From Crassaminicella thermophila (lineage in GTDB: Bacteria > Bacillota > Clostridia > Peptostreptococcales > Thermotaleaceae), in NCBI RefSeq assembly GCF_008152325.1, contig NZ_CP042243.1, forward strand, positions 310,001 through 374,000: a DNA stretch of 64,000 nt. The letters run 5' to 3'. Under the pieces are notes generated by a model that saw only the letters and a program-made list of their open reading frames with translations, had not been told where the DNA came from and searched no databases. How positions within the stretch are numbered: position 1 is the first letter of the stretch; each line of letters starts with the position of its first letter. The position numbers were made by a program, and so were the translations under genes. This document shows, one piece after another, positions 1-64,000 of this stretch.

Positions 1-2
1 CA

Positions 3-920
3 ACCAATAATATAGAAGAAGCTCTTAAAGATACGGATATTATTATGATTATTGTTCCATCTTTAGCACACAAGGAGATAGCAAAGATGTGTGCACCACA
101 TTTAGTAGATGGACAAATCGTTTTTCTTCATCCAGGGGCAACTTTTGGAGCATTAGCTTTTCACAAAATTATTGAAGATGAAGATTGCAATGCAAATGTA
201 ATTATTGCTGAAAGCAATACGCTTATTTATGCATGTAGATTGATTGAACCAGGAAGGGCAAGGATTTTAGGGGTGAAAGATAGAATATTGGTTGCTGCCT
301 TACCAGCAAATGAAACGGATAGAGTTGTAAAAATATTAAATGCAGCTTATAAAGAAGTAGAAGCAGCTGAAAATGTCATGGTGACAAGTTTTGACAATAC
401 GAACCCGATTGTGCATCCCACAACAACACTGCTATGTACGGGATTGGTAGAATCTAATAGAGACTGGTTATTTTACTGGGATGGATTTACACCATCAATA
501 GGAAGCTTTTTAGAAGAGTTAGATCAAGAAAGAATAGCTGTTGGAAATGCACTAGGCCTTAATTTAATTACTTGTAAAAAACAGTACGAACTCGAGTATG
601 GTGTATGTGAAGATACTTTAGAACAAGCAGTAAAAAATACACAGGCATATGCAGAAATTAAGGGGCAACATAGTCTTAATACCCGTTATATTTTAGAGGA
701 TATTCCTATGGGATTGCTTCCTTTAGCTTCTATGGGTAAATTATTAGGAGTACCAGTAGAGAGAATGGAAACGGTGATAAGATTTTGTGAATATTTCCTT
801 CATAAAGATTTTTCATCTAATGGACGAACGGTTGAAAATCTCGGATTAGAAAATATGACTGCCGATGAAATTATGGAATTTGTGAAAACGGGAAAAAAGT
901 TAAAGTGTAACAATCAATAA
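3..920 (+). CDS. NAD/NADP octopine/nopaline dehydrogenase family protein (5' truncated)
   Basis: Opine dehydrogenases reductively condense an amino acid with a 2-oxo acid using NAD(P)H. The reading frame is open from base 3 with no stop before the window edge, so the N-terminal part with the nucleotide-binding glycine loop lies outside the window. About 305 residues remain. They include the end of the Rossmann domain (IIMIIVPSLAHKEIA, FLHPGATFGALAF) and the all-helical C-terminal domain with an NPIVHPTTTLL stretch encoded near 403-435, which matches the conserved Asn-Pro-x-x-His-Pro motif of the octopine DH fold. An ATG at 45 lies in mid-domain and is not a credible start. An intrinsic terminator follows, and a sigma-54 activator gene lies next downstream. 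The substrate cannot be inferred; family assignment is firm, specific activity is not. Confidence 0.85.
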   Translation, partial: TNNIEEALKDTDIIMIIVPSLAHKEIAKMCAPHLVDGQIVFLHPGATFGALAFHKIIEDEDCNANVIIAESNTLIYACRLIEPGRARILGVKDRILVAALPANETDRVVKILNAAYKEVEAAENVMVTSFDNTNPIVHPTTTLLCTGLVESNRDWLFYWDGFTPSIGSFLEELDQERIAVGNALGLNLITCKKQYELEYGVCEDTLEQAVKNTQAYAEIKGQHSLNTRYILEDIPMGLLPLASMGKLLGVPVERMETVIRFCEYFLHKDFSSNGRTVENLGLENMTADEIMEFVKTGKKLKCNNQ

Positions 921-943
921 AATGATAAGGATGCAAAAAGAAG

Positions 944-981
944 AACACACTTTATAGCATTTTTAATAAAGTGTGTTTTTC
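944..981 (+). terminator. Rho-independent terminator after opine dehydrogenase gene
   Basis: A perfect 12-bp inverted repeat (AACACACTTTAT at 944-955, ATAAAGTGTGTT at 966-977) with a 10-base loop is followed by a short T run. It separates the dehydrogenase gene from the regulator downstream. Confidence 0.85.
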
Positions 982-1166
982 TTTACTCTTTATCCTAAAA
1001 GGACATATATTTGAAAGGAAGATGAATCGATTTTTAAATTGAATAAAATTTCTAACAAATCATTTATTTTTTGTAGGAAAGTGACTATAATGGAAGAAAA
1101 TATTTTTCATCATTTTAAAAAACATCATAATGAGAAAAGAATTAAAATCTTATGGAGGGAATATAA

Positions 1167-2938
1167 ATGCTTAGGTTAGCCGACATTGAAGAGACAGTAA
1201 AGAAAATTTCAGATGTAATAGCTAGTGTGATGAATATGGAAATCATTATATGTGATAATCATCTTAGAAAAATTGGAGATAGCAATAAAAATTGGGAGTC
1301 GGAATGTCTGAATATTACAAAACATTCCATATTGACAAAAATAATAAATGCAGGAAAACATTTAGTTATAAAGACAAGAAATGAAAATAAAGGATGTATG
1401 ATATGTCTACATAAGAATAAATGCAATCTTAAAGCATTGATAGGGACTCCTATTCAGTATAATGATACTATTTTAGGAAGTATTGGGATTCTTGCTGATA
1501 CAGAGGAGAATAAAAAAATATTATTAGAAAAAGAAAAATATATTCTTGATTTTATCAATAAAATGGCAGATTTAATTATTAGCAAATTACTAGAAAAAGA
1601 AGCGACAGATAAATTAAAAATTATGAAGAAGCGGTTATTATCTATAATGGATTCTATTGATGATGGCATTATTGCTTTAGATGAAAAGGGATATATTATC
1701 TATATGAATTCACATATTAAAGAATTTATTGACTTATTTTCTATGGATCTTAGAAAGCAAAACATTATGGATTTAATTCCTAAAGTATATATAAAAGAAA
1801 TGATTCAAGATGGGAGATCCTTTAGAAACAGAGAATTGAATATACGTAAAGAAGAGATGGATTTGCAAATGATTGTTTCTGGAAAAATTATAAAACATAA
1901 AGATAGAAGCATTGGTTCTATTTTAACATTTAAAAAAATGTCTGATATATATAATGTTGTGATGATGTATCGTTAAATAGTTCTTATACAACTTTTGATG
2001 ATATTATTGGTGAGAGTGTACTAATGGATCAAGTAAAGGATAAGGCTAAAAGAGTAGCAAATAGCAAATCTACAGTTTTAATACAGGGAGAAAGTGGCAC
2101 AGGCAAAGAGCTATTAGCGAGAGCAATACATAATTATAGCGATAGAAAAAATAAACCGTTTATTGCCATTAATTGTGCGGCTATACCAGATACTTTACTT
2201 GAAAGTGAATTGTTTGGTTATGAGGAGGGAGCATTTACTGGAGCTAGACGTGGAGGGAAATTAGGAAAATTTCAACTTGCTAATGAAGGAACCATTTTTT
2301 TAGATGAAATCGGAGAAATGCCAATTCATCTACAAACAAAATTATTAAGAGTTCTACAGGAAAAAAGTATCGAAAAAATAGGAGGACATAAAAGTATACC
2401 TATAGATGTAAGAGTGATCGCAGCAACTAATAAAAACTTAGAAAGTATGGTAGAGAATGAAGAATTTAGAGAAGATTTATTTTATCGTTTGAATGTGATT
2501 CCCATATTTATTCCTCCTTTAAGAGAAAGAAAAGGAGATGTAAAGATTTTACTTGAATATTTTTTAAAAGTATATAATGCGAAACTTTCTAAAAATATTT
2601 ACGGATTTTCAACGGAAGTAGAAAGTGTTCTGCTGAATTATAACTGGAAAGGAAATGTAAGAGAATTACAAAATGTTGTTGAGTATGCTGTAAATATGGA
2701 AAATAGCATATACATCAGAATGGATAGTATTCCTCTTAAAATAAAGAAATTAACAGAAGAGGCTTCTAAAGATTTTCAGATTACAACAATCCGAAATATG
2801 GAAAGGAAACTTATAGAAAATTCACTAAAATTTTATGGAAAAAGTGTTGCAGATAAAAAAATGGCTGCACAAGCTCTTGGTATAAGCATAGCAACATTAT
2901 ATAGAAAAATGAAGGAATATAATATTCAATTAGATTAA
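1167..2938 (+). pseudogene. Sigma-54-dependent transcriptional activator, split by a frameshift
   Basis: This is an enhancer-binding activator of sigma-54 RNA polymerase in two fragments. Fragment one (1167-1976, frame 3, RBS GGAGGG, 269 codons) carries a sensory region with a cysteine-containing segment (GCMICLHKNKCNLKA) and a PAS-like domain (SIDDGIIALDEKGYIIYMN). It stops at 1974. Fragment two is in another frame. It is open from 1955 and can be read well before its first ATG at 2024, giving [16 protein letters not shown], the usual linker into the AAA+ domain. The AAA+ domain has Walker A GESGTGKE (residues 22-29 counted from 2024), the sigma-54 contact loop GAFTGA (69-74), Walker [16 protein letters not shown] and WKGNVREL, and ends in a Fis-type HTH ([16 protein letters not shown]). 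One missing base between 1955 and 1973 explains the break. Either a real mutation or a sequencing error is possible. A functional two-peptide arrangement is less likely because no RBS precedes 2024. Confidence 0.85.
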
Positions 2939-2948
2939 ATTTAAGTAT

Positions 2949-2985
2949 AAGTAAAGATGCTGTATTTATTACAGCATCTTTACTT
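2949..2985. terminator. Bidirectional terminator between convergent genes
   Basis: A 16-bp perfect stem (2949-2964 with 2970-2985) and a 5-base loop sit between the sigma-54 activator (plus) and ferritin (minus), which ends at 2989. T-rich flanks on both strands suggest it serves both genes. Confidence 0.85.
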
Positions 2986-2988
2986 AAT

Positions 2989-3495
2989 TTACTCAGCAGG
3001 TGGTGTAAATGTTCTTTGGGCTAGTTCTGTATCTAACATATAAAGGGCATTGCTGTTATCACGGATTCTTTGAAGTTTTTTAATGATACTATTAAAGGTT
3101 GATTCTTCTTCTACTTGTTCATCAATAAACCATCTTAAGAAACTAATGGTTGCGTGTTCTCTTTCTTCCATAGCAAGGTCTGTCAGCTTATAAATTCTTT
3201 GTGTTACTAATTTTTCATGCTCTAAACCTTTTTGAAATACATCTAAAATAGATGTATATTCATTTTGGGGTTCATCAAGGGCAGAAATTGTTACTCTTCC
3301 ATCCATCTCAACCACATAATCAAAAAACTTCATTGCATGAAATCTTTCTTCTTCTGCTTGTACTTTAAAAAAGTTTGCAAATCCATCTAAGTCTTCTGAA
3401 GCACAATAAGCGGCCATAGCTAAATATAGATTTGCAGAAAAGAATTCAAATTTAATTTGTTCATTTAATTCTTTCATTAATTTTTCACTAATCAT
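2989..3495 (-). CDS. ftnA: Ferritin (non-haem iron storage protein)
   Basis: Oxidises Fe(II) and stores it as a mineral core inside a 24-subunit cytosolic shell. With the start at 3495 the protein is 168 residues, normal for bacterial ferritin. The ferroxidase residues are all present: Glu17, Glu50, His53 (EEERFH), Glu94, Gln127 and Glu130. The longer frame reaching 3558 is rejected because AGGAGGA lies just upstream of the 3495 ATG and family members begin MxSEKLxKxLNEQ. It is transcribed alone on the minus strand, convergent with the sigma-54 regulator. No confident Fur box was found upstream. Confidence 0.95.
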   Translation of the reverse strand: MISEKLMKELNEQIKFEFFSANLYLAMAAYCASEDLDGFANFFKVQAEEERFHAMKFFDYVVEMDGRVTISALDEPQNEYTSILDVFQKGLEHEKLVTQRIYKLTDLAMEEREHATISFLRWFIDEQVEEESTFNSIIKKLQRIRDNSNALYMLDTELAQRTFTPPAE

Positions 3496-3561
3496 AAAAA
3501 TCCTCCTTTGTTTATTATCATAACTATTTATTACCACAAAACCATATTTTTTAAACAAAAA

Positions 3562-3594
3562 AAGTAAAAGAGCAGCAATTTTTTGCTGCTCTTT
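3562..3594 (-). terminator. Terminator of the phaJ-phaE unit
   Basis: A 12-bp perfect stem (AAAGAGCAGCAA 3567-3578 with TTGCTGCTCTTT 3583-3594) and a 4-base loop. Read on the minus strand it is followed by a T run (complement of 3558-3563), so it ends the transcript that contains phaE. Confidence 0.85.
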
Positions 3595-3636
3595 AAGTTT
3601 AATTTTTTAATTATGGTGTATTGATTAGTATAAAAG

Positions 3637-4710
3637 CTATTCTTGAGAATTAAGTTCATCAATTAATGTGCTTATCTCTTGTTTTAAGCCTCTTACTTCT
3701 CTTTTTAAGCTGTATATAGTTTTATAAAGACTATTCATATCGCTCTTGCTAGGAAATGGTAGAAACTGTAGTTGTTCTTCGAGAACTTTATCAAAATTTT
3801 TCTTAAAAAGAACGCTAGCATCTGTAAGCTGACTTAGTAGCTTTGAAAAATCATCTGTACTAAATAGTGCTTTATAAGCTTCTTCATTTTGTTTCCACCA
3901 ATATTCATAAAACTCCTTAAAAGTTTTCGGTTGAGTTCCGTTCTTTATCATATTTTGATAATCATAAATAATATTTTCCATAGTGTCTGTGCCTACACGA
4001 TAAATGGTTGCAGAAAATTCATTAAGAGTGTTTACATATTTTGTAAAAGAATTTAAACTTTCCATTTGTTTTTCAAAATATTCTCTGCTTATACCAATCA
4101 TAGGTGCAGAGAAGAGTTTGCCAAAAGTTTTTTCATAATTTTCTTTAAGAAGTTTTGTATAGTTTAATAAAGCATCTTTATCAGCTAGAGTAGTTTTAGC
4201 AAGGAGTTCCTGAAATTCTTTTCCATTTTTAATCCATGGATACCAAAATTTTTTTACTATATCAAAATAGGTTTCATAAATATCAATAGGTTGTTTTAAT
4301 AGGCTTTGTATAGAGCTAGGAAAATAAGAAATGAAATGACTTGATAAAATTTCCATATAATCTTTTTGCCACTGACTATAAAACTGCATCATTTTATTAG
4401 GATCATTTTCTGAAATATTTTTCCAAAAATCGTATACCTTATAGTAAATGTCTGTATTAAAAGGTATTTTTCTAAAAATTTCTTCTGGAATATTTATATC
4501 AAACAACTCTAGGTTTGTTTTAAAAATATCATGATTCATTTTGATTAATTGATTAAAAAATTCCATAGAGTTTAAAAAAGGATTATTGAATTCCTTTGAA
4601 TTTTCTTCAACAGTTTTAGGAATAAAATTTTCTTGAAAAGTATCAAACATTTTCTTTTGGGTATCAAACCATTGTTCCATTAGATTACCAAATAAGTTTT
4701 GTGAGATCAT
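3637..4710 (-). CDS. phaE: Class III polyhydroxyalkanoate synthase subunit PhaE
   Basis: PhaE is the non-catalytic partner of PhaC in class III PHA synthases, which polymerise (R)-3-hydroxyacyl-CoA into storage granules. The 357-residue protein is rich in Trp, Phe and Tyr, almost wholly helical in appearance, and begins NLFGNLMEQWFDTQKKMFDTF. It ends in the family's hallmark C-terminal segment (FPSKSDMNSLYKTIYSLKREVRGLK, about residues 317-341), which precedes a coiled coil. Its start has an AAAGGGGAA RBS. It lies 27 bases downstream of the PhaJ-like gene and is followed by a terminator. The catalytic subunit gene phaC, normally beside phaE, is absent from the window. Assignment rests on the C-terminal motif and overall composition, because PhaE proteins diverge quickly. 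Confidence 0.82.
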   Translation of the reverse strand: MISQNLFGNLMEQWFDTQKKMFDTFQENFIPKTVEENSKEFNNPFLNSMEFFNQLIKMNHDIFKTNLELFDINIPEEIFRKIPFNTDIYYKVYDFWKNISENDPNKMMQFYSQWQKDYMEILSSHFISYFPSSIQSLLKQPIDIYETYFDIVKKFWYPWIKNGKEFQELLAKTTLADKDALLNYTKLLKENYEKTFGKLFSAPMIGISREYFEKQMESLNSFTKYVNTLNEFSATIYRVGTDTMENIIYDYQNMIKNGTQPKTFKEFYEYWWKQNEEAYKALFSTDDFSKLLSQLTDASVLFKKNFDKVLEEQLQFLPFPSKSDMNSLYKTIYSLKREVRGLKQEISTLIDELNSQE

Positions 4711-4737
4711 AGAAAATTCCCCTTTCGTATTTTTTGT

Positions 4738-5160
4738 TTAAGACTTCATTTTTTTTACGACAGCTTCTCCTATTACGATTTCAGTATTAGATTGATTGGT
4801 AACTACTGTTTTTAATATTAAGATTTGTTTTTCATCTTTTTTATCTATTACCTGGACGGTAGCTGTTAAAGTATCTCCTATAAAGCAAGGTGCTAAGAAT
4901 TTTAAACTTTGGCTTAAGTATAGTGTATTCACGCCAGGTAATTTTGTGCCTAAAACAGCAGATATAAGAGAACTTGTCAACATACCATGGGCGATTCTTT
5001 TTTTAAAGATAGTTTTAGAGGCAAACGTATCATCAATGTGTATAGGATTAAAATCTCCTGTAATGGACGCAAATTTACGAATATCATTATCTGTTATGTT
5101 TTTTGACAAACTAGCTTTCTCTCCAATTGTTATTTCTTCGTATGGTCGATCTATTATCAT
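4738..5160 (-). CDS. phaJ: MaoC-like (R)-specific enoyl-CoA hydratase, PhaJ type
   Basis: Hot-dog-fold hydratase that converts trans-2-enoyl-CoA to (R)-3-hydroxyacyl-CoA, linking beta-oxidation or butyrate-type intermediates to PHA polymerisation. The 140-residue length fits single-domain PhaJ. The catalytic dyad is visible as Asp36 and His41 in the hydratase motif TGDFNPIHID, followed by FKKRIAHGML. The RBS is AAAGGGGGA. It is the first gene of a two-gene minus-strand unit with phaE, which supports the PHA role over other MaoC functions. Substrate chain length cannot be judged from sequence. Confidence 0.85.
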   Translation of the reverse strand: MIIDRPYEEITIGEKASLSKNITDNDIRKFASITGDFNPIHIDDTFASKTIFKKRIAHGMLTSSLISAVLGTKLPGVNTLYLSQSLKFLAPCFIGDTLTATVQVIDKKDEKQILILKTVVTNQSNTEIVIGEAVVKKMKS

Positions 5161-5254
5161 AATGATCCCCCTTTCGTTTTCTTGAAAGTATACAAAATAA
5201 TAGTATGAATAGAATTGAGTGCATATGACTAAAAAATAAAAAAGAATGAAAAAA

Positions 5255-5290
5255 ATAAGACAGGTTCACTTTGAAGTGAACCTGTCTTAT
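5255..5290 (-). terminator. Terminator of the unknown minus-strand gene (possibly bidirectional)
   Basis: A 17-bp perfect inverted repeat (5255-5271 with 5274-5290) closes with a minimal loop. On the minus strand it is followed by a long T-rich stretch (complement of 5231-5255). It lies 16 bases past the stop of the unknown gene at 5307 and upstream of phaJ. Confidence 0.85.
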
Positions 5291-5306
5291 TTTAAAGGTT
5301 TATTTA

Positions 5307-5795
5307 TTAAATAATTTTTGTTGGATATACTCCAAGCATATAGGTTGAACAAGGGCTAAGGAAATATTTATCTTTTGGAATAGATTCATTAATAAATTCT
5401 GCAATAAAACTGCTTTCTACTTCACTACTTATCATAACTAAAGGGGATTGACCTTTATATTCTATATTGTCATGCTGTTTTGGTAATAAAACATGGCATT
5501 CTTTTTCTATATTTTCTTCTTTCAAAATATCTATTATTTCTCTAATAACTTTTGATTGAGAGTAGTCAAATAAAGCCTTATTTGTATTGACATATGTCTT
5601 ACTATTTTCATTTTCTTTACTTTTTAATTTTTCAACATATGCATTATAACCAATATCAAAGGCTTCTTTATCGTTTCTCCTGAGCCATGTACCGTATTTT
5701 TTGCCTCTGCATCGACCACCATTTTCATACATATCAGCTTTTGGAACGCCCAAAGTATTTAAATATTCCTCATACATTTTTTTTGTTATTTTCAT
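5307..5795 (-). CDS. Conserved hypothetical protein, 162 aa
   Basis: I do not recognise this family. A good RBS (GGAGG, 6-7 bases upstream) and its own terminator support a real gene. The N-terminal third is compact and basic with the pattern GGRCRGKKYGTWLRRNDKEAF (residues about 26-46). The middle (residues 55-75) is Asn/Ser/Lys-rich and linker-like, and the C-terminal part looks like an alpha/beta domain. No signal peptide or membrane segment is evident. It is transcribed alone and diverges from the EF-G-like gene, so context gives no functional clue. Confidence 0.7.
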   Translation of the reverse strand: MKITKKMYEEYLNTLGVPKADMYENGGRCRGKKYGTWLRRNDKEAFDIGYNAYVEKLKSKENENSKTYVNTNKALFDYSQSKVIREIIDILKEENIEKECHVLLPKQHDNIEYKGQSPLVMISSEVESSFIAEFINESIPKDKYFLSPCSTYMLGVYPTKII

Positions 5796-6122
5796 TATGA
5801 AATACCTCCATGTGAATAAACTAGATAGATCCAGTATACTTTACCTGAAATTTAAAATACATTATATAGATATTTTTTCTGTAAATGGAACAAAATTCCT
5901 GCGTAAGAATGTAAAGTTTTCAAAACTTTCGCTCGACTACATTTTTTTGCATTTTTTGTGTTTTTGTATAAATTGGCTTTCAATAAAAAATTCAGTAAGA
6001 TATATTTACTAAACTTATTGAAGAAAAAATAAAACTAGAAGGAATTTTCTGAATAGTAAAGAATATATAATTTAAAGAGTTGTCTAAATATTACAATAAA
6101 TATTGGGCGAGGGGGAAATTCA
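5796..6122. other. Divergent intergenic region with a terminator-like hairpin
   Basis: This 327-base A+T-rich region separates two divergent genes. It holds the palindrome AAAGTTTTCAAAACTTT (5913-5929) nested in a possible outer stem AATGTA (5908-5913) / TACATT (5938-5943) followed by a T run to about 5948. A TATAAT hexamer is at 6066-6071, without a convincing -35. No coding potential is seen. The short plus-strand frame spanning 5701-6012 has no RBS and mostly shadows the minus-strand gene. Confidence 0.5.
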
Positions 6123-8192
6123 ATGAAGAAGTATATAAGTGATAAAATAAGAAATGTAGCATTAGTAGGTCATGGTGGCTGTGGAAAGACTGTACTAACA
6201 GAAGCAATGTTATATACAACGAAAGTTACGAATAGATTAGGAAGAACAGAAGATGGAAATACGGTATCAGATTTTGACAAACAAGAAATCGATAGAAAGC
6301 TTTCTATTAGTACAAGTTTAATTCCTATTGAATGGAAAGATCAAAAATATAATATATTAGATACACCAGGATACTTCGATTTTGTTGGAGAAGTGAATAG
6401 TGCATTAAGAATTGCAGGGGGGGCTATTATTGTAGTAGATGCAAGTTCAGGCGTAGAAGTTGGAACGGAAAAAGCTTGGAAATATACAAGCATGAGAAAA
6501 ATGCCTAGATTTATATTTTTAAATAAAATGGATAAGGAAAACGTTAATTATGATAAAGTTATTAATGAATTAAGAGAAAAGTTCGGAAAAGCTATTGCGC
6601 CTTTTGCTATTCCATTAGGAACAGACAATGGATTAAGAGGGCTTGTAAATGTTGTAGATATGATTGCAAGGGAATATAACGGACAAGAATGTGTAGATGC
6701 CAAAATAAAAGAAGAATGGTTAGAAAGAATTCAACCTATTCGAGATATGTTGATCGAATCTGTAGCTGAGAGTGATGAAATATTAATGGAGAAATATTTT
6801 GAAGGAGAAGAATTCACTCCGGAAGAAATTCATGAAGGACTTCGTAAAGGAGTTTTAGAAGGAGATATTGTACCAGTATTAGTGGGTTCTGCAGTGAATA
6901 ATATAGGTGTTCATACTTTGTTAAATATGATCGATACATACATGCCTACACCTAGGGATATGAAAGCTTATGAAGGAATCAATCCTAAGGATGGTAGTAA
7001 GATATTTAGAAATATTAATGTAAAAGACCCATTTTCTGCATTGGTATTTAAAACAATTGTTGATCCGTATGTAGGCAAAATTTCTCTGATGAAAGTGATT
7101 TCAGGAGAATTAACTCCAGATATGGAAGTATATAATCCAGAAAAGGATGAAGTAGAAAAAATAGGGAATATGTTTTTAATGAGAGGGAAAAACCAAATTG
7201 CAGTAGATAAAGTTGTGGCTGGAGATATTGTAGCTGTTGCAAAACTTCAATATGCACAAACGGGAGATACTTTATGTGATAAGAATAATCCAATACATTA
7301 TAGTAAAATTGAGTTCCCGCAGCCGACATTATTTATGGCTGTTGAGCCTAAGAGTAAAGGTGATGAAGAAAAAATCAGTTCAGGGCTTAGTAAACTAACA
7401 GAAGAAGATCCTACTTTTACTGTGATTCGTAATAAGGAGACAAAGCAAACCCTTATAGGCGGACAAGGAGATATGCATATAGATGTAATTACAAGCAAAC
7501 TTAAAAATAAATTTGGTGTAGATGTAGTGTTAGTAGATCAATTAATACCATATAGAGAAACAATTAAAGGAAAATCGGATGTACAAGGAAAGCATAAGAA
7601 ACAGTCAGGTGGGCATGGACAATATGGAGATGTTAAGATAAGATTTGAACCAGCTCAAGAAGAATTTATATTTGAAGAGGAAATCTTTGGTGGAGCTGTA
7701 CCAAAAAATTATATACCAGCTGTTGAAAAAGGACTTAGAGAATGTTTAGAGACTGGAGTTTTGGCAGGATTTCCAGTAGTAAATGTGAAAGCAGTTTTAT
7801 ATGATGGGTCCTACCATGATGTAGATTCTTCTGAAATGGCATTTAAGATTGCTGCATCATTGGCATTCAAAAAAGGAATGGAAGCAGCAAATCCAGTATT
7901 GCTTGAACCTATTATGCATGTGGAGATTATTGTGCCAGAAGATTATATGGGAGATATAATGGGAGATATGAATAAACGACGAGGAAGGATTCTTGGTATG
8001 GAACCAATTGGAGATGGAAACCAAAAAGTTATTGCTGAGGCACCACAAGCAGAACTATTTAAGTATGCAATAGATCTTCGATCTATGACACAAGCAAGGG
8101 GAAGTTTTACAATGGAATTTGCAAGATATGAAGAGGTTCCAGCGCATCTTAGTCCTAAAATTATTGAAGCTGTAAAAGAAAATAAAAAATAG
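6123..8192 (+). CDS. Elongation factor G-like GTPase (EF-G paralogue)
   Basis: A five-domain translational GTPase of 689 residues, distinct from the canonical EF-G encoded in the str operon of this window. The G domain has P-loop GHGGCGKT (16-23), switch II DTPGYFDF and NKMD. The glycine-rich P-loop without the AHIDAGKT signature is typical of the EF-G-2-like group represented by the structurally known Thermus thermophilus EF-G-2. Later domains II-V are complete ([40 protein letters not shown]). The RBS is GAGGGGGAA. It is a single-gene unit closed by a terminator. It probably binds the ribosome, but its role (specialised translocation, recycling or stress) is not settled from sequence. Confidence 0.88.
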   Translation: MKKYISDKIRNVALVGHGGCGKTVLTEAMLYTTKVTNRLGRTEDGNTVSDFDKQEIDRKLSISTSLIPIEWKDQKYNILDTPGYFDFVGEVNSALRIAGGAIIVVDASSGVEVGTEKAWKYTSMRKMPRFIFLNKMDKENVNYDKVINELREKFGKAIAPFAIPLGTDNGLRGLVNVVDMIAREYNGQECVDAKIKEEWLERIQPIRDMLIESVAESDEILMEKYFEGEEFTPEEIHEGLRKGVLEGDIVPVLVGSAVNNIGVHTLLNMIDTYMPTPRDMKAYEGINPKDGSKIFRNINVKDPFSALVFKTIVDPYVGKISLMKVISGELTPDMEVYNPEKDEVEKIGNMFLMRGKNQIAVDKVVAGDIVAVAKLQYAQTGDTLCDKNNPIHYSKIEFPQPTLFMAVEPKSKGDEEKISSGLSKLTEEDPTFTVIRNKETKQTLIGGQGDMHIDVITSKLKNKFGVDVVLVDQLIPYRETIKGKSDVQGKHKKQSGGHGQYGDVKIRFEPAQEEFIFEEEIFGGAVPKNYIPAVEKGLRECLETGVLAGFPVVNVKAVLYDGSYHDVDSSEMAFKIAASLAFKKGMEAANPVLLEPIMHVEIIVPEDYMGDIMGDMNKRRGRILGMEPIGDGNQKVIAEAPQAELFKYAIDLRSMTQARGSFTMEFARYEEVPAHLSPKIIEAVKENKK

Positions 8193-8231
8193 AAATAAAG
8201 ATGGTGCTTTTATGTGCCATCTTTATTTATT
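8193..8231 (+). terminator. Terminator after the EF-G-like gene
   Basis: Stem AAATAAAGATGG (8193-8204) pairs with CCATCTTTATTT (8217-8228) around a 12-base loop. It starts directly after the stop codon. The T tract is interrupted (ATTTATTAG). Confidence 0.7.
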
Positions 8232-8247
8232 AGGAGGATAAGATATT

Positions 8248-8313
8248 ATGCAGAATGAGAATAATATTATAAACAAGACAAAAACTAATGAAGAAAGAAT
8301 AAGAAGGAGGTAA
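8248..8313 (+). CDS. Short leader ORF of 21 codons upstream of the 79-aa protein
   Basis: ATG 8248 has its own good RBS (AGGAGGAT, 8232-8239) and runs in frame to TAA at 8311-8313. The peptide is hydrophilic, starts MQNENNIINK and ends EERIRRR. Its last codons (AGA AGG AGG) are themselves the Shine-Dalgarno sequence of the next gene, whose ATG lies three bases beyond the stop. This layout suggests translational coupling, or a leader whose termination clears or blocks the next start. Whether the peptide itself has a function is unknown. The possibility that this is chance remains real at this length. Confidence 0.45.
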   Translation: MQNENNIINKTKTNEERIRRR

Positions 8314-8316
8314 AGT

Positions 8317-8556
8317 ATGATAGATCATTATATAAATTATGATAAGGAATTAGGAATGAATGCAAATACGAAGTTAATAGATTTATTAAAGGATGTTGGT
8401 GATGATGAGGAGTTGATTATTACCATGGAAGGAAATGATGCAGCTCAGTCAGATTATTTGTTTGACATACTAAAGAAGAATGGATTTGAGGTTTTGCCAA
8501 AGGGAGGACATGATGATAATAAATATCATATCATTGCTCATAGAAAGAGGGTTTAA
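8317..8556 (+). CDS. Small hypothetical protein, 79 aa
   Basis: I do not recognise this protein with certainty. RBS AGAAGGAGG and a terminator that begins inside the stop codon support expression. The order of elements (ELIITMEGNDAAQSDYLFDILKKNGFEVLPKG, then a terminal strand YHIIAHRK) resembles the C-terminal half of the TusA/SirA sulphurtransferase-like fold. The catalytic CPxP motif is missing, so a sulphur-transfer role is not supported. It lies between the EF-G-like gene and the clp operon and is separately terminated. Cytosolic, no membrane segment. Confidence 0.6.
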   Translation: MIDHYINYDKELGMNANTKLIDLLKDVGDDEELIITMEGNDAAQSDYLFDILKKNGFEVLPKGGHDDNKYHIIAHRKRV

Positions 8557-8588
8557 AGAAAGTCAGTCATTGACTTTCTTTAAATTTT
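8552..8588 (+). terminator. Terminator of the 79-aa gene
   Basis: A 14-bp perfect stem (TTTAAAGAAAGTCA 8552-8565, TGACTTTCTTTAAA 8571-8584), loop GTCAT, tail TTTT. The stop codon of the gene is part of the left arm. Confidence 0.8.
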
Positions 8589-8691
8589 ATAGAATTTTTC
8601 AATAAAGAGAAAAATAAATAGAGAATAATAGAAAAATAAAGATATTTTAATATATAAATGGATAATACTTATAAATGAGAAAAAATTAAAT

Positions 8692-8720
8692 TTGAATGGA
8701 AAGAAAATTTTCATTAAAAT
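8692..8720 (+). promoter_or_regulatory. Sigma-A promoter of the clp operon
   Basis: TTGAAT at 8692-8697, 17-base spacer, TAAAAT at 8715-8720. The predicted start point is near 8727, directly before the CtsR box. Confidence 0.7.
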
Positions 8721-8728
8721 AAAGTTAA

Positions 8729-8745
8729 AGTCAAAGAAAGTCAAA
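8729..8745 (+). promoter_or_regulatory. CtsR operator (heptad direct repeat)
   Basis: Two AGTCAAA heptads (8729-8735 and 8739-8745) are separated by GAA, matching the known CtsR box of tandem RGTCAAA heptads with a three-base spacer. A weaker third half (AGTTAAA, 8723-8729) abuts it. The box overlaps the likely transcription start and sits just before ctsR, so the operon should be autorepressed. Confidence 0.9.
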
Positions 8746-8758
8746 TAAGGAGATGGAT

Positions 8759-9229
8759 ATGCCAAGAATAAGTGACCTTATTGAAATGTTTATAAAAGAA
8801 TTATTACAAGATACAAATAATACAAGTGTTGAGATACAAAGAAATGAGCTCGCAAGTTATTTTAATTGTGCACCTTCCCAAATAAACTATGTATTAACGA
8901 CTCGTTTTACCATAGATAAGGGTTATCTTATTGAGAGTAAAAGAGGTGGGGGAGGACATATAAAAATTATTAAGATGAATATTGACAGGAATCAGTATGT
9001 AAAGATATTACTCGATCAAATAGGAGACTCAATAAGCAAGATGAAGGCATTATCGATTATTAATATGCTAAAGGAGAAAAAATTTATTACAGAAAGAGAA
9101 GCTGTATTAATGAAAGCGGCTATTAGTGATCGAAGCATTCATACACCTATGAATATAAAGGATGAAATAAGAGCAAATTTATTAAAGCATATGATTGTTG
9201 CAATATTTAACCATAATGGGAGGGAATAG
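8759..9229 (+). CDS. ctsR: Transcriptional repressor CtsR
   Basis: Represses class III heat-shock genes (clp genes). It is inactivated by heat and degraded through McsB/ClpC-ClpP. The 156-residue protein has the N-terminal winged HTH (ELASYFNCAPSQINYVLTTRF) and the signature glycine-rich wing loop RGGGGHIKI that reads the heptad operator. The C-terminal dimerisation domain is complete. The start at 8759 is chosen because AAGGAG (8747-8752) is six bases upstream, while the ATG at 8753 abuts the RBS. It is the first gene of ctsR-mcsA-mcsB-clpC. Confidence 0.95.
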   Translation: MPRISDLIEMFIKELLQDTNNTSVEIQRNELASYFNCAPSQINYVLTTRFTIDKGYLIESKRGGGGHIKIIKMNIDRNQYVKILLDQIGDSISKMKALSIINMLKEKKFITEREAVLMKAAISDRSIHTPMNIKDEIRANLLKHMIVAIFNHNGRE

Positions 9230-9231
9230 AA

Positions 9232-9744
9232 ATGTTATGTGAAAATTGTAATAAAAGGCCTGCCACAGTACATTTGACTAAAATTTTAAATGACAAAAAA
9301 ACAGAGCTACATTTGTGTGAACAATGCGCAAAGCAAAGCGAACAAATTGATTTTGAAACGTCTTTTTCTATTAATAATTTTCTAACAAGTCTTTTAGATT
9401 CTATACAGGATTCACCTATAAAAGTAGATTATATACAGGCAACAAAATGTGATTATTGCGGAATGACATATGGTAAGTTTAAGCAATTAGGAAGATTGGG
9501 ATGTTCTAAATGCTATAGTGCTTTTAGGGAAAAATTAATTACATTGATAAAACGGATACAAGGAAATGAAAGGCATATAGGAAAAATTCCAAAAAGAGCA
9601 GGAGGCTCTATAAGAATTAGAAATGAAATAGGAGAACTAAAACGGAAGTTAAATGAAGCAATAAAGACAGAAGCGTTTGAAAAAGCAGTGGTACTAAGAG
9701 ATAAAATAAGGGAATTAGAAAATCATTTAAGAGAAGAAATTTAG
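9232..9744 (+). CDS. mcsA: Protein-arginine kinase activator McsA
   Basis: Zinc protein that activates the arginine kinase McsB. Four CxxC pairs are visible: CENC (residues 3-6), CEQC, CDYC and CSKC, forming two zinc sites. The C-terminus is a UVR-type helical hairpin (KLNEAIKTEAFEKAVVLRDKI), as expected. Length of 170 residues is normal. It starts two bases after ctsR, with the RBS GGGAGGGAA inside the ctsR end. Confidence 0.95.
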   Translation: MLCENCNKRPATVHLTKILNDKKTELHLCEQCAKQSEQIDFETSFSINNFLTSLLDSIQDSPIKVDYIQATKCDYCGMTYGKFKQLGRLGCSKCYSAFREKLITLIKRIQGNERHIGKIPKRAGGSIRIRNEIGELKRKLNEAIKTEAFEKAVVLRDKIRELENHLREEI

Positions 9745-9755
9745 GGGGGGTTTGT

Positions 9756-10790
9756 ATGACAAAGTGGATAGAAGGGTCAGGACCGGATAATGATATTGTT
9801 ATTAGTAGTAGAATACGACTTGCGAGAAATTTAGAAGACTTTCCTTTTCCAGTGGCTCTAACTAAATCAAGAAGTAAAGAAGTTCTTAAAACAGTTTCAA
9901 ATGCATTACTTGAAGGGAATAGTGTTTTAAGAAATGATTTTGACTCTATTACATTAGAAGAAGTACCTCAATTAGAAAGACAGGTCTTAGTAGAAAAGCA
10001 TTTAATAAGTCCTAATTTGGCTGCAAATTTCGAAAAAAGTGGTGTACTTTTAAATAAAGATGAGTCTATAAGCATTATGATTAATGAAGAAGACCATATA
10101 AGGATACAATGTTTGCTTCCAGGGTTTCAGTTAGATGAGGCATGGGATACGGCTGATAAGATAGACGATGTATTAGAAGAGGAATTAAAATATGCTTTTG
10201 ATGAGAAATTAGGTTATTTAACGTCTTGTCCAACAAATGTAGGAACAGGGATTCGTGCATCTGTTATGATGCATCTGCCAGCTCTTCATATGACTGGATA
10301 TATCAATAGAATTTTACAAGCAGCAAATCAGATTGGGTTAGCTGTAAGAGGAATTTATGGAGAAGGAACTGAATTTATGGGGAATTTGTTTCAAATTTCA
10401 AATCAACTAACATTAGGAAGAAGTGAAAAGGATATAATAGATAATCTTAAAGATATTACAAGACAAATCATTCAAAAAGAGAGAGATGCAAGAAGCACTC
10501 TATTATCAAATAATCGTGCCCAGTTAGAAGATAAGATATACAGATCTTTTGGAATTTTATGCAATGCAAGAATTTTAACTTCTCAAGAGTGTATGAAGCT
10601 TTTATCAGAGGTGAGAGTTGGAATAGATCTGGGGATTTTAAAGGATGTTTCTATTGATAATATTAATGAAATTATGATTATGACCCAGCCAGGATATCTT
10701 CAAAAAATAGCTCAAAAACAGCTAAGCAGTAATGAAAGAGATATAAGGAGAGCAACTTTAGTTAGAGAGAAGATTAGAAGCAATAATTAG
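9756..10790 (+). CDS. mcsB: Protein arginine kinase McsB
   Basis: Phosphorylates arginine residues on proteins, marking them for ClpC-ClpP and inactivating CtsR. The 344-residue sequence has the phosphagen-kinase-like catalytic fold: [16 protein letters not shown] near residue 17, then [18 protein letters not shown] with the conserved Cys-Pro-x-Asn-x-Gly-Thr-Gly motif, and [20 protein letters not shown]. It is 11 bases downstream of mcsA with RBS AGGGGGG. Together with mcsA and clpC it forms the phospho-arginine degradation pathway. Confidence 0.95.
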
Positions 10791-10845
10791 GTTGCATAAT
10801 AGAAATAAAATAGTTAAACCTAAAATTATTAGGAGGTGTTATAGA

Positions 10846-13299
10846 ATGGATATGTTTGCAAGATTTACAGAAAGAGCACAAAAGGTAGTAATTTTTGCAC
10901 AAGAAGAGGCTAAAAGCTTACGACATAATTATGTTGGAACCGAGCATCTTTTATTAGGGTTAGTAAAAGAAGGGGGAGGAATTGCTGCTAAAGCTTTAAC
11001 CAATATGGGTGTAAGCTTAGATAAAATAAAACAAAAAATAGTAAGTATGATTGGAGTAGGAAGTGAATTAAACCCACAATTATTAGGTTTTACTCCAAGA
11101 ACAAAGAGAATATTTGAATTAAGTTTTGCAGAGGCTAGAAGATTAGGACATAACTATATAGGAACAGAACATTTATTATTAGGACTGATTCGAGAAGGAG
11201 AAGGAGTTGCTGCAAAGATATTAATAGATAGTGGAGTAAATCTTACAAAAGCAAGAGAAGAAGTAATGAAGCTTTTAGGAAGTACTATGTCACCAAATGG
11301 AGGAGAAGGTGTTTCATCAGTAAATAATAAAAATACTCCTACATTGAATAAATACGGAAGAGACTTAACAGAAATGGCGAGAGAAGGAAAACTTGATCCG
11401 GTTATTGGTAGAAGCAAAGAAATTGAAAGAGTTATACAAATTCTTAGCAGAAGAACAAAAAACAATCCTTGTTTAATAGGAGAGCCTGGAGTAGGAAAAA
11501 CAGCTATAGCAGAAGGATTAGCTCAAAAAATAGTTGAGGGAAATATTCCAGAAATATTAAAGGATAAAAGAGTTGTTACATTAGATTTGGCTTCTATGGT
11601 AGCAGGAGCAAAATATCGTGGAGAATTTGAAGATAGATTAAAGAAAGTTATGGATGAGTTGAGGCAGTCAAAAGATGTTATTCTCTTTATTGATGAGATG
11701 CATACAATTATTGGTGCTGGTGGTGCAGAAGGTGCAATTGATGCATCAAACATTTTAAAACCTGCCTTAGCTAGAGGGGAAATACAAGCAATTGGGGCTA
11801 CAACTTTAGATGAATATAGAAAACACATTGAAAAAGATGCAGCTTTAGAGAGAAGATTTCAACCAATTCATGTAGAAGAACCAACAGTAGAAGAAACAAT
11901 ACAGATACTAAAAGGGCTAAGAGATAAATATGAAGCTCATCATGGAGTAAAAATTACGGATAAAGCTATAGAAGCTGCTGCAAATCTTTCCCACAGATAT
12001 ATTACTGATAGATTTTTACCAGATAAAGCAGTAGATTTAATTGATGAAGCTGCATCAAAAATAAGATTAAAAATTGTAACACAGCCACCTGAATTAAAAG
12101 ATTTAGAAGAGAAATTAGAAGAACTTGCAAAAGAAAAAGAAGAAGCTATCAGTGCTCAAGATTTTGAAAGAGCGGCAAGTGTTAGAGATAAAGAAAAGCA
12201 AGTAAAAGAAGAATTAGATAATAGAAAAAATAATTGGAGAGTAAATCAAACAGACAAAGCAACTGTTGGAGAAGAAGAAATTGCTGAAACTGTATCAAGC
12301 TGGACTGGAATTCCTGTTAAGAAACTTGCACAAGAAGAGTCAGAGAAATTGCTTCATATGGAAGAAATCCTCCATGAGAGAGTAATAGGTCAAGAAGAAT
12401 CAGTAAAAGCTATTGCAAGAGCTGTAAGAAGAGCGCGTGTAGGATTAAAAGATCCAAAACGTCCAATAGGTTCTTTTATATTTCTTGGGCCTACAGGTGT
12501 AGGAAAAACTGAATTATCAAAAGCATTAGCAGAAGCATTATTTGGAGATGAAGATGCTTTAATTCGTATAGATATGTCCGAATATATGGAAAAACACGCT
12601 GTATCCAGATTGGTTGGCTCACCTCCAGGATATGTAGGCTATGAAGAGGGAGGACAGCTTACGGAGAAGGTAAGAAGAAAACCTTATTCAGTAGTTTTAT
12701 TTGATGAAATTGAAAAAGCCCATCCAGATGTATTTAACATATTATTACAGATACTAGATGATGGAAGACTTACGGATTCAAAAGGAAAGGTTGTTGACTT
12801 TAAAAATACAGTAATAATTATGACTTCAAATGTTGGAGCTCATACTATTAAAAAGCAAAAAACTTTAGGTTTTGCAGAAAATGTAGAAGATGAAAAACAG
12901 AGTGCTTATGAAAAAATGAAGGAAAATGTAATGAGTGAATTGAGAAGAAACTTTAGACCAGAGTTTTTAAACAGAATAGATGAAGTTATTGTATTCCACG
13001 CATTAGAACAAGAACACATTAATGAAATTGTAGAGCTTATGATAAAAGATTTAACAAAGAGAATGAAAGAACTAAACATAAAGATAGAAATATCAGAGGC
13101 TGCAAAAAAATTGCTGGGAGAAAAAGGATTTGATCCAGAATATGGAGCAAGACCATTAAAACGTGCTATAAGAAGAATGCTTGAAGATGCATTATCAGAA
13201 GAAATATTAAAAGGAAATATTTCAAAAAATGATGATATATTTGTAGATGTAGAGGATGGAAAGATTGTGTTTAAAAATAAGGTGAAATTAAACAAGTAA
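10846..13299 (+). CDS. clpC: ATP-dependent Clp protease ATP-binding subunit ClpC
   Basis: AAA+ unfoldase that feeds ClpP, including arginine-phosphorylated substrates. With the ATG at 10846 (RBS AGGAGG 10831-10836) it is 817 residues. The upstream in-frame TTG at 10792 would add an unlikely 18-residue extension. Domains in order: two N-terminal Clp-N repeats ([14 protein letters not shown] and [14 protein letters not shown]), AAA1 with Walker A GEPGVGKT, a middle UVR/M domain ([15 protein letters not shown]), AAA2 with GPTGVGKT and [13 protein letters not shown], and the D2-small domain. It ends the CtsR operon and has a strong terminator. Confidence 0.97.
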
Positions 13300-13330
13300 T
13301 AGAGCTGCTATTATAGCAGCTCTATTATTT
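13298..13330 (+). terminator. Terminator of the clp operon
   Basis: A 13-bp perfect stem (AATAGAGCTGCTA 13298-13310, TAGCAGCTCTATT 13314-13326) with a 3-base loop, ending ATTT. It begins at the clpC stop. Confidence 0.85.
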
Positions 13331-13341
13331 AAGAAAAAATA

Positions 13342-13370
13342 TTGTGTATGCTATAAAAATATGGTAATAT
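13342..13370 (+). promoter_or_regulatory. Promoter of the ACT protein-thrB operon
   Basis: TTGTGT (13342-13347), 17-base spacer, TAATAT (13365-13370). The expected start is near 13377, just upstream of an inverted repeat. Confidence 0.6.
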
Positions 13371-13380
13371 TATAAAGAGA

Positions 13381-13415
13381 GTTCGCCAATTAAAAACACA
13401 TGTTCTTCACGAACA
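13381..13415 (+). repeat. Operator-like inverted repeats downstream of the promoter
   Basis: TGTTC (13401-13405) and GAACA (13411-13415) flank a 5-base centre, and an outer GTTCG (13381-13385) / CGAAC (13410-13414) pair also exists. The elements lie between the predicted start point and the coding region, where a repressor or an RNA structure could act. Nothing links them to a known regulator. Confidence 0.35.
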
Positions 13416-13434
13416 AACATAAGAGGTGAAAGTT

Positions 13435-13875
13435 TTGACAGATAGAAAATTTCTTATTATTGATACTACAATTTTACCAGATATTTTTGAAAAGGTACTA
13501 AAAACTAAAGAATTATTAAGAACAGGAAAGGCAAAAGGGGTAACGGAGGCAACTCAAATGACAGGAATTAGTAGAAGTACTTTTTATAAATATAAAGATT
13601 ATGTTTCTGCTCCATCTGAAGGAAGTAGGGGCCAGAAGGTAACTATTACGCTCTTATTAAACCATGCACCAGGGAATTTGTCTCAAATATTAAGTGTTAT
13701 GGCAGAATGTAATTTAAATATATTAACGATTAATCAAGATATACCGATTAATGGGATTGCAAATGTAAGTATTACGTTTGATATTTCTGAAGCGAATGTG
13801 AGTATAGATGAAATTTTGGAAAAATTAAATCATTTAAAAGGAACATCAAGAGTAGAGCTTATTGCTATGGAATAG
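13435..13875 (+). CDS. pheB: ACT domain-containing protein with N-terminal HTH (PheB/UPF0735 type)
   Basis: Members of this family pair a small HTH-like N-terminal region with an amino-acid-sensing ACT domain. Here the HTH-like part is VTEATQMTGISRSTFYKYKDYV (about residues 33-54) and the ACT domain is KVTITLLLNHAPGNLSQILSVMAECNLNILTI onward. I chose the TTG at 13435 (146 aa) because GAGGTG (13423-13428) is a well-placed RBS for it; the GTG at 13426 lies within that RBS. It is followed 18 bases later by homoserine kinase, so a role in sensing threonine, branched or aromatic amino acids is plausible but inferred. Confidence 0.85.
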   Translation: MTDRKFLIIDTTILPDIFEKVLKTKELLRTGKAKGVTEATQMTGISRSTFYKYKDYVSAPSEGSRGQKVTITLLLNHAPGNLSQILSVMAECNLNILTINQDIPINGIANVSITFDISEANVSIDEILEKLNHLKGTSRVELIAME

Positions 13876-13893
13876 AAATGGGGATGGATGAAT

Positions 13894-14775
13894 ATGTTTA
13901 AAGTAAAGGTGCCAGCAACTACGGCGAATATGGGGCCTGGCTATGATGTTATGGGTATGGCTCTTACATTATATAATGAGTTTGAAGTACAAGAAAAAGC
14001 TTATGGTATAGAGTGTATAGGGTTTGGGGATATTCCATTAGAAGAAAATTTGATATATACTAGCATGAATAGAGCATTAAATATGTATGGCTACAAAAAA
14101 GATGGATTAAGAATCATTGCAAAGGAAATAAATATTCCAATTAGCAGAGGATTAGGGAGTAGTGCAGCATGTATTATTGGAGGAATAATGATTGCTAATA
14201 AGTTAATGGATAATATTTTAAGCAAAGAAGATATAATAAGAATTGGTACAAGCATAGAAGGACATCCTGACAATATTGTACCTGCTGTTACAGGTGGAAT
14301 GACAGTATCAATATATGAAGAGGATGAAGTTATTTATTCAAAGGTAAATGTTCCTAAAAACTTGAGATTTGTAGTAATGATACCTAAGTTTACTGTTTCT
14401 ACTCATGAAGCAAGAAAAGTAGTTCCAGAAAGTTATAGCAAAAATGATTGTATATTTAATATATCTAGAGTAGCTATGCTTGTAGCAAGCATGAATAATG
14501 GAGAAATTGAAAAATTAAGAATAGCTACAGAGGATAAAGTGCACCAGCCTTATAGATCTAAGTTAATTCCCAATATAGACAAAATATTTAAGCATGCAAG
14601 ATACTTAGGATCTAAATCAGAAGTAATAAGCGGGTCGGGGTCTACTTTAATGGTTATGATTGATAAAGAAAATATTGATTTTAAAGAAAAGATGCAAGGA
14701 TTTCTGAAAAATATTCAAGGATCTTGGCAGGTAAGAGTATTAGAAGTAGATACGGAAGGTGCTAAAATATTGTAA
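13894..14775 (+). CDS. thrB: Homoserine kinase
   Basis: Phosphorylates L-homoserine with ATP on the way to threonine. A GHMP kinase of about 293 residues: N-terminal PATTANMGPGYDVMG, ATP-binding motif PISRGLGSSAA (about residues 87-97), EGHPDNIVPAVTGG, and C-terminal GSGSTLM. ATG 13894 is favoured because GGGGATGG (13880-13887) abuts the alternative ATG at 13888. It lies directly after the ACT-domain gene. The usual neighbours hom and thrC are not in the window. Confidence 0.93.
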   Translation: MFKVKVPATTANMGPGYDVMGMALTLYNEFEVQEKAYGIECIGFGDIPLEENLIYTSMNRALNMYGYKKDGLRIIAKEINIPISRGLGSSAACIIGGIMIANKLMDNILSKEDIIRIGTSIEGHPDNIVPAVTGGMTVSIYEEDEVIYSKVNVPKNLRFVVMIPKFTVSTHEARKVVPESYSKNDCIFNISRVAMLVASMNNGEIEKLRIATEDKVHQPYRSKLIPNIDKIFKHARYLGSKSEVISGSGSTLMVMIDKENIDFKEKMQGFLKNIQGSWQVRVLEVDTEGAKIL

Positions 14776-14816
14776 AAAAGATTATATGGACATTTTGTTC
14801 ATATAATCTTTTTTTA
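14774..14816 (+). terminator. Terminator after thrB
   Basis: Stem AAAGATTATATG (14777-14788) with CATATAATCTTT (14800-14811), extended inward by G.T, A-T and C-G pairs, followed by TTTTT. Strong intrinsic terminator. Confidence 0.85.
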
Positions 14817-14833
14817 TCTATATTAACCATCTG

Positions 14834-14862
14834 TTGACTATGCTAGAATGAAAGTATAAAAT
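14834..14862 (+). promoter_or_regulatory. Promoter of radA
   Basis: TTGACT (14834-14839), 17-base spacer, TAAAAT (14857-14862). It sits between the thrB terminator and radA. Confidence 0.6.
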
Positions 14863-14917
14863 CACAATATATAGGATATAGTTTTTATAAGAAGATAAAA
14901 CCGGATTGGAGGAAGAA

Positions 14918-16288
14918 ATGGCAAAAAAAGAAAAAACTATTTTTGTGTGCCAAAACTGTGGATATGAAAGCCCTAAATGGATGGGGCAGTGTGTATGTGG
15001 TAAATGGAATACTATGGTAGAAGAAAAAGTAGTATCAATAAGTCAATATAAAAAGTCACCTACTATTACGAGTTCTACAAAACCATTACCTATAAAAGAA
15101 ATAAAATCTGGTTCTTATGATAGATTTGACACTCATATAGAAGAATTAAACCGTGTATTAGGAGGAGGGTTGGTAAAGGGATCATTAACACTAATTTCAG
15201 GTGAGCCAGGTATTGGTAAATCTACTTTGATCCTACAAGCTAGCAGTATAATTGCTAAGGAATATGGCATAGTACTTTATGTTTCGGGAGAAGAATCAGA
15301 AGAGCAAATAAAAATGCGTGCTGAAAGGCTAAATGCAATAGAAGATAGATTAATGATTGTATCAGAAACTAATGTAGATGTGATTAAAGAATATATTAAT
15401 CAATTAAATCCTGTTCTTGTGATTATAGATTCAATACAGACACTATTTAAACCAGATTTATCATCTGCTCCTGGTAGTGTTTCTCAAGTTAGAGAATGTA
15501 CAAATCAGATTATGTATACAGCAAAAACGAGAGATATACCTATATTTATTGTAGCTCATGTAACAAAAACAGGAGAATTGGCAGGGCCTAGAATTCTTGA
15601 GCATCTTGTTGATACAGTACTACATTTTACTGGGGAGCGAACCCAAGAATTTAGAGTAATTAGGGCTTTGAAAAATCGTTTTGGAACTACTAGTGAAATT
15701 GGTGTTTTTGAGATGAAAGAAGAAGGTTTGGTAGAAGTTTCTAATCCATCAGAAATATTTTTAGAAGGATTAACGGATACAGAAGGAGCTATTGTTATAA
15801 GTAGTTTAGAAGGAACGAGACCTTTGCTTTTAGAAGTTCAGGCGTTGGTTGCACCAACGAATCTGGGTTTTGCAAGAAGAGCATCTATAGGTATAGATAT
15901 AAATCGATTAAATTTAATATTAGCAGTCTTAGAGAAAAAAGTAGGAGTTCCTCTAATGAATCAAGATGTTTATGTAAATGTTGTAGGTGGACTTAAGCCT
16001 GAAGGAACCTCATCAGACTTAGGAGTGGCATTAGCTATATATTCAAGCATGAGAGGATTATCAATTCATACTACCACTACCATTGCTATTGGGGAAATTG
16101 GTCTAACCGGAGAATTAAGACCTGTTTCAAATATTGAAAAAATGATTAAAGAAGCAGGAAAAATGGGATTTAAAAAATGTATATTACCTAAAAAGAGTAC
16201 AAAAAAAATACAACTGAATGAATCTATTCAGTTAGTAGGAGCAAATTCTCTAAAAGAGGCAATAGATTATATGTTTTTTGAAAATTAA
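14918..16288 (+). CDS. radA: DNA repair protein RadA
   Basis: RecA-like ATPase that drives branch migration in recombinational repair. Domains: N-terminal four-cysteine zinc finger (CQNCGY...CVCGKW), Walker A GEPGIGKST, the RadA-specific KNRFG motif (ALKNRFGTTSEIGVFEM), and a C-terminal Lon-protease-like domain (GGLKPEGTSSDLGVALAI) that here serves as a scaffold. The start at 14918 gives 456 residues, with GGAGGAAG just upstream; the TTG at 14906 falls before that RBS. It is followed by disA, a common pairing in Firmicutes. Confidence 0.96.
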   Translation: MAKKEKTIFVCQNCGYESPKWMGQCVCGKWNTMVEEKVVSISQYKKSPTITSSTKPLPIKEIKSGSYDRFDTHIEELNRVLGGGLVKGSLTLISGEPGIGKSTLILQASSIIAKEYGIVLYVSGEESEEQIKMRAERLNAIEDRLMIVSETNVDVIKEYINQLNPVLVIIDSIQTLFKPDLSSAPGSVSQVRECTNQIMYTAKTRDIPIFIVAHVTKTGELAGPRILEHLVDTVLHFTGERTQEFRVIRALKNRFGTTSEIGVFEMKEEGLVEVSNPSEIFLEGLTDTEGAIVISSLEGTRPLLLEVQALVAPTNLGFARRASIGIDINRLNLILAVLEKKVGVPLMNQDVYVNVVGGLKPEGTSSDLGVALAIYSSMRGLSIHTTTTIAIGEIGLTGELRPVSNIEKMIKEAGKMGFKKCILPKKSTKKIQLNESIQLVGANSLKEAIDYMFFEN

Positions 16289-16369
16289 TGGAAATAGGGC
16301 TTTAATAGAAGGGGGTTAATATAATATAATATTTAAGATAGGCTAAATGATGTTGGGAGGACAATACAA

Positions 16370-17458
16370 TTGGTAAAAGAAGATAGAATAAAAGAAGAAG
16401 GTATAATTGAATCTATTAAGATATTAGCTCCTGGAACACCATTAAGAGAGGGATTAGAGAATATATTAAGGGCAAAAACAGGTGCGTTGATTGTGATAGG
16501 AGATAATGAAGAAGTAATGGATTTAGTTGATGGAGGTTTTTATATAAATGTTGATTTATCAACTGCTTACCTATACGAATTGGCAAAAATGGATGGTGCA
16601 ATCATACTAAGTTCTGATGCTAAAAAGATATTATATGCCAACACGCAATTAATTCCTGATCCTTCTATTCCCTCTTCGGAAACAGGAATAAGACATAGAA
16701 CTGCTGAGAGGGTTGCAAGACAAACAGGACTCATTGTTATATCAATTTCTCAAAGAAGAAATATAATAACAATTTACAAAGGGTATTCTAAATATATTGT
16801 CCAAGATACAAACAAAATTTTAAATAAAGCAAATCAGGCTATCCAGACTTTGGAAAAATATAGAAAAGTATTAGATCAAGCAATGATCAATTTAAGTGCC
16901 TTAGAATTTGAAGATTTGGTTACAATTCAAGATGTAGCTGTAGTGTTGCAGAGAACAGAGATGGTTATGCGTATAGTTTCAGAAATAGAAAAATATATAA
17001 GTGAATTAGGAAATGAAGGACGTCTTGTAAGCATGCAGCTAGAAGAATTACTAGCTAACGTAAGAGAAGATGGTCAGTATGTTATTGAAGACTATATGAT
17101 ACAAGATGAAAATATAGACTATAATACAATTAGTAGACAGATAAAAAATTTATCTTCTGAGGAATTGTTAGATCTATCTAATATTGGGAAAATACTAGGT
17201 TATAATAGTGGGTTAAATGGTTTGTTAGATATGCCTATTTCACCAAGAGGATACAGAATTTTAAGTAAAATTCCAAGACTCCCTTTGACGGTTATTCAAA
17301 ATGTAGTAAATCATTTTAAAGATTTTCAAAAGATATTAAAAGCATCAATAGAAAACTTAGACGATGTAGAAGGAATTGGAGAGGTTAGAGCACGAGCTAT
17401 AAAAGAAGGGTTAAGAAGGGTACAAGAACAAGTATTGTTAGATAGACACATTCGTTAA
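16370..17458 (+). CDS. disA: DNA integrity scanning diadenylate cyclase DisA
   Basis: Makes cyclic di-AMP from two ATP and slows or stops synthesis on recognising branched DNA. The N-terminal DAC domain has the catalytic DGA (75-77) and RHRTAER (108-114) motifs. A helical spine follows, and the C-terminus is a helix-hairpin-helix DNA-binding domain ([19 protein letters not shown]). At 362 residues it is complete. The start is TTG 16370 with RBS GGGAGG (16355-16360). It lies 81 bases after radA, which fits a shared DNA damage role. Confidence 0.96.
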
Positions 17459-17459
17459 G

Positions 17460-17492
17460 AAAAACACTAATGATTTATCATTAGTGTTTTTT
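17460..17492 (+). terminator. Terminator after disA
   Basis: A 13-bp stem (AAAACACTAATGA 17461-17473, TCATTAGTGTTTT 17478-17490), 4-base loop, T run. It also overlaps the stop region of the convergent minus-strand gene at 17491, so it may serve both strands. Confidence 0.85.
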
Positions 17493-17886
17493 AATATAGA
17501 CTATATTTCCCTAAGGTGTCGATATTTTTTTGTTGTTTATTTAAAATTTCATATATATCAAGATTTAGTGAATTGCAAATGGCTACTAGATAAAATAAAT
17601 GATTCCCCATCTCTTCTTCAATTTTATCTTTGCAAATATCACAAAGTTCTCCTGAAATATGATTGCTCATAAAACGTTTTAGTTCTTCGTAAGAAATATT
17701 ATCGGGTATATCTTGCTTTTTTGCATTTATATGTATGCATCCACAATTTGTAGTAGATTTTATAATAGATCTATTTACTTTAGCGCAGCTTTCTTGATAT
17801 TTTGATATAATATCTAGAATGCTTTTATGACGAATAAGTACATCAGAAACACTCTTTTGAAATTTATTAAGAACTGAGTCGCCCAT
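17491..17886 (-). CDS. Conserved clostridial protein of unknown function (DUF1573-like, MazG-like tail)
   Basis: A 131-residue protein. I recall closely similar proteins annotated DUF1573 in clostridia, but this is memory, not a search. Visible features: N-terminal helix VLIRHKSILDIISKYQES, a cysteine pair CGC (about residues 48-50) and CDIC (about 82-85) that could form a metal site, and a C-terminal helical part (EEEMGNHLFYLVAICNSLNLDIYEIL) reminiscent of MazG-type helices. RBS AGAGGTGAT. It is convergent with disA and has a good promoter of its own. No function is claimed. Confidence 0.75.
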   Translation of the reverse strand: MGDSVLNKFQKSVSDVLIRHKSILDIISKYQESCAKVNRSIIKSTTNCGCIHINAKKQDIPDNISYEELKRFMSNHISGELCDICKDKIEEEMGNHLFYLVAICNSLNLDIYEILNKQQKNIDTLGKYSLY

Positions 17887-17953
17887 TTTTTATATCACCT
17901 CTATAGATAAAATAAGGAGTTGGAATTTTCACAATTTAACTTTATTCTAGCAT

Positions 17954-17982
17954 ATTATAGCTAAAAATAAAAGGTCATTCAA
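17954..17982 (-). promoter_or_regulatory. Promoter of the minus-strand DUF-type gene
   Basis: On the minus strand TTGAAT (17982-17977), 17-base spacer, TATAAT (17959-17954). Confidence 0.65.
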
Positions 17983-18104
17983 AGAAATTAAATAGGTGTA
18001 AATAATGGAAAAAATTCTATATGATAGATTTTGAAAAAAGAAAAAAGAGGCATTTATCATGGTAAAATTTTAAAAAATACATGCCTAAATTGAGAAAAAT
18101 AAAG

Positions 18105-18173
18105 TTGACAACAACAAGAGCATGTGATAAAATAATTATTTTCTTGACAGAACCCTACCCCTTGTTGTATACT
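18105..18173 (+). promoter_or_regulatory. Two tandem promoters of carD
   Basis: P1: TTGACA (18105-18110), 17-base spacer ending TGTGA, TAAAAT (18128-18133). P2: TTGACA (18144-18149), 18-base spacer, TATACT (18168-18173). Both have perfect -35 hexamers and point at carD. Confidence 0.7.
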
Positions 18174-18210
18174 ATATATAGGCAATGTGCAATGTGGGAG
18201 GTTTTGCTCA

Positions 18211-18687
18211 ATGTTTAATATTGGTGATAAGGTTGTTTATCCTATGCATGGTGCGGGAATTATTGAATCGATAGAAGAAAAAGAGATACTAGGAACGAAG
18301 CGGAAATATTACATTATGAGGATGCCCCTAGGAGATATGAAAGTAATGATACCTCTTGATAATGTAAATGATGTTGGATTAAGACAAATTATATCAATGA
18401 CAGAAGTGGATCAAGTAGTAGCCGTTTTAAATGATGATATTTCTAAGATGCCTAAAAATTGGAATAGGCGATATAGAGCAAATATGGATAAGATAAAAAG
18501 CGGAGACATATATGAGGTTGCCATGGTAGTTAGGAATTTGACCCTTAGAGATAGAGAGAAAGGCCTATCAACAGGGGAAAGAAAAATGCTTGCTAATGCA
18601 AAACAGATTTTAATTAGTGAAATTGTATTAGCTAAAGGAATGAAAGAAAAAGATGTTGAAGACTTAATTGATACGGCTATTCAATAA
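18211..18687 (+). CDS. CarD/CdnL family RNA polymerase-binding transcription regulator
   Basis: CarD-type proteins bind the beta subunit of RNA polymerase through a Tudor-like RID domain and tune open-complex stability, often at rRNA promoters. The 158-residue protein has the N-terminal RID pattern MFNIGDKVVYPMHGAGIIESIE and YYIMRMPLGDMKVMIPLDN, followed by a helical C-terminal domain (GERKMLANAKQILISEI). ATG 18211 is preceded by GGGAGG; the longer frame from 18187 runs through this RBS and is rejected. It is a single-gene unit with tandem strong promoters and its own terminator. Confidence 0.92.
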   Translation: MFNIGDKVVYPMHGAGIIESIEEKEILGTKRKYYIMRMPLGDMKVMIPLDNVNDVGLRQIISMTEVDQVVAVLNDDISKMPKNWNRRYRANMDKIKSGDIYEVAMVVRNLTLRDREKGLSTGERKMLANAKQILISEIVLAKGMKEKDVEDLIDTAIQ

Positions 18688-18700
18688 TTCTGAAAATGTG

Positions 18701-18729
18701 AGGAGCGTCATAAAGACGCTTCATTTTTG
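18701..18729 (+). terminator. Terminator after carD
   Basis: Stem GGAGCGTC / GACGCTTC (18702-18709, 18715-18722, one G.T pair), loop ATAAA, tail ATTTTTG. Confidence 0.8.
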
Positions 18730-18770
18730 TTAGTTTCATGAGAAGAAATTACCAAAATATACAAATTGTA

Positions 18771-18798
18771 TTGAAATAAGGAATGATTTAGTTATAAA
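18771..18798 (+). promoter_or_regulatory. Promoter of the PIN/TRAM gene
   Basis: TTGAAA (18771-18776), 16-base spacer, TATAAA (18793-18798), about 45 bases upstream of the start codon. Confidence 0.5.
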
Positions 18799-18843
18799 AT
18801 AAAGTTATGTGGTTATACTTAAAGATAGGAGGTGAGTGCACAT

Positions 18844-19962
18844 ATGTTTAATAAAATTGTTAGAGGGGCTTTAACGTTAGCTGGTGCTTCTGTAGGATAT
18901 GCAATGGCTATGCTCTTAACAAAATTAGCTATAGTGCAAAGTTTTATACAAATACCTGAAATAACACCTATAATGGGAATTGTTATTAACGTTATTGGTG
19001 CAATTGCTGGTGGAATTATATTTTTTATTATTACTCCGTGGTTGATGGAAAAAGGTTTAAGTTCAGCAAATTGGATAGAGGGAGAACTGCAAAAAATTCC
19101 TACAACAGATATGATTATTGGTTCGGTAGGATTGATTATAGGACTTTTTATTGCATATTTAATTAGTCAATTGTTAATGGGAATATCTATTCCTTTTGTT
19201 GGAACTATTTTATCAATTTTACTGTATATATTTTTAGGATACTTAGGTGTAAGTCTTGCTACGAAGAAAAGAGATGATTTAGGGAATTTATCAAACTTAC
19301 TAAAAAAAACTACATTACTTAAGGAAAAAGAAGACACAAAGACTAAAAACGATAGCATACCTAAAATATTAGATACAAGTGTTATTATTGACGGTAGGAT
19401 TGCAGATATTACAAAAACTGGATTTGTGGAAGGGCCTATTGTAATTCCTGAATTTGTTCTTGAAGAACTAAGACATATTGCAGATTCTTCAGATAGTTTA
19501 AAAAGAGCAAGAGGTAGGAGAGGACTAGATATTTTAAATCGTATACAGAAGGAACTTCAAGTAGAAGTACAAATTACTGATAAAGATTTTGAAGAGGTTG
19601 CAGAAGTTGATATTAAACTTTTAAGGCTTGCTCAGTTTATGGGAGGAAAAGTTGTAACGAATGATTATAATTTGAATAAAGTAGCTGAACTGCAAGGAGT
19701 ACCAGTATTAAACATTAATGAATTGGCTAATGCAGTAAAACCAGTAGTGCTACCAGGTGAAGAAATGATTGTGCAAGTAATTAAAGAAGGAAAAGAATCA
19801 GGTCAAGGAGTAGCATACTTAGATGATGGAACTATGATTGTTGTAGAAGGTGGAAGAAAACATATCGGAGAAACAATGGATGTATTGGTTACAAGTGTAT
19901 TGCAAACGGCGGCAGGCAGAATGATATTTGCAAAACCAAAAGTAGTTGATAAAACAGCATAA
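18844..19962 (+). CDS. yacL: PIN/TRAM domain-containing membrane protein (YacL family)
   Basis: Four hydrophobic N-terminal segments (within about residues 8-140) anchor a cytosolic PIN-type ribonuclease domain starting [16 protein letters not shown] with acidic active-site residues ([37 protein letters not shown]). A TRAM RNA-binding domain closes the protein ([22 protein letters not shown]). The ATG at 18844 is eight bases after AGGAGGTGA; the GTG at 18832 lies inside the RBS. At about 372 residues it matches YacL of Bacillus, which also neighbours ispD-ispF. The RNA target is unknown. Confidence 0.93.
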
Positions 19963-19982
19963 TATTTTATAATAAAATTATA

Positions 19983-20008
19983 CCCAGCATATGCTGGGAT
20001 TTATTTTG
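19983..20008 (+). terminator. Hairpin between yacL and ispD
   Basis: Perfect palindrome CCCAGCATATGCTGGG (19983-19998) followed by ATTTATTTTG. The T tract is interrupted, so termination may be partial and some read-through into ispD is likely. Confidence 0.6.
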
Positions 20009-20027
20009 ATTATTAGGAGTGAATAAC

Positions 20028-20732
20028 TTGTATAAGGATAAATTTGTTTCTGTTATTATTGCAGCAGCAGGACAAGGAAAAAGAATGAATAGTAAAGTGA
20101 ATAAACAGTATTTGAAGCTTTGTAATAAGCCTGTATTAGCTCATACTATTGATATTTTTGAAAAATGCTCATGGGTAGATGAGATTATTGTTGTAACACA
20201 TTCAAATGAAATAGAATATTGCAAAGAGAATGTCATAAAGGTTTATGGATTTAAAAAAGTTATAAGAGTCATAGCTGGAGGAAGTACAAGGCAGGAATCT
20301 GTATTTAATGGATTAAAGTCAGTAGATAAAAGGTGTAGTATTGTAATGATTCATGACGGTGCAAGACCATTCATAAGAGAGGAATATATTTTAAACAGTA
20401 TAGATGAAGCTGTTAAATATAAAGCTGTAGGTATTGGAGTTTATGTAAAAGATACAATAAAGGTAGTAGATGAAGATGGATATATTGTTAATACGCCTGA
20501 TAGAAAATTTCTTTGGGCTATACAAACTCCTCAAACTTTTGATTATGATCTTTTAATGAAAGCTTATGAAAAAGCAATAAAAGAAGGATTCTTAGGAACA
20601 GATGATACAAGTTTAGTAGAAAGAATAAATCAAAAGGTTAAGATGATTATGGGAAGTTATGATAATATCAAAATCACTACGCCGGAAGATTTATATATAG
20701 GAGAAGCAATTTTAAAAAGTAGAGAAAATTAA
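20028..20732 (+). CDS. ispD: 2-C-methyl-D-erythritol 4-phosphate cytidylyltransferase
   Basis: Third step of the MEP isoprenoid pathway: MEP plus CTP gives CDP-ME. About 234 residues. The CTP-binding N-terminal signature AAAGQGKRMNSKVNKQYL, the HDGARPF motif and the C-terminal TDDTSLVE are all present. A TTG start at 20028 is preferred, eight bases after AGGAG (20015-20019); the GTG at 20019 overlaps the RBS. It is followed 12 bases later by ispF, the usual partner. Confidence 0.95.
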   Translation: MYKDKFVSVIIAAAGQGKRMNSKVNKQYLKLCNKPVLAHTIDIFEKCSWVDEIIVVTHSNEIEYCKENVIKVYGFKKVIRVIAGGSTRQESVFNGLKSVDKRCSIVMIHDGARPFIREEYILNSIDEAVKYKAVGIGVYVKDTIKVVDEDGYIVNTPDRKFLWAIQTPQTFDYDLLMKAYEKAIKEGFLGTDDTSLVERINQKVKMIMGSYDNIKITTPEDLYIGEAILKSREN

Positions 20733-20744
20733 GGAGGGTAATGT

Positions 20745-21230
20745 ATGAGAGTTGGTATGGGCTATGATGTACATAAATTGGTAAAAGGAAGGAAATTAAT
20801 CCTTGGTGGAGTAGAAATTTCTTATGAAAAAGGATTATTAGGACATTCTGATGCAGACGTTTTGCTTCATGCTATAAAAGATTCGCTGCTTGGGGCAGCA
20901 GCACTTGGAGATATTGGTAAGCATTTTCCAGATACGGATGAAAGGTTTAAGGGTGTTTCAAGTATAAAATTATTATTAGAAGTAAAAAATATGCTTATTA
21001 ATAGAGGTTATAAGGTTAATAATGTAGATGCAACTATTATTGCTCAAAAGCCAAAGATGGCGCCTTATATTGAAGAAATGAGAAAAAATATAGCAAACGC
21101 ATTAGGAGTAGAAGTGGATAGAATAAATGTAAAGGCTACAACTACGGAAGGGTTAGGATTTACTGGTACAGGTGAAGGAATTGCTGCTCAAGCAATAGCA
21201 AGTATTGAGAGATTTTCTGTTGACAAATAA
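20745..21230 (+). CDS. ispF: 2-C-methyl-D-erythritol 2,4-cyclodiphosphate synthase
   Basis: Cyclises CDP-ME 2-phosphate in the MEP pathway. 161 residues. Metal-binding Asp and His are in GYDVHKL (residues 6-12) and [11 protein letters not shown], and the signature [17 protein letters not shown] is present near the C-terminus. RBS AAGGAGGG. Its last codons contain the -35 element of the proS T-box promoter. Confidence 0.97.
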
Positions 21231-21248
21231 GGTTGAATTGGTTAATAT
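21220..21248 (+). promoter_or_regulatory. Promoter of the proS T-box transcript
   Basis: TTGACA (21220-21225), 17-base spacer, TAATAT (21243-21248). The -35 lies inside the ispF stop region. Expected start near 21255. Confidence 0.8.
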
Positions 21249-21254
21249 GTACTT

Positions 21255-21410
21255 AAGTTAAATATAGATAAAAGCTGTGATAGGGAATATTAGAATAGAT
21301 AATCCTTTATAACGAAACTAAGAAAGTTCCATTTGGAATTAACTAGAGTGGTACCGCGGAAAAATTTAACCTTTCGTCTCTATAGAGCTGTTGAGATGGA
21401 AGGTTTTTTA
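21255..21410 (+). ncRNA. Short T-box leader upstream of proS
   Basis: The T-box sequence AGAGTGGTACCGCGG is at 21345-21359. The terminator is AACCTTTCGTCTC (21369-21381) with GAGATGGAAGGTT (21394-21406) plus T run. A stem III-like hairpin AGTTCC/GGAATT lies at about 21325-21340. Between the inferred start and the T-box there are only about 90 bases, far less than a canonical Stem I plus Stem II. The 5' part (GATAGGGAATATTAG, then AATAGATAATCC) resembles the beginning of a usual clostridial Stem I. A CCT proline codon occurs at 21304-21306, on the 3' side of a possible short stem. It is either an ultrashort T-box or one with an internal deletion. Confidence 0.8.
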
Positions 21411-21430
21411 ATGTAAAGGAGAGAATAGTC

Positions 21431-23149
21431 ATGAGAATGTCAAGAATGTATCTTCATACCTTAAGAGAAGTGCCTAGTGATGCAGAAATACCAAGTCATA
21501 AATTATTGCTCAGAGCAGGAATGATTAAAAAGCTTGTTTCTGGAGTTTATGGCTATATGCCTTTAGGCTATAGGGTGATAAGGAAAATTGAGCAAATTAT
21601 TAGAGAAGAGATGGACAAAAAGGGTGCTCAAGAATTATTAATGTCAGCTGTTCAACCAGCAGAACTTTGGAAAGAATCAGGAAGATGGTTTGACTTTGGT
21701 CCAGAAATGTTCCGTTTAAAGGATAGGCATGATAGAGAATTTTGTTTAGGGCCTACCCATGAAGAGGTATTTACTGATATTGTAAGAAACGATGTGAAAT
21801 CCTATAAGGAGCTTCCTTTAAATATCTATCAAATCCAAACAAAGTATAGAGATGAAAAAAGACCAAGATTTGGACTTATGCGATCTCGTGAATTTATAAT
21901 GAAGGATGCGTATTCTTTTGATAGAGATTGGGAAGGATTAGATAAAAGTTATTGGGATATGTATGATGCTTATAGCAAAATTTTTACAAGATGTGGACTA
22001 AAATTTAGACCTGTTGAAGCAGATACAGGGGCAATGGGAGGAAGTGATTCCTATGAGTTTACAGCCTTATCTGATTTTGGTGAAGGGGTAATTGCTTATT
22101 GTGATGCGTGTGATTTTGCAGCTACAACAGAAAGAGCCGCTTGTTTAGTAGACATTCCTAAGCAGGATTTAGAGGAAAAGGAATTAAGAGAGATTCATAC
22201 ACCGAATGTAAAGACGATTGAAGAACTTGAAGGATTTTTAAATGTAGAAGGACATAGATTGTTAAAAACTCTTTTATTCAAAGTAAAAGGTAAATTGGTT
22301 GCAGCAGTAATAAGAGGAGATCGAGAATTAAACGAAACAAAATTAATTAATGCTTTAAAGATTCCAGAACATGAATTAGAGTTTGCAACCCCAGAAGATA
22401 TTAAAGAATATACAAAAGCAGAAGTTGGATTTGCAGGACCGGTAGGACTTAAAAATGTAATGATAGTTGCAGATGAAGAGGTTCCTAAGCTTAAGAATTT
22501 GATTACAGGAGCTAATAAAACAGATTATCACATAGAAAATGTAAACTATGGAAGAGATTTCGAAGCAGATATTATAACTGATTTAAAATTAATCCAAGAA
22601 GGAGACAAATGTCCAAAATGCCAAGGGCCTGTTAAATTAGCAAGAGGTATTGAAGTTGGACAAATTTTCAAATTAGGAACAAAATATAGTGAAGTTTTTG
22701 GTGCTAAATATACAGATGAAAATGTAAAAGAACAGCCTATGGTGATGGGATGTTATGGTATAGGTGTTTCTAGAACTATGGCAGCTATTATTGAACAGCA
22801 CCATGATGAAAATGGTATTATATGGCCGTTGGAAGTAGCACCTTATCACGTTATAATTTCTGTGGTAAATGTTAAAAATGAAGAACAAATGAAGCTAGGT
22901 GAAAAATTATATCAAGAGTTATTAAATGCAAATGTAGAAGTGTTGTTAGATGATCGTCCTGAAAGAGCAGGCGTTAAGTTTAAAGATGCAGATCTTATAG
23001 GAATTCCAATTAGAATTACAGTAGGAAAGAAAGCATCAGAAGGAATTGTGGAGTATAAGTTAAGAAGCGAAGAAGATAAACAAGAATTTATGTATGATAA
23101 AGCAGTTTCAAATGTATTAGAAATGTTGAAAAAAGCTGGTATAAAGTAA
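21431..23149 (+). CDS. proS: Prolyl-tRNA synthetase (bacterial type)
   Basis: Charges tRNA-Pro. A class II synthetase of 572 residues with motif 2 ([24 protein letters not shown]), an INS editing domain inserted between motifs 2 and 3 that removes Ala-tRNA-Pro, motif 3 ([15 protein letters not shown]) and a C-terminal anticodon-binding domain. RBS AAAGGAGAG lies upstream of ATG 21431. It is controlled by the T-box leader directly upstream. Confidence 0.97.
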
Positions 23150-23154
23150 AATAC

Positions 23155-23174
23155 ATACCCTCTACAGAGGGTAT
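23155..23174 (+). terminator. Hairpin after proS
   Basis: ATACCCTCT (23155-23163) and AGAGGGTAT (23166-23174) form a near-perfect hairpin six bases after the stop, with only TTTG as tail. It is probably a weak terminator. Confidence 0.55.
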
Positions 23175-23298
23175 TTGAGCTTGTTGATAAAGTTATATTT
23201 ATATTGAAAAATAACGCTTATAAACAAAGCTTTATAGAAAACTAAGATTCATTCGCTTTTATTTTCCACTCATAAATTATATTTTATATACAATAAGA

Positions 23299-23326
23299 TA
23301 CCCTCTAAAGAGGGCATTTTCTTTTT
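23299..23326 (+). terminator. Second copy of the same hairpin, with a better T tract
   Basis: ATACCCTCT / AGAGGGCAT (23298-23317) repeats the sequence of the hairpin at 23155 and is followed by TTTCTTTTT. Together they may form a tandem terminator for proS. The roughly 125 bases between them show no coding potential. Confidence 0.65.
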
Positions 23327-23375
23327 AGAATATAAACAGAAGAAGAGGGTAAAATATGATACAAAATCAAATTTG

Positions 23376-23404
23376 TTGATAATAAAAGATTTTTTAGATA
23401 TAAT
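23376..23404 (+). promoter_or_regulatory. Promoter of gltX
   Basis: TTGATA (23376-23381), 17-base spacer, TATAAT (23399-23404). Confidence 0.75.
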
Positions 23405-23444
23405 AAACTAATATAAAAAGTATATAAATTTAGGAGGAAGCAGT

Positions 23445-24926
23445 ATGACGGTAAGGGTTCGATTTGCACCAAGTCCTACAGGATTTGTACATATAGGGAG
23501 TTTAAGAACGGCATTATATAATTATCTCTTTGCAAAGCAAAAAGGGGGTAAATATATACTAAGAGTAGAAGATACTGACCAAACAAGGTATGTTGAGGGT
23601 GCTATAGAAAATATGATTGAGGCTTTAAAATGGGCTGGTATTGAGCATGATGAAGGAGTTATGCTAGAAAACGGAAAACTAGTGCAAAAAGGAGAATATG
23701 GACCATATATACAGTCAGAAAGACTAGAAATATATCAAAAGTATATTAATCAATTGATTGAAAATGGACATGCTTATTATTGTTTCTGTTCGAAGGAAAG
23801 ATTAGACGAAGTAAGAGAAGCCCAAAAAGAACGTGGAGAAACTGCAAGATATGATGGACATTGTAGAAATATTTCAATAGAGGAAGCAAAGAAAAGGATT
23901 GCAAATGGAGAAGAGCATGTAGTAAGATTAAAGTTGCCTGAAAATCATGATATAGCTTTTCATGATGTTATTAGAGGAAATGTAGTTGTTAATACGAATG
24001 ATTTAGATGATCAAGTTTTAATAAAAACAGATGGATTCCCAACATATCATTTTGCAGTTGTAGTAGATGATCACCTAATGGGAATTACCCATGTAATTCG
24101 TGGAGAGGAATGGGTACCTTCTACTCCGAAGCATGTATATACTTATGAAGCCTTTGGTTGGGAAGCGCCGAAATTTGTACATCTTCCAAACATATTAAAT
24201 AAAGATAGAAAAAAATTGAGCAAAAGACAGGGAGATGTTGCTGCAGAGGACTTTAAAAATAAAGGGTATCTTCCAGAAGGATTGATAAACTACTTAGCAT
24301 TAGTAGGATGGAGCCCTGAAGACAATCAAGAGATTTTTTCTATGGAAGAATTAATAGAGAAATTTTCTTTAGAGAGAGTGTCAAAAAGTGGAGGAGTATT
24401 TGATACAGATAAATTAAATTGGATAAACAGTCATTATATAAAAGAAGCTCCTATTGATGAGATTACTGATTTAGCTATACCACATCTTGTGAAAGCAGGA
24501 TATATTAAAGAAGATGAAAAGAAAGAAAAATATCAATGGTTAAAAGATATGGTAACTGTATTAAAAGATAGAATCTCTTACGTAGGAGAGATTACAGAAA
24601 AAGTAGATATTTTCTTTAAAACAGAAATAAAACCAGCAGATGAACAAGCAGAAGAAATATTAAAGTTAGACCATCTACCACATCTATTAGAAGTATTTGC
24701 AAAAAAGGTTGAAGAAGCTGAACAGATAGATGAAGAGTTTGGAAAAAAAGCATTTAAAAGTATTCAGAAAGAAACAGGGTATAAAGGGAAAAATCTTTTT
24801 ATGCCAATTAGAGTAGCATTAACAGGAGAAGTACACGGACCAGATTTGCCACTTATGATGAAAGTTTTAGGGAAACAAAATATATTATCACGCATAGAAT
24901 ATGTAAAAAAACACTTATTAAGATAA
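23445..24926 (+). CDS. gltX: Glutamyl-tRNA synthetase
   Basis: Charges tRNA-Glu (and, in a non-discriminating enzyme, tRNA-Gln). A class I synthetase of 493 residues with the HIGS form of the HIGH motif (residues 16-19, [20 protein letters not shown]) and the KMSKS equivalent KKLSKRQG, then a helical anticodon-binding domain. RBS TAGGAGGAAG. It has its own promoter. No T-box was seen in front of it. A separate GlnRS in this window suggests it may be discriminating, but I cannot tell. Confidence 0.97.
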
Positions 24927-24939
24927 ATGCAGTGATTAG

Positions 24940-25161
24940 GAGAGTAGGTTTAAAAGAACTGACAGAGAAAAGCTATCGTAGGCTGAGAGTAGCTTAAGTA
25001 TTTTTTAAACTGAAATGCACCTATGAGCAGTTGGCTGAAATATGAGTGAGTAGGTCAAACCGGTTAGCACCGTTACATGCAAAAAAGCTGAGGATATATC
25101 CTAAGCAGAGTGGAACCGCGGAAAACCTTCGTCTCTGTATGTGAGAAGAAGGTTTTTTTAT
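24940..25161 (+). ncRNA. T-box leader, probably cysteine-specific, upstream of cysE-cysS
   Basis: A full-size T-box. The 5' domain has the AG-rich bulge elements (GGAGAGTAGG, GGCTGAGAGTAGC), the specifier region GAAATGCACC contains TGC, a cysteine codon, at about 25014-25018, and the T-box AGAGTGGAACCGCGG is at 25107-25121. The terminator is AACCTTCGTCTC (25124-25135) with GAGAAGAAGGTT (25143-25154) plus seven T. The downstream genes for cysteine synthesis and Cys-tRNA charging agree with the specifier. No separate promoter is obvious, so it may be reached from gltX. Confidence 0.92.
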
Positions 25162-25189
25162 TTGTTCAAAATTGAAAGGAGGATAGAAT

Positions 25190-25867
25190 ATGTTTAAGTT
25201 TATAAAAGAAATAAATGAAGAAATAGAAGCAATTTTAGAGAGAGATCCTGCTGCGAAAAGTAGATTAGAAGTGCTTTTGTGTTATCCGTGCATTCATAGT
25301 ATTATTAGCCATAGGATTGCGCATACTTTGTATAAGAGAGGTTTTGTAGTGTTAGCTAGGTTTATATCCCAAGTAAGCAGATTTTTTACAGGGATAGAAA
25401 TACATCCAGGAGCTAAAATAGGAAAGAGATTATTTATAGACCATGGGATGGGAGTAGTTATAGGAGAAACGACAGAAATAGGAGATAATGTAACTATCTA
25501 TCAAGGGGCTACATTAGGAGGAACAGGAAAAGAAACAGGAAAAAGGCATCCTACAATAGGAAATAATGTGGTAATTAGTAGTGGTGCAAAGGTGTTAGGA
25601 CCATTTAAAGTAGGAGATAATTCTAAGATAGGTTCAGGTTCTGTAGTATTAAAGGAAGTGCCGCCAAATTGTACTGTAGTGGGGGTACCGGGGCGCATTG
25701 TTATAAAAGATAATGTTAAGATTCAAAGTATGCATAAGCCTGAAATTGATTTAGATCAAATTCATTTACCTGATCCAATAATGCAAGAGCTTGAATGTCT
25801 AAGAAAAAGAATTGCTGATTTAGAGAAAAAAATAAAAGAGGGGGAAAAAAGGGATGAAAATATATAA
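25190..25867 (+). CDS. cysE: Serine O-acetyltransferase
   Basis: Makes O-acetylserine from serine and acetyl-CoA, the first step of cysteine synthesis. 225 residues. N-terminal helical domain ([28 protein letters not shown]) and left-handed beta-helix of hexapeptide repeats ([40 protein letters not shown]) with the catalytic Asp-His around IDHG. RBS AAAGGAGGAT. It follows the cysteine T-box and overlaps cysS by 14 bases, so both genes respond to uncharged tRNA-Cys. Confidence 0.97.
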
Positions 25868-27251
25868 CACACTTACAAGGAAAAAAGAAGAATTTGTACC
25901 TATAAATCCAGATGAAGTAAAAATATATGCTTGCGGGCCAACGGTTTACAACTATTTTCATATTGGAAATGCAAGACCTTTTGTTGTATTTGATACATTA
26001 AGAAGATATTTAGAGTATAGAGGTTATAAGGTTAAATTTGTACAGAACTTTACAGATGTTGATGACAAAATTATTAATCGTGCAAATGAAGAAGGAATAA
26101 CACCTAAAGAAGTTAGTGAAAAATATATAGAAGAATACTTCAAAGATGCAGGTGAAATTGGAGTAAAAAAGGCAGATGTTCATCCTAAGGTGACAGAAAA
26201 TATGCAAGATATAATTAAGTTTATACAAAGGCTTATTGATAAAGGGTATGCATATGAAGCAGAGGGAGATGTATATTTTGATACCTCTAAATTTGAGGAA
26301 TACGGAAAGTTATCAAAGCAAAGTATAGAAGATTTAGAAGCTGGAGCTAGAATTGAGATAAATGATATAAAAAGACATCCTATGGATTTTGCTCTTTGGA
26401 AAGCACAAAAGGTAGGAGAAATTGCATGGGATAGCCCATGGGGTAAAGGTAGACCAGGTTGGCATATTGAGTGCTCTGTTATGGCTATGAAGTATTTAGG
26501 AGAGACAATTGATATTCATGGAGGAGGGCAAGATTTGATTTTTCCTCACCATGAAAACGAAATTGCGCAGAGTGAGGCTTGTACAGGAAAACCATTTGCA
26601 AAATACTGGATGCATAATGGATATATAACTATCAATAACGAAAAAATGTCAAAGTCAAAGGGAAATTTCTTTACTGTAAGGGATATACTAAAAGATTTTG
26701 ATGGTGAAGTTGTTCGCTTCTTCTTGTTATCTGCACAATATAGAAATCCAATTAACTTTAGCAGAGATCTTATGGAACAAGCGAAAAATGGATTAGAAAG
26801 ATTATATAATGCAAAGAACAATCTAAAACACTTATTGGATAATGTTGCAGAAGGAAATATGAATGATGAAGAAAAAGAAAAATTTAAAGAGCTTGAAAAA
26901 TACAAAGATAAGTTTATTAGTGCAATGGATGATGACCTAAATACTGCAGATGGGATTGCAGCAGTGTTTGAATTGGTAAAAACTATTAATTCTAGTGTAA
27001 ATTCAAATGCTTCAAAAGAGTTTATTCAAAAAAGCTTGGATTTGTTTTTAGAGCTAACAAATGTACTAGGTCTTGTAACAAAGGAAGAAGAAGCATTGGA
27101 TGAAGAAATTGAAAAGCTTGTTAAGATGAGGCAAGAAGCAAGAAAAAATAGAGATTTTGCATTAGCAGATAAAATAAGAGATGATTTAAAGGCAAGAGGG
27201 ATTGTATTAGAGGATACGCCTCAAGGAACAAAATGGACTATCAAAAAATAA
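25854..27251 (+). CDS. cysS: Cysteinyl-tRNA synthetase
   Basis: Charges tRNA-Cys. 465 residues, class I. Zinc-binding Cys in YACGPTVYN, the HIGN form of HIGH ([14 protein letters not shown]), a second zinc ligand in WHIECS, and KMSKSKGN. The start overlaps the end of cysE (ATG 25854, cysE stop 25865-25867), implying translational coupling. A terminator follows. Confidence 0.97.
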
Positions 27252-27254
27252 AGT

Positions 27255-27306
27255 AGTTGTCAGTCCCTAAATGAAAGGAGTTTTAGGGACGACAACCTTT
27301 TATTTT
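27255..27306 (+). terminator. Terminator of cysE-cysS
   Basis: GTTGTC-A-GTCCCTAAA pairs with TTTAGGGAC-GACAAC (27256-27270 with 27282-27296), with one bulged base, followed by CTTTTATTTT. Confidence 0.8.
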
Positions 27307-27330
27307 ATTCATTTGAATAACTGAAAAATT

Positions 27331-27359
27331 TTGATATATTAACATGAATACGTTATAAT
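27331..27359 (+). promoter_or_regulatory. Promoter of glnS
   Basis: TTGATA (27331-27336), 17-base spacer, TATAAT (27354-27359). Confidence 0.8.
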
Positions 27360-27392
27360 TATATTCAAAATAGGGAGAAAGGTTGTGTAGCC

Positions 27393-29048
27393 ATGGAAAA
27401 TAAAACCTCATCAAATTTTATAAAAAATATTATTATAGATGACTTAAAAACTGGAAAACACAAAGAAATTATTACACGCTTTCCACCAGAGCCAAACGGT
27501 TATTTACATATCGGTCATGCAAAATCAATATGTCTAAACTTTGGTTTAGCAGATGAATTTAATGGAAAAACTAACCTGAGATTTGATGATACAAATCCAT
27601 TAAAGGAAGATACAGAATACGTTGAATCTATAAAAGAAGATGTAAGATGGCTAGGTTTTGAGTGGGACGGACTTTTTTTTGCATCAGATTATTTTGAAGA
27701 AATGTATAATCGTGCAATACTACTAATAAAAAAAGGAAAAGCTTATGTATGTGACTTATCAGCAGAAGAAATAAGAGAATACCGTGGAACATTGACAGAG
27801 CCAGGGAAAGAGAGTCCTTATAGAAATAGAAGTGTAGAAGAGAATCTGGATTTATTTGAGCGAATGAAAAATGGCGAATTTAAAGATGGTGAAAAAGTAT
27901 TAAGAGCAAAAATTGATATGTCATCTCCTAATTTAAATATGAGGGATCCAGTGCTTTATCGTATTGCTCATGCAAAACACCACAATACAGGGGATAAATG
28001 GTGTATATATCCTATGTATGATTTTGCACATCCAATAGAGGATGCTATTGAGGGAATTACACATTCTATTTGTACATTAGAATTTGAAGATCACCGTCCA
28101 TTATATGATTGGGTAATAAAGGAATGTGAAATGGAATGTCAACCGCAGCAAATTGAATTTGCAAGACTAGATCTTACAAATACAGTTATGAGTAAAAGAA
28201 AATTAAAACAATTGGTAGATCAAAAGTATGTAGATGGATGGGATGATCCTCGTATGCCAACTATTTCAGGGTTAAGAAGAAGAGGATTTACACCAGAATC
28301 TATTAGAAATTTTGCAAGAGAAATTGGAGTTGCAAAAAATAATAGTACAGTAGATTATCAAATGCTTGAACATTTTATAAGAGAAGACTTAAAATTAAAA
28401 GCGTTAAGAACAATGGCTATTTTAAGGCCTCTTAAGGTAGTGATTACAAATTATCCAGAGGATAAAGTTGAGATGTTAAATGCAGAAAATAATCCAGAAA
28501 ATCCAGAAATGGGAACAAGACAAATTTCATTCTCAAGAGAAATATATATTGAGCAGGAAGATTTTATGGAAAATCCACCTAAAAAATATTTTAGATTATT
28601 CCCTGGAAATGAAGTAAGATTAAAGCATGCATATTTTATTAAGTGTAATGAAGTTATTAAGGATGAAAATGGAAACGTAATAGAAATTCATTGTACTTAT
28701 GATCCAGAAACAAAGAGTGGAACTGGTTTTACAGGAAGAAAAGTAAAAGGTACCCTACACTGGGTAGATGCAAAAAATGCTGTACCTGCAGAGTTTAGAC
28801 TATATGAGCCATTGATTTTAGATAAAGACCAAGAGGAAGAAAAATCATTTTTAGATTGTATAAATCCAAATTCATTAGAAATATTACAAGGTTTTATTGA
28901 ACCAAATATGAAGAGTGCAAAACCTCAAGAAAAATTCCAATTCTTTAGACATGGATATTTTAATGTAGATCCTAAATATTCTACAGAAGAAAAATTAGTG
29001 TTTAACAGAATTGTATCCTTAAAGAGTTCTTTTAAAATGAATAAATAA
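27393..29048 (+). CDS. glnS: Glutaminyl-tRNA synthetase
   Basis: Charges tRNA-Gln directly. 551 residues, class [16 protein letters not shown] with HIGH at 39-42, the GlnRS-specific [21 protein letters not shown], and [10 protein letters not shown] as the KMSKS loop, then the beta-barrel anticodon domain ([21 protein letters not shown]). RBS GGGAGAAAGG. Many Gram-positive bacteria lack GlnRS and use the GatCAB amidotransferase route, so presence here is notable. It is an independent unit with its own promoter and terminator, inserted between cysS and mrnC. Confidence 0.97.
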
Positions 29049-29053
29049 AAATA

Positions 29054-29096
29054 ATTATCATCGATTTGCGGTAGAAAAAGCAGATCGATGATTTTT
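29054..29096 (+). terminator. Terminator after glnS
   Basis: ATCATCGAT-T-TGC (29054-29066) pairs with GCA-G-ATCGATGAT (29077-29089), loop about 10 bases, followed by eight T. Strong. Confidence 0.85.
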
Positions 29097-29229
29097 TTTG
29101 TCAAGGGATGAAATGTCTATTTTGCAACGATATAGAACGAAAGCACTTTTCTGTTCTAGAAAATTATAGTATGATTGAGTATAGGGCAAATTATAATATA
29201 TGAAATATAAAAATAAGGTAGGGTTTTAA

Positions 29230-29673
29230 ATGGAAAAAAACTTTGTTGAATATATGGATTTAGAAATAAAAAGTGAAGAAAATATTCGGTTTGTCTCTCC
29301 TTTGGTGCTTGCGTATATTGGAGATGCAGTTTATGAAGTATATATTCGAGAGTACATTCTCCATAAATATGGAGGGAATGTAAATAAGCTACATAAAATT
29401 GCTACTAAGTTTGTAAAAGCATCAGCCCAAGCGAAAATTGTACATATGCTTGAAAAAGAACTTAATAAAGAGGAATGGGCAATTATCAAAAAAGGAAGAA
29501 ATCAAAAATCAGGCTCTGTTCCTAAAAATGCAAATCTTACGGATTACAAATATGCCACAGGATTTGAAGCACTTATTGGATATTTGTATCTATTAGGAAA
29601 TAAAAAACGTATAAAAGAGATCATAAAAAAAGGAATTCAGGTTATAGAAGAGGTTGAGCAAGGAGGGGTGTAG
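29230..29673 (+). CDS. mrnC: Mini-ribonuclease III
   Basis: Double-strand-specific endonuclease that matures 23S rRNA. 147 residues consisting only of the RNase III catalytic domain, without the dsRBD. The motif PLVLAYIGDAVYE contains the catalytic Asp32. KGRNQKSGSVPKN and the second acidic motif GFEALIGYLYL follow. It is immediately followed by a small membrane protein gene and thyX. Confidence 0.95.
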   Translation: MEKNFVEYMDLEIKSEENIRFVSPLVLAYIGDAVYEVYIREYILHKYGGNVNKLHKIATKFVKASAQAKIVHMLEKELNKEEWAIIKKGRNQKSGSVPKNANLTDYKYATGFEALIGYLYLLGNKKRIKEIIKKGIQVIEEVEQGGV

Positions 29674-30048
29674 GTGACAAAAAGAGAAAAGAATATGTTA
29701 TATATTATAATACTTTTATTTATTGTACTTATAACGAAGTCTTTATTCTTAGACGAGATAGAAGTTAAAGGGGATGCATTAAAGTTTAAACAATTTGTAG
29801 AAAAATCAGTAGATGAAGAAAAAAAGTATAATGGTTTGTTAAAAAAATGGGGACTTGTTAGCTATAAGGTAGTTGATGTTAAGAAAACAAAGAAAGATGG
29901 ATTTTCTACGATACTTTATTGTGGTGAAGATGGGAAAACGTGTAAAGAAATAAAAATAGCTGGAGAGTACCAAGGGAAGGTAAGAGGATATTTTTTATAT
30001 TTGTTTCCTTATAAGGAATTTAAAGTAAAGAGTAATTGGAAGAAATAA
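29674..30048 (+). CDS. Small single-pass membrane protein of unknown function
   Basis: 124 residues, GTG start directly abutting the mrnC stop, with AAGGAGGGG just upstream. Residues about 8-25 ([18 protein letters not shown]) form one N-terminal membrane anchor or uncleaved signal. The rest is charged, beta-rich and likely extracellular ([30 protein letters not shown], with two Cys that could pair). I do not recognise the family. Position in the mrnC-thyX-rlmB-yacP unit does not suggest a role. Confidence 0.75.
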
Positions 30049-30073
30049 TGAGGAAAAAACAGGAGGAAAAAGA

Positions 30074-30847
30074 ATGAAAGTAAAATTGATTCAATATACA
30101 CCTGAGCCAGAAAAGGTGATAGCAGCTGCTGCAAAGCTCTGTTATTCAAGGGTTGGTGTAGATGAGATTATGGAAGATTTATCTGGAGAAAAAACTGAAA
30201 AGTTTTTGGATATGCTTATGAGTTTAGGACATGAGTCTCCGATTGAGCATATAAGTTTTACATTTGCAGTAGAAGGAGTAAGTAGAGTACTTACACATCA
30301 GCTTGTAAGACATCGTATTGCTAGTTATTCACAGCAATCTCAAAGATACGTAAAGCTTGATCAATTTGAATATATTATACCACCTAGCATTGAAGTTATT
30401 CCAGAAGCAAAGGATATGTTTCTAAAAGCTATGAATGAAGATCAGGAAAAATATAATGCTTTGGTAAATATTTTGCAAAAGAAGCATTATGATCGATTAA
30501 TAAAAGAAGGGAAAAGTGAAAAACAAGCAAAAAGAATATCTGAAAAAATGGCAATTGAAGATAGTCGATATGTTTTTCCAAACGCTTGTGAGACAAAAAT
30601 TGTTTTTACCATGAATGCAAGAACTCTTTTAAACTTTTTTAATCATCGATGCTGTCAAAGGGCTCAATGGGAAATTAGGGATATGGCTACAAAAATGCTA
30701 AAAATAGTAAAAGAAGTAGCGCCTGTCATTTTTAAAAATGCAGGACCAAAGTGTTTGGTAGGGCCATGTCCAGAAGGAGATATGACTTGTGGTAAAATGA
30801 GAGAGATAAGGGAAGCTTTCTTACAGCCTATTACCCATAAAATATAA
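30074..30847 (+). CDS. thyX: FAD-dependent thymidylate synthase
   Basis: Methylates dUMP to dTMP using methylene-THF and FADH2. 257 residues. The ThyX signature RHR-x7-S-x-R ([14 protein letters not shown], residues 79-92) is complete, and [12 protein letters not shown] and the C-terminal [21 protein letters not shown] are present. RBS AGGAGGAAA. No thyA is in the window, so it may be the only thymidylate synthase, though this cannot be judged from 64 kb. Confidence 0.97.
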
Positions 30848-30890
30848 AATATTGGGAATTATAAAGAAAAAGTGATAAAGAGGTGCAAAT

Positions 30891-31631
30891 ATGAATGTAG
30901 ATAAAATTGAAGGAAGAAATCCTGTTATTGAAGCTTTAAGAGCAAATAGAGAAATAGATAAAATTATGATTGCAAAAGGGGCAGAAGGTTCTGTTAAAAA
31001 AATTATTGGTATGGCGAAAGATAAGGGTATTTCAATTCAATATGTGCAAAAACAAAAGTTAGATAATATTTCTCAGTCTCATGCACATCAAGGTGTGATT
31101 GCTTTTGTTGCAGCACATAATTATGTAGAAGTTGAAGATATTCTTAAAAAAGCAGAAGAAAAAGGAGAGGATCCTTTTATTATTATACTAGATGAAATTA
31201 CGGATCCACATAACTTAGGATCTATTATGAGAACAGCAGATGCTGCTGGTGCTCACGGTATTATTATCCCTAAAAGAAGAGCTGTTGGACTTACAAGTAT
31301 TGTTGCAAAAACTTCAGCTGGTGCAATAGAATATGTTCCTGTTGCTAAAGTATCTAATATTGCTCAAACAATAGATATGCTAAAATCACAAGGGGTTTGG
31401 GTAATTGGTGCAGATATGTCAGGAGAAAAAAAGCATTATGAAGAAAATATGAAGGGTAAAATTGCTTTAGTAATTGGAAGTGAAGGAAAAGGAATTGGGA
31501 GACTTATAAAAGAAAAATGTGATTTTTTAGTAAATATACCTATGAAGGGAGAGGTAAGTTCTTTAAATGCTTCTGTTGCAGCATCTATTCTTATGTATGA
31601 AGTGGTGCGGCAAAGAGAGGGAATAGAATAG
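30891..31631 (+). CDS. rlmB: 23S rRNA (guanosine-2'-O)-methyltransferase RlmB
   Basis: SPOUT-class methyltransferase acting on G2251-type sites in 23S rRNA (TrmH family). 246 residues: N-terminal RNA-binding domain (IEGRNPVIEALRANREIDKIM), then the knotted SPOUT domain with ITDPHNLGSIMRTADAAGAHGIII, VIGSEGKGI and MKGEVSSLNASVAASILMYE. RBS AGAGGTG. The exact modified base is inferred from the family and from the position next to yacP and cysS, as in Bacillus. Confidence 0.93.
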   Translation: MNVDKIEGRNPVIEALRANREIDKIMIAKGAEGSVKKIIGMAKDKGISIQYVQKQKLDNISQSHAHQGVIAFVAAHNYVEVEDILKKAEEKGEDPFIIILDEITDPHNLGSIMRTADAAGAHGIIIPKRRAVGLTSIVAKTSAGAIEYVPVAKVSNIAQTIDMLKSQGVWVIGADMSGEKKHYEENMKGKIALVIGSEGKGIGRLIKEKCDFLVNIPMKGEVSSLNASVAASILMYEVVRQREGIE

Positions 31632-31642
31632 GGTGATAAAAT

Positions 31643-32158
31643 TTGAGACAGTTTTTGTTGGTAGACGGATATAATGTAATCAATGCATGGTCAGAGTTAA
31701 AAGAAATAGCAAAGATTAATTTGGAAGAAGCAAGAGATCGTTTGATTCAAGAAATGGTAGATTATAAGCATTATACAGGATATGCTGTGATTGTTGTATT
31801 TGATGCACATTATGTAAAAGGAAATGATTTGAGGAAGTTTTCTATAAAAGGAGTAGAGGTCATCTTTACAAAAGAGCATCAAACAGCAGATTCTTATATT
31901 GAAAAAATGGTAGAAGAATTAACGAAGGATAGGAGAAATTTTGTAACTGTTGCTACCTCTGATTGGGCAGAACAACAAGTTGTATTAGGAAGTGGGGGTA
32001 CAAGGATTTCTGCAAGAGAGTTAAAGCTTGAATTAGAAAGAATTATGAAAAAAATTCATAAAAAAACAGAAGCATCAAAACAAATAAGATCGACTCTTAG
32101 GGATCGAATTGACAAGCAAATTGTCGAAAAGCTTGAAAAATGGCGCAGAAACCAATGA
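31643..32158 (+). CDS. yacP: NYN domain ribonuclease, YacP/Rae1 family
   Basis: Rae1 is a ribosome-dependent endoribonuclease that cuts mRNA in the A site. The 171-residue protein starts MRQFLLVDGYNVINAW, the typical first strand of the NYN/PIN fold with the catalytic Asp, and continues with VVFDAHY, TKEHQTADSYIEKM and TVATSDWAEQQVVLGSGGTRISA. The start is TTG 31643 after GGGTGAT. It follows rlmB by 11 bases. Activity is assigned by family. Confidence 0.92.
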   Translation: MRQFLLVDGYNVINAWSELKEIAKINLEEARDRLIQEMVDYKHYTGYAVIVVFDAHYVKGNDLRKFSIKGVEVIFTKEHQTADSYIEKMVEELTKDRRNFVTVATSDWAEQQVVLGSGGTRISARELKLELERIMKKIHKKTEASKQIRSTLRDRIDKQIVEKLEKWRRNQ

Positions 32159-32163
32159 ATTTC

Positions 32164-32193
32164 TTGACGAGATGATGTAGGTTACGTTATAAT
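32164..32193 (+). promoter_or_regulatory. Promoter of sigH
   Basis: TTGACG (32164-32169), 18-base spacer, TATAAT (32188-32193), giving a leader of roughly 100 bases before sigH. Confidence 0.7.
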
Positions 32194-32298
32194 AAGTATA
32201 CAATTTTGTGCTGATTACGATTGTTGACGTTTTGTACATATTTGGGGTTTGGTAAAAAGATTTGGCACAAAATCAGAAAAGTGCTGGAGGAGATTTTT

Positions 32299-32946
32299 GT
32301 GGGAATAAGTAGGGCACAGGAAGATATGAACGAAAATTTAGATTTGATGGTTGATGAAGATGTTGTTGAGGATGCTAGAAATGGAAATACGAAAGCACTA
32401 GAATATTTGATTAAAAAGTATAAAAATTTTGTTAAAGCAAAAGCTAGGTCTTATTTTTTAATTGGTGCTGATAGAGAAGATATAATTCAAGAAGGGATGA
32501 TAGGGTTGTTTAAGGCAATTCGTGACTTTAGGTCAGACAAGCTATCGTCTTTTAGGGCTTTTGCAGAACTATGCATTACAAGACAAATAATTACTGCAAT
32601 AAAAACAGCTACAAGGCAAAAACATATACCTTTAAATTCATATATATCTTTAAATAAGCCAATATATGATGAGGAATCAGACAGAACACTGCTTGATGTA
32701 ATATCTGGCACAAGAATTTCAGATCCTGAAGAACTTATTATATCAAGAGAAGAGCTATCTCATATTGAATCAAAAATAGGAGAAATATTAAGTGATTTAG
32801 AATGGACTGTATTGATGTCTTATTTACAAGGAAAATCATATCAAGAGATGTCACTTGAACTTAATAGACATGTAAAGTCTATTGATAATGCATTGCAGCG
32901 TGTAAAACGAAAATTAGAAAGATATCTAGAAACAAGAGGAAACTAG
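32299..32946 (+). CDS. sigH: RNA polymerase sigma factor SigH (sporulation/transition state)
   Basis: Sigma-70 family factor that directs early sporulation and transition-phase genes in Firmicutes. Region 2 is visible (ALEYLIKKYKNFVKAKARSYFLIGADREDIIQEGMIGLFKAIRDF, then FRAFAELCITRQIITAIKTATRQKH) and region 4 near the C-terminus (LEWTVLMSYLQGKSYQEMSLELNRHVKSIDNALQRVKRKL). The GTG at 32299 is chosen since GGAGGAG (32286-32292) precedes it, giving 215 residues. The longer frame from 32221 has no RBS. Its presence suggests, but does not prove, a spore former. Confidence 0.93.
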   Translation: MGISRAQEDMNENLDLMVDEDVVEDARNGNTKALEYLIKKYKNFVKAKARSYFLIGADREDIIQEGMIGLFKAIRDFRSDKLSSFRAFAELCITRQIITAIKTATRQKHIPLNSYISLNKPIYDEESDRTLLDVISGTRISDPEELIISREELSHIESKIGEILSDLEWTVLMSYLQGKSYQEMSLELNRHVKSIDNALQRVKRKLERYLETRGN

Positions 32947-32976
32947 AAAAAGGAAAAATATTTCAAATAAAAAACA

Positions 32977-33005
32977 TTGACTTTTATCTAGGTGAGTAGT
33001 AGAAT
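32977..33005 (+). promoter_or_regulatory. Promoter of the tRNA-Thr-tuf transcript
   Basis: TTGACT (32977-32982), 17-base spacer, TAGAAT (33000-33005), 14 bases upstream of the tRNA 5' end. Confidence 0.75.
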
Positions 33006-33018
33006 AGTAATGGTGAGT

Positions 33019-33095
33019 GCCCATGTGGCTCAGGTGGTTAGAGCGTCGCCTTGGTAAGGCGGAGATCGGCGGTTCGAATCCGCTCATGGGCTCCA
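33019..33095 (+). tRNA. tRNA-Thr (anticodon GGT)
   Basis: Acceptor stem GCCCATG (33019-33025) pairs with CATGGGC (33085-33091), discriminator T, encoded CCA. Anticodon arm TCGCC-TTGGTAA-GGCGG shows anticodon GGT. T arm GGCGGTTCGAATCCGCT has the GTTCGAATC loop. It reads ACC/ACT. There is no terminator before tuf, so both are probably on one transcript. Confidence 0.97.
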
Positions 33096-33182
33096 TTTTA
33101 GTTTTGTATACATAGACACACCCGGATAAGTTTACTTTGAAAAATAAAATATTTGATAAATTATAAGATAGGAGGAGAAAAA

Positions 33183-34376
33183 ATGGCAAAAGCTAAATTT
33201 GAGAGAAACAAACCGCATGTTAACATCGGAACAATCGGTCACGTTGACCATGGTAAAACAACATTAACAGCAGCAATTACAGTTACATTAAACAAAAGAT
33301 ATGGAACTGGAGAAGCAGTAGCATTTGATAACATTGATAAAGCTCCAGAAGAAAAAGAAAGAGGAATTACAATTTCAACAGCACACGTTGAGTATGAAAC
33401 ACCAAACAGACACTACGCACACGTAGACTGTCCAGGACATGCTGACTACGTTAAGAACATGATTACAGGAGCAGCACAAATGGATGGAGCAATCCTAGTA
33501 TGTGCAGCAACTGATGGTCCAATGCCACAAACAAGAGAGCACATCTTATTATCAAGACAAGTAGGTGTACCATACATCGTAGTATTCTTAAACAAGTGTG
33601 ATATGGTAGATGACGAAGAGTTATTAGAATTAGTAGAAATGGAAATAAGAGAATTATTAAATGAATATGAATTCCCAGGAGATGATACACCAATCATCAA
33701 AGGATCAGCACTAGAAGCATTAAACGATCCAGAAGGACCATGGGGAGATAAGATTATAGAATTATTCGAAGCAATTGATGAATACATTCCAGAGCCAGAA
33801 AGAGATACAGATAAGCCATTCATCATGCCAGTAGAAGATGTATTCTCAATCACAGGAAGAGGAACAGTTGCAACAGGAAGAGTAGAAAGAGGAGTATTAA
33901 AAGTACAAGATGAAGTAGAAATCGTAGGATTAACAGATGAGCCAAGAAAAGTAGTAGTAACAGGAGTAGAAATGTTTAGAAAGCTACTTGATCAAGCACA
34001 AGCAGGAGATAACATCGGAGCACTTCTAAGAGGTGTACAAAGAGATGAAATCGAAAGAGGACAAGTATTAGCAAAGCCAGGAACAATCAACCCACATACA
34101 AAATTTAAAGCAGAAGTATACGTATTAAAGAAAGAAGAAGGTGGAAGACATACACCATTCTTTAATGGATATAGACCACAATTCTACTTCAGAACAACAG
34201 ATATTACAGGATCTGTTTCACTACCAGAAGGAGTAGAAATGTGCATGCCTGGAGACAACGTAACAATGGAAATTGAATTAATCAACCCAATTGCAATCGA
34301 AGAAGGATTAAGATTTGCAATCCGTGAGGGTGGAAGAACAGTTGGAGCAGGTGTTGTTGCTAGCATTATTGAGTAA
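33183..34376 (+). CDS. tuf: Elongation factor Tu, copy 1
   Basis: GTPase that delivers aminoacyl-tRNA to the ribosome. 397 residues: P-loop [20 protein letters not shown], then the two beta-barrel domains. It starts at 33183 with AGGAGGAG; the frame reaching 33153 is rejected. The protein is identical to copy 2 at 49678. The genes differ at six third-codon positions only (33437, 33749, 33815, 33839, 34106, 34373 in this copy). It is cotranscribed with tRNA-Thr and ended by a terminator. Confidence 0.98.
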
Positions 34377-34383
34377 TTAGAAT

Positions 34384-34418
34384 AGGACTAGGTTTGAAAC
34401 CCAAGCCTAGTCCTTTTA
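34384..34418 (+). terminator. Terminator after tuf copy 1
   Basis: AGGACTAGGTTTG (34384-34396) pairs with CAAGCCTAGTCCT (34402-34414, one T.G), followed by TTTT. Confidence 0.85.
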
Positions 34419-34557
34419 AATAAACATACAATAATGAAAGCAAATTATGGTTATACTATAAATAAAATTGTTTTAAAATATAAACCCAGAGGAAGAAATA
34501 CTATATTTTGGTGTTTTTTTCTGTGTGTTTATAAGACGCCTTGCGTCTAATCAAAAA

Positions 34558-34591
34558 TTGTATTGACATCAATATAAAATTATGATAGCTT
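34558..34591 (+). promoter_or_regulatory. Promoter region of rpmG-secE-nusG
   Basis: TTGACA at 34563-34568 with a 17-base spacer and TAGCTT at 34586-34591 preceded by an extended TGA; alternatively TTGTAT 34558-34563, 17 bases, TATGAT 34581-34586. The remainder of the 299-base gap after tuf holds a short hairpin AGACGC/GCGTCT (34534-34548) and no gene. Confidence 0.55.
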
Positions 34592-34675
34592 TATAAAGTA
34601 ATGGTGTCATAATGAGATATCTGTGTCGAATTGCAAGGTAGTTTAGATAAAAGCTGGCATTTAGGAGGTGTAACT

Positions 34676-34825
34676 ATGAGAGTGAAAGTGACTCTAGCAT
34701 GTACAGAATGCAAACAAAGAAATTATCATACTATGAAAAACAAAAAAAATAATCCAGACAGATTAGAATTAAAAAAATACTGCAAATTCTGTAAGTCTCA
34801 CACAACTCATAAGGAAACAAAATAA
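34676..34825 (+). CDS. rpmG: 50S ribosomal protein L33
   Basis: 49 residues, zinc-binding type with CTEC (residues 9-12) and CKFC, so a C+ form that depends on zinc. RBS AGGAGGTG ahead of ATG 34676; the longer frame from 34631 includes this RBS and is rejected. First gene of the rpmG-secE-nusG unit. Confidence 0.96.
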
Positions 34826-34880
34826 TCCTTTGTTGAAAATGTATGTTTGGTAGAATTAACATATAAGGATGTGAAATGGT

Positions 34881-35099
34881 ATGGCAGTACAAACAAATAC
34901 AAATAAGGCAGCCAAATCTAGAGACGTAGGGAAGTTCTTTAGACATGTTAAGGCAGAGTTGAAAAAAGTAATTTGGCCAAGTAAAAAGGAATTGACATCA
35001 TATACTACAGTTGTACTGACAACCTGTGCAGTTGTAGCTATTGGAATCTGGCTGGTAGATACAATATTTGGAAAAGCTCTTCAACTAATTATTAAATAG
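34881..35099 (+). CDS. secE: Preprotein translocase subunit SecE
   Basis: Small tail-anchored component of the SecYEG channel. 72 residues: a charged N-terminal part, the conserved amphipathic segment FFRHVKAELKKVIWPSKKEL, and one C-terminal membrane segment (TTVVLTTCAVVAIGIWLVDTIF). It lies between rpmG and nusG as in most bacteria. SecY is encoded in the spc cluster at 60617. Confidence 0.96.
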   Translation: MAVQTNTNKAAKSRDVGKFFRHVKAELKKVIWPSKKELTSYTTVVLTTCAVVAIGIWLVDTIFGKALQLIIK

Positions 35100-35100
35100 T

Positions 35101-35151
35101 GAGGGAGGGAAGAGTAGACTAGGCTATAAAGTGTGGCTACTCTCGAATATG
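35101..35151 (+). promoter_or_regulatory. nusG initiation region with RBS and start bridged by a hairpin
   Basis: RBS GAGGGAGGG (35101-35109) is followed by AGAGTAG (35111-35117), a 19-base loop, CTACTCT (35137-35143), five bases, and ATG (35149). If the hairpin folds, the RBS-to-ATG distance shrinks to about six unpaired bases. It could set nusG expression relative to secE. Confidence 0.5.
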
Positions 35152-35667
35152 TCAGAAACGCCTAAATGGTATGTAGTCCATACCTACTCTGGACATGAAA
35201 ACAAAGTTAAAGCAAATATTGAAAAACTTGTTGAAAACAGAGGTATGGAAGATATTATTACTGAAATTGTTGTACCCACAGAAGAAAAAATAGAAATAAA
35301 AAATGGGAAGAAAAAAGCAAAACAGAAAAAGATTTTCCCAGGTTATGTATTAATCAAGATGATCATGAATGATGAATCTTGGTATGTAGTTAGAAATACA
35401 AGAGGAGTTACAGGTTTTGTAGGTCCAGGATCTAAGCCGATTCCTTTAAGTGATGAAGAAGTGAAGAGTATGGGCATTGAAGAGCCAGTTGCAGAGATTG
35501 ATATTGTTGTAGGAGATACAGTAAAAGTTACATCAGGACCATTTGAAAGCTTCATTGGAGTTATAGAAGGAATCAATTTAGAGAAACAGACCTTGAAGGC
35601 TCTTATTTCAATGTTTGGAAGAGAAACACCTGTAGAACTCGATTTTACACAAGTAGAAAAATTATAA
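35149..35667 (+). CDS. nusG: Transcription termination/antitermination factor NusG
   Basis: RNA polymerase elongation factor that couples transcription and translation. 172 residues: NGN domain (WYVVHTYSGHENKVKANIEKL, IFPGYVLIKMIMNDESWYVVRNT, VTGFVG) and C-terminal KOW domain (VGDTVKVTSGPFESFIGVIE). The start is taken as ATG 35149 (MSETPKWYVVHT). There is no RBS in the usual window. The only strong one is GAGGGAGGG at 35101-35109, and a 7-bp hairpin between the two may bring them together. GTG 35131 is a weaker alternative. Confidence 0.96.
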   Translation: MSETPKWYVVHTYSGHENKVKANIEKLVENRGMEDIITEIVVPTEEKIEIKNGKKKAKQKKIFPGYVLIKMIMNDESWYVVRNTRGVTGFVGPGSKPIPLSDEEVKSMGIEEPVAEIDIVVGDTVKVTSGPFESFIGVIEGINLEKQTLKALISMFGRETPVELDFTQVEKL

Positions 35668-35746
35668 TTGCTTTTAAAAAGCTTATATGCTTTTAAATAT
35701 AAAATATATGTGCAGGTTACTGCAAGATAAATGAGGAGGTGTACTA

Positions 35747-36172
35747 ATGGCTAAAAAAGTTACAGGATATGTCAAACTACAAATCCCTGCAGGGAAAGCT
35801 ACTCCAGCACCGCCAGTAGGTCCAGCACTTGGACAACAAGGTGTTAACATTATGCAGTTCTGTAAAGAATTCAATGCGAAAACTGCAGATCAAGCTGGTA
35901 TGATTATACCAGTTGTTATTACAGTTTACCAAGATAGATCATTTACATTTATTACAAAAACACCACCAGCAGCTGTCTTGTTAAAGAAAGCAGCAGGAAT
36001 TGAAAGTGGTTCTGGTGTACCTAATAGAGATAAGGTTGCTACAATATCTGTAGATAAAGTAAAAGAAATTGCAGAGCTTAAAATGCCTGACTTAAATGCA
36101 GGTAGTATAGAAGCTGCAATTAGCATGATAAAAGGTACTGCTAGAAGCATGGGGATTATTGTTGAAGAATAA
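35747..36172 (+). CDS. rplK: 50S ribosomal protein L11
   Basis: 141 residues. Binds the GTPase-associated centre of 23S rRNA and is needed for the stringent response sensor. Typical N-terminus [36 protein letters not shown], with the proline-rich hinge, and C-terminal rRNA-binding domain ([25 protein letters not shown]). RBS AGGAGGTG. It is followed by rplA at a 61-base gap. Confidence 0.97.
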
Positions 36173-36233
36173 TACCCTATAGTTAGGTGGGAGGTATATA
36201 AAAACCGTTAAAACCACGAAGGAGGTAAAAAAC

Positions 36234-36932
36234 ATGCCAAAAAGAGGAAAGAAATATTTAGAAAGTGCAAAATTAGTTGATAGAACAGTTCAATATGAAC
36301 CAGAAGAAGCTTTAAAATTAGTAACAGAAACTGCAAAAGCTAAGTTTGATGAAACAGTTGAAGCACACATTAAGCTTGGTGTTGATTCAAGACATGCAGA
36401 TCAACAAGTAAGAGGTGCTATTGTATTACCACATGGTACAGGTAAAACAAGAAAAGTATTAGTTTTTGCAAAAGGAGAGAAAGCAAAAGAAGCTGAAAAT
36501 GCTGGGGCAGATTATGTCGGAGCAGAAGAGTTAGCAGAAAAAATCCAAAAAGAAAACTGGTTTGACTTTGATGTAGTAGTAGCTACACCAGACATGATGG
36601 GTCTAGTAGGTAGACTAGGTAGAATATTAGGACCAAAAGGTTTAATGCCAAACCCTAAGTCAGGAACAGTTACTTTCGAAGTTGAAAAAGCTGTAAAAGA
36701 AATAAAAGCAGGAAAAGTTGAGTATAGATTAGACAAAACAAATATTATTCACGTGCCAATTGGAAAAGTATCTTTTGGTACTGAAAAATTAAATGAAAAC
36801 TTCAGTGTATTATTAGATGCAATCATTAAAGCAAAACCAGCGGCTGCAAAAGGACAATATTTAAAAAGTGTTGTTGTAACTAGTACAATGGGCCCTGGTG
36901 TTAAGATAAATCCAACAAAAATAATGGGTTAA
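36234..36932 (+). CDS. rplA: 50S ribosomal protein L1
   Basis: 232 residues. Forms the L1 stalk that moves E-site tRNA. Recognisable parts: [59 protein letters not shown] and the C-terminal [26 protein letters not shown]1 often represses its own operon, but no obvious L1 site was identified here. Confidence 0.97.
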
Positions 36933-36950
36933 TTATCCAAAAAATGATCA

Positions 36951-36979
36951 TTGACATCATAAAGATGCAATGATATAAT
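36951..36979 (+). promoter_or_regulatory. Promoter of rplJ-rplL
   Basis: TTGACA (36951-36956), 17-base spacer, TATAAT (36974-36979): a consensus sigma-A promoter. Start expected near 36986. Confidence 0.85.
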
Positions 36980-36985
36980 CTATGA

Positions 36986-37135
36986 TGTTGCAAATAAAAT
37001 TGAACATAAACCGTAGACAGTAGGTACCATTTAGGTTTAAAGTTGCCTACCGAGGTAATTATCTATAGATTCGAAAGAGTTTAGGAGCCTCTCTATGTCT
37101 ACGGTAGAGAGGTTCTGTTATTATAATAACAGAAC
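36986..37135 (+). ncRNA. Ribosomal protein L10 leader
   Basis: A structured leader in the place where L10(L12)4 autoregulates. The outer stem CCGTAGACA (37011-37019) / TGTCTACGG (37096-37104) encloses GTAGG (37020-37024) / CCTAC (37046-37050). An alternative 11-bp hairpin (37085-37095 with 37105-37115) would take TGTCTACGG into its loop and is terminator-like. A further 24-base perfect palindrome is at 37112-37135. Mutually exclusive folding suggests attenuation. Confidence 0.85.
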
Positions 37136-37177
37136 GGATTGAGCAATTTCAAAATTGCAGAGGAGGTGGACACCTAA

Positions 37178-37675
37178 ATGTCAAGCAACTTAGACGTGAA
37201 AAAACAGATTGTAGAAGAGATTAAAGAAAAATTTTCCAAAGCCCAATCAGCTGTAATCGTTGATTATAGAGGGTTAACTGTTGAAGAAGTAACAGAGTTA
37301 AGAAAGCAAATGAGAGAAGCTGGTGTAGAATATAAAATATATAAAAATACTTTAATGAGATTAGCTGTAAAAGACACTGATTTTGAATCTTTAACAGCAG
37401 ATTTAACAGGGCCAAATGCAGTTGCTTTTGGATATGAAGATCCTGTAACACCAGCAAGAATCTTAAATGATTTTGCAAAGGAGCACAAAGCTTTAGAATT
37501 AAAATCAGGTGTTGTTGAAGGACAATACTATGATATTGAAACAATCAAGCAAATCGCAGAAATACCTTCAAGAGAAGTATTACTTGCGAAGTTCCTTGGA
37601 AGCATTAAATCACCATTATCAAATCTTGCTTACTTACTTCAAGCAATTGCTGATAAAAATGGCGCAGAAGCGTAA
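37178..37675 (+). CDS. rplJ: 50S ribosomal protein L10
   Basis: 165 residues. Base of the L7/L12 stalk. N-terminal rRNA-binding domain ([45 protein letters not shown]) and C-terminal helix that holds L7/L12 dimers. RBS AGGAGGTGG, with ACACCT directly after it that could weakly pair with the RBS. Preceded by its leader RNA, followed 32 bases later by rplL. Confidence 0.97.
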
Positions 37676-37707
37676 TAATTATTTAAAATTTTCGGAGGTG
37701 TAATAAA

Positions 37708-38070
37708 ATGACAAAAGAGCAAATTATTGAAGCTATAAAAGGTATGACAGTACTTGAATTAAACGAATTAGTAAAAGCATGTGAAGAAGAATTTGGTGTA
37801 TCAGCAGCAGCACCAGTTGCAGTTGCAGGAGCAGCAGGAGCAGCACCAGCAGCAGAAAAAACTGAATTTGATGTAGTTTTAGCTAGCGCTGGAAGCCAAA
37901 AAATTAAAGTAATCAAAGCTGTAAGAGAAATTACAGGACTTGGATTAAAAGAAGCAAAAGAAGTAGTTGATGGAGCTCCTAAAACATTAAAAGAAGGCGT
38001 ATCTAAAGAAGAAGCTGAAGAAATGAAAGCTAAATTAGAAGAAGTTGGAGCAACTGTAGAAGTTAAATAA
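37708..38070 (+). CDS. rplL: 50S ribosomal protein L7/L12
   Basis: 120 residues. Multi-copy stalk protein that recruits translation GTPases. N-terminal dimerisation domain ([31 protein letters not shown]), an Ala/Pro-rich flexible hinge (about residues 31-50), and C-terminal factor-binding domain ([39 protein letters not shown]). RBS CGGAGGTG. Ended by a strong terminator. Confidence 0.97.
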
Positions 38071-38082
38071 TTAAATAAAAAT

Positions 38083-38126
38083 AAAAAGGGACTCTGGAGA
38101 AATCCAGAGTACCTTTTTATTTTTTC
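38083..38126 (+). terminator. Terminator after rplL
   Basis: AAAAAGG-G-ACTCTGGA (38083-38098) pairs with TCCAGAGT-A-CCTTTTT (38103-38118), loop GAAA, then ATTTTTTCC. It separates the stalk genes from rpoBC. Confidence 0.85.
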
Positions 38127-38185
38127 CTTTATGCGAGTCAATTAAAAACATATGCAAAAATTATTATAACATAAAATTGAGGACT

Positions 38186-38214
38186 TGACAATAAATAGGG
38201 TTTATGATAGCATT
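38186..38214 (+). promoter_or_regulatory. Probable promoter of rpoB-rpoC
   Basis: TTGACA (38186-38191), 17-base spacer, TAGCAT (38209-38214) with an extended TGA just upstream. It closely mirrors the sequence in front of rpmG (TTGACA, 12 bases, TATGATAGC). The inferred leader to rpoB is nearly 500 bases. Confidence 0.55.
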
Positions 38215-38364
38215 ATATACTGCCATAGGAGGCGAAATTTAAGACTTTCTGTATAAAAAATATTATGAATGGCAATATTATGAATTATGAGAAGAATCAT
38301 ATGAACATCTTTAATTTCCAACTTTTTAATGGTCTATAGGAAGTTATAAATTGGTTGCATCTAT

Positions 38365-38400
38365 GGATAACTTTATATAGATGGATAACTTTATATAGAT
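38365..38400 (+). repeat. Perfect tandem repeat, 18 bp x 2
   Basis: GGATAACTTTATATAGAT occurs twice head to tail (38365-38382, 38383-38400), inside the rpoB leader. Confidence 0.95.
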
Positions 38401-38444
38401 TTTAAAAAAGTTGTTTATATAGAACAAGAATATTTGAACGAAAG

Positions 38445-38508
38445 ACCTCCTGTCACATGTAATAGAATAAAAAAAGTATGATAATGTGAAGTTTTGAGGT
38501 TTTTTTTA
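38445..38508 (+). terminator. Terminator-like hairpin in the rpoB leader
   Basis: ACCTC (38445-38449) and TCACAT (38453-38458) pair with ATGTGA (38484-38489) and GAGGT (38496-38500) around internal loops, followed by a T run to about 38507. No gene precedes it on this transcript, so it would act as an attenuator if functional. Confidence 0.45.
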
Positions 38509-38715
38509 TAATACATAGGAAATTATAAAATTAAAATAGTTTATAATTTCTGTTATGTATTTTAAGTAATAGAGATTTCTATGAATTTCGTTTTTGCTGT
38601 AAAATTTTAAGCAATGGAAATTTTATAGAAATTTCGTTAGTGTTATAAAACTTTAAAAAAGTCAACCTTTAAAATTTAAAAAGACTTTTTTATACTAGTA
38701 CAAGGGGTGAAAAAC

Positions 38716-41700
38716 ATGCCACATCCTATTCAGGTCGGAAAAAGAACCAGAATGAGTTATGCAACTATTGAAGAAGTTGTACAGATGCCAAATCTTATTG
38801 AAATTCAACGTGAATCTTATGCGTGGTTTTTGCGTGAGGGTTTACAAGAAGTATTTGAAGATATTTCCCCTATCCAAGATTATACAGGTAATCTAATTCT
38901 TGAATTTATTGGATATTCATTAGATGGGGAGCCTAAATACGATATAGAAGAGTGCAAGGAGAGAGATGTTACATATGCTGCACCGCTTAAAGTAAAGGTA
39001 AGGCTAATAAATAAGGAAACTGGAGAAGTAAAAGAACAAGAAGTATTTATGGGAGATTTCCCACTTATGACAGATAACGGTACCTTCATTATTAATGGAG
39101 CAGAAAGAGTTATCGTAACGCAGCTTGTAAGATCTCCAGGGCCATATTATGCAGTTCAGCTTGATAGAACAGGAAAAAAACTATTTTCTACTACAGTCAT
39201 ACCAAATCGTGGTGCATGGCTAGAGTATGAAACGGACTCAAATGATATAATATCTGTAAGAGTAGATAGAACAAGAAAACAGCCTATGACAGTATTACTT
39301 AGGGCTTTAGGATTTGGTACTGATGCAGAAATTATAAGCTTATTAGGAGAAGATGAGCGCCTAATGCATACGTTAGATAAAGATAGTACCAAATCACAAG
39401 AGGAAGGGCTTTTAGAAATATATAAAAAGCTTAGACCAGGTGAGCCACCTACAGTAGAAAGTGCAAAATCTCTTATTGATTCATTATTTTTTGATCCTAA
39501 GAGATATGATTTAGCAAAAGTAGGGCGTTATAAATATAATAAAAAGCTTGGTCTTGTAAACAGAATAACAGGTCATAAAGCAGCAGAAACAATCGTAAAC
39601 CCTTATACAGGTGAAGTTTACGTGGAAGAAGGTCAAAAAATAACTTTAGATATAGCAAAAACTATAGAAAATGCAGGAATTAAAATAGTACATGTTATTG
39701 GTGAAGATGAAAAAAATGTTAAAGTTATTGGAAATCATTTTGTAGATATTAAAAAACATATAGAATTTAACATAGATGATTTAAATATAGAAGAGAGAGT
39801 ACATTTCCCTGTACTAAAAGAAATATTAGATACTTATAAAGAAGAAAATGAAATACGAGAAGCGTTAAAAGAGAGAAAAAAAGATTTATCTCCAAAAAAT
39901 ATTATCATTGATGATATTATTGCTTCAGTAAGCTATATATTAAACCTTGCTCATGGTGTAGGAGAAGTAGATGATATTGACCACTTAGGCAATAGAAGAT
40001 TACGTTCAGTAGGAGAACTTCTACAAAATCAATTTAGAATAGGTCTATCAAGAATGGAAAGAGTTGTAAAAGAAAGAATGACTATTCAAGATATTGATGT
40101 AATTACACCGCAAGCTTTAATTAATATTCGGCCAGTAGCAGCTGCTATTAAAGAGTTTTTTGGAAGCAGCCAGTTGTCACAATTTATGGATCAAACGAAC
40201 CCTCTTGCAGAACTTACGCACAAGAGAAGATTATCTGCATTAGGACCAGGAGGACTTTCTCGTGAAAGAGCAGGGTTTGAGGTTCGTGACGTTCACCATT
40301 CTCACTATGGACGTATGTGTCCAATAGAAACACCAGAGGGTCCTAACATCGGATTGATTGGTTCGTTAACTACTTACGGTAGGATAAATGAATATGGATT
40401 TATTGAAGCTCCTTATAGAAAGGTAGACAAGGAAAGAGGCGTTGTAACAGAGGAGATTCATTACCTAACAGCAGATGAGGAAGATCCGTTAATTATTGCT
40501 CAAGCCAATGAGCCATTAGACGAAGAAGGAAGATTTGTTAATCGTAGGGTTACTGCTAGATGCAAAAATGGAGATATTGATGTTGTTCCAAGAGAAGAAG
40601 TAGATTATATGGACGTAACGCCAAAACAAATGGTTTCTGTTGCAACTGCAATGATTCCATTCTTAGAAAATGATGATGCAAACCGTGCACTTATGGGATC
40701 GAACATGCAACGTCAAGCTGTGCCTCTTGTAAAAACAGATGCACCAATTATCGGAACAGGTATGGAGTATATAGCTGCAAGAGATTCTGGAGTAGTAGTT
40801 TTGGCAAAAAATTCAGGAATTATTGAAAGAGTTTCAGCTGATGAAATTGTTATAAGAAGAGATTCAGACGGTGGATGTGATCGATACAAACTACTTAAAT
40901 TTAAGCGTTCGAATCAAGGAACATGTATCAATCAAAGGCCAATTGTCAATAAAGGTGAACATGTAGAAAAAGGTGATGCAATAGCAGATGGACCTTCTAC
41001 AGATCATGGGGAAATTGCACTAGGAAGAAACTTGCTTATAGGATTTATGACATGGGAAGGATATAATTATGAGGATGCTATTCTTCTAAATGAAAGATTG
41101 GTTATGGAAGATGCTTTATCGTCCATTCATATAGAAGAATATGAATCTGAAGCTAGAGATACAAAGCTAGGACCAGAAGAAATTACAAGAGATATTCCAA
41201 ACGTAGGGGAAGAAGCCCTAAAAGATTTAGATGAGAGAGGAATCATCAGAATCGGAGCAGAAGTTAAGTCAGGAGATATATTAGTAGGAAAAGTTACTCC
41301 AAAAGGAGAAACAGAGCTTACGGCAGAAGAAAGATTGCTTCGTGCAATCTTTGGAGAAAAGGCAAGAGAGGTTAGAGATACATCATTAAGGGTTCCTCAT
41401 GGAGAAAGTGGAATAATTGTAGACGTAAAAGTATTTACAAGAGAAAATGGAGATGAACTACCACCAGGAGTAAATGTACTTGTAAGATGTTATATAGCTA
41501 AAAAGAGAAAAATCATGGTGGGAGATAAAATGGCAGGACGTCATGGTAATAAAGGGGTTATATCAAGAGTATTACCTGAAGAAGATATGCCATTCTTAGA
41601 AGATGGAACACCACTACAAGTTGTCTTAAATCCTCTTGGAGTACCGTCTCGTATGAACATTGGGCAGGTGCTAGAAGTACATCTTGGTATGGCAGCAAAG

Positions 41701-42435
41701 AAACTAGGCTGGCATGTAGCAACTCCTGTATTTGATGGAGCTAGAGAGGAAGATATAAGAGAAGCGTTAAAACAAGCAGGATATCCAGAGGATGGAAAGC
41801 TTCAACTTTATGATGGAAGGACAGGAATGCCTTTTGATAATAGAGTTACAGTAGGATACATGTATATGTTAAAGCTTCATCACTTAGTAGATGATAAGAT
41901 TCATGCACGTAGTACAGGACCATATTCATTAGTTACTCAACAGCCTTTAGGTGGTAAAGCACAGTTTGGTGGTCAAAGATTTGGAGAAATGGAAGTTTGG
42001 GCACTAGAAGCTTATGGAGCTGCACATACATTACAAGAAATATTAACTGTTAAGTCTGATGATGTTATCGGACGTGTAAAAGCTTATGAATCAATTGTAA
42101 AGGGTGAAAATATCCCAGAGCCAGGGGTACCTGAATCATTTAAAGTATTAATTAAGGAATTACAAAGTTTAGCTTTAGATGTAAAGGTGCTTACAGCAGA
42201 AGATACAGAAATTGAAATTAAAGAATCAGTAGATGATGATACTAATGAATTAGATGTTATTTTAGAAGTTGAAGGATATCAAACACCTGAAGAAAATAAT
42301 GAAAATGAAGAAGAGAAAAATAATGAAGAACAAGAAAATACAGATGATTTAGATCAGATTGATGAATCAGTTTTTGATTATGAAAATGAAGAGAATTATT
42401 CTAAAATTGATGATTATAATGATTATAAATTTTAA
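38716..42435 (+). CDS. rpoB: DNA-directed RNA polymerase subunit beta
   Basis: 1239 residues from ATG 38716 (RBS AGGGGTGA); the GTG at 38707 overlaps the RBS. Recognisable regions: the rifampicin pocket ([34 protein letters not shown]), [17 protein letters not shown], the catalytic-centre [21 protein letters not shown] and [13 protein letters not shown], and the C-terminal clamp segment [27 protein letters not shown]. In the rifampicin cluster the His, Ser, Asp and Arg residues all look wild-type. The last about 60 residues form an acidic, Asn/Glu-rich tail beyond the conserved core. Followed by rpoC after 46 bases. Confidence 0.98.
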
Positions 42436-42481
42436 ATAAAATCTTAAGCTATATAAGCCATAATGAAGGGAGAGAAACTCC

Positions 42482-45400
42482 TTGTTTGAATTAAATAATT
42501 TTGAGTCAATAAAAATTGGTCTTGCTTCGCCAGAAAAAATTAGAAGCTGGTCAAAAGGAGAAGTTAAAAAACCAGAAACAATTAATTACCGTACATTAAA
42601 ACCAGAAAAGGAAGGACTATTCTGTGAAAAAATATTCGGTCCTACAAAAGACTGGGAATGTCATTGTGGAAAATATAAAAGAGTAAGATACAAAGGAATT
42701 ATTTGTGACAGATGTGGTGTTGAAGTTACAAAGTCAAAAGTAAGACGCGAGAGAATGGGGCATATAGAGCTTGCTGCCCCTGTATCTCATATTTGGTATT
42801 TCAAAGGAATACCAAGTAGAATGGGACTATTATTAGATATGTCTCCTCGTTCCTTAGAAAAGGTACTGTATTTTGCTTCATATATTGTAACTGATCCTGG
42901 AGAAACTTCATTAAGTTATAAACAATTATTAAATGAAAACGAATATAGGGAATACAGAGAAAAATTTGGAAAAGCCTTTAAAGCTGCTATGGGTGCAGAA
43001 GCTATTAAAGACATTTTAAGCAAAATAGATTTAGAAAAGTTAACTAAGGAATTAAGATTAAAGCTTAGAGATAGCTCTGGGCAAAAGAGAATTAGAGCTA
43101 TTAGAAGACTTGAAGTAGTAGAAGCATTTAGAAAATCTGGGAATAAGCCTGAATGGATGATTCTTGATGCAGTACCTGTAATTCCTCCAGATTTAAGACC
43201 AATGGTCCAATTAGATGGAGGTAGATTTGCTACTTCTGACTTAAATGACTTATATAGAAGAGTAATCAATAGAAATAATAGATTAAAAAGATTACTAGAT
43301 TTAGGGGCTCCAGACATTATCGTTAGAAATGAAAAAAGAATGCTTCAAGAAGCAGTAGATGCATTAATTGACAATGGAAGAAGAGGTAGACCTGTAACAG
43401 GACCAGGAAACAGACCATTAAAATCACTATCAGATATGTTAAAAGGAAAACAAGGTAGATTTAGACAAAACCTACTTGGAAAACGTGTTGACTATTCAGG
43501 TCGTTCTGTTATTGTAGTAGGACCAGAACTAAAATTTTACCAATGTGGTCTGCCAAAAAAAATGGCATTAGAATTATTCAAGCCATTTATCATGAAGCGT
43601 CTTGTAAACGATGGATATGCACATAACATAAAGAGTGCTAAGAGAATGGTAGAGAGAGTGAGATCAGAGGTATGGGATGTATTAGCAGAAGTAATTAAAG
43701 AGCATCCAGTACTACTAAATCGTGCTCCTACACTTCATAGATTAGGAATTCAAGCGTTTGAGCCGATTTTGGTAGAAGGAAAGGCAATTAAGCTTCATCC
43801 TCTTGTTTGTACAGCATATAATGCTGACTTTGATGGAGACCAAATGGCTGTACACGTACCTCTTTCTGTAGAAGCACAAGCTGAAGCAAGATTTTTAATG
43901 CTTTCTACTAATAATATACTAGCACCAAAAGATGGATCTCCTATTACAACACCTACTCAGGATATGGTTCTTGGAAGTTATTACTTAACTATCGATATTG
44001 AAGGAGAACCAGGTGAAGGTATGATCTTCAAAGATATTGAAGAGATGTTAATGGCATACCAAAATGGTGTAGTGGGACTACATGCAAAAGTTAAGGTTAG
44101 AAGAAAATTAAGTGAAGATGATCCTGGTAAGCTTGTTGAGAGTACTGTAGGTAGATTTATCTTCAATGAGAAAATCCCACAAAACTTAGGATTTGTTGAT
44201 AGAGAAAAAGATCCGTACTCTTTAGAAATTGATTTTCTTTGTGATAAGAAAAAGCTAGGAAAAATAATTGATAAATGTTTTAGAAAGTTTGGAAATACTA
44301 CTACAGCAATTATGTTAGACCATATCAAACAAATGGGATTCCATTATTCTACAATTGGAGCTATTACCATTAGTGTATCTGATATGGAAATACCAAAAGA
44401 AAAAGAAAGATTGCTTTCAGAAGCAGATGAGATTGTAGATAAATATGAGAAAGCTTATAGAAGAGGCTTGATCTCTGATGAAGAAAGGTATGAAAGAGTA
44501 ATCAGAACATGGTCAGAGACTACTGAAAAAGTAACAGATGCCCTTATGGCAAACTTAGGCCGTCTAAATAATGTGTTTATAATGGCGCATTCAGGAGCGA
44601 GAGGAAGTAAAAACCAAATACGTCAGCTTGGTGGTATGAGGGGACTTATGGCCAATGCATCAGGACATACAGTAGAACTTCCTATAAAAGCGAACTTCCG
44701 TGAAGGATTATCTGTTCTTGAATATTTTATATCTACTCACGGGGCAAGAAAAGGTCTTGCAGATACAGCTCTTAGAACGGCAGACTCTGGTTACTTAACA
44801 AGAAGATTAGTTGATGTCAGTCAAGATGTAATTATAAGAGAAGAAGACTGTGGTACAGATACAGGTGTTTACGTAGAAGCCTTTAAAGATGGAAATGAAT
44901 TAATAGAAACATTATACGATAGACTTGTTGGAAGATATGCCTTTGAAGATGTAGTACATCCTCAAACAGGAGAGGTTTTGGTTGAGGCAGATAGAGAAAT
45001 TTCAGAAGAAGATGCAGATAGAATCGTTAAAGCAGGCATTGAGAGAGTAAAAATAAGAACAGTTCTACACTGTAAAACAAGACATGGTGTATGTGCTCGT
45101 TGCTATGGAAGAAACTTAGCAACAGGAGAAGCTGTGAATGTAGGAGAAGCTGTTGGAATTATTGCTGCTCAATCTATCGGAGAACCAGGAACACAGCTTA
45201 CGATGCGTACATTCCACACTGGTGGGGTTGCAGGAAATGACATTACACAAGGTTTACCTAGGGTTGAAGAGTTGTTTGAGGCTAGAAAGCCAAAAGGGCT
45301 TGCAATAATCACAGAAATTTCAGGTATAGTATCAATAAATGAAACTAAAAAGAATAAAGAAGTAATCGTAACAGGTGATGATGGAGAGCAAAGAACATAC

Positions 45401-45973
45401 TCAATACCTTATGGATCAAGAATAAAGGTTAAAGAAGCACAAAGAATAGAAGCTGGAGATGAGATAACAGAAGGTTCTGTAAATCCTCACGATATCTTAA
45501 AAATTAAAGGTGTCGCTGGTGTTCAAGAATATCTTGTAAAAGAAGTACAAAGGGTTTACAAATTACAAGGTGTTGATATTAATGATAAGCATATTGAAGT
45601 TATTGTAAGACAGATGGTTTCAAAAGTAAAAATAGAAGATGCTGGAGATACAGAGCTTCTTCCAGGTGGATTAGTTAATATTCACGAATTTGAAGAAGTT
45701 AATAGACAGGTGGAAGAAGAAGGATTGACGCCAGCAACAGGACGAAGAGTACTTTTAGGAATTACAAAAGCATCTCTTGCTACAGAGTCATTCTTATCAG
45801 CAGCATCTTTCCAAGAAACAACAAGAGTGCTTACAGAAGCAGCAATCAAAGGGAAAGAAGATAATTTAATAGGATTAAAAGAAAACGTAATTATCGGTAA
45901 GTTGATTCCTGCTGGAACAGGAATGAAGAGATACAAAAATATTGCGATTGCACATGCAGATAGTGAATTGTAG
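42482..45973 (+). CDS. rpoC: DNA-directed RNA polymerase subunit beta'
   Basis: 1163 residues, TTG start at 42482 after GGGAGAGA. N-terminal zinc ribbon ([23 protein letters not shown]), the catalytic [16 protein letters not shown] with the three Mg-binding Asp, the trigger loop, and a second zinc site ([13 protein letters not shown]). Complete. Forms core polymerase with rpoB here; rpoA is beyond the right edge of the window in this gene order. Confidence 0.98.
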
Positions 45974-45990
45974 TAACCATAAATTATCAG

Positions 45991-46019
45991 TTGACAGCAT
46001 ATAAACTTAGTGTTAGAAT
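45991..46019 (+). promoter_or_regulatory. Promoter of the str operon
   Basis: TTGACA (45991-45996), 17-base spacer, TAGAAT (46014-46019), about 100 bases upstream of the L7Ae-like gene. Confidence 0.75.
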
Positions 46020-46064
46020 GATATAGTGTGTAAATTAAGAGATAGTTGACTTTTTAAATACCAA

Positions 46065-46094
46065 GAAAGATTATGTGAATTCACATAATCTTTC
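46065..46094 (+). repeat. 30-base perfect palindrome in the str leader
   Basis: A completely self-complementary sequence with left arm GAAAGATTATGTGAA (46065-46079) and right arm TTCACATAATCTTTC (46080-46094), lying between the str promoter and the L7Ae-like start. No T run follows, so it is not a plain terminator. It could be a protein binding site in DNA or an RNA hairpin. Confidence 0.8.
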
Positions 46095-46120
46095 AGGTGT
46101 TTAATAAAGGAGGATACTAT

Positions 46121-46366
46121 ATGCTTGAACAATTAAAAAATCAAAAAAAATTAGTTGTTGGTACAAAGCAAGCTTTAAGAGCAGTGAAAGAAGATAGAGT
46201 TCAAACTCTGTTTATTGCTAAGGATGCAGAAAAGTATGTAACAAGAAATGTTGAAGAGGAAGCAAAAGCAAGAAATGTTCAAATTGTTTATGCAGAATCA
46301 ATGAAAAAACTTGGAAAAGCTTGTGGAATCAATATAGGTGCTGCTACAGCAGCAATATTAAAGTAA
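46121..46366 (+). CDS. rplGB: Ribosomal L7Ae family K-turn-binding protein (YbxF type)
   Basis: 81 residues. L7Ae/YbxF proteins bind kink-turn RNA. The segment VVGTKQALRAVKEDRVQTLFIAKDAEKYV contains the conserved GxxQxxRA pattern, followed by CGINIGAATAAILK. RBS GGAGGAT precedes ATG 46121; the longer frame from 46097 is rejected. First gene of the str operon, as ybxF is in Bacillus. K-turns occur in T-box Stem I, so it could act on such leaders, but this is inference. Confidence 0.92.
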   Translation: MLEQLKNQKKLVVGTKQALRAVKEDRVQTLFIAKDAEKYVTRNVEEEAKARNVQIVYAESMKKLGKACGINIGAATAAILK

Positions 46367-46438
46367 TTATGTGATAGTCATAGGTTTTTATCCTATGTAA
46401 ATATAATTTGCTTTAAAATTTGGAAGGAGGTGTACAGG

Positions 46439-46858
46439 ATGCCTACAATTAATCAATTAGTGCGCAAATCAAGAGAGAAAGTTGAATACAAATCAACTGC
46501 TCCAGCACTTCAAAAAGGTTTCAACTCTTTGCACAGAAAAAGTACTAATGTTAGTTCACCTCAAAAAAGAGGAGTTTGTACATCTGTAAAGACTGTAACT
46601 CCTAAGAAACCAAACTCAGCGTTAAGAAAAGTTGCCAGAGTAAGATTGACAAATGGTATTGAAGTAACTGCTTATATACCAGGAATTGGACACAATCTTC
46701 AAGAGCACAGCGTTGTGTTAATCAGAGGTGGAAGGGTAAAAGACTTACCAGGGGTTAGATACCATATTGTAAGAGGAACCCTTGATACTGCAGGAGTTCA
46801 AAACAGAAATCAAGCAAGATCTAAGTACGGTGCAAAGAAACCTAAAGAAAAGAAATAA
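46439..46858 (+). CDS. rpsL: 30S ribosomal protein S12
   Basis: 139 residues, the longer Firmicute form with an insert near residues 30-45. Controls decoding accuracy. The streptomycin-related loops [11 protein letters not shown] (the Lys equivalent to E. coli Lys43 is residue 57) and [12 protein letters not shown] are wild-type in form. RBS GGAAGGAGGTG, ATG 46439. Followed by an unusually structured 128-base gap before rpsG. Confidence 0.98.
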
Positions 46859-46863
46859 TTGAT

Positions 46864-46926
46864 CGTCGAGCGAAAATGCGCCCATCTGAGGGGGGCTTAA
46901 TATATATTGCATTTTAGCGCACGACG
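46864..46926 (+). ncRNA. Structured intercistronic RNA between rpsL and rpsG
   Basis: A long stem CGTCG-A-GCG-AAAATGC (46864-46879) / GCATTTT-AG-CGC-A-CGACG (46909-46926) with an AG bulge and an A.A mismatch encloses a GC-rich inner part (GCCC...GGGC). The stretch is far richer in G and C than its surroundings. In E. coli the corresponding rpsL-rpsG gap is the S7 repressor site, so S7 autoregulation is a reasonable guess here, though the sequence is not similar enough for me to claim homology. Confidence 0.6.
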
Positions 46927-46956
46927 GCAATCTTAGGGGTTGTCGAGTACCGATGA

Positions 46957-47457
<501 letters not shown>

Positions 47458-47472
47458 TAATTTTTTTATTGT

Positions 47473-47502
47473 AATATTGTCGCCAATATTGGGGACAATA
47501 TT
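47473..47502 (+). repeat. Nested palindromes between rpsG and fusA
   Basis: Outer arms AATATTGTC (47473-47481) and GACAATATT (47494-47502) enclose the palindrome CCAATATTGG (47483-47492). The RNA would form one long interrupted hairpin. The tail is TTCTGTAG, too weak for a standard terminator. Possible site for partial termination, processing, or expression adjustment of fusA against rpsG. Confidence 0.65.
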
Positions 47503-47540
47503 TTCTGTAGCAATACCGACACCGGAAAGGAGGAGAAATT

Positions 47541-49610
47541 GTGCCTAGACAGTTTCCGTTAGAGAAAACTCGTAACATAGGGATTATGGCCCATATTGAT
47601 GCGGGGAAAACAACAACGACTGAAAGAATATTATTCTACACAGGTAGAACACATAAAATAGGTGAAGTTCATGAAGGCGGTGCAACAATGGACTGGATGG
47701 AGCAGGAGCAAGAAAGAGGTATTACAATTACTTCTGCGGCTACAACTGCTCAGTGGAAAGGTCACAGAATCAATATTATTGATACACCGGGCCACGTGGA
47801 CTTTACAGTTGAAGTAGAAAGATCACTTCGTGTATTAGATGGTGCAGTAGCAGTATTCTGTGCTAAAGGTGGTGTTGAACCACAATCAGAAACAGTATGG
47901 CGCCAAGCAGAAAAATATAGAGTTCCTAGAATGGCATTTGTAAACAAAATGGATATTATGGGAGCTGATTTCTATAATGTTATAGAAATGATGAAGGATC
48001 GCTTAAAAGCAAATGCAGTTCCAATTCAATTGCCAATAGGAGCTGAAGATACTTTTGTAGGACTTGTAGACCTTATTGAAATGAATGCAAGAATCTACAA
48101 AGATGATTTAGGAAAAGAAATTGAAACTACAGAAATTCCAGCTGATATGATGGATAAAGCTGAAGAATATAGAATGGCATTAGTAGAAGCAGTTGCAGAA
48201 GCTGATGAAGAATTAATGATGAAATACCTTGAAGGGGAAGAACTTACAGTAGAAGAAATTAAAGAAGGAATTAGAAAGCAAACAATTGCAAACAATATGG
48301 TTCCTGTATGCTGTGGTTCTGCATATAAAAACAAGGGAGTTCAGTTGATGTTAGATGCTGTAGTTGATTTTATGCCATCTCCACTAGATATTCCACCTAT
48401 TAAGGGAGTATTACCTGACTCAGAAGAGGAAGATGAAAGAGTGGCAGATGATAATGGACCATTCTCAGCATTAGCGTTTAAAATTATGGCAGACCCATTT
48501 GTAGGAAAGCTAGCTTTCTTTAGAGTATATTCAGGTACATTAAAATCAGGATCTTATGTTTATAACTCTACAAAAGGTAAAAAAGAAAGAATAGGACGTA
48601 TTCTTCAAATGCATGCCAACAGTAGAGAAGAGATTTCTGAAGTATATGCAGGAGATATTGCTGCAGCAGTAGGTTTAAAAGATACAACAACTGGAGATAC
48701 TTTATGTGATCAGGATAATCCAATTATCTTAGAGTCTATGGAATTCCCAGAGCCAGTTATTGAGATCGCTATTGAGCCAAAAACAAAAGCTGGTCAAGAT
48801 AAGATGGGTATGGCTTTAGCAAAACTTGCTGAAGAAGATCCAACATTTAGAACATGGACAAATGAAGAAACAGGACAGACAATCATTGCGGGAATGGGTG
48901 AGCTTCACCTTGAAATTATCGTAGATAGATTGTTAAGAGAATTTAAAGTAGAAGCAAATATTGGTAAACCACAGGTTGCTTACAAAGAAACAATTACAGT
49001 ACCTACAGAAGTGGATACAAAATATGCACGTCAGTCTGGTGGACGTGGACAATACGGACACGTTAAGCTTAGAGTTACACCAAAAGAACCGGGTACTGGA
49101 TATGAATTCGTTAATTCAATTGTTGGAGGAGCTATTCCAAAGGAATACATTCCACATGTTGATGCAGGGGTTCAAAGTGCAATGGAAAATGGTGTAATTG
49201 CAGGATTCCCAGTGGTTGACGTTAAAGTTGAATTATATGATGGTTCTTACCATGAGGTAGACTCATCTGAAATGGCATTTAAGATTGCTGGTTCTATGGC
49301 GTTTAAAGAAGCAATGAAAAAAGCAAAACCAGTATTACTTGAGCCTTACTTCAAAGTTGAAGTTGTTGTACCAGAGGAGTACATGGGAGATGTTATCGGA
49401 GATATCAACTCTAGACGTGGAAAAATTGAAGGTATGGAGCCAAGATCAGGAGCTCAAGTAATTAGAGGATATGTGCCATTATCTGAAATGTTTGGATATG
49501 CAACAGACTTACGTTCCAAAACACAAGGGCGTGGAACATATGTAATGCAATTTGACCACTTTGAACAAGTGCCAAATAACATAGCTGAAAAAATTATAAA
49601 TGGTAAATAA
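47541..49610 (+). CDS. fusA: Elongation factor G
   Basis: Translocation GTPase, 689 residues, GTG start after AAAGGAGGAG. P-loop AHIDAGKT, the switch I region [32 protein letters not shown], and domain [16 protein letters not shown]. Position between rpsG and tuf marks it as the canonical EF-G, unlike the paralogue at 6123. Both happen to have 689 codons. Confidence 0.98.
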
Positions 49611-49677
49611 TATGTTGCCAGAAAAAGATCTGGCAACACAATGAATATTTGTATAAGATTGAAAAGGAGGAGAAAAA

Positions 49678-50871
49678 ATGGCAAAAGCTAAATTTGAGAG
49701 AAACAAACCGCATGTTAACATCGGAACAATCGGTCACGTTGACCATGGTAAAACAACATTAACAGCAGCAATTACAGTTACATTAAACAAAAGATATGGA
49801 ACTGGAGAAGCAGTAGCATTTGATAACATTGATAAAGCTCCAGAAGAAAAAGAAAGAGGAATTACAATTTCAACAGCACACGTTGAGTATGAAACACCAA
49901 ACAGACACTACGCACACGTAGACTGTCCAGGGCATGCTGACTACGTTAAGAACATGATTACAGGAGCAGCACAAATGGATGGAGCAATCCTAGTATGTGC
50001 AGCAACTGATGGTCCAATGCCACAAACAAGAGAGCACATCTTATTATCAAGACAAGTAGGTGTACCATACATCGTAGTATTCTTAAACAAGTGTGATATG
50101 GTAGATGACGAAGAGTTATTAGAATTAGTAGAAATGGAAATAAGAGAATTATTAAATGAATATGAATTCCCAGGAGATGATACACCAATCATCAAAGGAT
50201 CAGCACTAGAAGCATTAAACGATCCAGAAGGACCATGGGGAGACAAGATTATAGAATTATTCGAAGCAATTGATGAATACATTCCAGAGCCAGAAAGAGA
50301 TACAGATAAACCATTCATCATGCCAGTAGAAGACGTATTCTCAATCACAGGAAGAGGAACAGTTGCAACAGGAAGAGTAGAAAGAGGAGTATTAAAAGTA
50401 CAAGATGAAGTAGAAATCGTAGGATTAACAGATGAGCCAAGAAAAGTAGTAGTAACAGGAGTAGAAATGTTTAGAAAGCTACTTGATCAAGCACAAGCAG
50501 GAGATAACATCGGAGCACTTCTAAGAGGTGTACAAAGAGATGAAATCGAAAGAGGACAAGTATTAGCAAAGCCAGGAACAATCAACCCACATACAAAATT
50601 CAAAGCAGAAGTATACGTATTAAAGAAAGAAGAAGGTGGAAGACATACACCATTCTTTAATGGATATAGACCACAATTCTACTTCAGAACAACAGATATT
50701 ACAGGATCTGTTTCACTACCAGAAGGAGTAGAAATGTGCATGCCTGGAGACAACGTAACAATGGAAATTGAATTAATCAACCCAATTGCAATCGAAGAAG
50801 GATTAAGATTTGCAATCCGTGAGGGTGGAAGAACAGTTGGAGCAGGTGTTGTTGCTAGCATTATTGAATAA
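49678..50871 (+). CDS. tuf: Elongation factor Tu, copy 2
   Basis: 397 residues, protein identical to copy 1 at 33183. Nucleotide differences are six synonymous third positions (49932, 50244, 50310, 50334, 50601, 50868 here). Identity also covers the RBS AGGAGGAGAAAAA but stops directly beyond it and a few bases past the stop codon, the pattern left by gene conversion or very strong codon selection. Last gene of the str operon. Confidence 0.98.
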
Positions 50872-50880
50872 TTTAAAATA

Positions 50881-50904
50881 TAGCCGAGGGGACTCCCTCG
50901 GCTA
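50881..50904 (+). terminator. Strong hairpin after tuf copy 2, lacking a T tract
   Basis: TAGCCGAGGG (50881-50890) and CCCTCGGCTA (50895-50904) form a perfect 10-bp GC-rich stem with a GACT loop, followed by CAAAATAAAAT. Without a T run it may be an mRNA 3'-end stabiliser or part of a two-hairpin terminator with the next one. Confidence 0.6.
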
Positions 50905-50943
50905 CAAAATAAAATAAGCAAATATAAAAATAGACATACAAAG

Positions 50944-50973
50944 AGCCAATGGCAAATGTCAGTGGCTGTTATT
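50944..50973 (+). terminator. Second hairpin downstream of tuf copy 2
   Basis: AGCCA-A-TGGC (50944-50953) pairs with GTCA-G-TGGCT (50958-50967), followed by GTTATTTA. Likely the actual end of the str transcript, though the tail is weak. Confidence 0.5.
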
Positions 50974-51019
50974 TATGCAAACCTACTATTAAAGCACAAA
51001 AAAAAATAAAAGTCAAGAC

Positions 51020-51048
51020 TTGTTTAGTAATCAATAATAAAATATACT
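51020..51048 (+). promoter_or_regulatory. Promoter of the S10-spc operon
   Basis: TTGTTT (51020-51025), 17-base spacer, TATACT (51043-51048), with an overlapping TATAAT at 51048-51053. Start near 51055. Confidence 0.65.
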
Positions 51049-51054
51049 ATAATA

Positions 51055-51262
51055 GTGTGTTTGCGGGACTGCGATGACGTGAAAGGTTGCCAAAACAATG
51101 CTTTGGGAAATTTTCACTGAGAATGTCCGTTCAAGAATCGGGCGACAGGATGTCAGTAGACTTTCGCTATAAAAAAACAAACGGGAACACCCGGGAGAGT
51201 GTACTGAGGTTCTAGTCGTACGTAAAAAAAACAATGCGTGCGATGAAAAGGAGGGAAACACA
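51055..51262 (+). ncRNA. Ribosomal S10 operon leader
   Basis: About 205 bases of leader with several hairpins and higher G+C than nearby spacers: GTGAAA/TTTCAC (51079-51117), CGGG-AACA-CCCG (51182-51193), and TCGTACGT/GCGTGCGA (51216-51223 with 51236-51243) just before the RBS. Structured S10 leaders are known in Clostridia and related Firmicutes. Position and hairpin content fit, but the covariance model could not be run here. Confidence 0.65.
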
Positions 51263-51577
51263 ATGGCAAACAGCAAACAAAAAATTAGAATTAGACTAAA
51301 GGCTTATGATCACAAAATTTTAGATCAATCATCTGAGAAAATAGTAGAGACTGCAAAAAGAACAGGTGCAAATGTATCAGGTCCTGTTCCACTACCAACA
51401 GAAAAACAAATCATTACTATTTTAAGAGCTGTTCATAAATATAAAGATTCTAGAGAACAGTTTGAACAAAGAACACATAAGAGATTGATTGACATCTTAA
51501 ATCCAACACCAAAAACTGTTGATGCATTAATGAGATTAGATTTACCAGCAGGTGTTGATATTGAGATTAAATTATAA
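51263..51577 (+). CDS. rpsJ: 30S ribosomal protein S10
   Basis: 104 residues, RBS AAAGGAGGG. Head protein of the 30S subunit and, as NusE, part of the antitermination complex with Nus[30 protein letters not shown] and [14 protein letters not shown] are diagnostic. First gene of the S10 operon. The 106-base gap to rplC holds a hairpin. Confidence 0.98.
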
Positions 51578-51587
51578 TGCGTGTAAC

Positions 51588-51631
51588 TACTAAGAAGTAG
51601 GTTTATATATATTCCTATACCTCTCTTAGTA
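51588..51631 (+). repeat. Intercistronic hairpin between rpsJ and rplC
   Basis: TACTAAG (51588-51594) pairs with CTTAGTA (51625-51631), with an inner TAGG/CCTA pair. No T run follows, so processing or control of downstream translation is more likely than termination. Confidence 0.5.
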
Positions 51632-51683
51632 TGATTACCATATTAAGTGTAATCCGCTGTAAGAATATCAGGAGGTGTAAAAA

Positions 51684-52313
51684 ATGAAAGGGATTTTAGG
51701 AAAAAAAATCGGAATGACACAAATTTTCACTGAAGAAGGTTCTGTGATTCCTGTAACAGTTGTAGAAGCTGGTCCTGTTTATGTAACTCAAGTAAAAACT
51801 GTGGATACAGATGGATACAACGCGATTCAAATCGGATATGAAGATAAAAAAGAGAACAAAACGAACAAACCACAAAAAGGACACTTTGCAAAAGCGGGAG
51901 TACCTGCTAAAAAGTTCTTAAAAGAATTCTGTGTAGAAGATACTGCTGCGTATAAAGTTGGGCAAGAAATCAAAGTTGATATTTTTGCTGAGGGAAGTAA
52001 AGTGGATGTTGTGGGAACTTCAAAAGGTAAAGGAACACAAGGTCCGATTAAAAGACATAATCAAGCAAGAGGACCTATGTCTCATGGTTCTAAATACCAT
52101 AGAGGACCAGGTTCATTAGGAGCGAGTTCATTCCCAAGTAGAGTATTTAAAGGAATGAAAGCAGCTGGAAGAATGGGAAATGAACAAGTAACAATCCAAA
52201 ACCTTGAAGTTGTAAAAGTGGATGTAGAGAGAAATCTTTTATTAATAAAAGGAGCAATTCCAGGGCCTAAGGGCGGCGTTATTACAATTAAAGAAAGCGT
52301 TAAGGCTAAGTAA
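51684..52313 (+). CDS. rplC: 50S ribosomal protein L3
   Basis: 209 residues, RBS AGGAGGTG. Early 50S assembly protein near the peptidyl transferase centre. [15 protein letters not shown] at the N-terminus and the central loop [28 protein letters not shown] are diagnostic. Followed by rplD after 29 bases. Confidence 0.98.
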
Positions 52314-52342
52314 TAATCTAGCTACAGAAGGGAGGAAGTAAA

Positions 52343-52966
52343 ATGCCAAAGGTTGATTTATATAATGTTTCAGGTCAACAAGTAGGTGAAATAGAATTAA
52401 ACGAAAACATCTTCGGAGCTGAAATAAATACAAGTGTATTACATGAAGTAGTAAAAAATTACCTAGCAAACCAAAGACAAGGTACACAATCTGCAAAAAC
52501 TAGAGCAGAAGTTAGAGGTGGCGGTAGAAAGCCATGGAGACAAAAAGGAACAGGTAGAGCACGTCAAGGAAGTATCAGAGCACCACATTGGGTTGGTGGT
52601 GGAGTAGTATTTGCACCAAAGCCAAGAGATTACAGATATACACTACCTAAAAAAGTTAAAAGACTTGCAATGAAGTCTGCTTTAAGTTCTAAGGTACAAG
52701 CAAATGAAATGGTTGTTTTAGATGAATTAAAAATGGATGCATATAAAACAAAAGATATGGTAAATATCTTAAACAACTTAAAAGCAGAAAAGAAAGCATT
52801 AATTGTTCTTGATGAAAAAGATGATTATATCATCAAATCTGCTAAAAATATTCCAGGAGTAACAACAACACTTGTTAATACGTTAAATGTTTATGATATT
52901 TTAAATCATGACAAGTTTATCGTTACTAAAGACGCGGTACACAAGATAGAGGAGGTGTACGCATAA
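52343..52966 (+). CDS. rplD: 50S ribosomal protein L4
   Basis: 207 residues, RBS GGGAGGAAG. Its extended loop ([39 protein letters not shown]) lines the exit tunnel. In E. coli L4 represses the S10 operon; the leader here is different, so that cannot be carried over. The stop overlaps the rplW start by one base. Confidence 0.98.
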
Positions 52967-53253
52967 TGACAGCATACGATATTATTAAAAAGCCATTAAT
53001 CAGTGAAAGAAGTATGGATGATATGGCTGATAAAAAATACACTTTCATTGTTGATATAAGAGCGAATAAAACAGAAATTAAAAAAGCTGTTGAAGAAATC
53101 TTCGGTGTAGAAGTAGAAAAAGTCAACACAGTACGTGTAAAAGGTAAATATAAGAGAATGGGAATGAATGTAGGTAAGAGACCAGATAGAAAAAAAGCAA
53201 TTGTAAAGTTGACTCCTAACAGCAAAGAAATCGAGTTCTTTGAAGGTATGTAG
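52966..53253 (+). CDS. rplW: 50S ribosomal protein L23
   Basis: 95 residues. Tunnel-exit protein that docks trigger factor and [30 protein letters not shown] and [30 protein letters not shown] are typical. The start overlaps the rplD stop (TAATG), implying coupled translation. RBS GAGGAGGTG. Confidence 0.97.
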
Positions 53254-53291
53254 TACGTTTACAGTATGAATGAAAGAAGGAGGGAAATGCC

Positions 53292-54125
53292 ATGGGAATT
53301 AAGAAGTTTAAACCAACTTCTCCAGCGTTAAGACAAATGACTGTTTCAACGTTCGAAGAAATTACAAAAAAAGAACCAGAAAAGTCATTGCTAGTGCCAC
53401 TTAACAAAAAAGCTGGTAGAAATGCACAAGGTAAGATTACAGTTCGTCATAGAGGTGGCGGTGCAAAGAGAAAATATAGATTGATTGACTTCAAAAGAAA
53501 TAAAGATGGTATACCTGCTAAAGTTACTGCGATAGAATATGATCCTAATAGATCTGCAAATATTGCACTTTTGACTTACGCAGATGGAGAAAAGAGATAT
53601 ATCATTGCTCCTAACAAATTAAATGTTGGAGATGTGATTGTATCTGGAGAAGGTGCAGACATAAAAGTAGGAAATGCACTAAAATTAAAAGATATTCCAG
53701 TAGGTACAATTATCCACAACATTGAATTAAAACCTGGAAAAGGAGCTCAATTAGTTAGAGCAGCAGGAAATTCTGCTCAATTAATGGCTAAAGAAGGTAA
53801 ATACGCTCAAGTTAGATTACCTTCCGGTGAAGTTAGATTAATAAGCATTAACTGCAAAGCAACAATTGGTCAAGTAGGAAACTTAGATCATGAAAATATT
53901 ACAATAGGTAAAGCTGGACGTAAACGTCATATGGGCATTAGACCTACTGTAAGAGGTTCTGTAATGAACCCTAATGATCACCCACATGGTGGTGGAGAAG
54001 GTAGATCGCCTGTAGGAAGACCTTCACCAATGACTCCTTGGGGTAAACCAGCTATGGGATACAAAACAAGAAAGAAAAATAAAGCATCAGATAAATTCAT
54101 TATTAAGAGAAGAAATCAGAAATAG
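53292..54125 (+). CDS. rplB: 50S ribosomal protein L2
   Basis: 277 residues, RBS GAAGGAGGG. Needed for subunit association and peptidyl transfer. N-terminal OB-like domain and C-terminal segment [55 protein letters not shown] with the conserved His in HPHGGGEG. Complete. Confidence 0.98.
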
Positions 54126-54217
54126 TAGAGGAAACGAGGTCATGGAAAAAAATAGGACCTTGGCCTCATAGTCCTCAGGTCAAGTAGATGAAGTTACCGA
54201 AGGGAGGAAAAGTAGCT

Positions 54218-54502
54218 ATGAGTAGATCCTTAAAAAAAGGACCTTTTGTTGAGCCAAAGCTTTTACGTAGAATAGAAGAGATGAATGAAAAAAATGAGAA
54301 AAAAGTATTAAAAACATGGTCAAGAGCATCAACAATATTTCCACAAATGATAGGACATACGATTGCTGTACATGATGGAAGAAAACATGTACCTGTTTAT
54401 ATAACAGAAGATATGGTTGGACATAAACTAGGTGAATTTGCACCTACAAGAACTTATAGAGGCCATGCAGATAACGAAAAATCATCTAAGGTTAAGAAAT
54501 AG
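54218..54502 (+). CDS. rpsS: 30S ribosomal protein S19
   Basis: 94 residues from ATG 54218, [31 protein letters not shown] and [51 protein letters not shown] are diagnostic. The longer frame from 54188 runs through the RBS and is rejected. Confidence 0.98.
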
Positions 54503-54531
54503 TGAGATAGATACGGAAGGAGGTTACTAAG

Positions 54532-54864
54532 ATGGAAGCTAGAGCGATCGCAAAATATGTTCGTATATCTCCAAGAAAATTAAAGCCAATCACTGATATG
54601 GTTAGAGGAATGAATGTAGATGAAGCATTAGCAATATTAGAATACACACCAAGAGCTGGTGCACCAGTACTTTCAAAAGTAATTAAATCAGCAAAGGCTA
54701 ATGCTGAAAACAACCATGAAATGGATGCGGATAAATTATATATCGCTGAAATATATGCAAATCAAGGTCCTACAATGAAGAGATGGAGAGCAGCTTCAAT
54801 GGGACGCGGTGTGAAAATATTAAAAAGAACAAGTCATGTAGGGGTTGTATTAAAAGAAAGATAA
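54532..54864 (+). CDS. rplV: 50S ribosomal protein L22
   Basis: 110 residues, RBS AAGGAGGT. Lines the exit tunnel near the macrolide site. [22 protein letters not shown] and the beta-hairpin [25 protein letters not shown] look wild-type with no deletion in the loop. Confidence 0.98.
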
Positions 54865-54883
54865 TAAGAAGGAGGGATATGTA

Positions 54884-55618
54884 GTGGGTCAAAAAGTAAG
54901 TCCACACGGCTTAAGAGTTGGAGTAATCAAAGATTGGGACTCCAAGTGGTATGCAGATAAAGCAAATTTTGCGGACCTTCTAATAGAAGATAACAAGATT
55001 CGTAAGTTTGTTAAAAATAAACTTTATACATCTGGAATTGCAAGAATTGTTATAGAAAGAGCTGCAAACAATAAAGTGAAGGTAAATGTGTTTACAGCAA
55101 AACCAGGTATGGTTATTGGTAAAGCAGGAGCAGGTGTTGAAGAATTAAGAAAAGAACTTGAAAAATTAACAGGAAAAAGCGTAATTGTAAATGTTAATGA
55201 AGTAAAAAGAGCGGAAATGGAAGCACAGTTAGTTGCTGAAAATGTTGCGTTTTCACTTGAACGAAGAGTGTCATTCAGAAGAGCTATGAAACAAGCTATT
55301 GGTAGAACAATGAAGGCTGGAGCTGAAGGTATCAAAGTTATGGTATCTGGAAGACTTGGTGGCGCTGAAATGGCAAGAAGTGAAAAATATAGTGAAGGAA
55401 ATGTACCACTTCACACATTAAGAGCGGATATTGACTATGGTTTCGCTGAAGCAGATACTACTTACGGAAAACTTGGTGTAAAGGTATGGATAAATAAAGG
55501 AGAAGTTCTTCCTGAAACAAGCGAAGCTGTTAAAGAAATGAGAAGAGCAAATAGAACAAAACAAGAATTTAAACCTAGAAAAGCAAGAAAAGACAATCGT
55601 AGAAATGAAGGAAAGTAG
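54884..55618 (+). CDS. rpsC: 30S ribosomal protein S3
   Basis: 244 residues, GTG start after AAGGAGGG. mRNA entry-channel protein with a type 2 KH domain ([28 protein letters not shown]) and C-terminal domain ([22 protein letters not shown]). The basic C-terminal tail ([12 protein letters not shown]) extends past the core, as common in Firmicutes. Confidence 0.98.
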
Positions 55619-55648
55619 TTTTTAACGGAGGGAAGGAGGAATCAGACG

Positions 55649-56089
55649 ATGTTAATGCCTAAGAGAGTGAAGCGTCGTAGAGTGCATAGAGGCAGAATGA
55701 AAGGTACAGCACAAAGAGGCAATAAAATAACTTATGGAGAATATGGAATCATGGCTCTTGAGCCAGCGTGGATTACTTCAAACCAAATAGAAGCTGCCAG
55801 AATTGCTATGACGAGATCTATAAAAAGAGGGGGAAAAGTTTGGATTAAAATATTCCCTCATAAGCCAGTGACACAAAAACCTGCTGAAACACGTATGGGT
55901 GCTGGTAAAGGTTCTCCAGAATATTGGGTAGCAGTAGTAAAACCAGGTAGAATTATGTTTGAATTAGCAGGTGTATCTGAAGAAAAAGCTAGAGAAGCTA
56001 TGAGACTTGCAATTAACAAGCTACCTATTAAATGTAAATTTGTAACACGTCAAGATACAGAAAAGGGTGGTGAAGCTAATGAAAGCTAA
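55649..56089 (+). CDS. rplP: 50S ribosomal protein L16
   Basis: 146 residues, RBS AAGGAGGA nine bases before ATG 55649; an ATG two codons later is possible. [54 protein letters not shown] and [24 protein letters not shown] are diagnostic. Overlaps rpmC by 11 bases. Confidence 0.97.
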
Positions 56090-56279
56090 TAAGCTTCATG
56101 ATATGACTGTACAAGAGTTAAATAATAAACTTATGGAACTAAAAAATGAACTTTTCAACTTGAGATTCCAATTAGCTACAGGTCAGCTTGAGAATCCAAT
56201 GAGAGTAAAAAGTGTAAGAAAAGAAATTGCGCGTACAAAAACCATCCTTAGAGAGAAAGAATTAAAGAAAAACGCATAA
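56079..56279 (+). CDS. rpmC: 50S ribosomal protein L29
   Basis: 66 residues from ATG 56079, which lies inside the end of rpl[45 protein letters not shown] is the typical helical hairpin. The frame from 56067 is longer but lacks an RBS. Confidence 0.96.
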
Positions 56280-56307
56280 GTAAGGATATGGAAGGAGGGC
56301 TTTACTC

Positions 56308-56562
56308 GTGGAAAGAGGAAGAAGAAAGTCTAGAGTAGGACGTGTAGTTAGTGACAAAATGGATAAAACTATTGTAGTAGCAGTAGAAGATTTTGTACGT
56401 CACCCACTATACGGAAAAGCAGTAAAAAGAACTAAGAAATTTAAAGCTCACGATGAAAATAATGAGTGTAGAATCGGCGATAGAGTAAAAATTATGGAAA
56501 CTAGACCATTAAGTAAAGATAAAAGATGGAGACTAGTAAACATCGTAGAAAGAGCTAAGTAA
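56308..56562 (+). CDS. rpsQ: 30S ribosomal protein S17
   Basis: 84 residues, GTG start after GGAAGGAGGG. OB-fold rRNA-binding protein. [45 protein letters not shown] is diagnostic. Confidence 0.97.
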
Positions 56563-56588
56563 TTGTATAACCGGAGGGAGGTATTACT

Positions 56589-56957
56589 ATGATTCAACAA
56601 GAATCACGCCTAAAAGTTGCAGATAATTCAGGAGCAAAAGAATTACTATGTATCCGTGTACTAGGTGGTTCAAAGCGTAAATATGCAAATATTGGCGACA
56701 TCATTGTTTGTGCAGTAAAAGATGCAACACCAGGCGGTGTTGTTAAAAAAGGACAAGTTGTTAAGGCTGTTGTAGTAAGAAGTAAACATGGTGCTAGACG
56801 TGTTGACGGAAGCTATATCAAATTTGACGAAAATGCAGCAGTTGTTATAAAAGAAGATAAAACTCCTGTAGGAACTCGTATTTTCGGACCGGTTGCAAGA
56901 GAATTAAGAGAAAGAGATTTTATGAAAATCGTTTCACTTGCACCAGAAGTATTATAG
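56589..56957 (+). CDS. rplN: 50S ribosomal protein L14
   Basis: 122 residues, RBS CGGAGGGAGG. Contacts helix 44-side elements at the subunit interface. [27 protein letters not shown] and [28 protein letters not shown] are diagnostic. Confidence 0.98.
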
Positions 56958-56975
56958 CTTAAGGAGGTGTAATGA

Positions 56976-57287
56976 ATGCACGTTAAAAAAGGTGATACAG
57001 TAGTTGTTATTTCAGGAAAAGATAAAGGAAAAAAAGGTAAAGTAATAGAAGCTATGCCGAAAAAAAATAGAGTAATCGTTGAAGGTGTAAACATGCTTAC
57101 AAAGCATCAAAAGCCAAACGCAAAGGTGCAACAAGGTGGAATTATTCACCAAGAAGGACCAATTCATGTTTCAAATGTAATGCTTTGGGATAAAAAAGCT
57201 AATGCACCAACAAGAGTAGGATATAAAGTATTAGAAAACGGTAAAAAAGTAAGAGTATCTAGAAAGACCGGAGAAGTAATTGAGTAA
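56976..57287 (+). CDS. rplX: 50S ribosomal protein L24
   Basis: 103 residues, RBS AAGGAGGTG. KOW-motif assembly initiator: [44 protein letters not shown]. Complete. Confidence 0.98.
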
Positions 57288-57315
57288 TATTTAAGCTTGA
57301 AGGGAGGTCAAAACT

Positions 57316-57855
57316 GTGGCTAGATTAAAAGAACTATACAATAAAGAGATTGCAAAAGCTTTAATGGAAAAGTTCGGATATAAAAGCACAATGGAAATTC
57401 CAAAACTTGAAAAAGTAGTTGTAAATATGGGCCTAGGAGATGCAAAAGATAATGCAAAACTTCTAGAAGTAGCTGTAGAGGAATTAGCTACAATAACTGG
57501 ACAAAAGCCTATTGTTACTAGAGCAAAAAAATCTGTTGCAAACTTTAAAGTTCGTGAAGGTATGCCTGTTGGAGCTAAAGTAACATTAAGAGGCGAAAAA
57601 ATGTTTGAATTTGTTGATAGATTATTCAACATTTCTTTACCAAGGGTAAGAGACTTTAGAGGTGTAAATCCTAATTCATTTGATGGTAGAGGTAATTATG
57701 CATTAGGAGTTAAAGAGCAATTAATATTCCCTGAAATTGAATATGATAAAGTTGACAAAGTAAGAGGAATGGATATAATTTTCGTTACGACTGCGAAAAC
57801 TGATGAGGAAGCACGCGAGTTATTAAGATTATTAGGAATGCCATTCGCTAGATAA
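57316..57855 (+). CDS. rplE: 50S ribosomal protein L5
   Basis: 179 residues, GTG start after AGGGAGGT. Binds 5S rRNA and contacts P-site t[56 protein letters not shown] and [28 protein letters not shown] are diagnostic. Confidence 0.98.
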
Positions 57856-57867
57856 GGAGGGAAAGTA

Positions 57868-58053
57868 GTGGCTAGAAAAGCTCTTGTAGTGAAACAGCAA
57901 AGAAAACAAAAATTCTCAACTAGAGAATATAATAGATGTCGAATTTGTGGAAGACCACATGCCTATTTAAGAAAATTTGGTATATGCCGTATTTGTTTTA
58001 GAGAATTAGCTTACAAAGGTGAAATACCAGGAGTTAAGAAGGCAAGCTGGTAA
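57868..58053 (+). CDS. rpsN: 30S ribosomal protein S14, zinc type
   Basis: 61 residues, GTG start after AAGGAGGG. Short zinc-binding form (C+): CRICGRP followed by [10 protein letters not shown] supply four Cys. With the zinc-type L33 at 34676, both zinc-dependent ribosomal proteins are present; zinc-free paralogues, if any, lie elsewhere. Confidence 0.97.
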
Positions 58054-58081
58054 GGAATATAGGGAAGGAGGTAATATAACC

Positions 58082-58477
58082 ATGATGACAGATCCAATCG
58101 CAGATATGCTTACACGTATAAGAAATGCAAATACAGTGAGACATGAGTCAGTAGACGTTCCTGCTTCAAACATGAAAAAGTCAATTGCTGAAATTCTTTT
58201 AAAAGAAGGATTTATCAAAGGATATGATGTAATTGAAGATGGAAAACAAGGTATTATTAGAATACAAATGAAGTACGGAAATAATAAAGAAAGAGTTATT
58301 AGTGGTCTTAAGAAAATTTCTAAACCAGGTTTAAGAGTTTATGCAAAGAAAGATGAAATACCAAAGGTATTAGGTGGCCTAGGAATAGCTATTCTTTCAA
58401 CTTCTAACGGTATTGTTACAGATAAGGAAGCTAGAAAACTAGGTGCAGGAGGAGAAGTTATCTGCTACGTTTGGTAA
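58082..58477 (+). CDS. rpsH: 30S ribosomal protein S8
   Basis: 131 residues from ATG 58082 (or 58085, the next codon), [51 protein letters not shown] and the C-terminal [22 protein letters not shown] are diagnostic. The frame from 58019 shadows rpsN and is rejected. S8 is a known spc operon regulator in E. coli. Confidence 0.97.
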
Positions 58478-58508
58478 TAGATAATTTTAAGGTATAGGAG
58501 GTGCAGCT

Positions 58509-59048
58509 ATGTCAAGGATAGGAAGATTGCCAATCACGATCCCAGACGGTGTAGAAATCAAGATTGATGAAAAAAATCTTGTTACAGTGAAAGGCCCAAA
58601 AGGACAATTACAAGAACAGATTCATAAAGATATGAAGATTACTATAGAAGGAACAGAATTAAAAGTAGAAAGACCTACAAACAATAAAAATCATAGATCT
58701 TTACATGGATTAAGCCGTACATTAATTAACAATATGATTGTCGGCGTAACAAAAGGCTATGAGAAAAAGCTGCAAGTGAATGGAGTAGGTTATCGTGCAG
58801 CAAAACAAGGAAATAAACTTAATTTAACTTTAGGATTTTCACATCCAGTAGAGATGGTTGATCCAGAAGGTATAACAACAGAAGTTCCAAACCCAAATGA
58901 AATTATTGTTAAGGGAATTAATAAGCAATTAGTTGGAAACTATGCTGCAAAAATTAGAGCTTGGAGAGAGCCAGAGCCATACAAAGGCAAAGGAATTAGA
59001 TATGCTGATGAAGTAATCCGTCGTAAGGAAGGTAAAGCAGGTAAGTAG
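58509..59048 (+). CDS. rplF: 50S ribosomal protein L6
   Basis: 179 residues, RBS TAGGAGGTG. Two-domain protein near the factor-binding site. [52 protein letters not shown] and the tail [22 protein letters not shown] are typical. Confidence 0.98.
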
Positions 59049-59068
59049 TAGGAAAGGAGTGAAATGAA

Positions 59069-59437
59069 GTGATCAAGAAAGAGAGCAAAAACTTAAGAAG
59101 ACAAAAAAGACACTTAAGAATCCGCAATAAAGTGTCTGGAACTCCTGAACGTCCAAGATTAAGTATATATAGAAGTTTAAACAATATGTATGCACAAATT
59201 ATTGATGATGTAAAAGGGCATACATTAGTTTCTGCTTCTACTTTAGATAAAGAAGTTAAGGAAAAAGTAAGCAAAGGAGGCAACAAAGAAGCTGCTAAAT
59301 TAGTAGGTGAGATTGTTGCAAAGAGAGCATTAGAAAAAGGAATAAATGCTGTTGTATTTGATAGAGGCGGATACATTTATCATGGAAGAGTAAAAGAACT
59401 AGCAGAAGGTGCAAGAGAAGCTGGTTTGAAATTCTAG
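59069..59437 (+). CDS. rplR: 50S ribosomal protein L18
   Basis: 122 residues, GTG start after AAAGGAGTGA. 5S rRNA-binding protein: [38 protein letters not shown] and [26 protein letters not shown]. Confidence 0.97.
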
Positions 59438-59454
59438 GAGAAGGAGGGAAATGA

Positions 59455-59961
59455 ATGAAACGTCAACTAATTGATGCGAGCAAACTGGACTTAAAAGAGA
59501 CAGTTATTAATATAAGCCGTGTAACAAAAGTTGTTAAAGGTGGTAGAACCTTCAGATTTAGTGCAACTGTTGTAGTTGGAGATGAAAACGGATACGTTGG
59601 AATTGGTTCAGGAAAAGCTCAGGAAATTCCTGATGCTATTAGAAAAGGAATTGAAGAAGCGAAAAAGAATCTTATATATGTTCCAAGAGTAGGAACAACA
59701 ATCCCTCATAGAATAGAGGGCCATTTTGGTGCTGGACGCGTATTACTTATGCCAGCTAAAGAAGGTACAGGAGTTATTGCAGGTGGACCTGTACGTGCGG
59801 TTTTAGAGTTTGCAGGAATTAAAGATGTAAGAGCAAAATCTTTAGGAACAAATAACACAAGAAATATGGTTAATGCGACAATAGACGGCTTGAAAAAACT
59901 AAAAACTGTTGAAGAAGTTGCAAGATTAAGAGGTAAAACTGTAGAGGAATTATTAGGTTAG
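59455..59961 (+). CDS. rpsE: 30S ribosomal protein S5
   Basis: 168 residues, RBS GAAGGAGGG. Decoding-fidelity protein with dsRBD-like N-domain: [56 protein letters not shown] and [30 protein letters not shown]. The spectinomycin loop ([13 protein letters not shown]) looks wild-type. Confidence 0.98.
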
Positions 59962-59974
59962 GAGGGGAAAGACC

Positions 59975-60157
59975 TTGGCTAAAATGTTAAGAATAACATT
60001 AGTAAAAAGTACCATTGGGTCCAAGCCTCAACATAGAAAAACAATCGAAGCGCTAGGACTAAAAAAAATTAGACAAGTAGTGGAAAAGCAAGACAACCCT
60101 CAAATGAGAGGAATGGTTGAAAAAGTTAAGCATTTAGTGAAAGTTGAAGAAATATAG
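59975..60157 (+). CDS. rpmD: 50S ribosomal protein L30
   Basis: 60 residues, TTG start after GGAGGGG. LRITLVKSTIGSKPQHRKTIEALGLKKIRQVVEKQDNPQMRGMVEKVKHLV covers the whole family. Confidence 0.97.
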   Translation: MAKMLRITLVKSTIGSKPQHRKTIEALGLKKIRQVVEKQDNPQMRGMVEKVKHLVKVEEI

Positions 60158-60174
60158 GTTAAGGAGGTGTAACC

Positions 60175-60615
60175 ATGAAGCTACATGAGTTAAGACCAGC
60201 TGAAGGATCAACAAAAAATGTAAAAAGACTAGGAAGAGGAACTGCTACTGGTCAAGGTAAAACTGCTGGCCGTGGACAAAAAGGACAAAAATCTCGTAGC
60301 GGTGGTGGTGTAAAGCCAGGATTCGAAGGTGGCCAAATGCCTCTATATAGAAGACTACCTAAGAGAGGTTTTACAAACATATTTAAAAAGCAATGGACAA
60401 TTGTTAATTTAGATGTATTAAATAAATTTGATGAAGGTACTGTTGTAACTCCTGAATTGCTTTTAGAAACAGGCGTAATCAAAAAAGTTGTTGACGGAGT
60501 AAAAGTACTAGGAAACGGAGAACTACAAAAGAAGATAACTGTACAGGCTCATAAATTCAGCCAGTCAGCTGTAGAAAAAATTGAAGCTGCTGGAGGAAAG
60601 GCAGAGGTGATTTAA
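60175..60615 (+). CDS. rplO: 50S ribosomal protein L15
   Basis: 146 residues, [78 protein letters not shown] is the typical glycine-rich extension, followed by the globular domain. Adjacent to secY by one base. Confidence 0.98.
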
Positions 60616-60616
60616 C

Positions 60617-61894
60617 GTGCTATCTACCCTACGAAATGCTTGGAAAATTCCTGATTTAAGAAAGAGAATGCTATATACCTTGATGATGTTGGTGGTATTT
60701 AGATTAGGATCAAACATTCCTGTTCCTGGAATAAACAGAACGATCTTAGAACAGTTGTTTAAACAAGGGGAAAGTGGTCTGTTTGGTTTGTTTAATCTAT
60801 TTTCAGGAGGAGCTTTTAGAAAGTTTACAATATTTGCTTTAAGTATTACACCATATATCACCTCATCTATCATTATGCAGCTTTTAACAATTGCAATTCC
60901 TAGTCTAGAAGCATTAGCTAGAGAGGGAGAAGAAGGAAGAAAAAAGATAGCACAGTACACAAGATATGGGACAGTTATACTCGCTTTGATCCAAGCTATT
61001 GGTGTAAGTGTTGGATTATTCCGTCAAGCGCTTATATCATATGATTTTTGGTCAGTAAGTATTGTAGTACTTACATTAACAGCAGGAACGGCTTTCTTAA
61101 TGTGGTTAGGGGAGCAAATTACTGAAAATGGAATTGGAAATGGTATTTCATTGATTATTTTTGCAGGAATCATTTCTAGAGTTCCGTTAGGGTTTGTTCA
61201 TACTTTCCAAAAACTTAGCGTAGGTGAAGTTTCTATCGTTTCTTTAATTATATTTGCAATACTTGCAGTATTCATTATTGCAGGTGTAGTAGCAATTCAG
61301 CAAGGTACAAGAAAAATTCCTGTACAATATGCAAAAAGAGTTGTTGGAAGAAAAATGTATGGAGGACATAGTACTCATATTCCATTAAAAGTTAATCAAG
61401 CGGGAGTTATACCTGTAATATTTGCAGTTTCATTACTTCAATTCCCATTAACATTAACTTATTTCTTTCAAGGCGGTGGGTTTGCAAGCTTTGTACAAAA
61501 ATATTTGTCACCAGCAGGAAGTCCTGGAATTTGGATATATTCTATTTTAAATGTTGCTTTAATTATATTCTTTACTTACTTCTATACAGCAGTTACATTT
61601 AACCCTATAGAAGTTGCAGAGAATATGAAAAAGCATGGAGGTTTCATTCCAGGAATTAGACCAGGAAAACCAACTTCAGAGTATTTAAATAAAGTATTAA
61701 CAAGAATTACTTTGGCAGGTGCTGTATTCCTTGCAGGAATTACTGTAATGCCTACAATTATACTGCAATTTACAAATCTTCAATTTAGATTTGGTGGAAC
61801 ATCCTTACTTATTGCAGTAGGGGTTGCATTAGAGACGATGAAGCAAGTAGAAGCACAAATGATGATGAGACATTACCAAGGTTTCTTAAAATAG
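60617..61894 (+). CDS. secY: Preprotein translocase subunit SecY
   Basis: Channel protein of the Sec translocon, 425 residues, GTG start after AGAGGTGAT inside the rplO end. About ten membrane segments are evident, with RLGSNIPVPGIN in the plug region, FALSITPYITSSIIMQL, the cytosolic loop VQQGTRKIPVQYAKRV-like IQQGTRKIPVQYAKRV, and the C-terminal MRHYQGFLK. Partner of SecE at 34881. Confidence 0.97.
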   Translation: MLSTLRNAWKIPDLRKRMLYTLMMLVVFRLGSNIPVPGINRTILEQLFKQGESGLFGLFNLFSGGAFRKFTIFALSITPYITSSIIMQLLTIAIPSLEALAREGEEGRKKIAQYTRYGTVILALIQAIGVSVGLFRQALISYDFWSVSIVVLTLTAGTAFLMWLGEQITENGIGNGISLIIFAGIISRVPLGFVHTFQKLSVGEVSIVSLIIFAILAVFIIAGVVAIQQGTRKIPVQYAKRVVGRKMYGGHSTHIPLKVNQAGVIPVIFAVSLLQFPLTLTYFFQGGGFASFVQKYLSPAGSPGIWIYSILNVALIIFFTYFYTAVTFNPIEVAENMKKHGGFIPGIRPGKPTSEYLNKVLTRITLAGAVFLAGITVMPTIILQFTNLQFRFGGTSLLIAVGVALETMKQVEAQMMMRHYQGFLK

Positions 61895-61901
61895 GAGTAT
61901 T

Positions 61902-61921
61902 CATGGGGAGAATTCCCCATG
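61902..61921 (+). repeat. Intercistronic hairpin between secY and adk
   Basis: CATGGGGA (61902-61909) and TCCCCATG (61914-61921) form a perfect 8-bp stem with a GAAT loop eight bases after the secY stop. No T run follows. Confidence 0.7.
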
Positions 61922-61954
61922 CGTTACTTCATTAGAATCTAGGAGATGGTATTG

Positions 61955-62599
61955 ATGAGATTAATCTTATTAGGGCCTCCAGGGGCAGGTAAGGGAACAC
62001 AAGCTTCAAGTATTGTTCAAAAATTTGATATACCGCATATATCAACAGGCGATATCTTTAGGAAAAATATTAAAGAAGGAACGGAATTAGGAAAAAAAGC
62101 AAAAGAATATATGGATCAAGGGCTTTTAGTTCCAGATGAACTTGTTGTAGCCATTGTTGAAGATAGATTACAACAAGAAGATTGCAAAGAAGGTTTTCTG
62201 CTTGATGGATTTCCGAGAACTGTTAATCAAGCAGAAGAATTAGATAAAGTGCTTACAAAGATGAATGTAAGCTTGGATAAAGTAATAAATGTGGAAGTAG
62301 ACAAAGAGATCTTAGTTGAAAGAGCTGTTGGAAGAAGAATCTGTAAAAATTGCGGTGCTACATTCCATGTTAAATTTAACCCACCTGCAAAAGAAGGTAT
62401 ATGTGACAAATGTGGTGAAAAGTTGCAGCAAAGAGCAGACGATAATGAAGAAACAGTTTCTAAGAGAATAGAAGTATACTTGAATGAAACAAAACCACTA
62501 ATTGATTATTATAAAAATAAAGGGATTATTGCCACAATAAACGGACAACAAGAAATAGATAAGGTATTTAAAGATATTGTTGTTGCTTTAGGAGAGTAA
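61955..62599 (+). CDS. adk: Adenylate kinase
   Basis: Interconverts ATP plus AMP and two ADP. 214 residues from ATG 61955 (RBS TAGGAGAT). P-loop [13 protein letters not shown]-binding STGDIFR, DGFPRT, and a zinc-binding LID with CKNC...CDKC (four Cys), typical of Gram-positive enzymes. Conserved in the spc cluster after secY. Confidence 0.98.
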
Positions 62600-62603
62600 T
62601 CAA

Positions 62604-63353
62604 ATGATTATTTTAAAATCAAGTAATGAAATTGATTATATGAAAGAAGCGGGGAAAATTGTGGCCTATGTCCATGAAGTAGTACGTGATGCTATAAAGC
62701 CTGGTATTACTACAAAGGAATTAGACGAAATTGCTGAAAGAGAAATAATAAAACATGGAGCAATACCAGCTTTTAAAGGTTATCATGGATTTCCAGCAAG
62801 TATTTGTGCTTCAATCAATGAGGAAGTCGTTCACGGAATACCTGGATTAAAAACATTAAAAGATGGCGATATTATTAGTGTAGATATAGGAGCAGTCTAT
62901 AAAGGTTATAATGGAGATGCTGCAAAAACACATCCAGTAGGAAAAGTTTCTGATGAAGCTTTAAAGCTTATTCAGGTAACAAAAGAAAGTTTCTATGAAG
63001 GACTAAAATTTTGCAGAGTTGGAAACCGACTATCGGATATATCTCATGCTGTACAAAATCATGTAGAAAACAATGGATTTTCTGTAGTAAGAGATTTTGT
63101 AGGGCATGGAATAGGAAAGGATATGCATGAAGATCCACAGATTCCTAATTTTGGACCACCTGGAAAGGGACCAAGATTAAGGGATGGAATGGTTTTAGCA
63201 ATAGAGCCAATGGTGAACATGGGAACATATAAAGTAAAAGTTCTTCAGGATAACTGGACTGTTGTGACCTTAGACAATAAGTTATCAGCACATTATGAGC
63301 ATACGGTTGCCATCACAAAAGACGATCCGATTATTTTAACAAGCCTTTCTTAA
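62604..63353 (+). CDS. map: Methionine aminopeptidase, type I
   Basis: Removes N-terminal Met from nascent proteins. 249 residues. Metal ligands are visible in [22 protein letters not shown] (two Asp), [12 protein letters not shown] (His), AIEPMV (Glu) and HYEHTVAI (His-x-x-His region/Glu). RBS AGGAGAG lies at the end of adk. Precedes the KOW-domain gene. Confidence 0.97.
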
Positions 63354-63371
63354 GGCAAAGAGGTGAAAAAT

Positions 63372-63650
63372 GTGAATACGACTCATGAAGTTTCAATAGG
63401 TCAAATTGTTAAATCAAAAGCTGGAAGAGATAAGGATAAATTGTTTATAGTTATTGGTATTGTAGATGAGCAGTATGTTCTTATTTCGGATGGAGACCTA
63501 AGAAAAATTGATAAACCAAAGAAAAAAAAGGTGAAGCACTTAGGGAAATATAATATAATAAGTGAAGCTGTAAAAAATAAGATTGAGAATAATGAAAAAA
63601 TAAGCAATTTATTTTTGAGGCGTGAACTGGAAAAACTGGGTCTTAGCTAA
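63372..63650 (+). CDS. KOW domain-containing RNA-binding protein (L14e-like)
   Basis: 92 residues. GTG 63372 is chosen, six bases after AGAGGTG; the earlier GTG 63363 overlaps the RBS. The N-terminal KOW part IGQIVKSKAGRDKDKLFIVIGIVDEQYVLISDGDLRKIDKPKKKK resembles the ribosomal L14e/KOW proteins found between map and infA in many clostridia. Likely ribosome- or RNA-associated; precise role unknown. Confidence 0.88.
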   Translation: MNTTHEVSIGQIVKSKAGRDKDKLFIVIGIVDEQYVLISDGDLRKIDKPKKKKVKHLGKYNIISEAVKNKIENNEKISNLFLRRELEKLGLS

Positions 63651-63676
63651 CCTAGGAATAGGAGGTCAATTTCCTA

Positions 63677-63901
63677 ATGGCAAAGAAAGATGTAATAGAG
63701 GTTCAAGGCACAGTTGTTGAAGCTTTGCCTAATGCCATGTTTAAAGTTAAATTGGAAAACGGACATGAGTTATTAGCACATATTTCTGGTAAACTTAGAA
63801 TGAACTTTATCAGAATATTGCCTGGTGATACAGTTACAGTTGAATTGTCCCCTTATGATCTAACAAGAGGGAGAATTACTTGGCGAGGCAAAGGCAAGTG
63901 A
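63677..63901 (+). CDS. infA: Translation initiation factor IF-1
   Basis: 74 residues, RBS AGGAGGTC. S1-type OB fold that binds the 30S A site: [65 protein letters not shown]. Slightly longer than the common 72 residues. Confidence 0.98.
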
Positions 63902-63917
63902 TTAAGGAGGGATAACA

Positions 63918-64000
63918 GTGAAAGTTAGAGCATCCGTTAAGCCTATATGCGAAAAATGTAAAATTATTAAAAGAAAAGGCAAAGTTATGGTCATCTGTGA
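63918..64000 (+). CDS. rpmJ: 50S ribosomal protein L36 (3' truncated by window end)
   Basis: GTG start at 63918 after AAGGAGGG. 27 codons are visible ([20 protein letters not shown]...), with the CEKC zinc pair and the start of the next Cys. The full protein is normally 37 residues. Next genes in this order would be rpsM-rpsK-rpsD-rpoA. Confidence 0.95.

Follow-up and report, generated by a model that had tools for sequence, protein, structure and literature searches.

A proline T-box remnant, shortened by an internal deletion, in the proS2 leader of Crassaminicella thermophila

The leader of the prolyl-tRNA synthetase gene in the window (the whole stretch of 64,000 nucleotides that was analysed) raises the question of what becomes of a T-box when the part carrying its specifier is lost. 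The initial annotation had described a leader in which about 90 bases separate the start from the T-box, which opens like a normal Stem I, jumps to a Stem III-like hairpin and retains the T-box bulge and the terminator. Two readings had been offered: either a CCT triplet serves as the specifier of an ultrashort stem, or the leader is internally deleted and its specifier has been lost. The description itself holds well. The transcript start is inferred from the promoter at 21220-21248 to be at about 21255, and the TGGTACCGCG core begins at 21349, 94 nt past this likely start; bulge and terminator are both retained, and the alignment with 12 relatives shows the retained blocks that had been described, the 5' end of Stem I followed by Stem III. 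The cysteine T-box that had been noticed about 3.7 kb away as full length lies 3.6-3.8 kb downstream. The features of the locus are the following.

20745 to 21230, plus strand: ispF, the gene 5' of the leader (NCBIfam TIGR00151, 227 bits), with the -35 box of the proS promoter inside its 3' end.
21220 to 21248, plus strand: leader promoter TTGACA-17-TAATAT, with 10 of 12 consensus positions.
21272 to 21309, plus strand: Stem I 5' strand, orphaned by the deletion of its 3' strand (alignment with 12 relatives).
21304 to 21306, plus strand: CCT triplet; its counterpart by homology belongs to the 5' strand of Stem I, not to the specifier.
21306 to 21310, plus strand: deletion junction, with 105-109 nt gone; TTA is common to both edges, which makes the exact point ambiguous.
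21320 to 21324, plus strand: purine string of Stem III, AAGAA, the last base being G in 12 of 12 relatives (RRRxG).
21325 to 21340, plus strand: Stem III hairpin AGTTCC-ATTT-GGAATT (fold prediction and relatives).
21345 to 21381, plus strand: antiterminator (Rfam alignment), with the T-box bulge TGGTACC at 21349-21355.
21368 to 21409, plus strand: intrinsic terminator and T run, with a 13+3 bp stem of -17.6 kcal/mol.
21431 to 23149, plus strand: proS2, bacterial-type prolyl-tRNA synthetase (NCBIfam NF006625, 842 bits).
24923 to 25139, plus strand: cysteine T-box, full length, specifier TGC, 114 bits, preceding cysE-cysS; a comparison within the same genome.

Both the antiterminator/terminator alternative and the T-box bulge UGGN are present in the leader, according to the Rfam alignment and to folding. 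By its position the leader also precedes an aminoacyl-tRNA synthetase gene, proS2, whose start at 21431 is separated from the T run by 21 nt that include the ribosome-binding site.

The choice between the two readings depends on the relatives. The family was sampled as 16 genomes, including the window's own genome (G000), which alone represents its genus. Thirteen family genomes carry an archaeal-type proS (proS3, TIGR00408), and by sequence all 13 have a full-length T-box ahead of it. In 12 of the 13, ispF and proS3 flank this T-box; in G013 the two genes are found on separate contigs, and its leader, with a distance of 245 nt from TTGACA to TGGTACC, was left out of the alignment set of 12 relatives. 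The same distance is 129 nt in the window versus 233-238 nt in the 12 relatives, in which ispF is likewise the upstream neighbour of the leader; the difference goes beyond chance. Aligned with them, the window leader agrees in its promoter and in how Stem I begins; a gap of 105-109 nt follows, and the match picks up again with the final bases of Stem IIA/B and the purine string ahead of Stem III. The missing stretch comprises the apical part of Stem I, the entire Stem I 3' strand with the specifier, Stem II and most of Stem IIA/B. The specifier loop of the relatives reads GAACCC or AAACCC in 11 cases and GAACCT in one (the specifier of G013 reads GAACCA), and the window leader has no such sequence. 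The comparison with the proS leaders of relatives, which had been named as the way to recognise a deletion, thus returned 12 of 12 leaders of full length at the homologous position, and the second reading, internal deletion with loss of the specifier, is sustained, since the specifier falls inside the part absent from the window. Judging by the alignment, the leader goes back to a canonical proline T-box of the transcription-attenuating type that lost about 106 nt net, probably in one single event.

The structure of the relatives was predicted with RNAalifold, and two-sided changes were observed in 19 of the 62 predicted pairs of the whole leader, a figure that includes six untranscribed promoter pairs. 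In Stem I, 10 of 26 predicted pairs show two-sided changes, and their 3' partners fall in the stretch missing from the window. On the 5' side of the deletion point, the window leader is closest to that of G007 (66/81), lower values being obtained with G003 (33/52) and G008 (22/34); the highest similarity to G007 fits descent from an intact, G007-like T-box. On the 3' side, similarity hardly differs among the 12 relatives (0.66-0.77, with G001 at the top), so that this half says nothing about descent.

The covariance search that had been suggested does find the leader, below threshold and with Stem I positions skipped. The RF00230 match covers 21259-21384 (45.8 bits, E 4.3e-9), passes over 84 model positions in the Stem I part and remains under the gathering score of 93 bits; the full-length leader preceding proS3 in G007 reaches 129.5 bits. 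Across the whole genome the model had 27 matches; 25 of these exceed the cut-off and measure 172-276 nt, compared with 126 nt for the match in the proS2 leader. The remaining match scored 15.9 bits, and no T-box core was found in it allowing up to 2 mismatches. For the family-wide RF00230 search, best matches only were considered.

The positions retained by the leader were examined against columns identical in the 12 relatives. All invariant columns are kept in the promoter (21215-21252; 18/18), from the start to Stem I (6/6), from the junction to the purine string (6/6) and in the terminator (21368-21412; 17/17), the Stem I 5' strand keeping 9 of 10 and Stem III with the antiterminator (21324-21384) 33 of 34; the last two segments, that of Stem III and the antiterminator and that of the terminator, overlap. 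In leave-one-out controls each relative misses at most one column per segment, except G011 in the terminator (17/23). A G to T change at 21290, where G is invariant in the 12 relatives, turns the S-turn AGTA (AGUA) into ATTA (AUUA), and at 21324 the final G of RRRxG, equally invariant, has become A; Stem III with its AA flank is present. According to passages of PMC7583486, the RRRxG purine string belongs to the sieve by which aminoacylation is sensed. Among the columns common to at least 11 of the 12 relatives, the window also deviates at 21326 and 21399; at each of these its base recurs in one relative. The loss of the two invariant Gs, in the S-turn and in RRRxG, points to relaxed constraint, but is no more than suggestive, the positions being few. 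The nearly untouched antiterminator, bulge and terminator would also fit a leader that is still in use. However, a recent deletion would explain the conservation of the 3' part equally well, because what is left of Stem I is conserved to a similar degree (9/10).

Taken at the level of function, the leader, a remnant of a canonical proline T-box, probably exerts a fixed, leaky attenuation on proS2, blind to tRNA(Pro). The deletion of about 106 nt removed the parts that identify the tRNA: the apical platform of Stem I, its 3' strand including the specifier, Stem II, and Stem IIA/B for the most part. Passages of PMC7583486 present Stem I as the obligate domain that decodes tRNA identity. The old promoter would still fire and its transcripts would run into the terminator; since the T run is only 21 nt from proS2, any transcription of proS2 from the leader promoter must pass this terminator. 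Without the specifier and the Stem I-Stem II body, uncharged tRNA(Pro) would no longer be recruited, the switch would be stuck, and proS2 would be made at a constant level through leaky read-through. Both the loss of the tRNA(Pro) response and the constitutive read-through are what we infer from the parts that are gone. With regard to classification, the leader is a T-box remnant; by the definition of the T-box family it does not count as a functional member, since its decoding domain was looked for and is missing.

Other mechanisms can be proposed for such a leader. The presence of Stem III, the T-box bulge and the antiterminator, with 33 of 34 invariant columns kept, would suit a sensor consisting of the discriminator only, in which the Stem III-antiterminator unit would recognise uncharged tRNAs of every kind by their NCCA end and antiterminate upon general tRNA uncharging, irrespective of the codon. 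Passages of PMC7583486 call the discriminator necessary and sufficient for the sensing of aminoacylation, but work on glyQS, as reported in passages of PMC5951919, has the tRNA captured first by Stem I and the antiterminator weak. Moreover, the G of RRRxG is replaced by A, though the G found two bases on (21326) might substitute for it, and one relative (G003) retained just the terminator; such a sensor is therefore unlikely here. The further proposal that a proline-specific switch has been turned into a general aminoacylation-stress switch for proS2, sensing total uncharged tRNA via the NCCA end, is somewhat more doubtful again.

It is likewise improbable that the leader is constitutively ON, with a new fold of the shortened RNA blocking the terminator and proS2 derepressed. 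At 8.6 kcal/mol, the energy gap between the terminator fold and a forced-antiterminator fold of the window leader is indeed narrower than in any of the 12 relatives (9.2-20.3 kcal/mol), the lowest value among 13 family leaders, but full-length T-boxes of the outgroup genomes G023 and G034 show still smaller gaps (3.8 and 4.4), and the terminator, with its 13+3 bp and T run, belongs to the minimum-energy fold of the full leader.

The first reading of the initial annotation, a functional ultrashort T-box in which CCT at 21304-21306 pairs with the anticodon of tRNA(Pro), has very little in its favour. CCT does encode proline, and the triplet forms part of the 3' arm of a hairpin at 21282-21307, but its homology to the Stem I 5' strand speaks against a role as specifier: 5 of the 12 relatives have CCT at that place, and in these the GAACCC specifier sits on the Stem I 3' strand. 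Among the relatives this position shows CCT, CCA, TCT, TCA, GCC, CCC or CTT, and fold prediction for the window leader places the triplet in the base-paired stem. Neither the AGUA S-turn nor the GAA-plus-codon context of a specifier is left; a leader without a 3' strand, with AUUA for AGUA and with CCT outside the specifier position does not correspond to an ultrashort Stem I T-box. The hairpin 21282-21307 was also considered as a selected substitute for Stem I and rejected: it folds with -4.9 kcal/mol, yet the same stretch of the full-length T-box of G009 gives -5.4, and once the 3' arm of the terminator is removed, the window leader folds no better than shuffled sequences (z 0.17). There is no need to place the transcript start farther 5', within ispF, the promoter at 21220-21248 being kept in the 12 relatives; its TTGACA box was found in G003 and G008 too. 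Finally, an assembly or sequencing artefact, the 106 nt being really present in the organism, is most improbable even with the genus represented by one genome, as the assembly consists of 2 contigs and is 99.81% complete, the flanks are also substituted at invariant positions, and related losses occur in two other genomes.

These two genomes, G003 and G008, carry proS2 directly after the leader position, without a proS3 match, and at neither locus was an RF00230 match obtained at E<=0.1. The G003 leader retains the promoter, the first Stem I bases and a strong terminator (-19.2 kcal/mol), and has no antiterminator; that of G008 retains the promoter and a short 3' scrap with the T run. In G003 (locus L029) the terminator stands right before proS2, and no proS3 was found in this assembly, which is 76% complete and split into about 330 contigs. 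A terminator without antiterminator in G003 suggests that the stuck state proposed for the window leader occurs in a relative. Intact, beheaded, terminator-only and nearly erased stages are all found at one ispF-proS locus within one family.

The distribution of these stages was compared with an RpoB tree covering 14 of the 16 family genomes (G002 and G012 had no match). The window genome is placed loosely with G007, G014 and G015, G008 with G013, and G003 with the group of G001, G005, G009, G006 and G011. A clade of G000, G003 and G008 is rejected (p-AU 1.9e-5), and so is each pair of damaged genomes (0.0017, 0.00058 and 0.0023, the pairs having been picked after viewing the tree). A single decay event shared by the three genomes was discarded on the rejection of this grouping. 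The T-box losses look independent, as the RpoB tree rejects the grouping and none of the three genomes shows a proS3. In the ProS2 tree a clade of the three is not rejected (p 0.316), and the IspF tree is mostly unresolved; proS2 may have been transferred between lineages, which would be compatible with the ProS2 tree.

The state of the leader goes together with the kind of synthetase gene. No TIGR00408 match was found in the window genome at E<=1e-60, and proS2, with one match at E<=1e-100, is the only ProRS gene found in it. A damaged leader is present in 3 of the 3 family genomes without proS3 (G000, G003 and G008) and in 0 of the 13 that have it. In other words, no archaeal-type ProRS gene, the gene behind the intact T-box of the relatives, was found in any genome with a damaged leader. 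On the RpoB tree, the fewest changes of proS3 presence are three. A causal tie leading from proS3 loss to T-box loss was considered and set aside, the 2-3 independent contrasts being too few for a test. G023 and G034, which belong to another family of the order, give no proS3 match and yet retain a full-length proline T-box before proS2; loss of the T-box is thus not obligatory in the absence of proS3. As a side observation, among loci L139, L145, L031 and L034 and the genomes of family f1, some genomes (G002 and G005) have a bacterial-type proS2 behind proS3. In G001, G007, G012, G014 and G015 a divergent proS2 paralogue stands just after proS3 instead, with 43-54% identity from about residue 106 on.

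With respect to known systems, the closest comparison is the proline T-box of the RF00230 type that precedes proS3, for instance in G007. Both leaders are alike in promoter position, Stem I 5' strand, Stem III, bulge, antiterminator and terminator, and both lie upstream of a prolyl-tRNA synthetase gene, proS2 in the window and proS3 in the relative. However, the G007 leader has the specifier, the Stem I 3' strand, the apical platform, Stem II and Stem IIA/B, which the window leader has lost (in the case of IIA/B, for the most part). T-boxes with an ultrashort Stem I, such as those before ileS in Actinobacteria, resemble the window leader in being short and in standing before an aminoacyl-tRNA synthetase gene, but they carry the codon in a short Stem I and are mostly translational, whereas the window leader is without a specifier loop and has a terminator as its output. 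The ultrashort type was reportedly described by Sherwood and colleagues in 2015 (cited in PMC7583486). The discriminator domain (Li et al. 2019, as cited in passages of PMC7583486) includes Stem III, the flanking purines and the antiterminator with its bulge, all of them also found in the window; in comparison with that domain, the proS2 leader is a natural leader reduced to it, in which the G of RRRxG is A.

No natural T-box leader without a specifier was recognised among the titles and abstract openings listed for open-licence PMC literature, and passages of PMC7583486, PMC7778990, PMC5951919, PMC6197855, PMC2494555, PMC9413887 and PMC12452182 contain no mention of one. A stepwise series of T-box loss was likewise not met in the parts of the open-licence PMC literature covered. 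The family series illustrates such a stepwise loss of a tRNA-sensing riboswitch in front of an essential gene, apparently in parallel and going with a synthetase swap. Two questions become testable with this series: how a T-box behaves once its decoding half is gone, and whether a synthetase swap alters the need for tRNA control.

Short leaders of this kind appear to be rare. Screening 393 genomes of the order for a short spacing from promoter to T-box gave 3 with the pattern, and by eye the window's alone is a short T-box; the same pattern with full-length spacing occurs in 186 of the 393. As the pattern requires exact TTGACA and GGTACCGCG, these counts come from a narrow screen and are lower bounds. 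The other two candidates were rejected as beheaded T-boxes: locus L181 (G279) is full length by eye, with a second GGTACCGCG in the Stem I region besides the copy in the T-box, and L182 resembles coding sequence. A T-box core is present within 600 nt upstream in 53 of 77 named proS loci, 3 of 80 having been left out as too short upstream. A T-box ahead of proS is common, not universal.

Some other elements of the window deserve mention. An L10 ribosomal leader (36993-37128) and an S10-Clostridia leader (51066-51148) each score over the Rfam cut-off. Between proS2 and gltX, at 23150-23330, there are two similar palindromes, TACCCTCTACAGAGGGTA and ATACCCTCTAAAGAGGGCAT, about 140 nt apart, which by eye look like a duplicated terminator.
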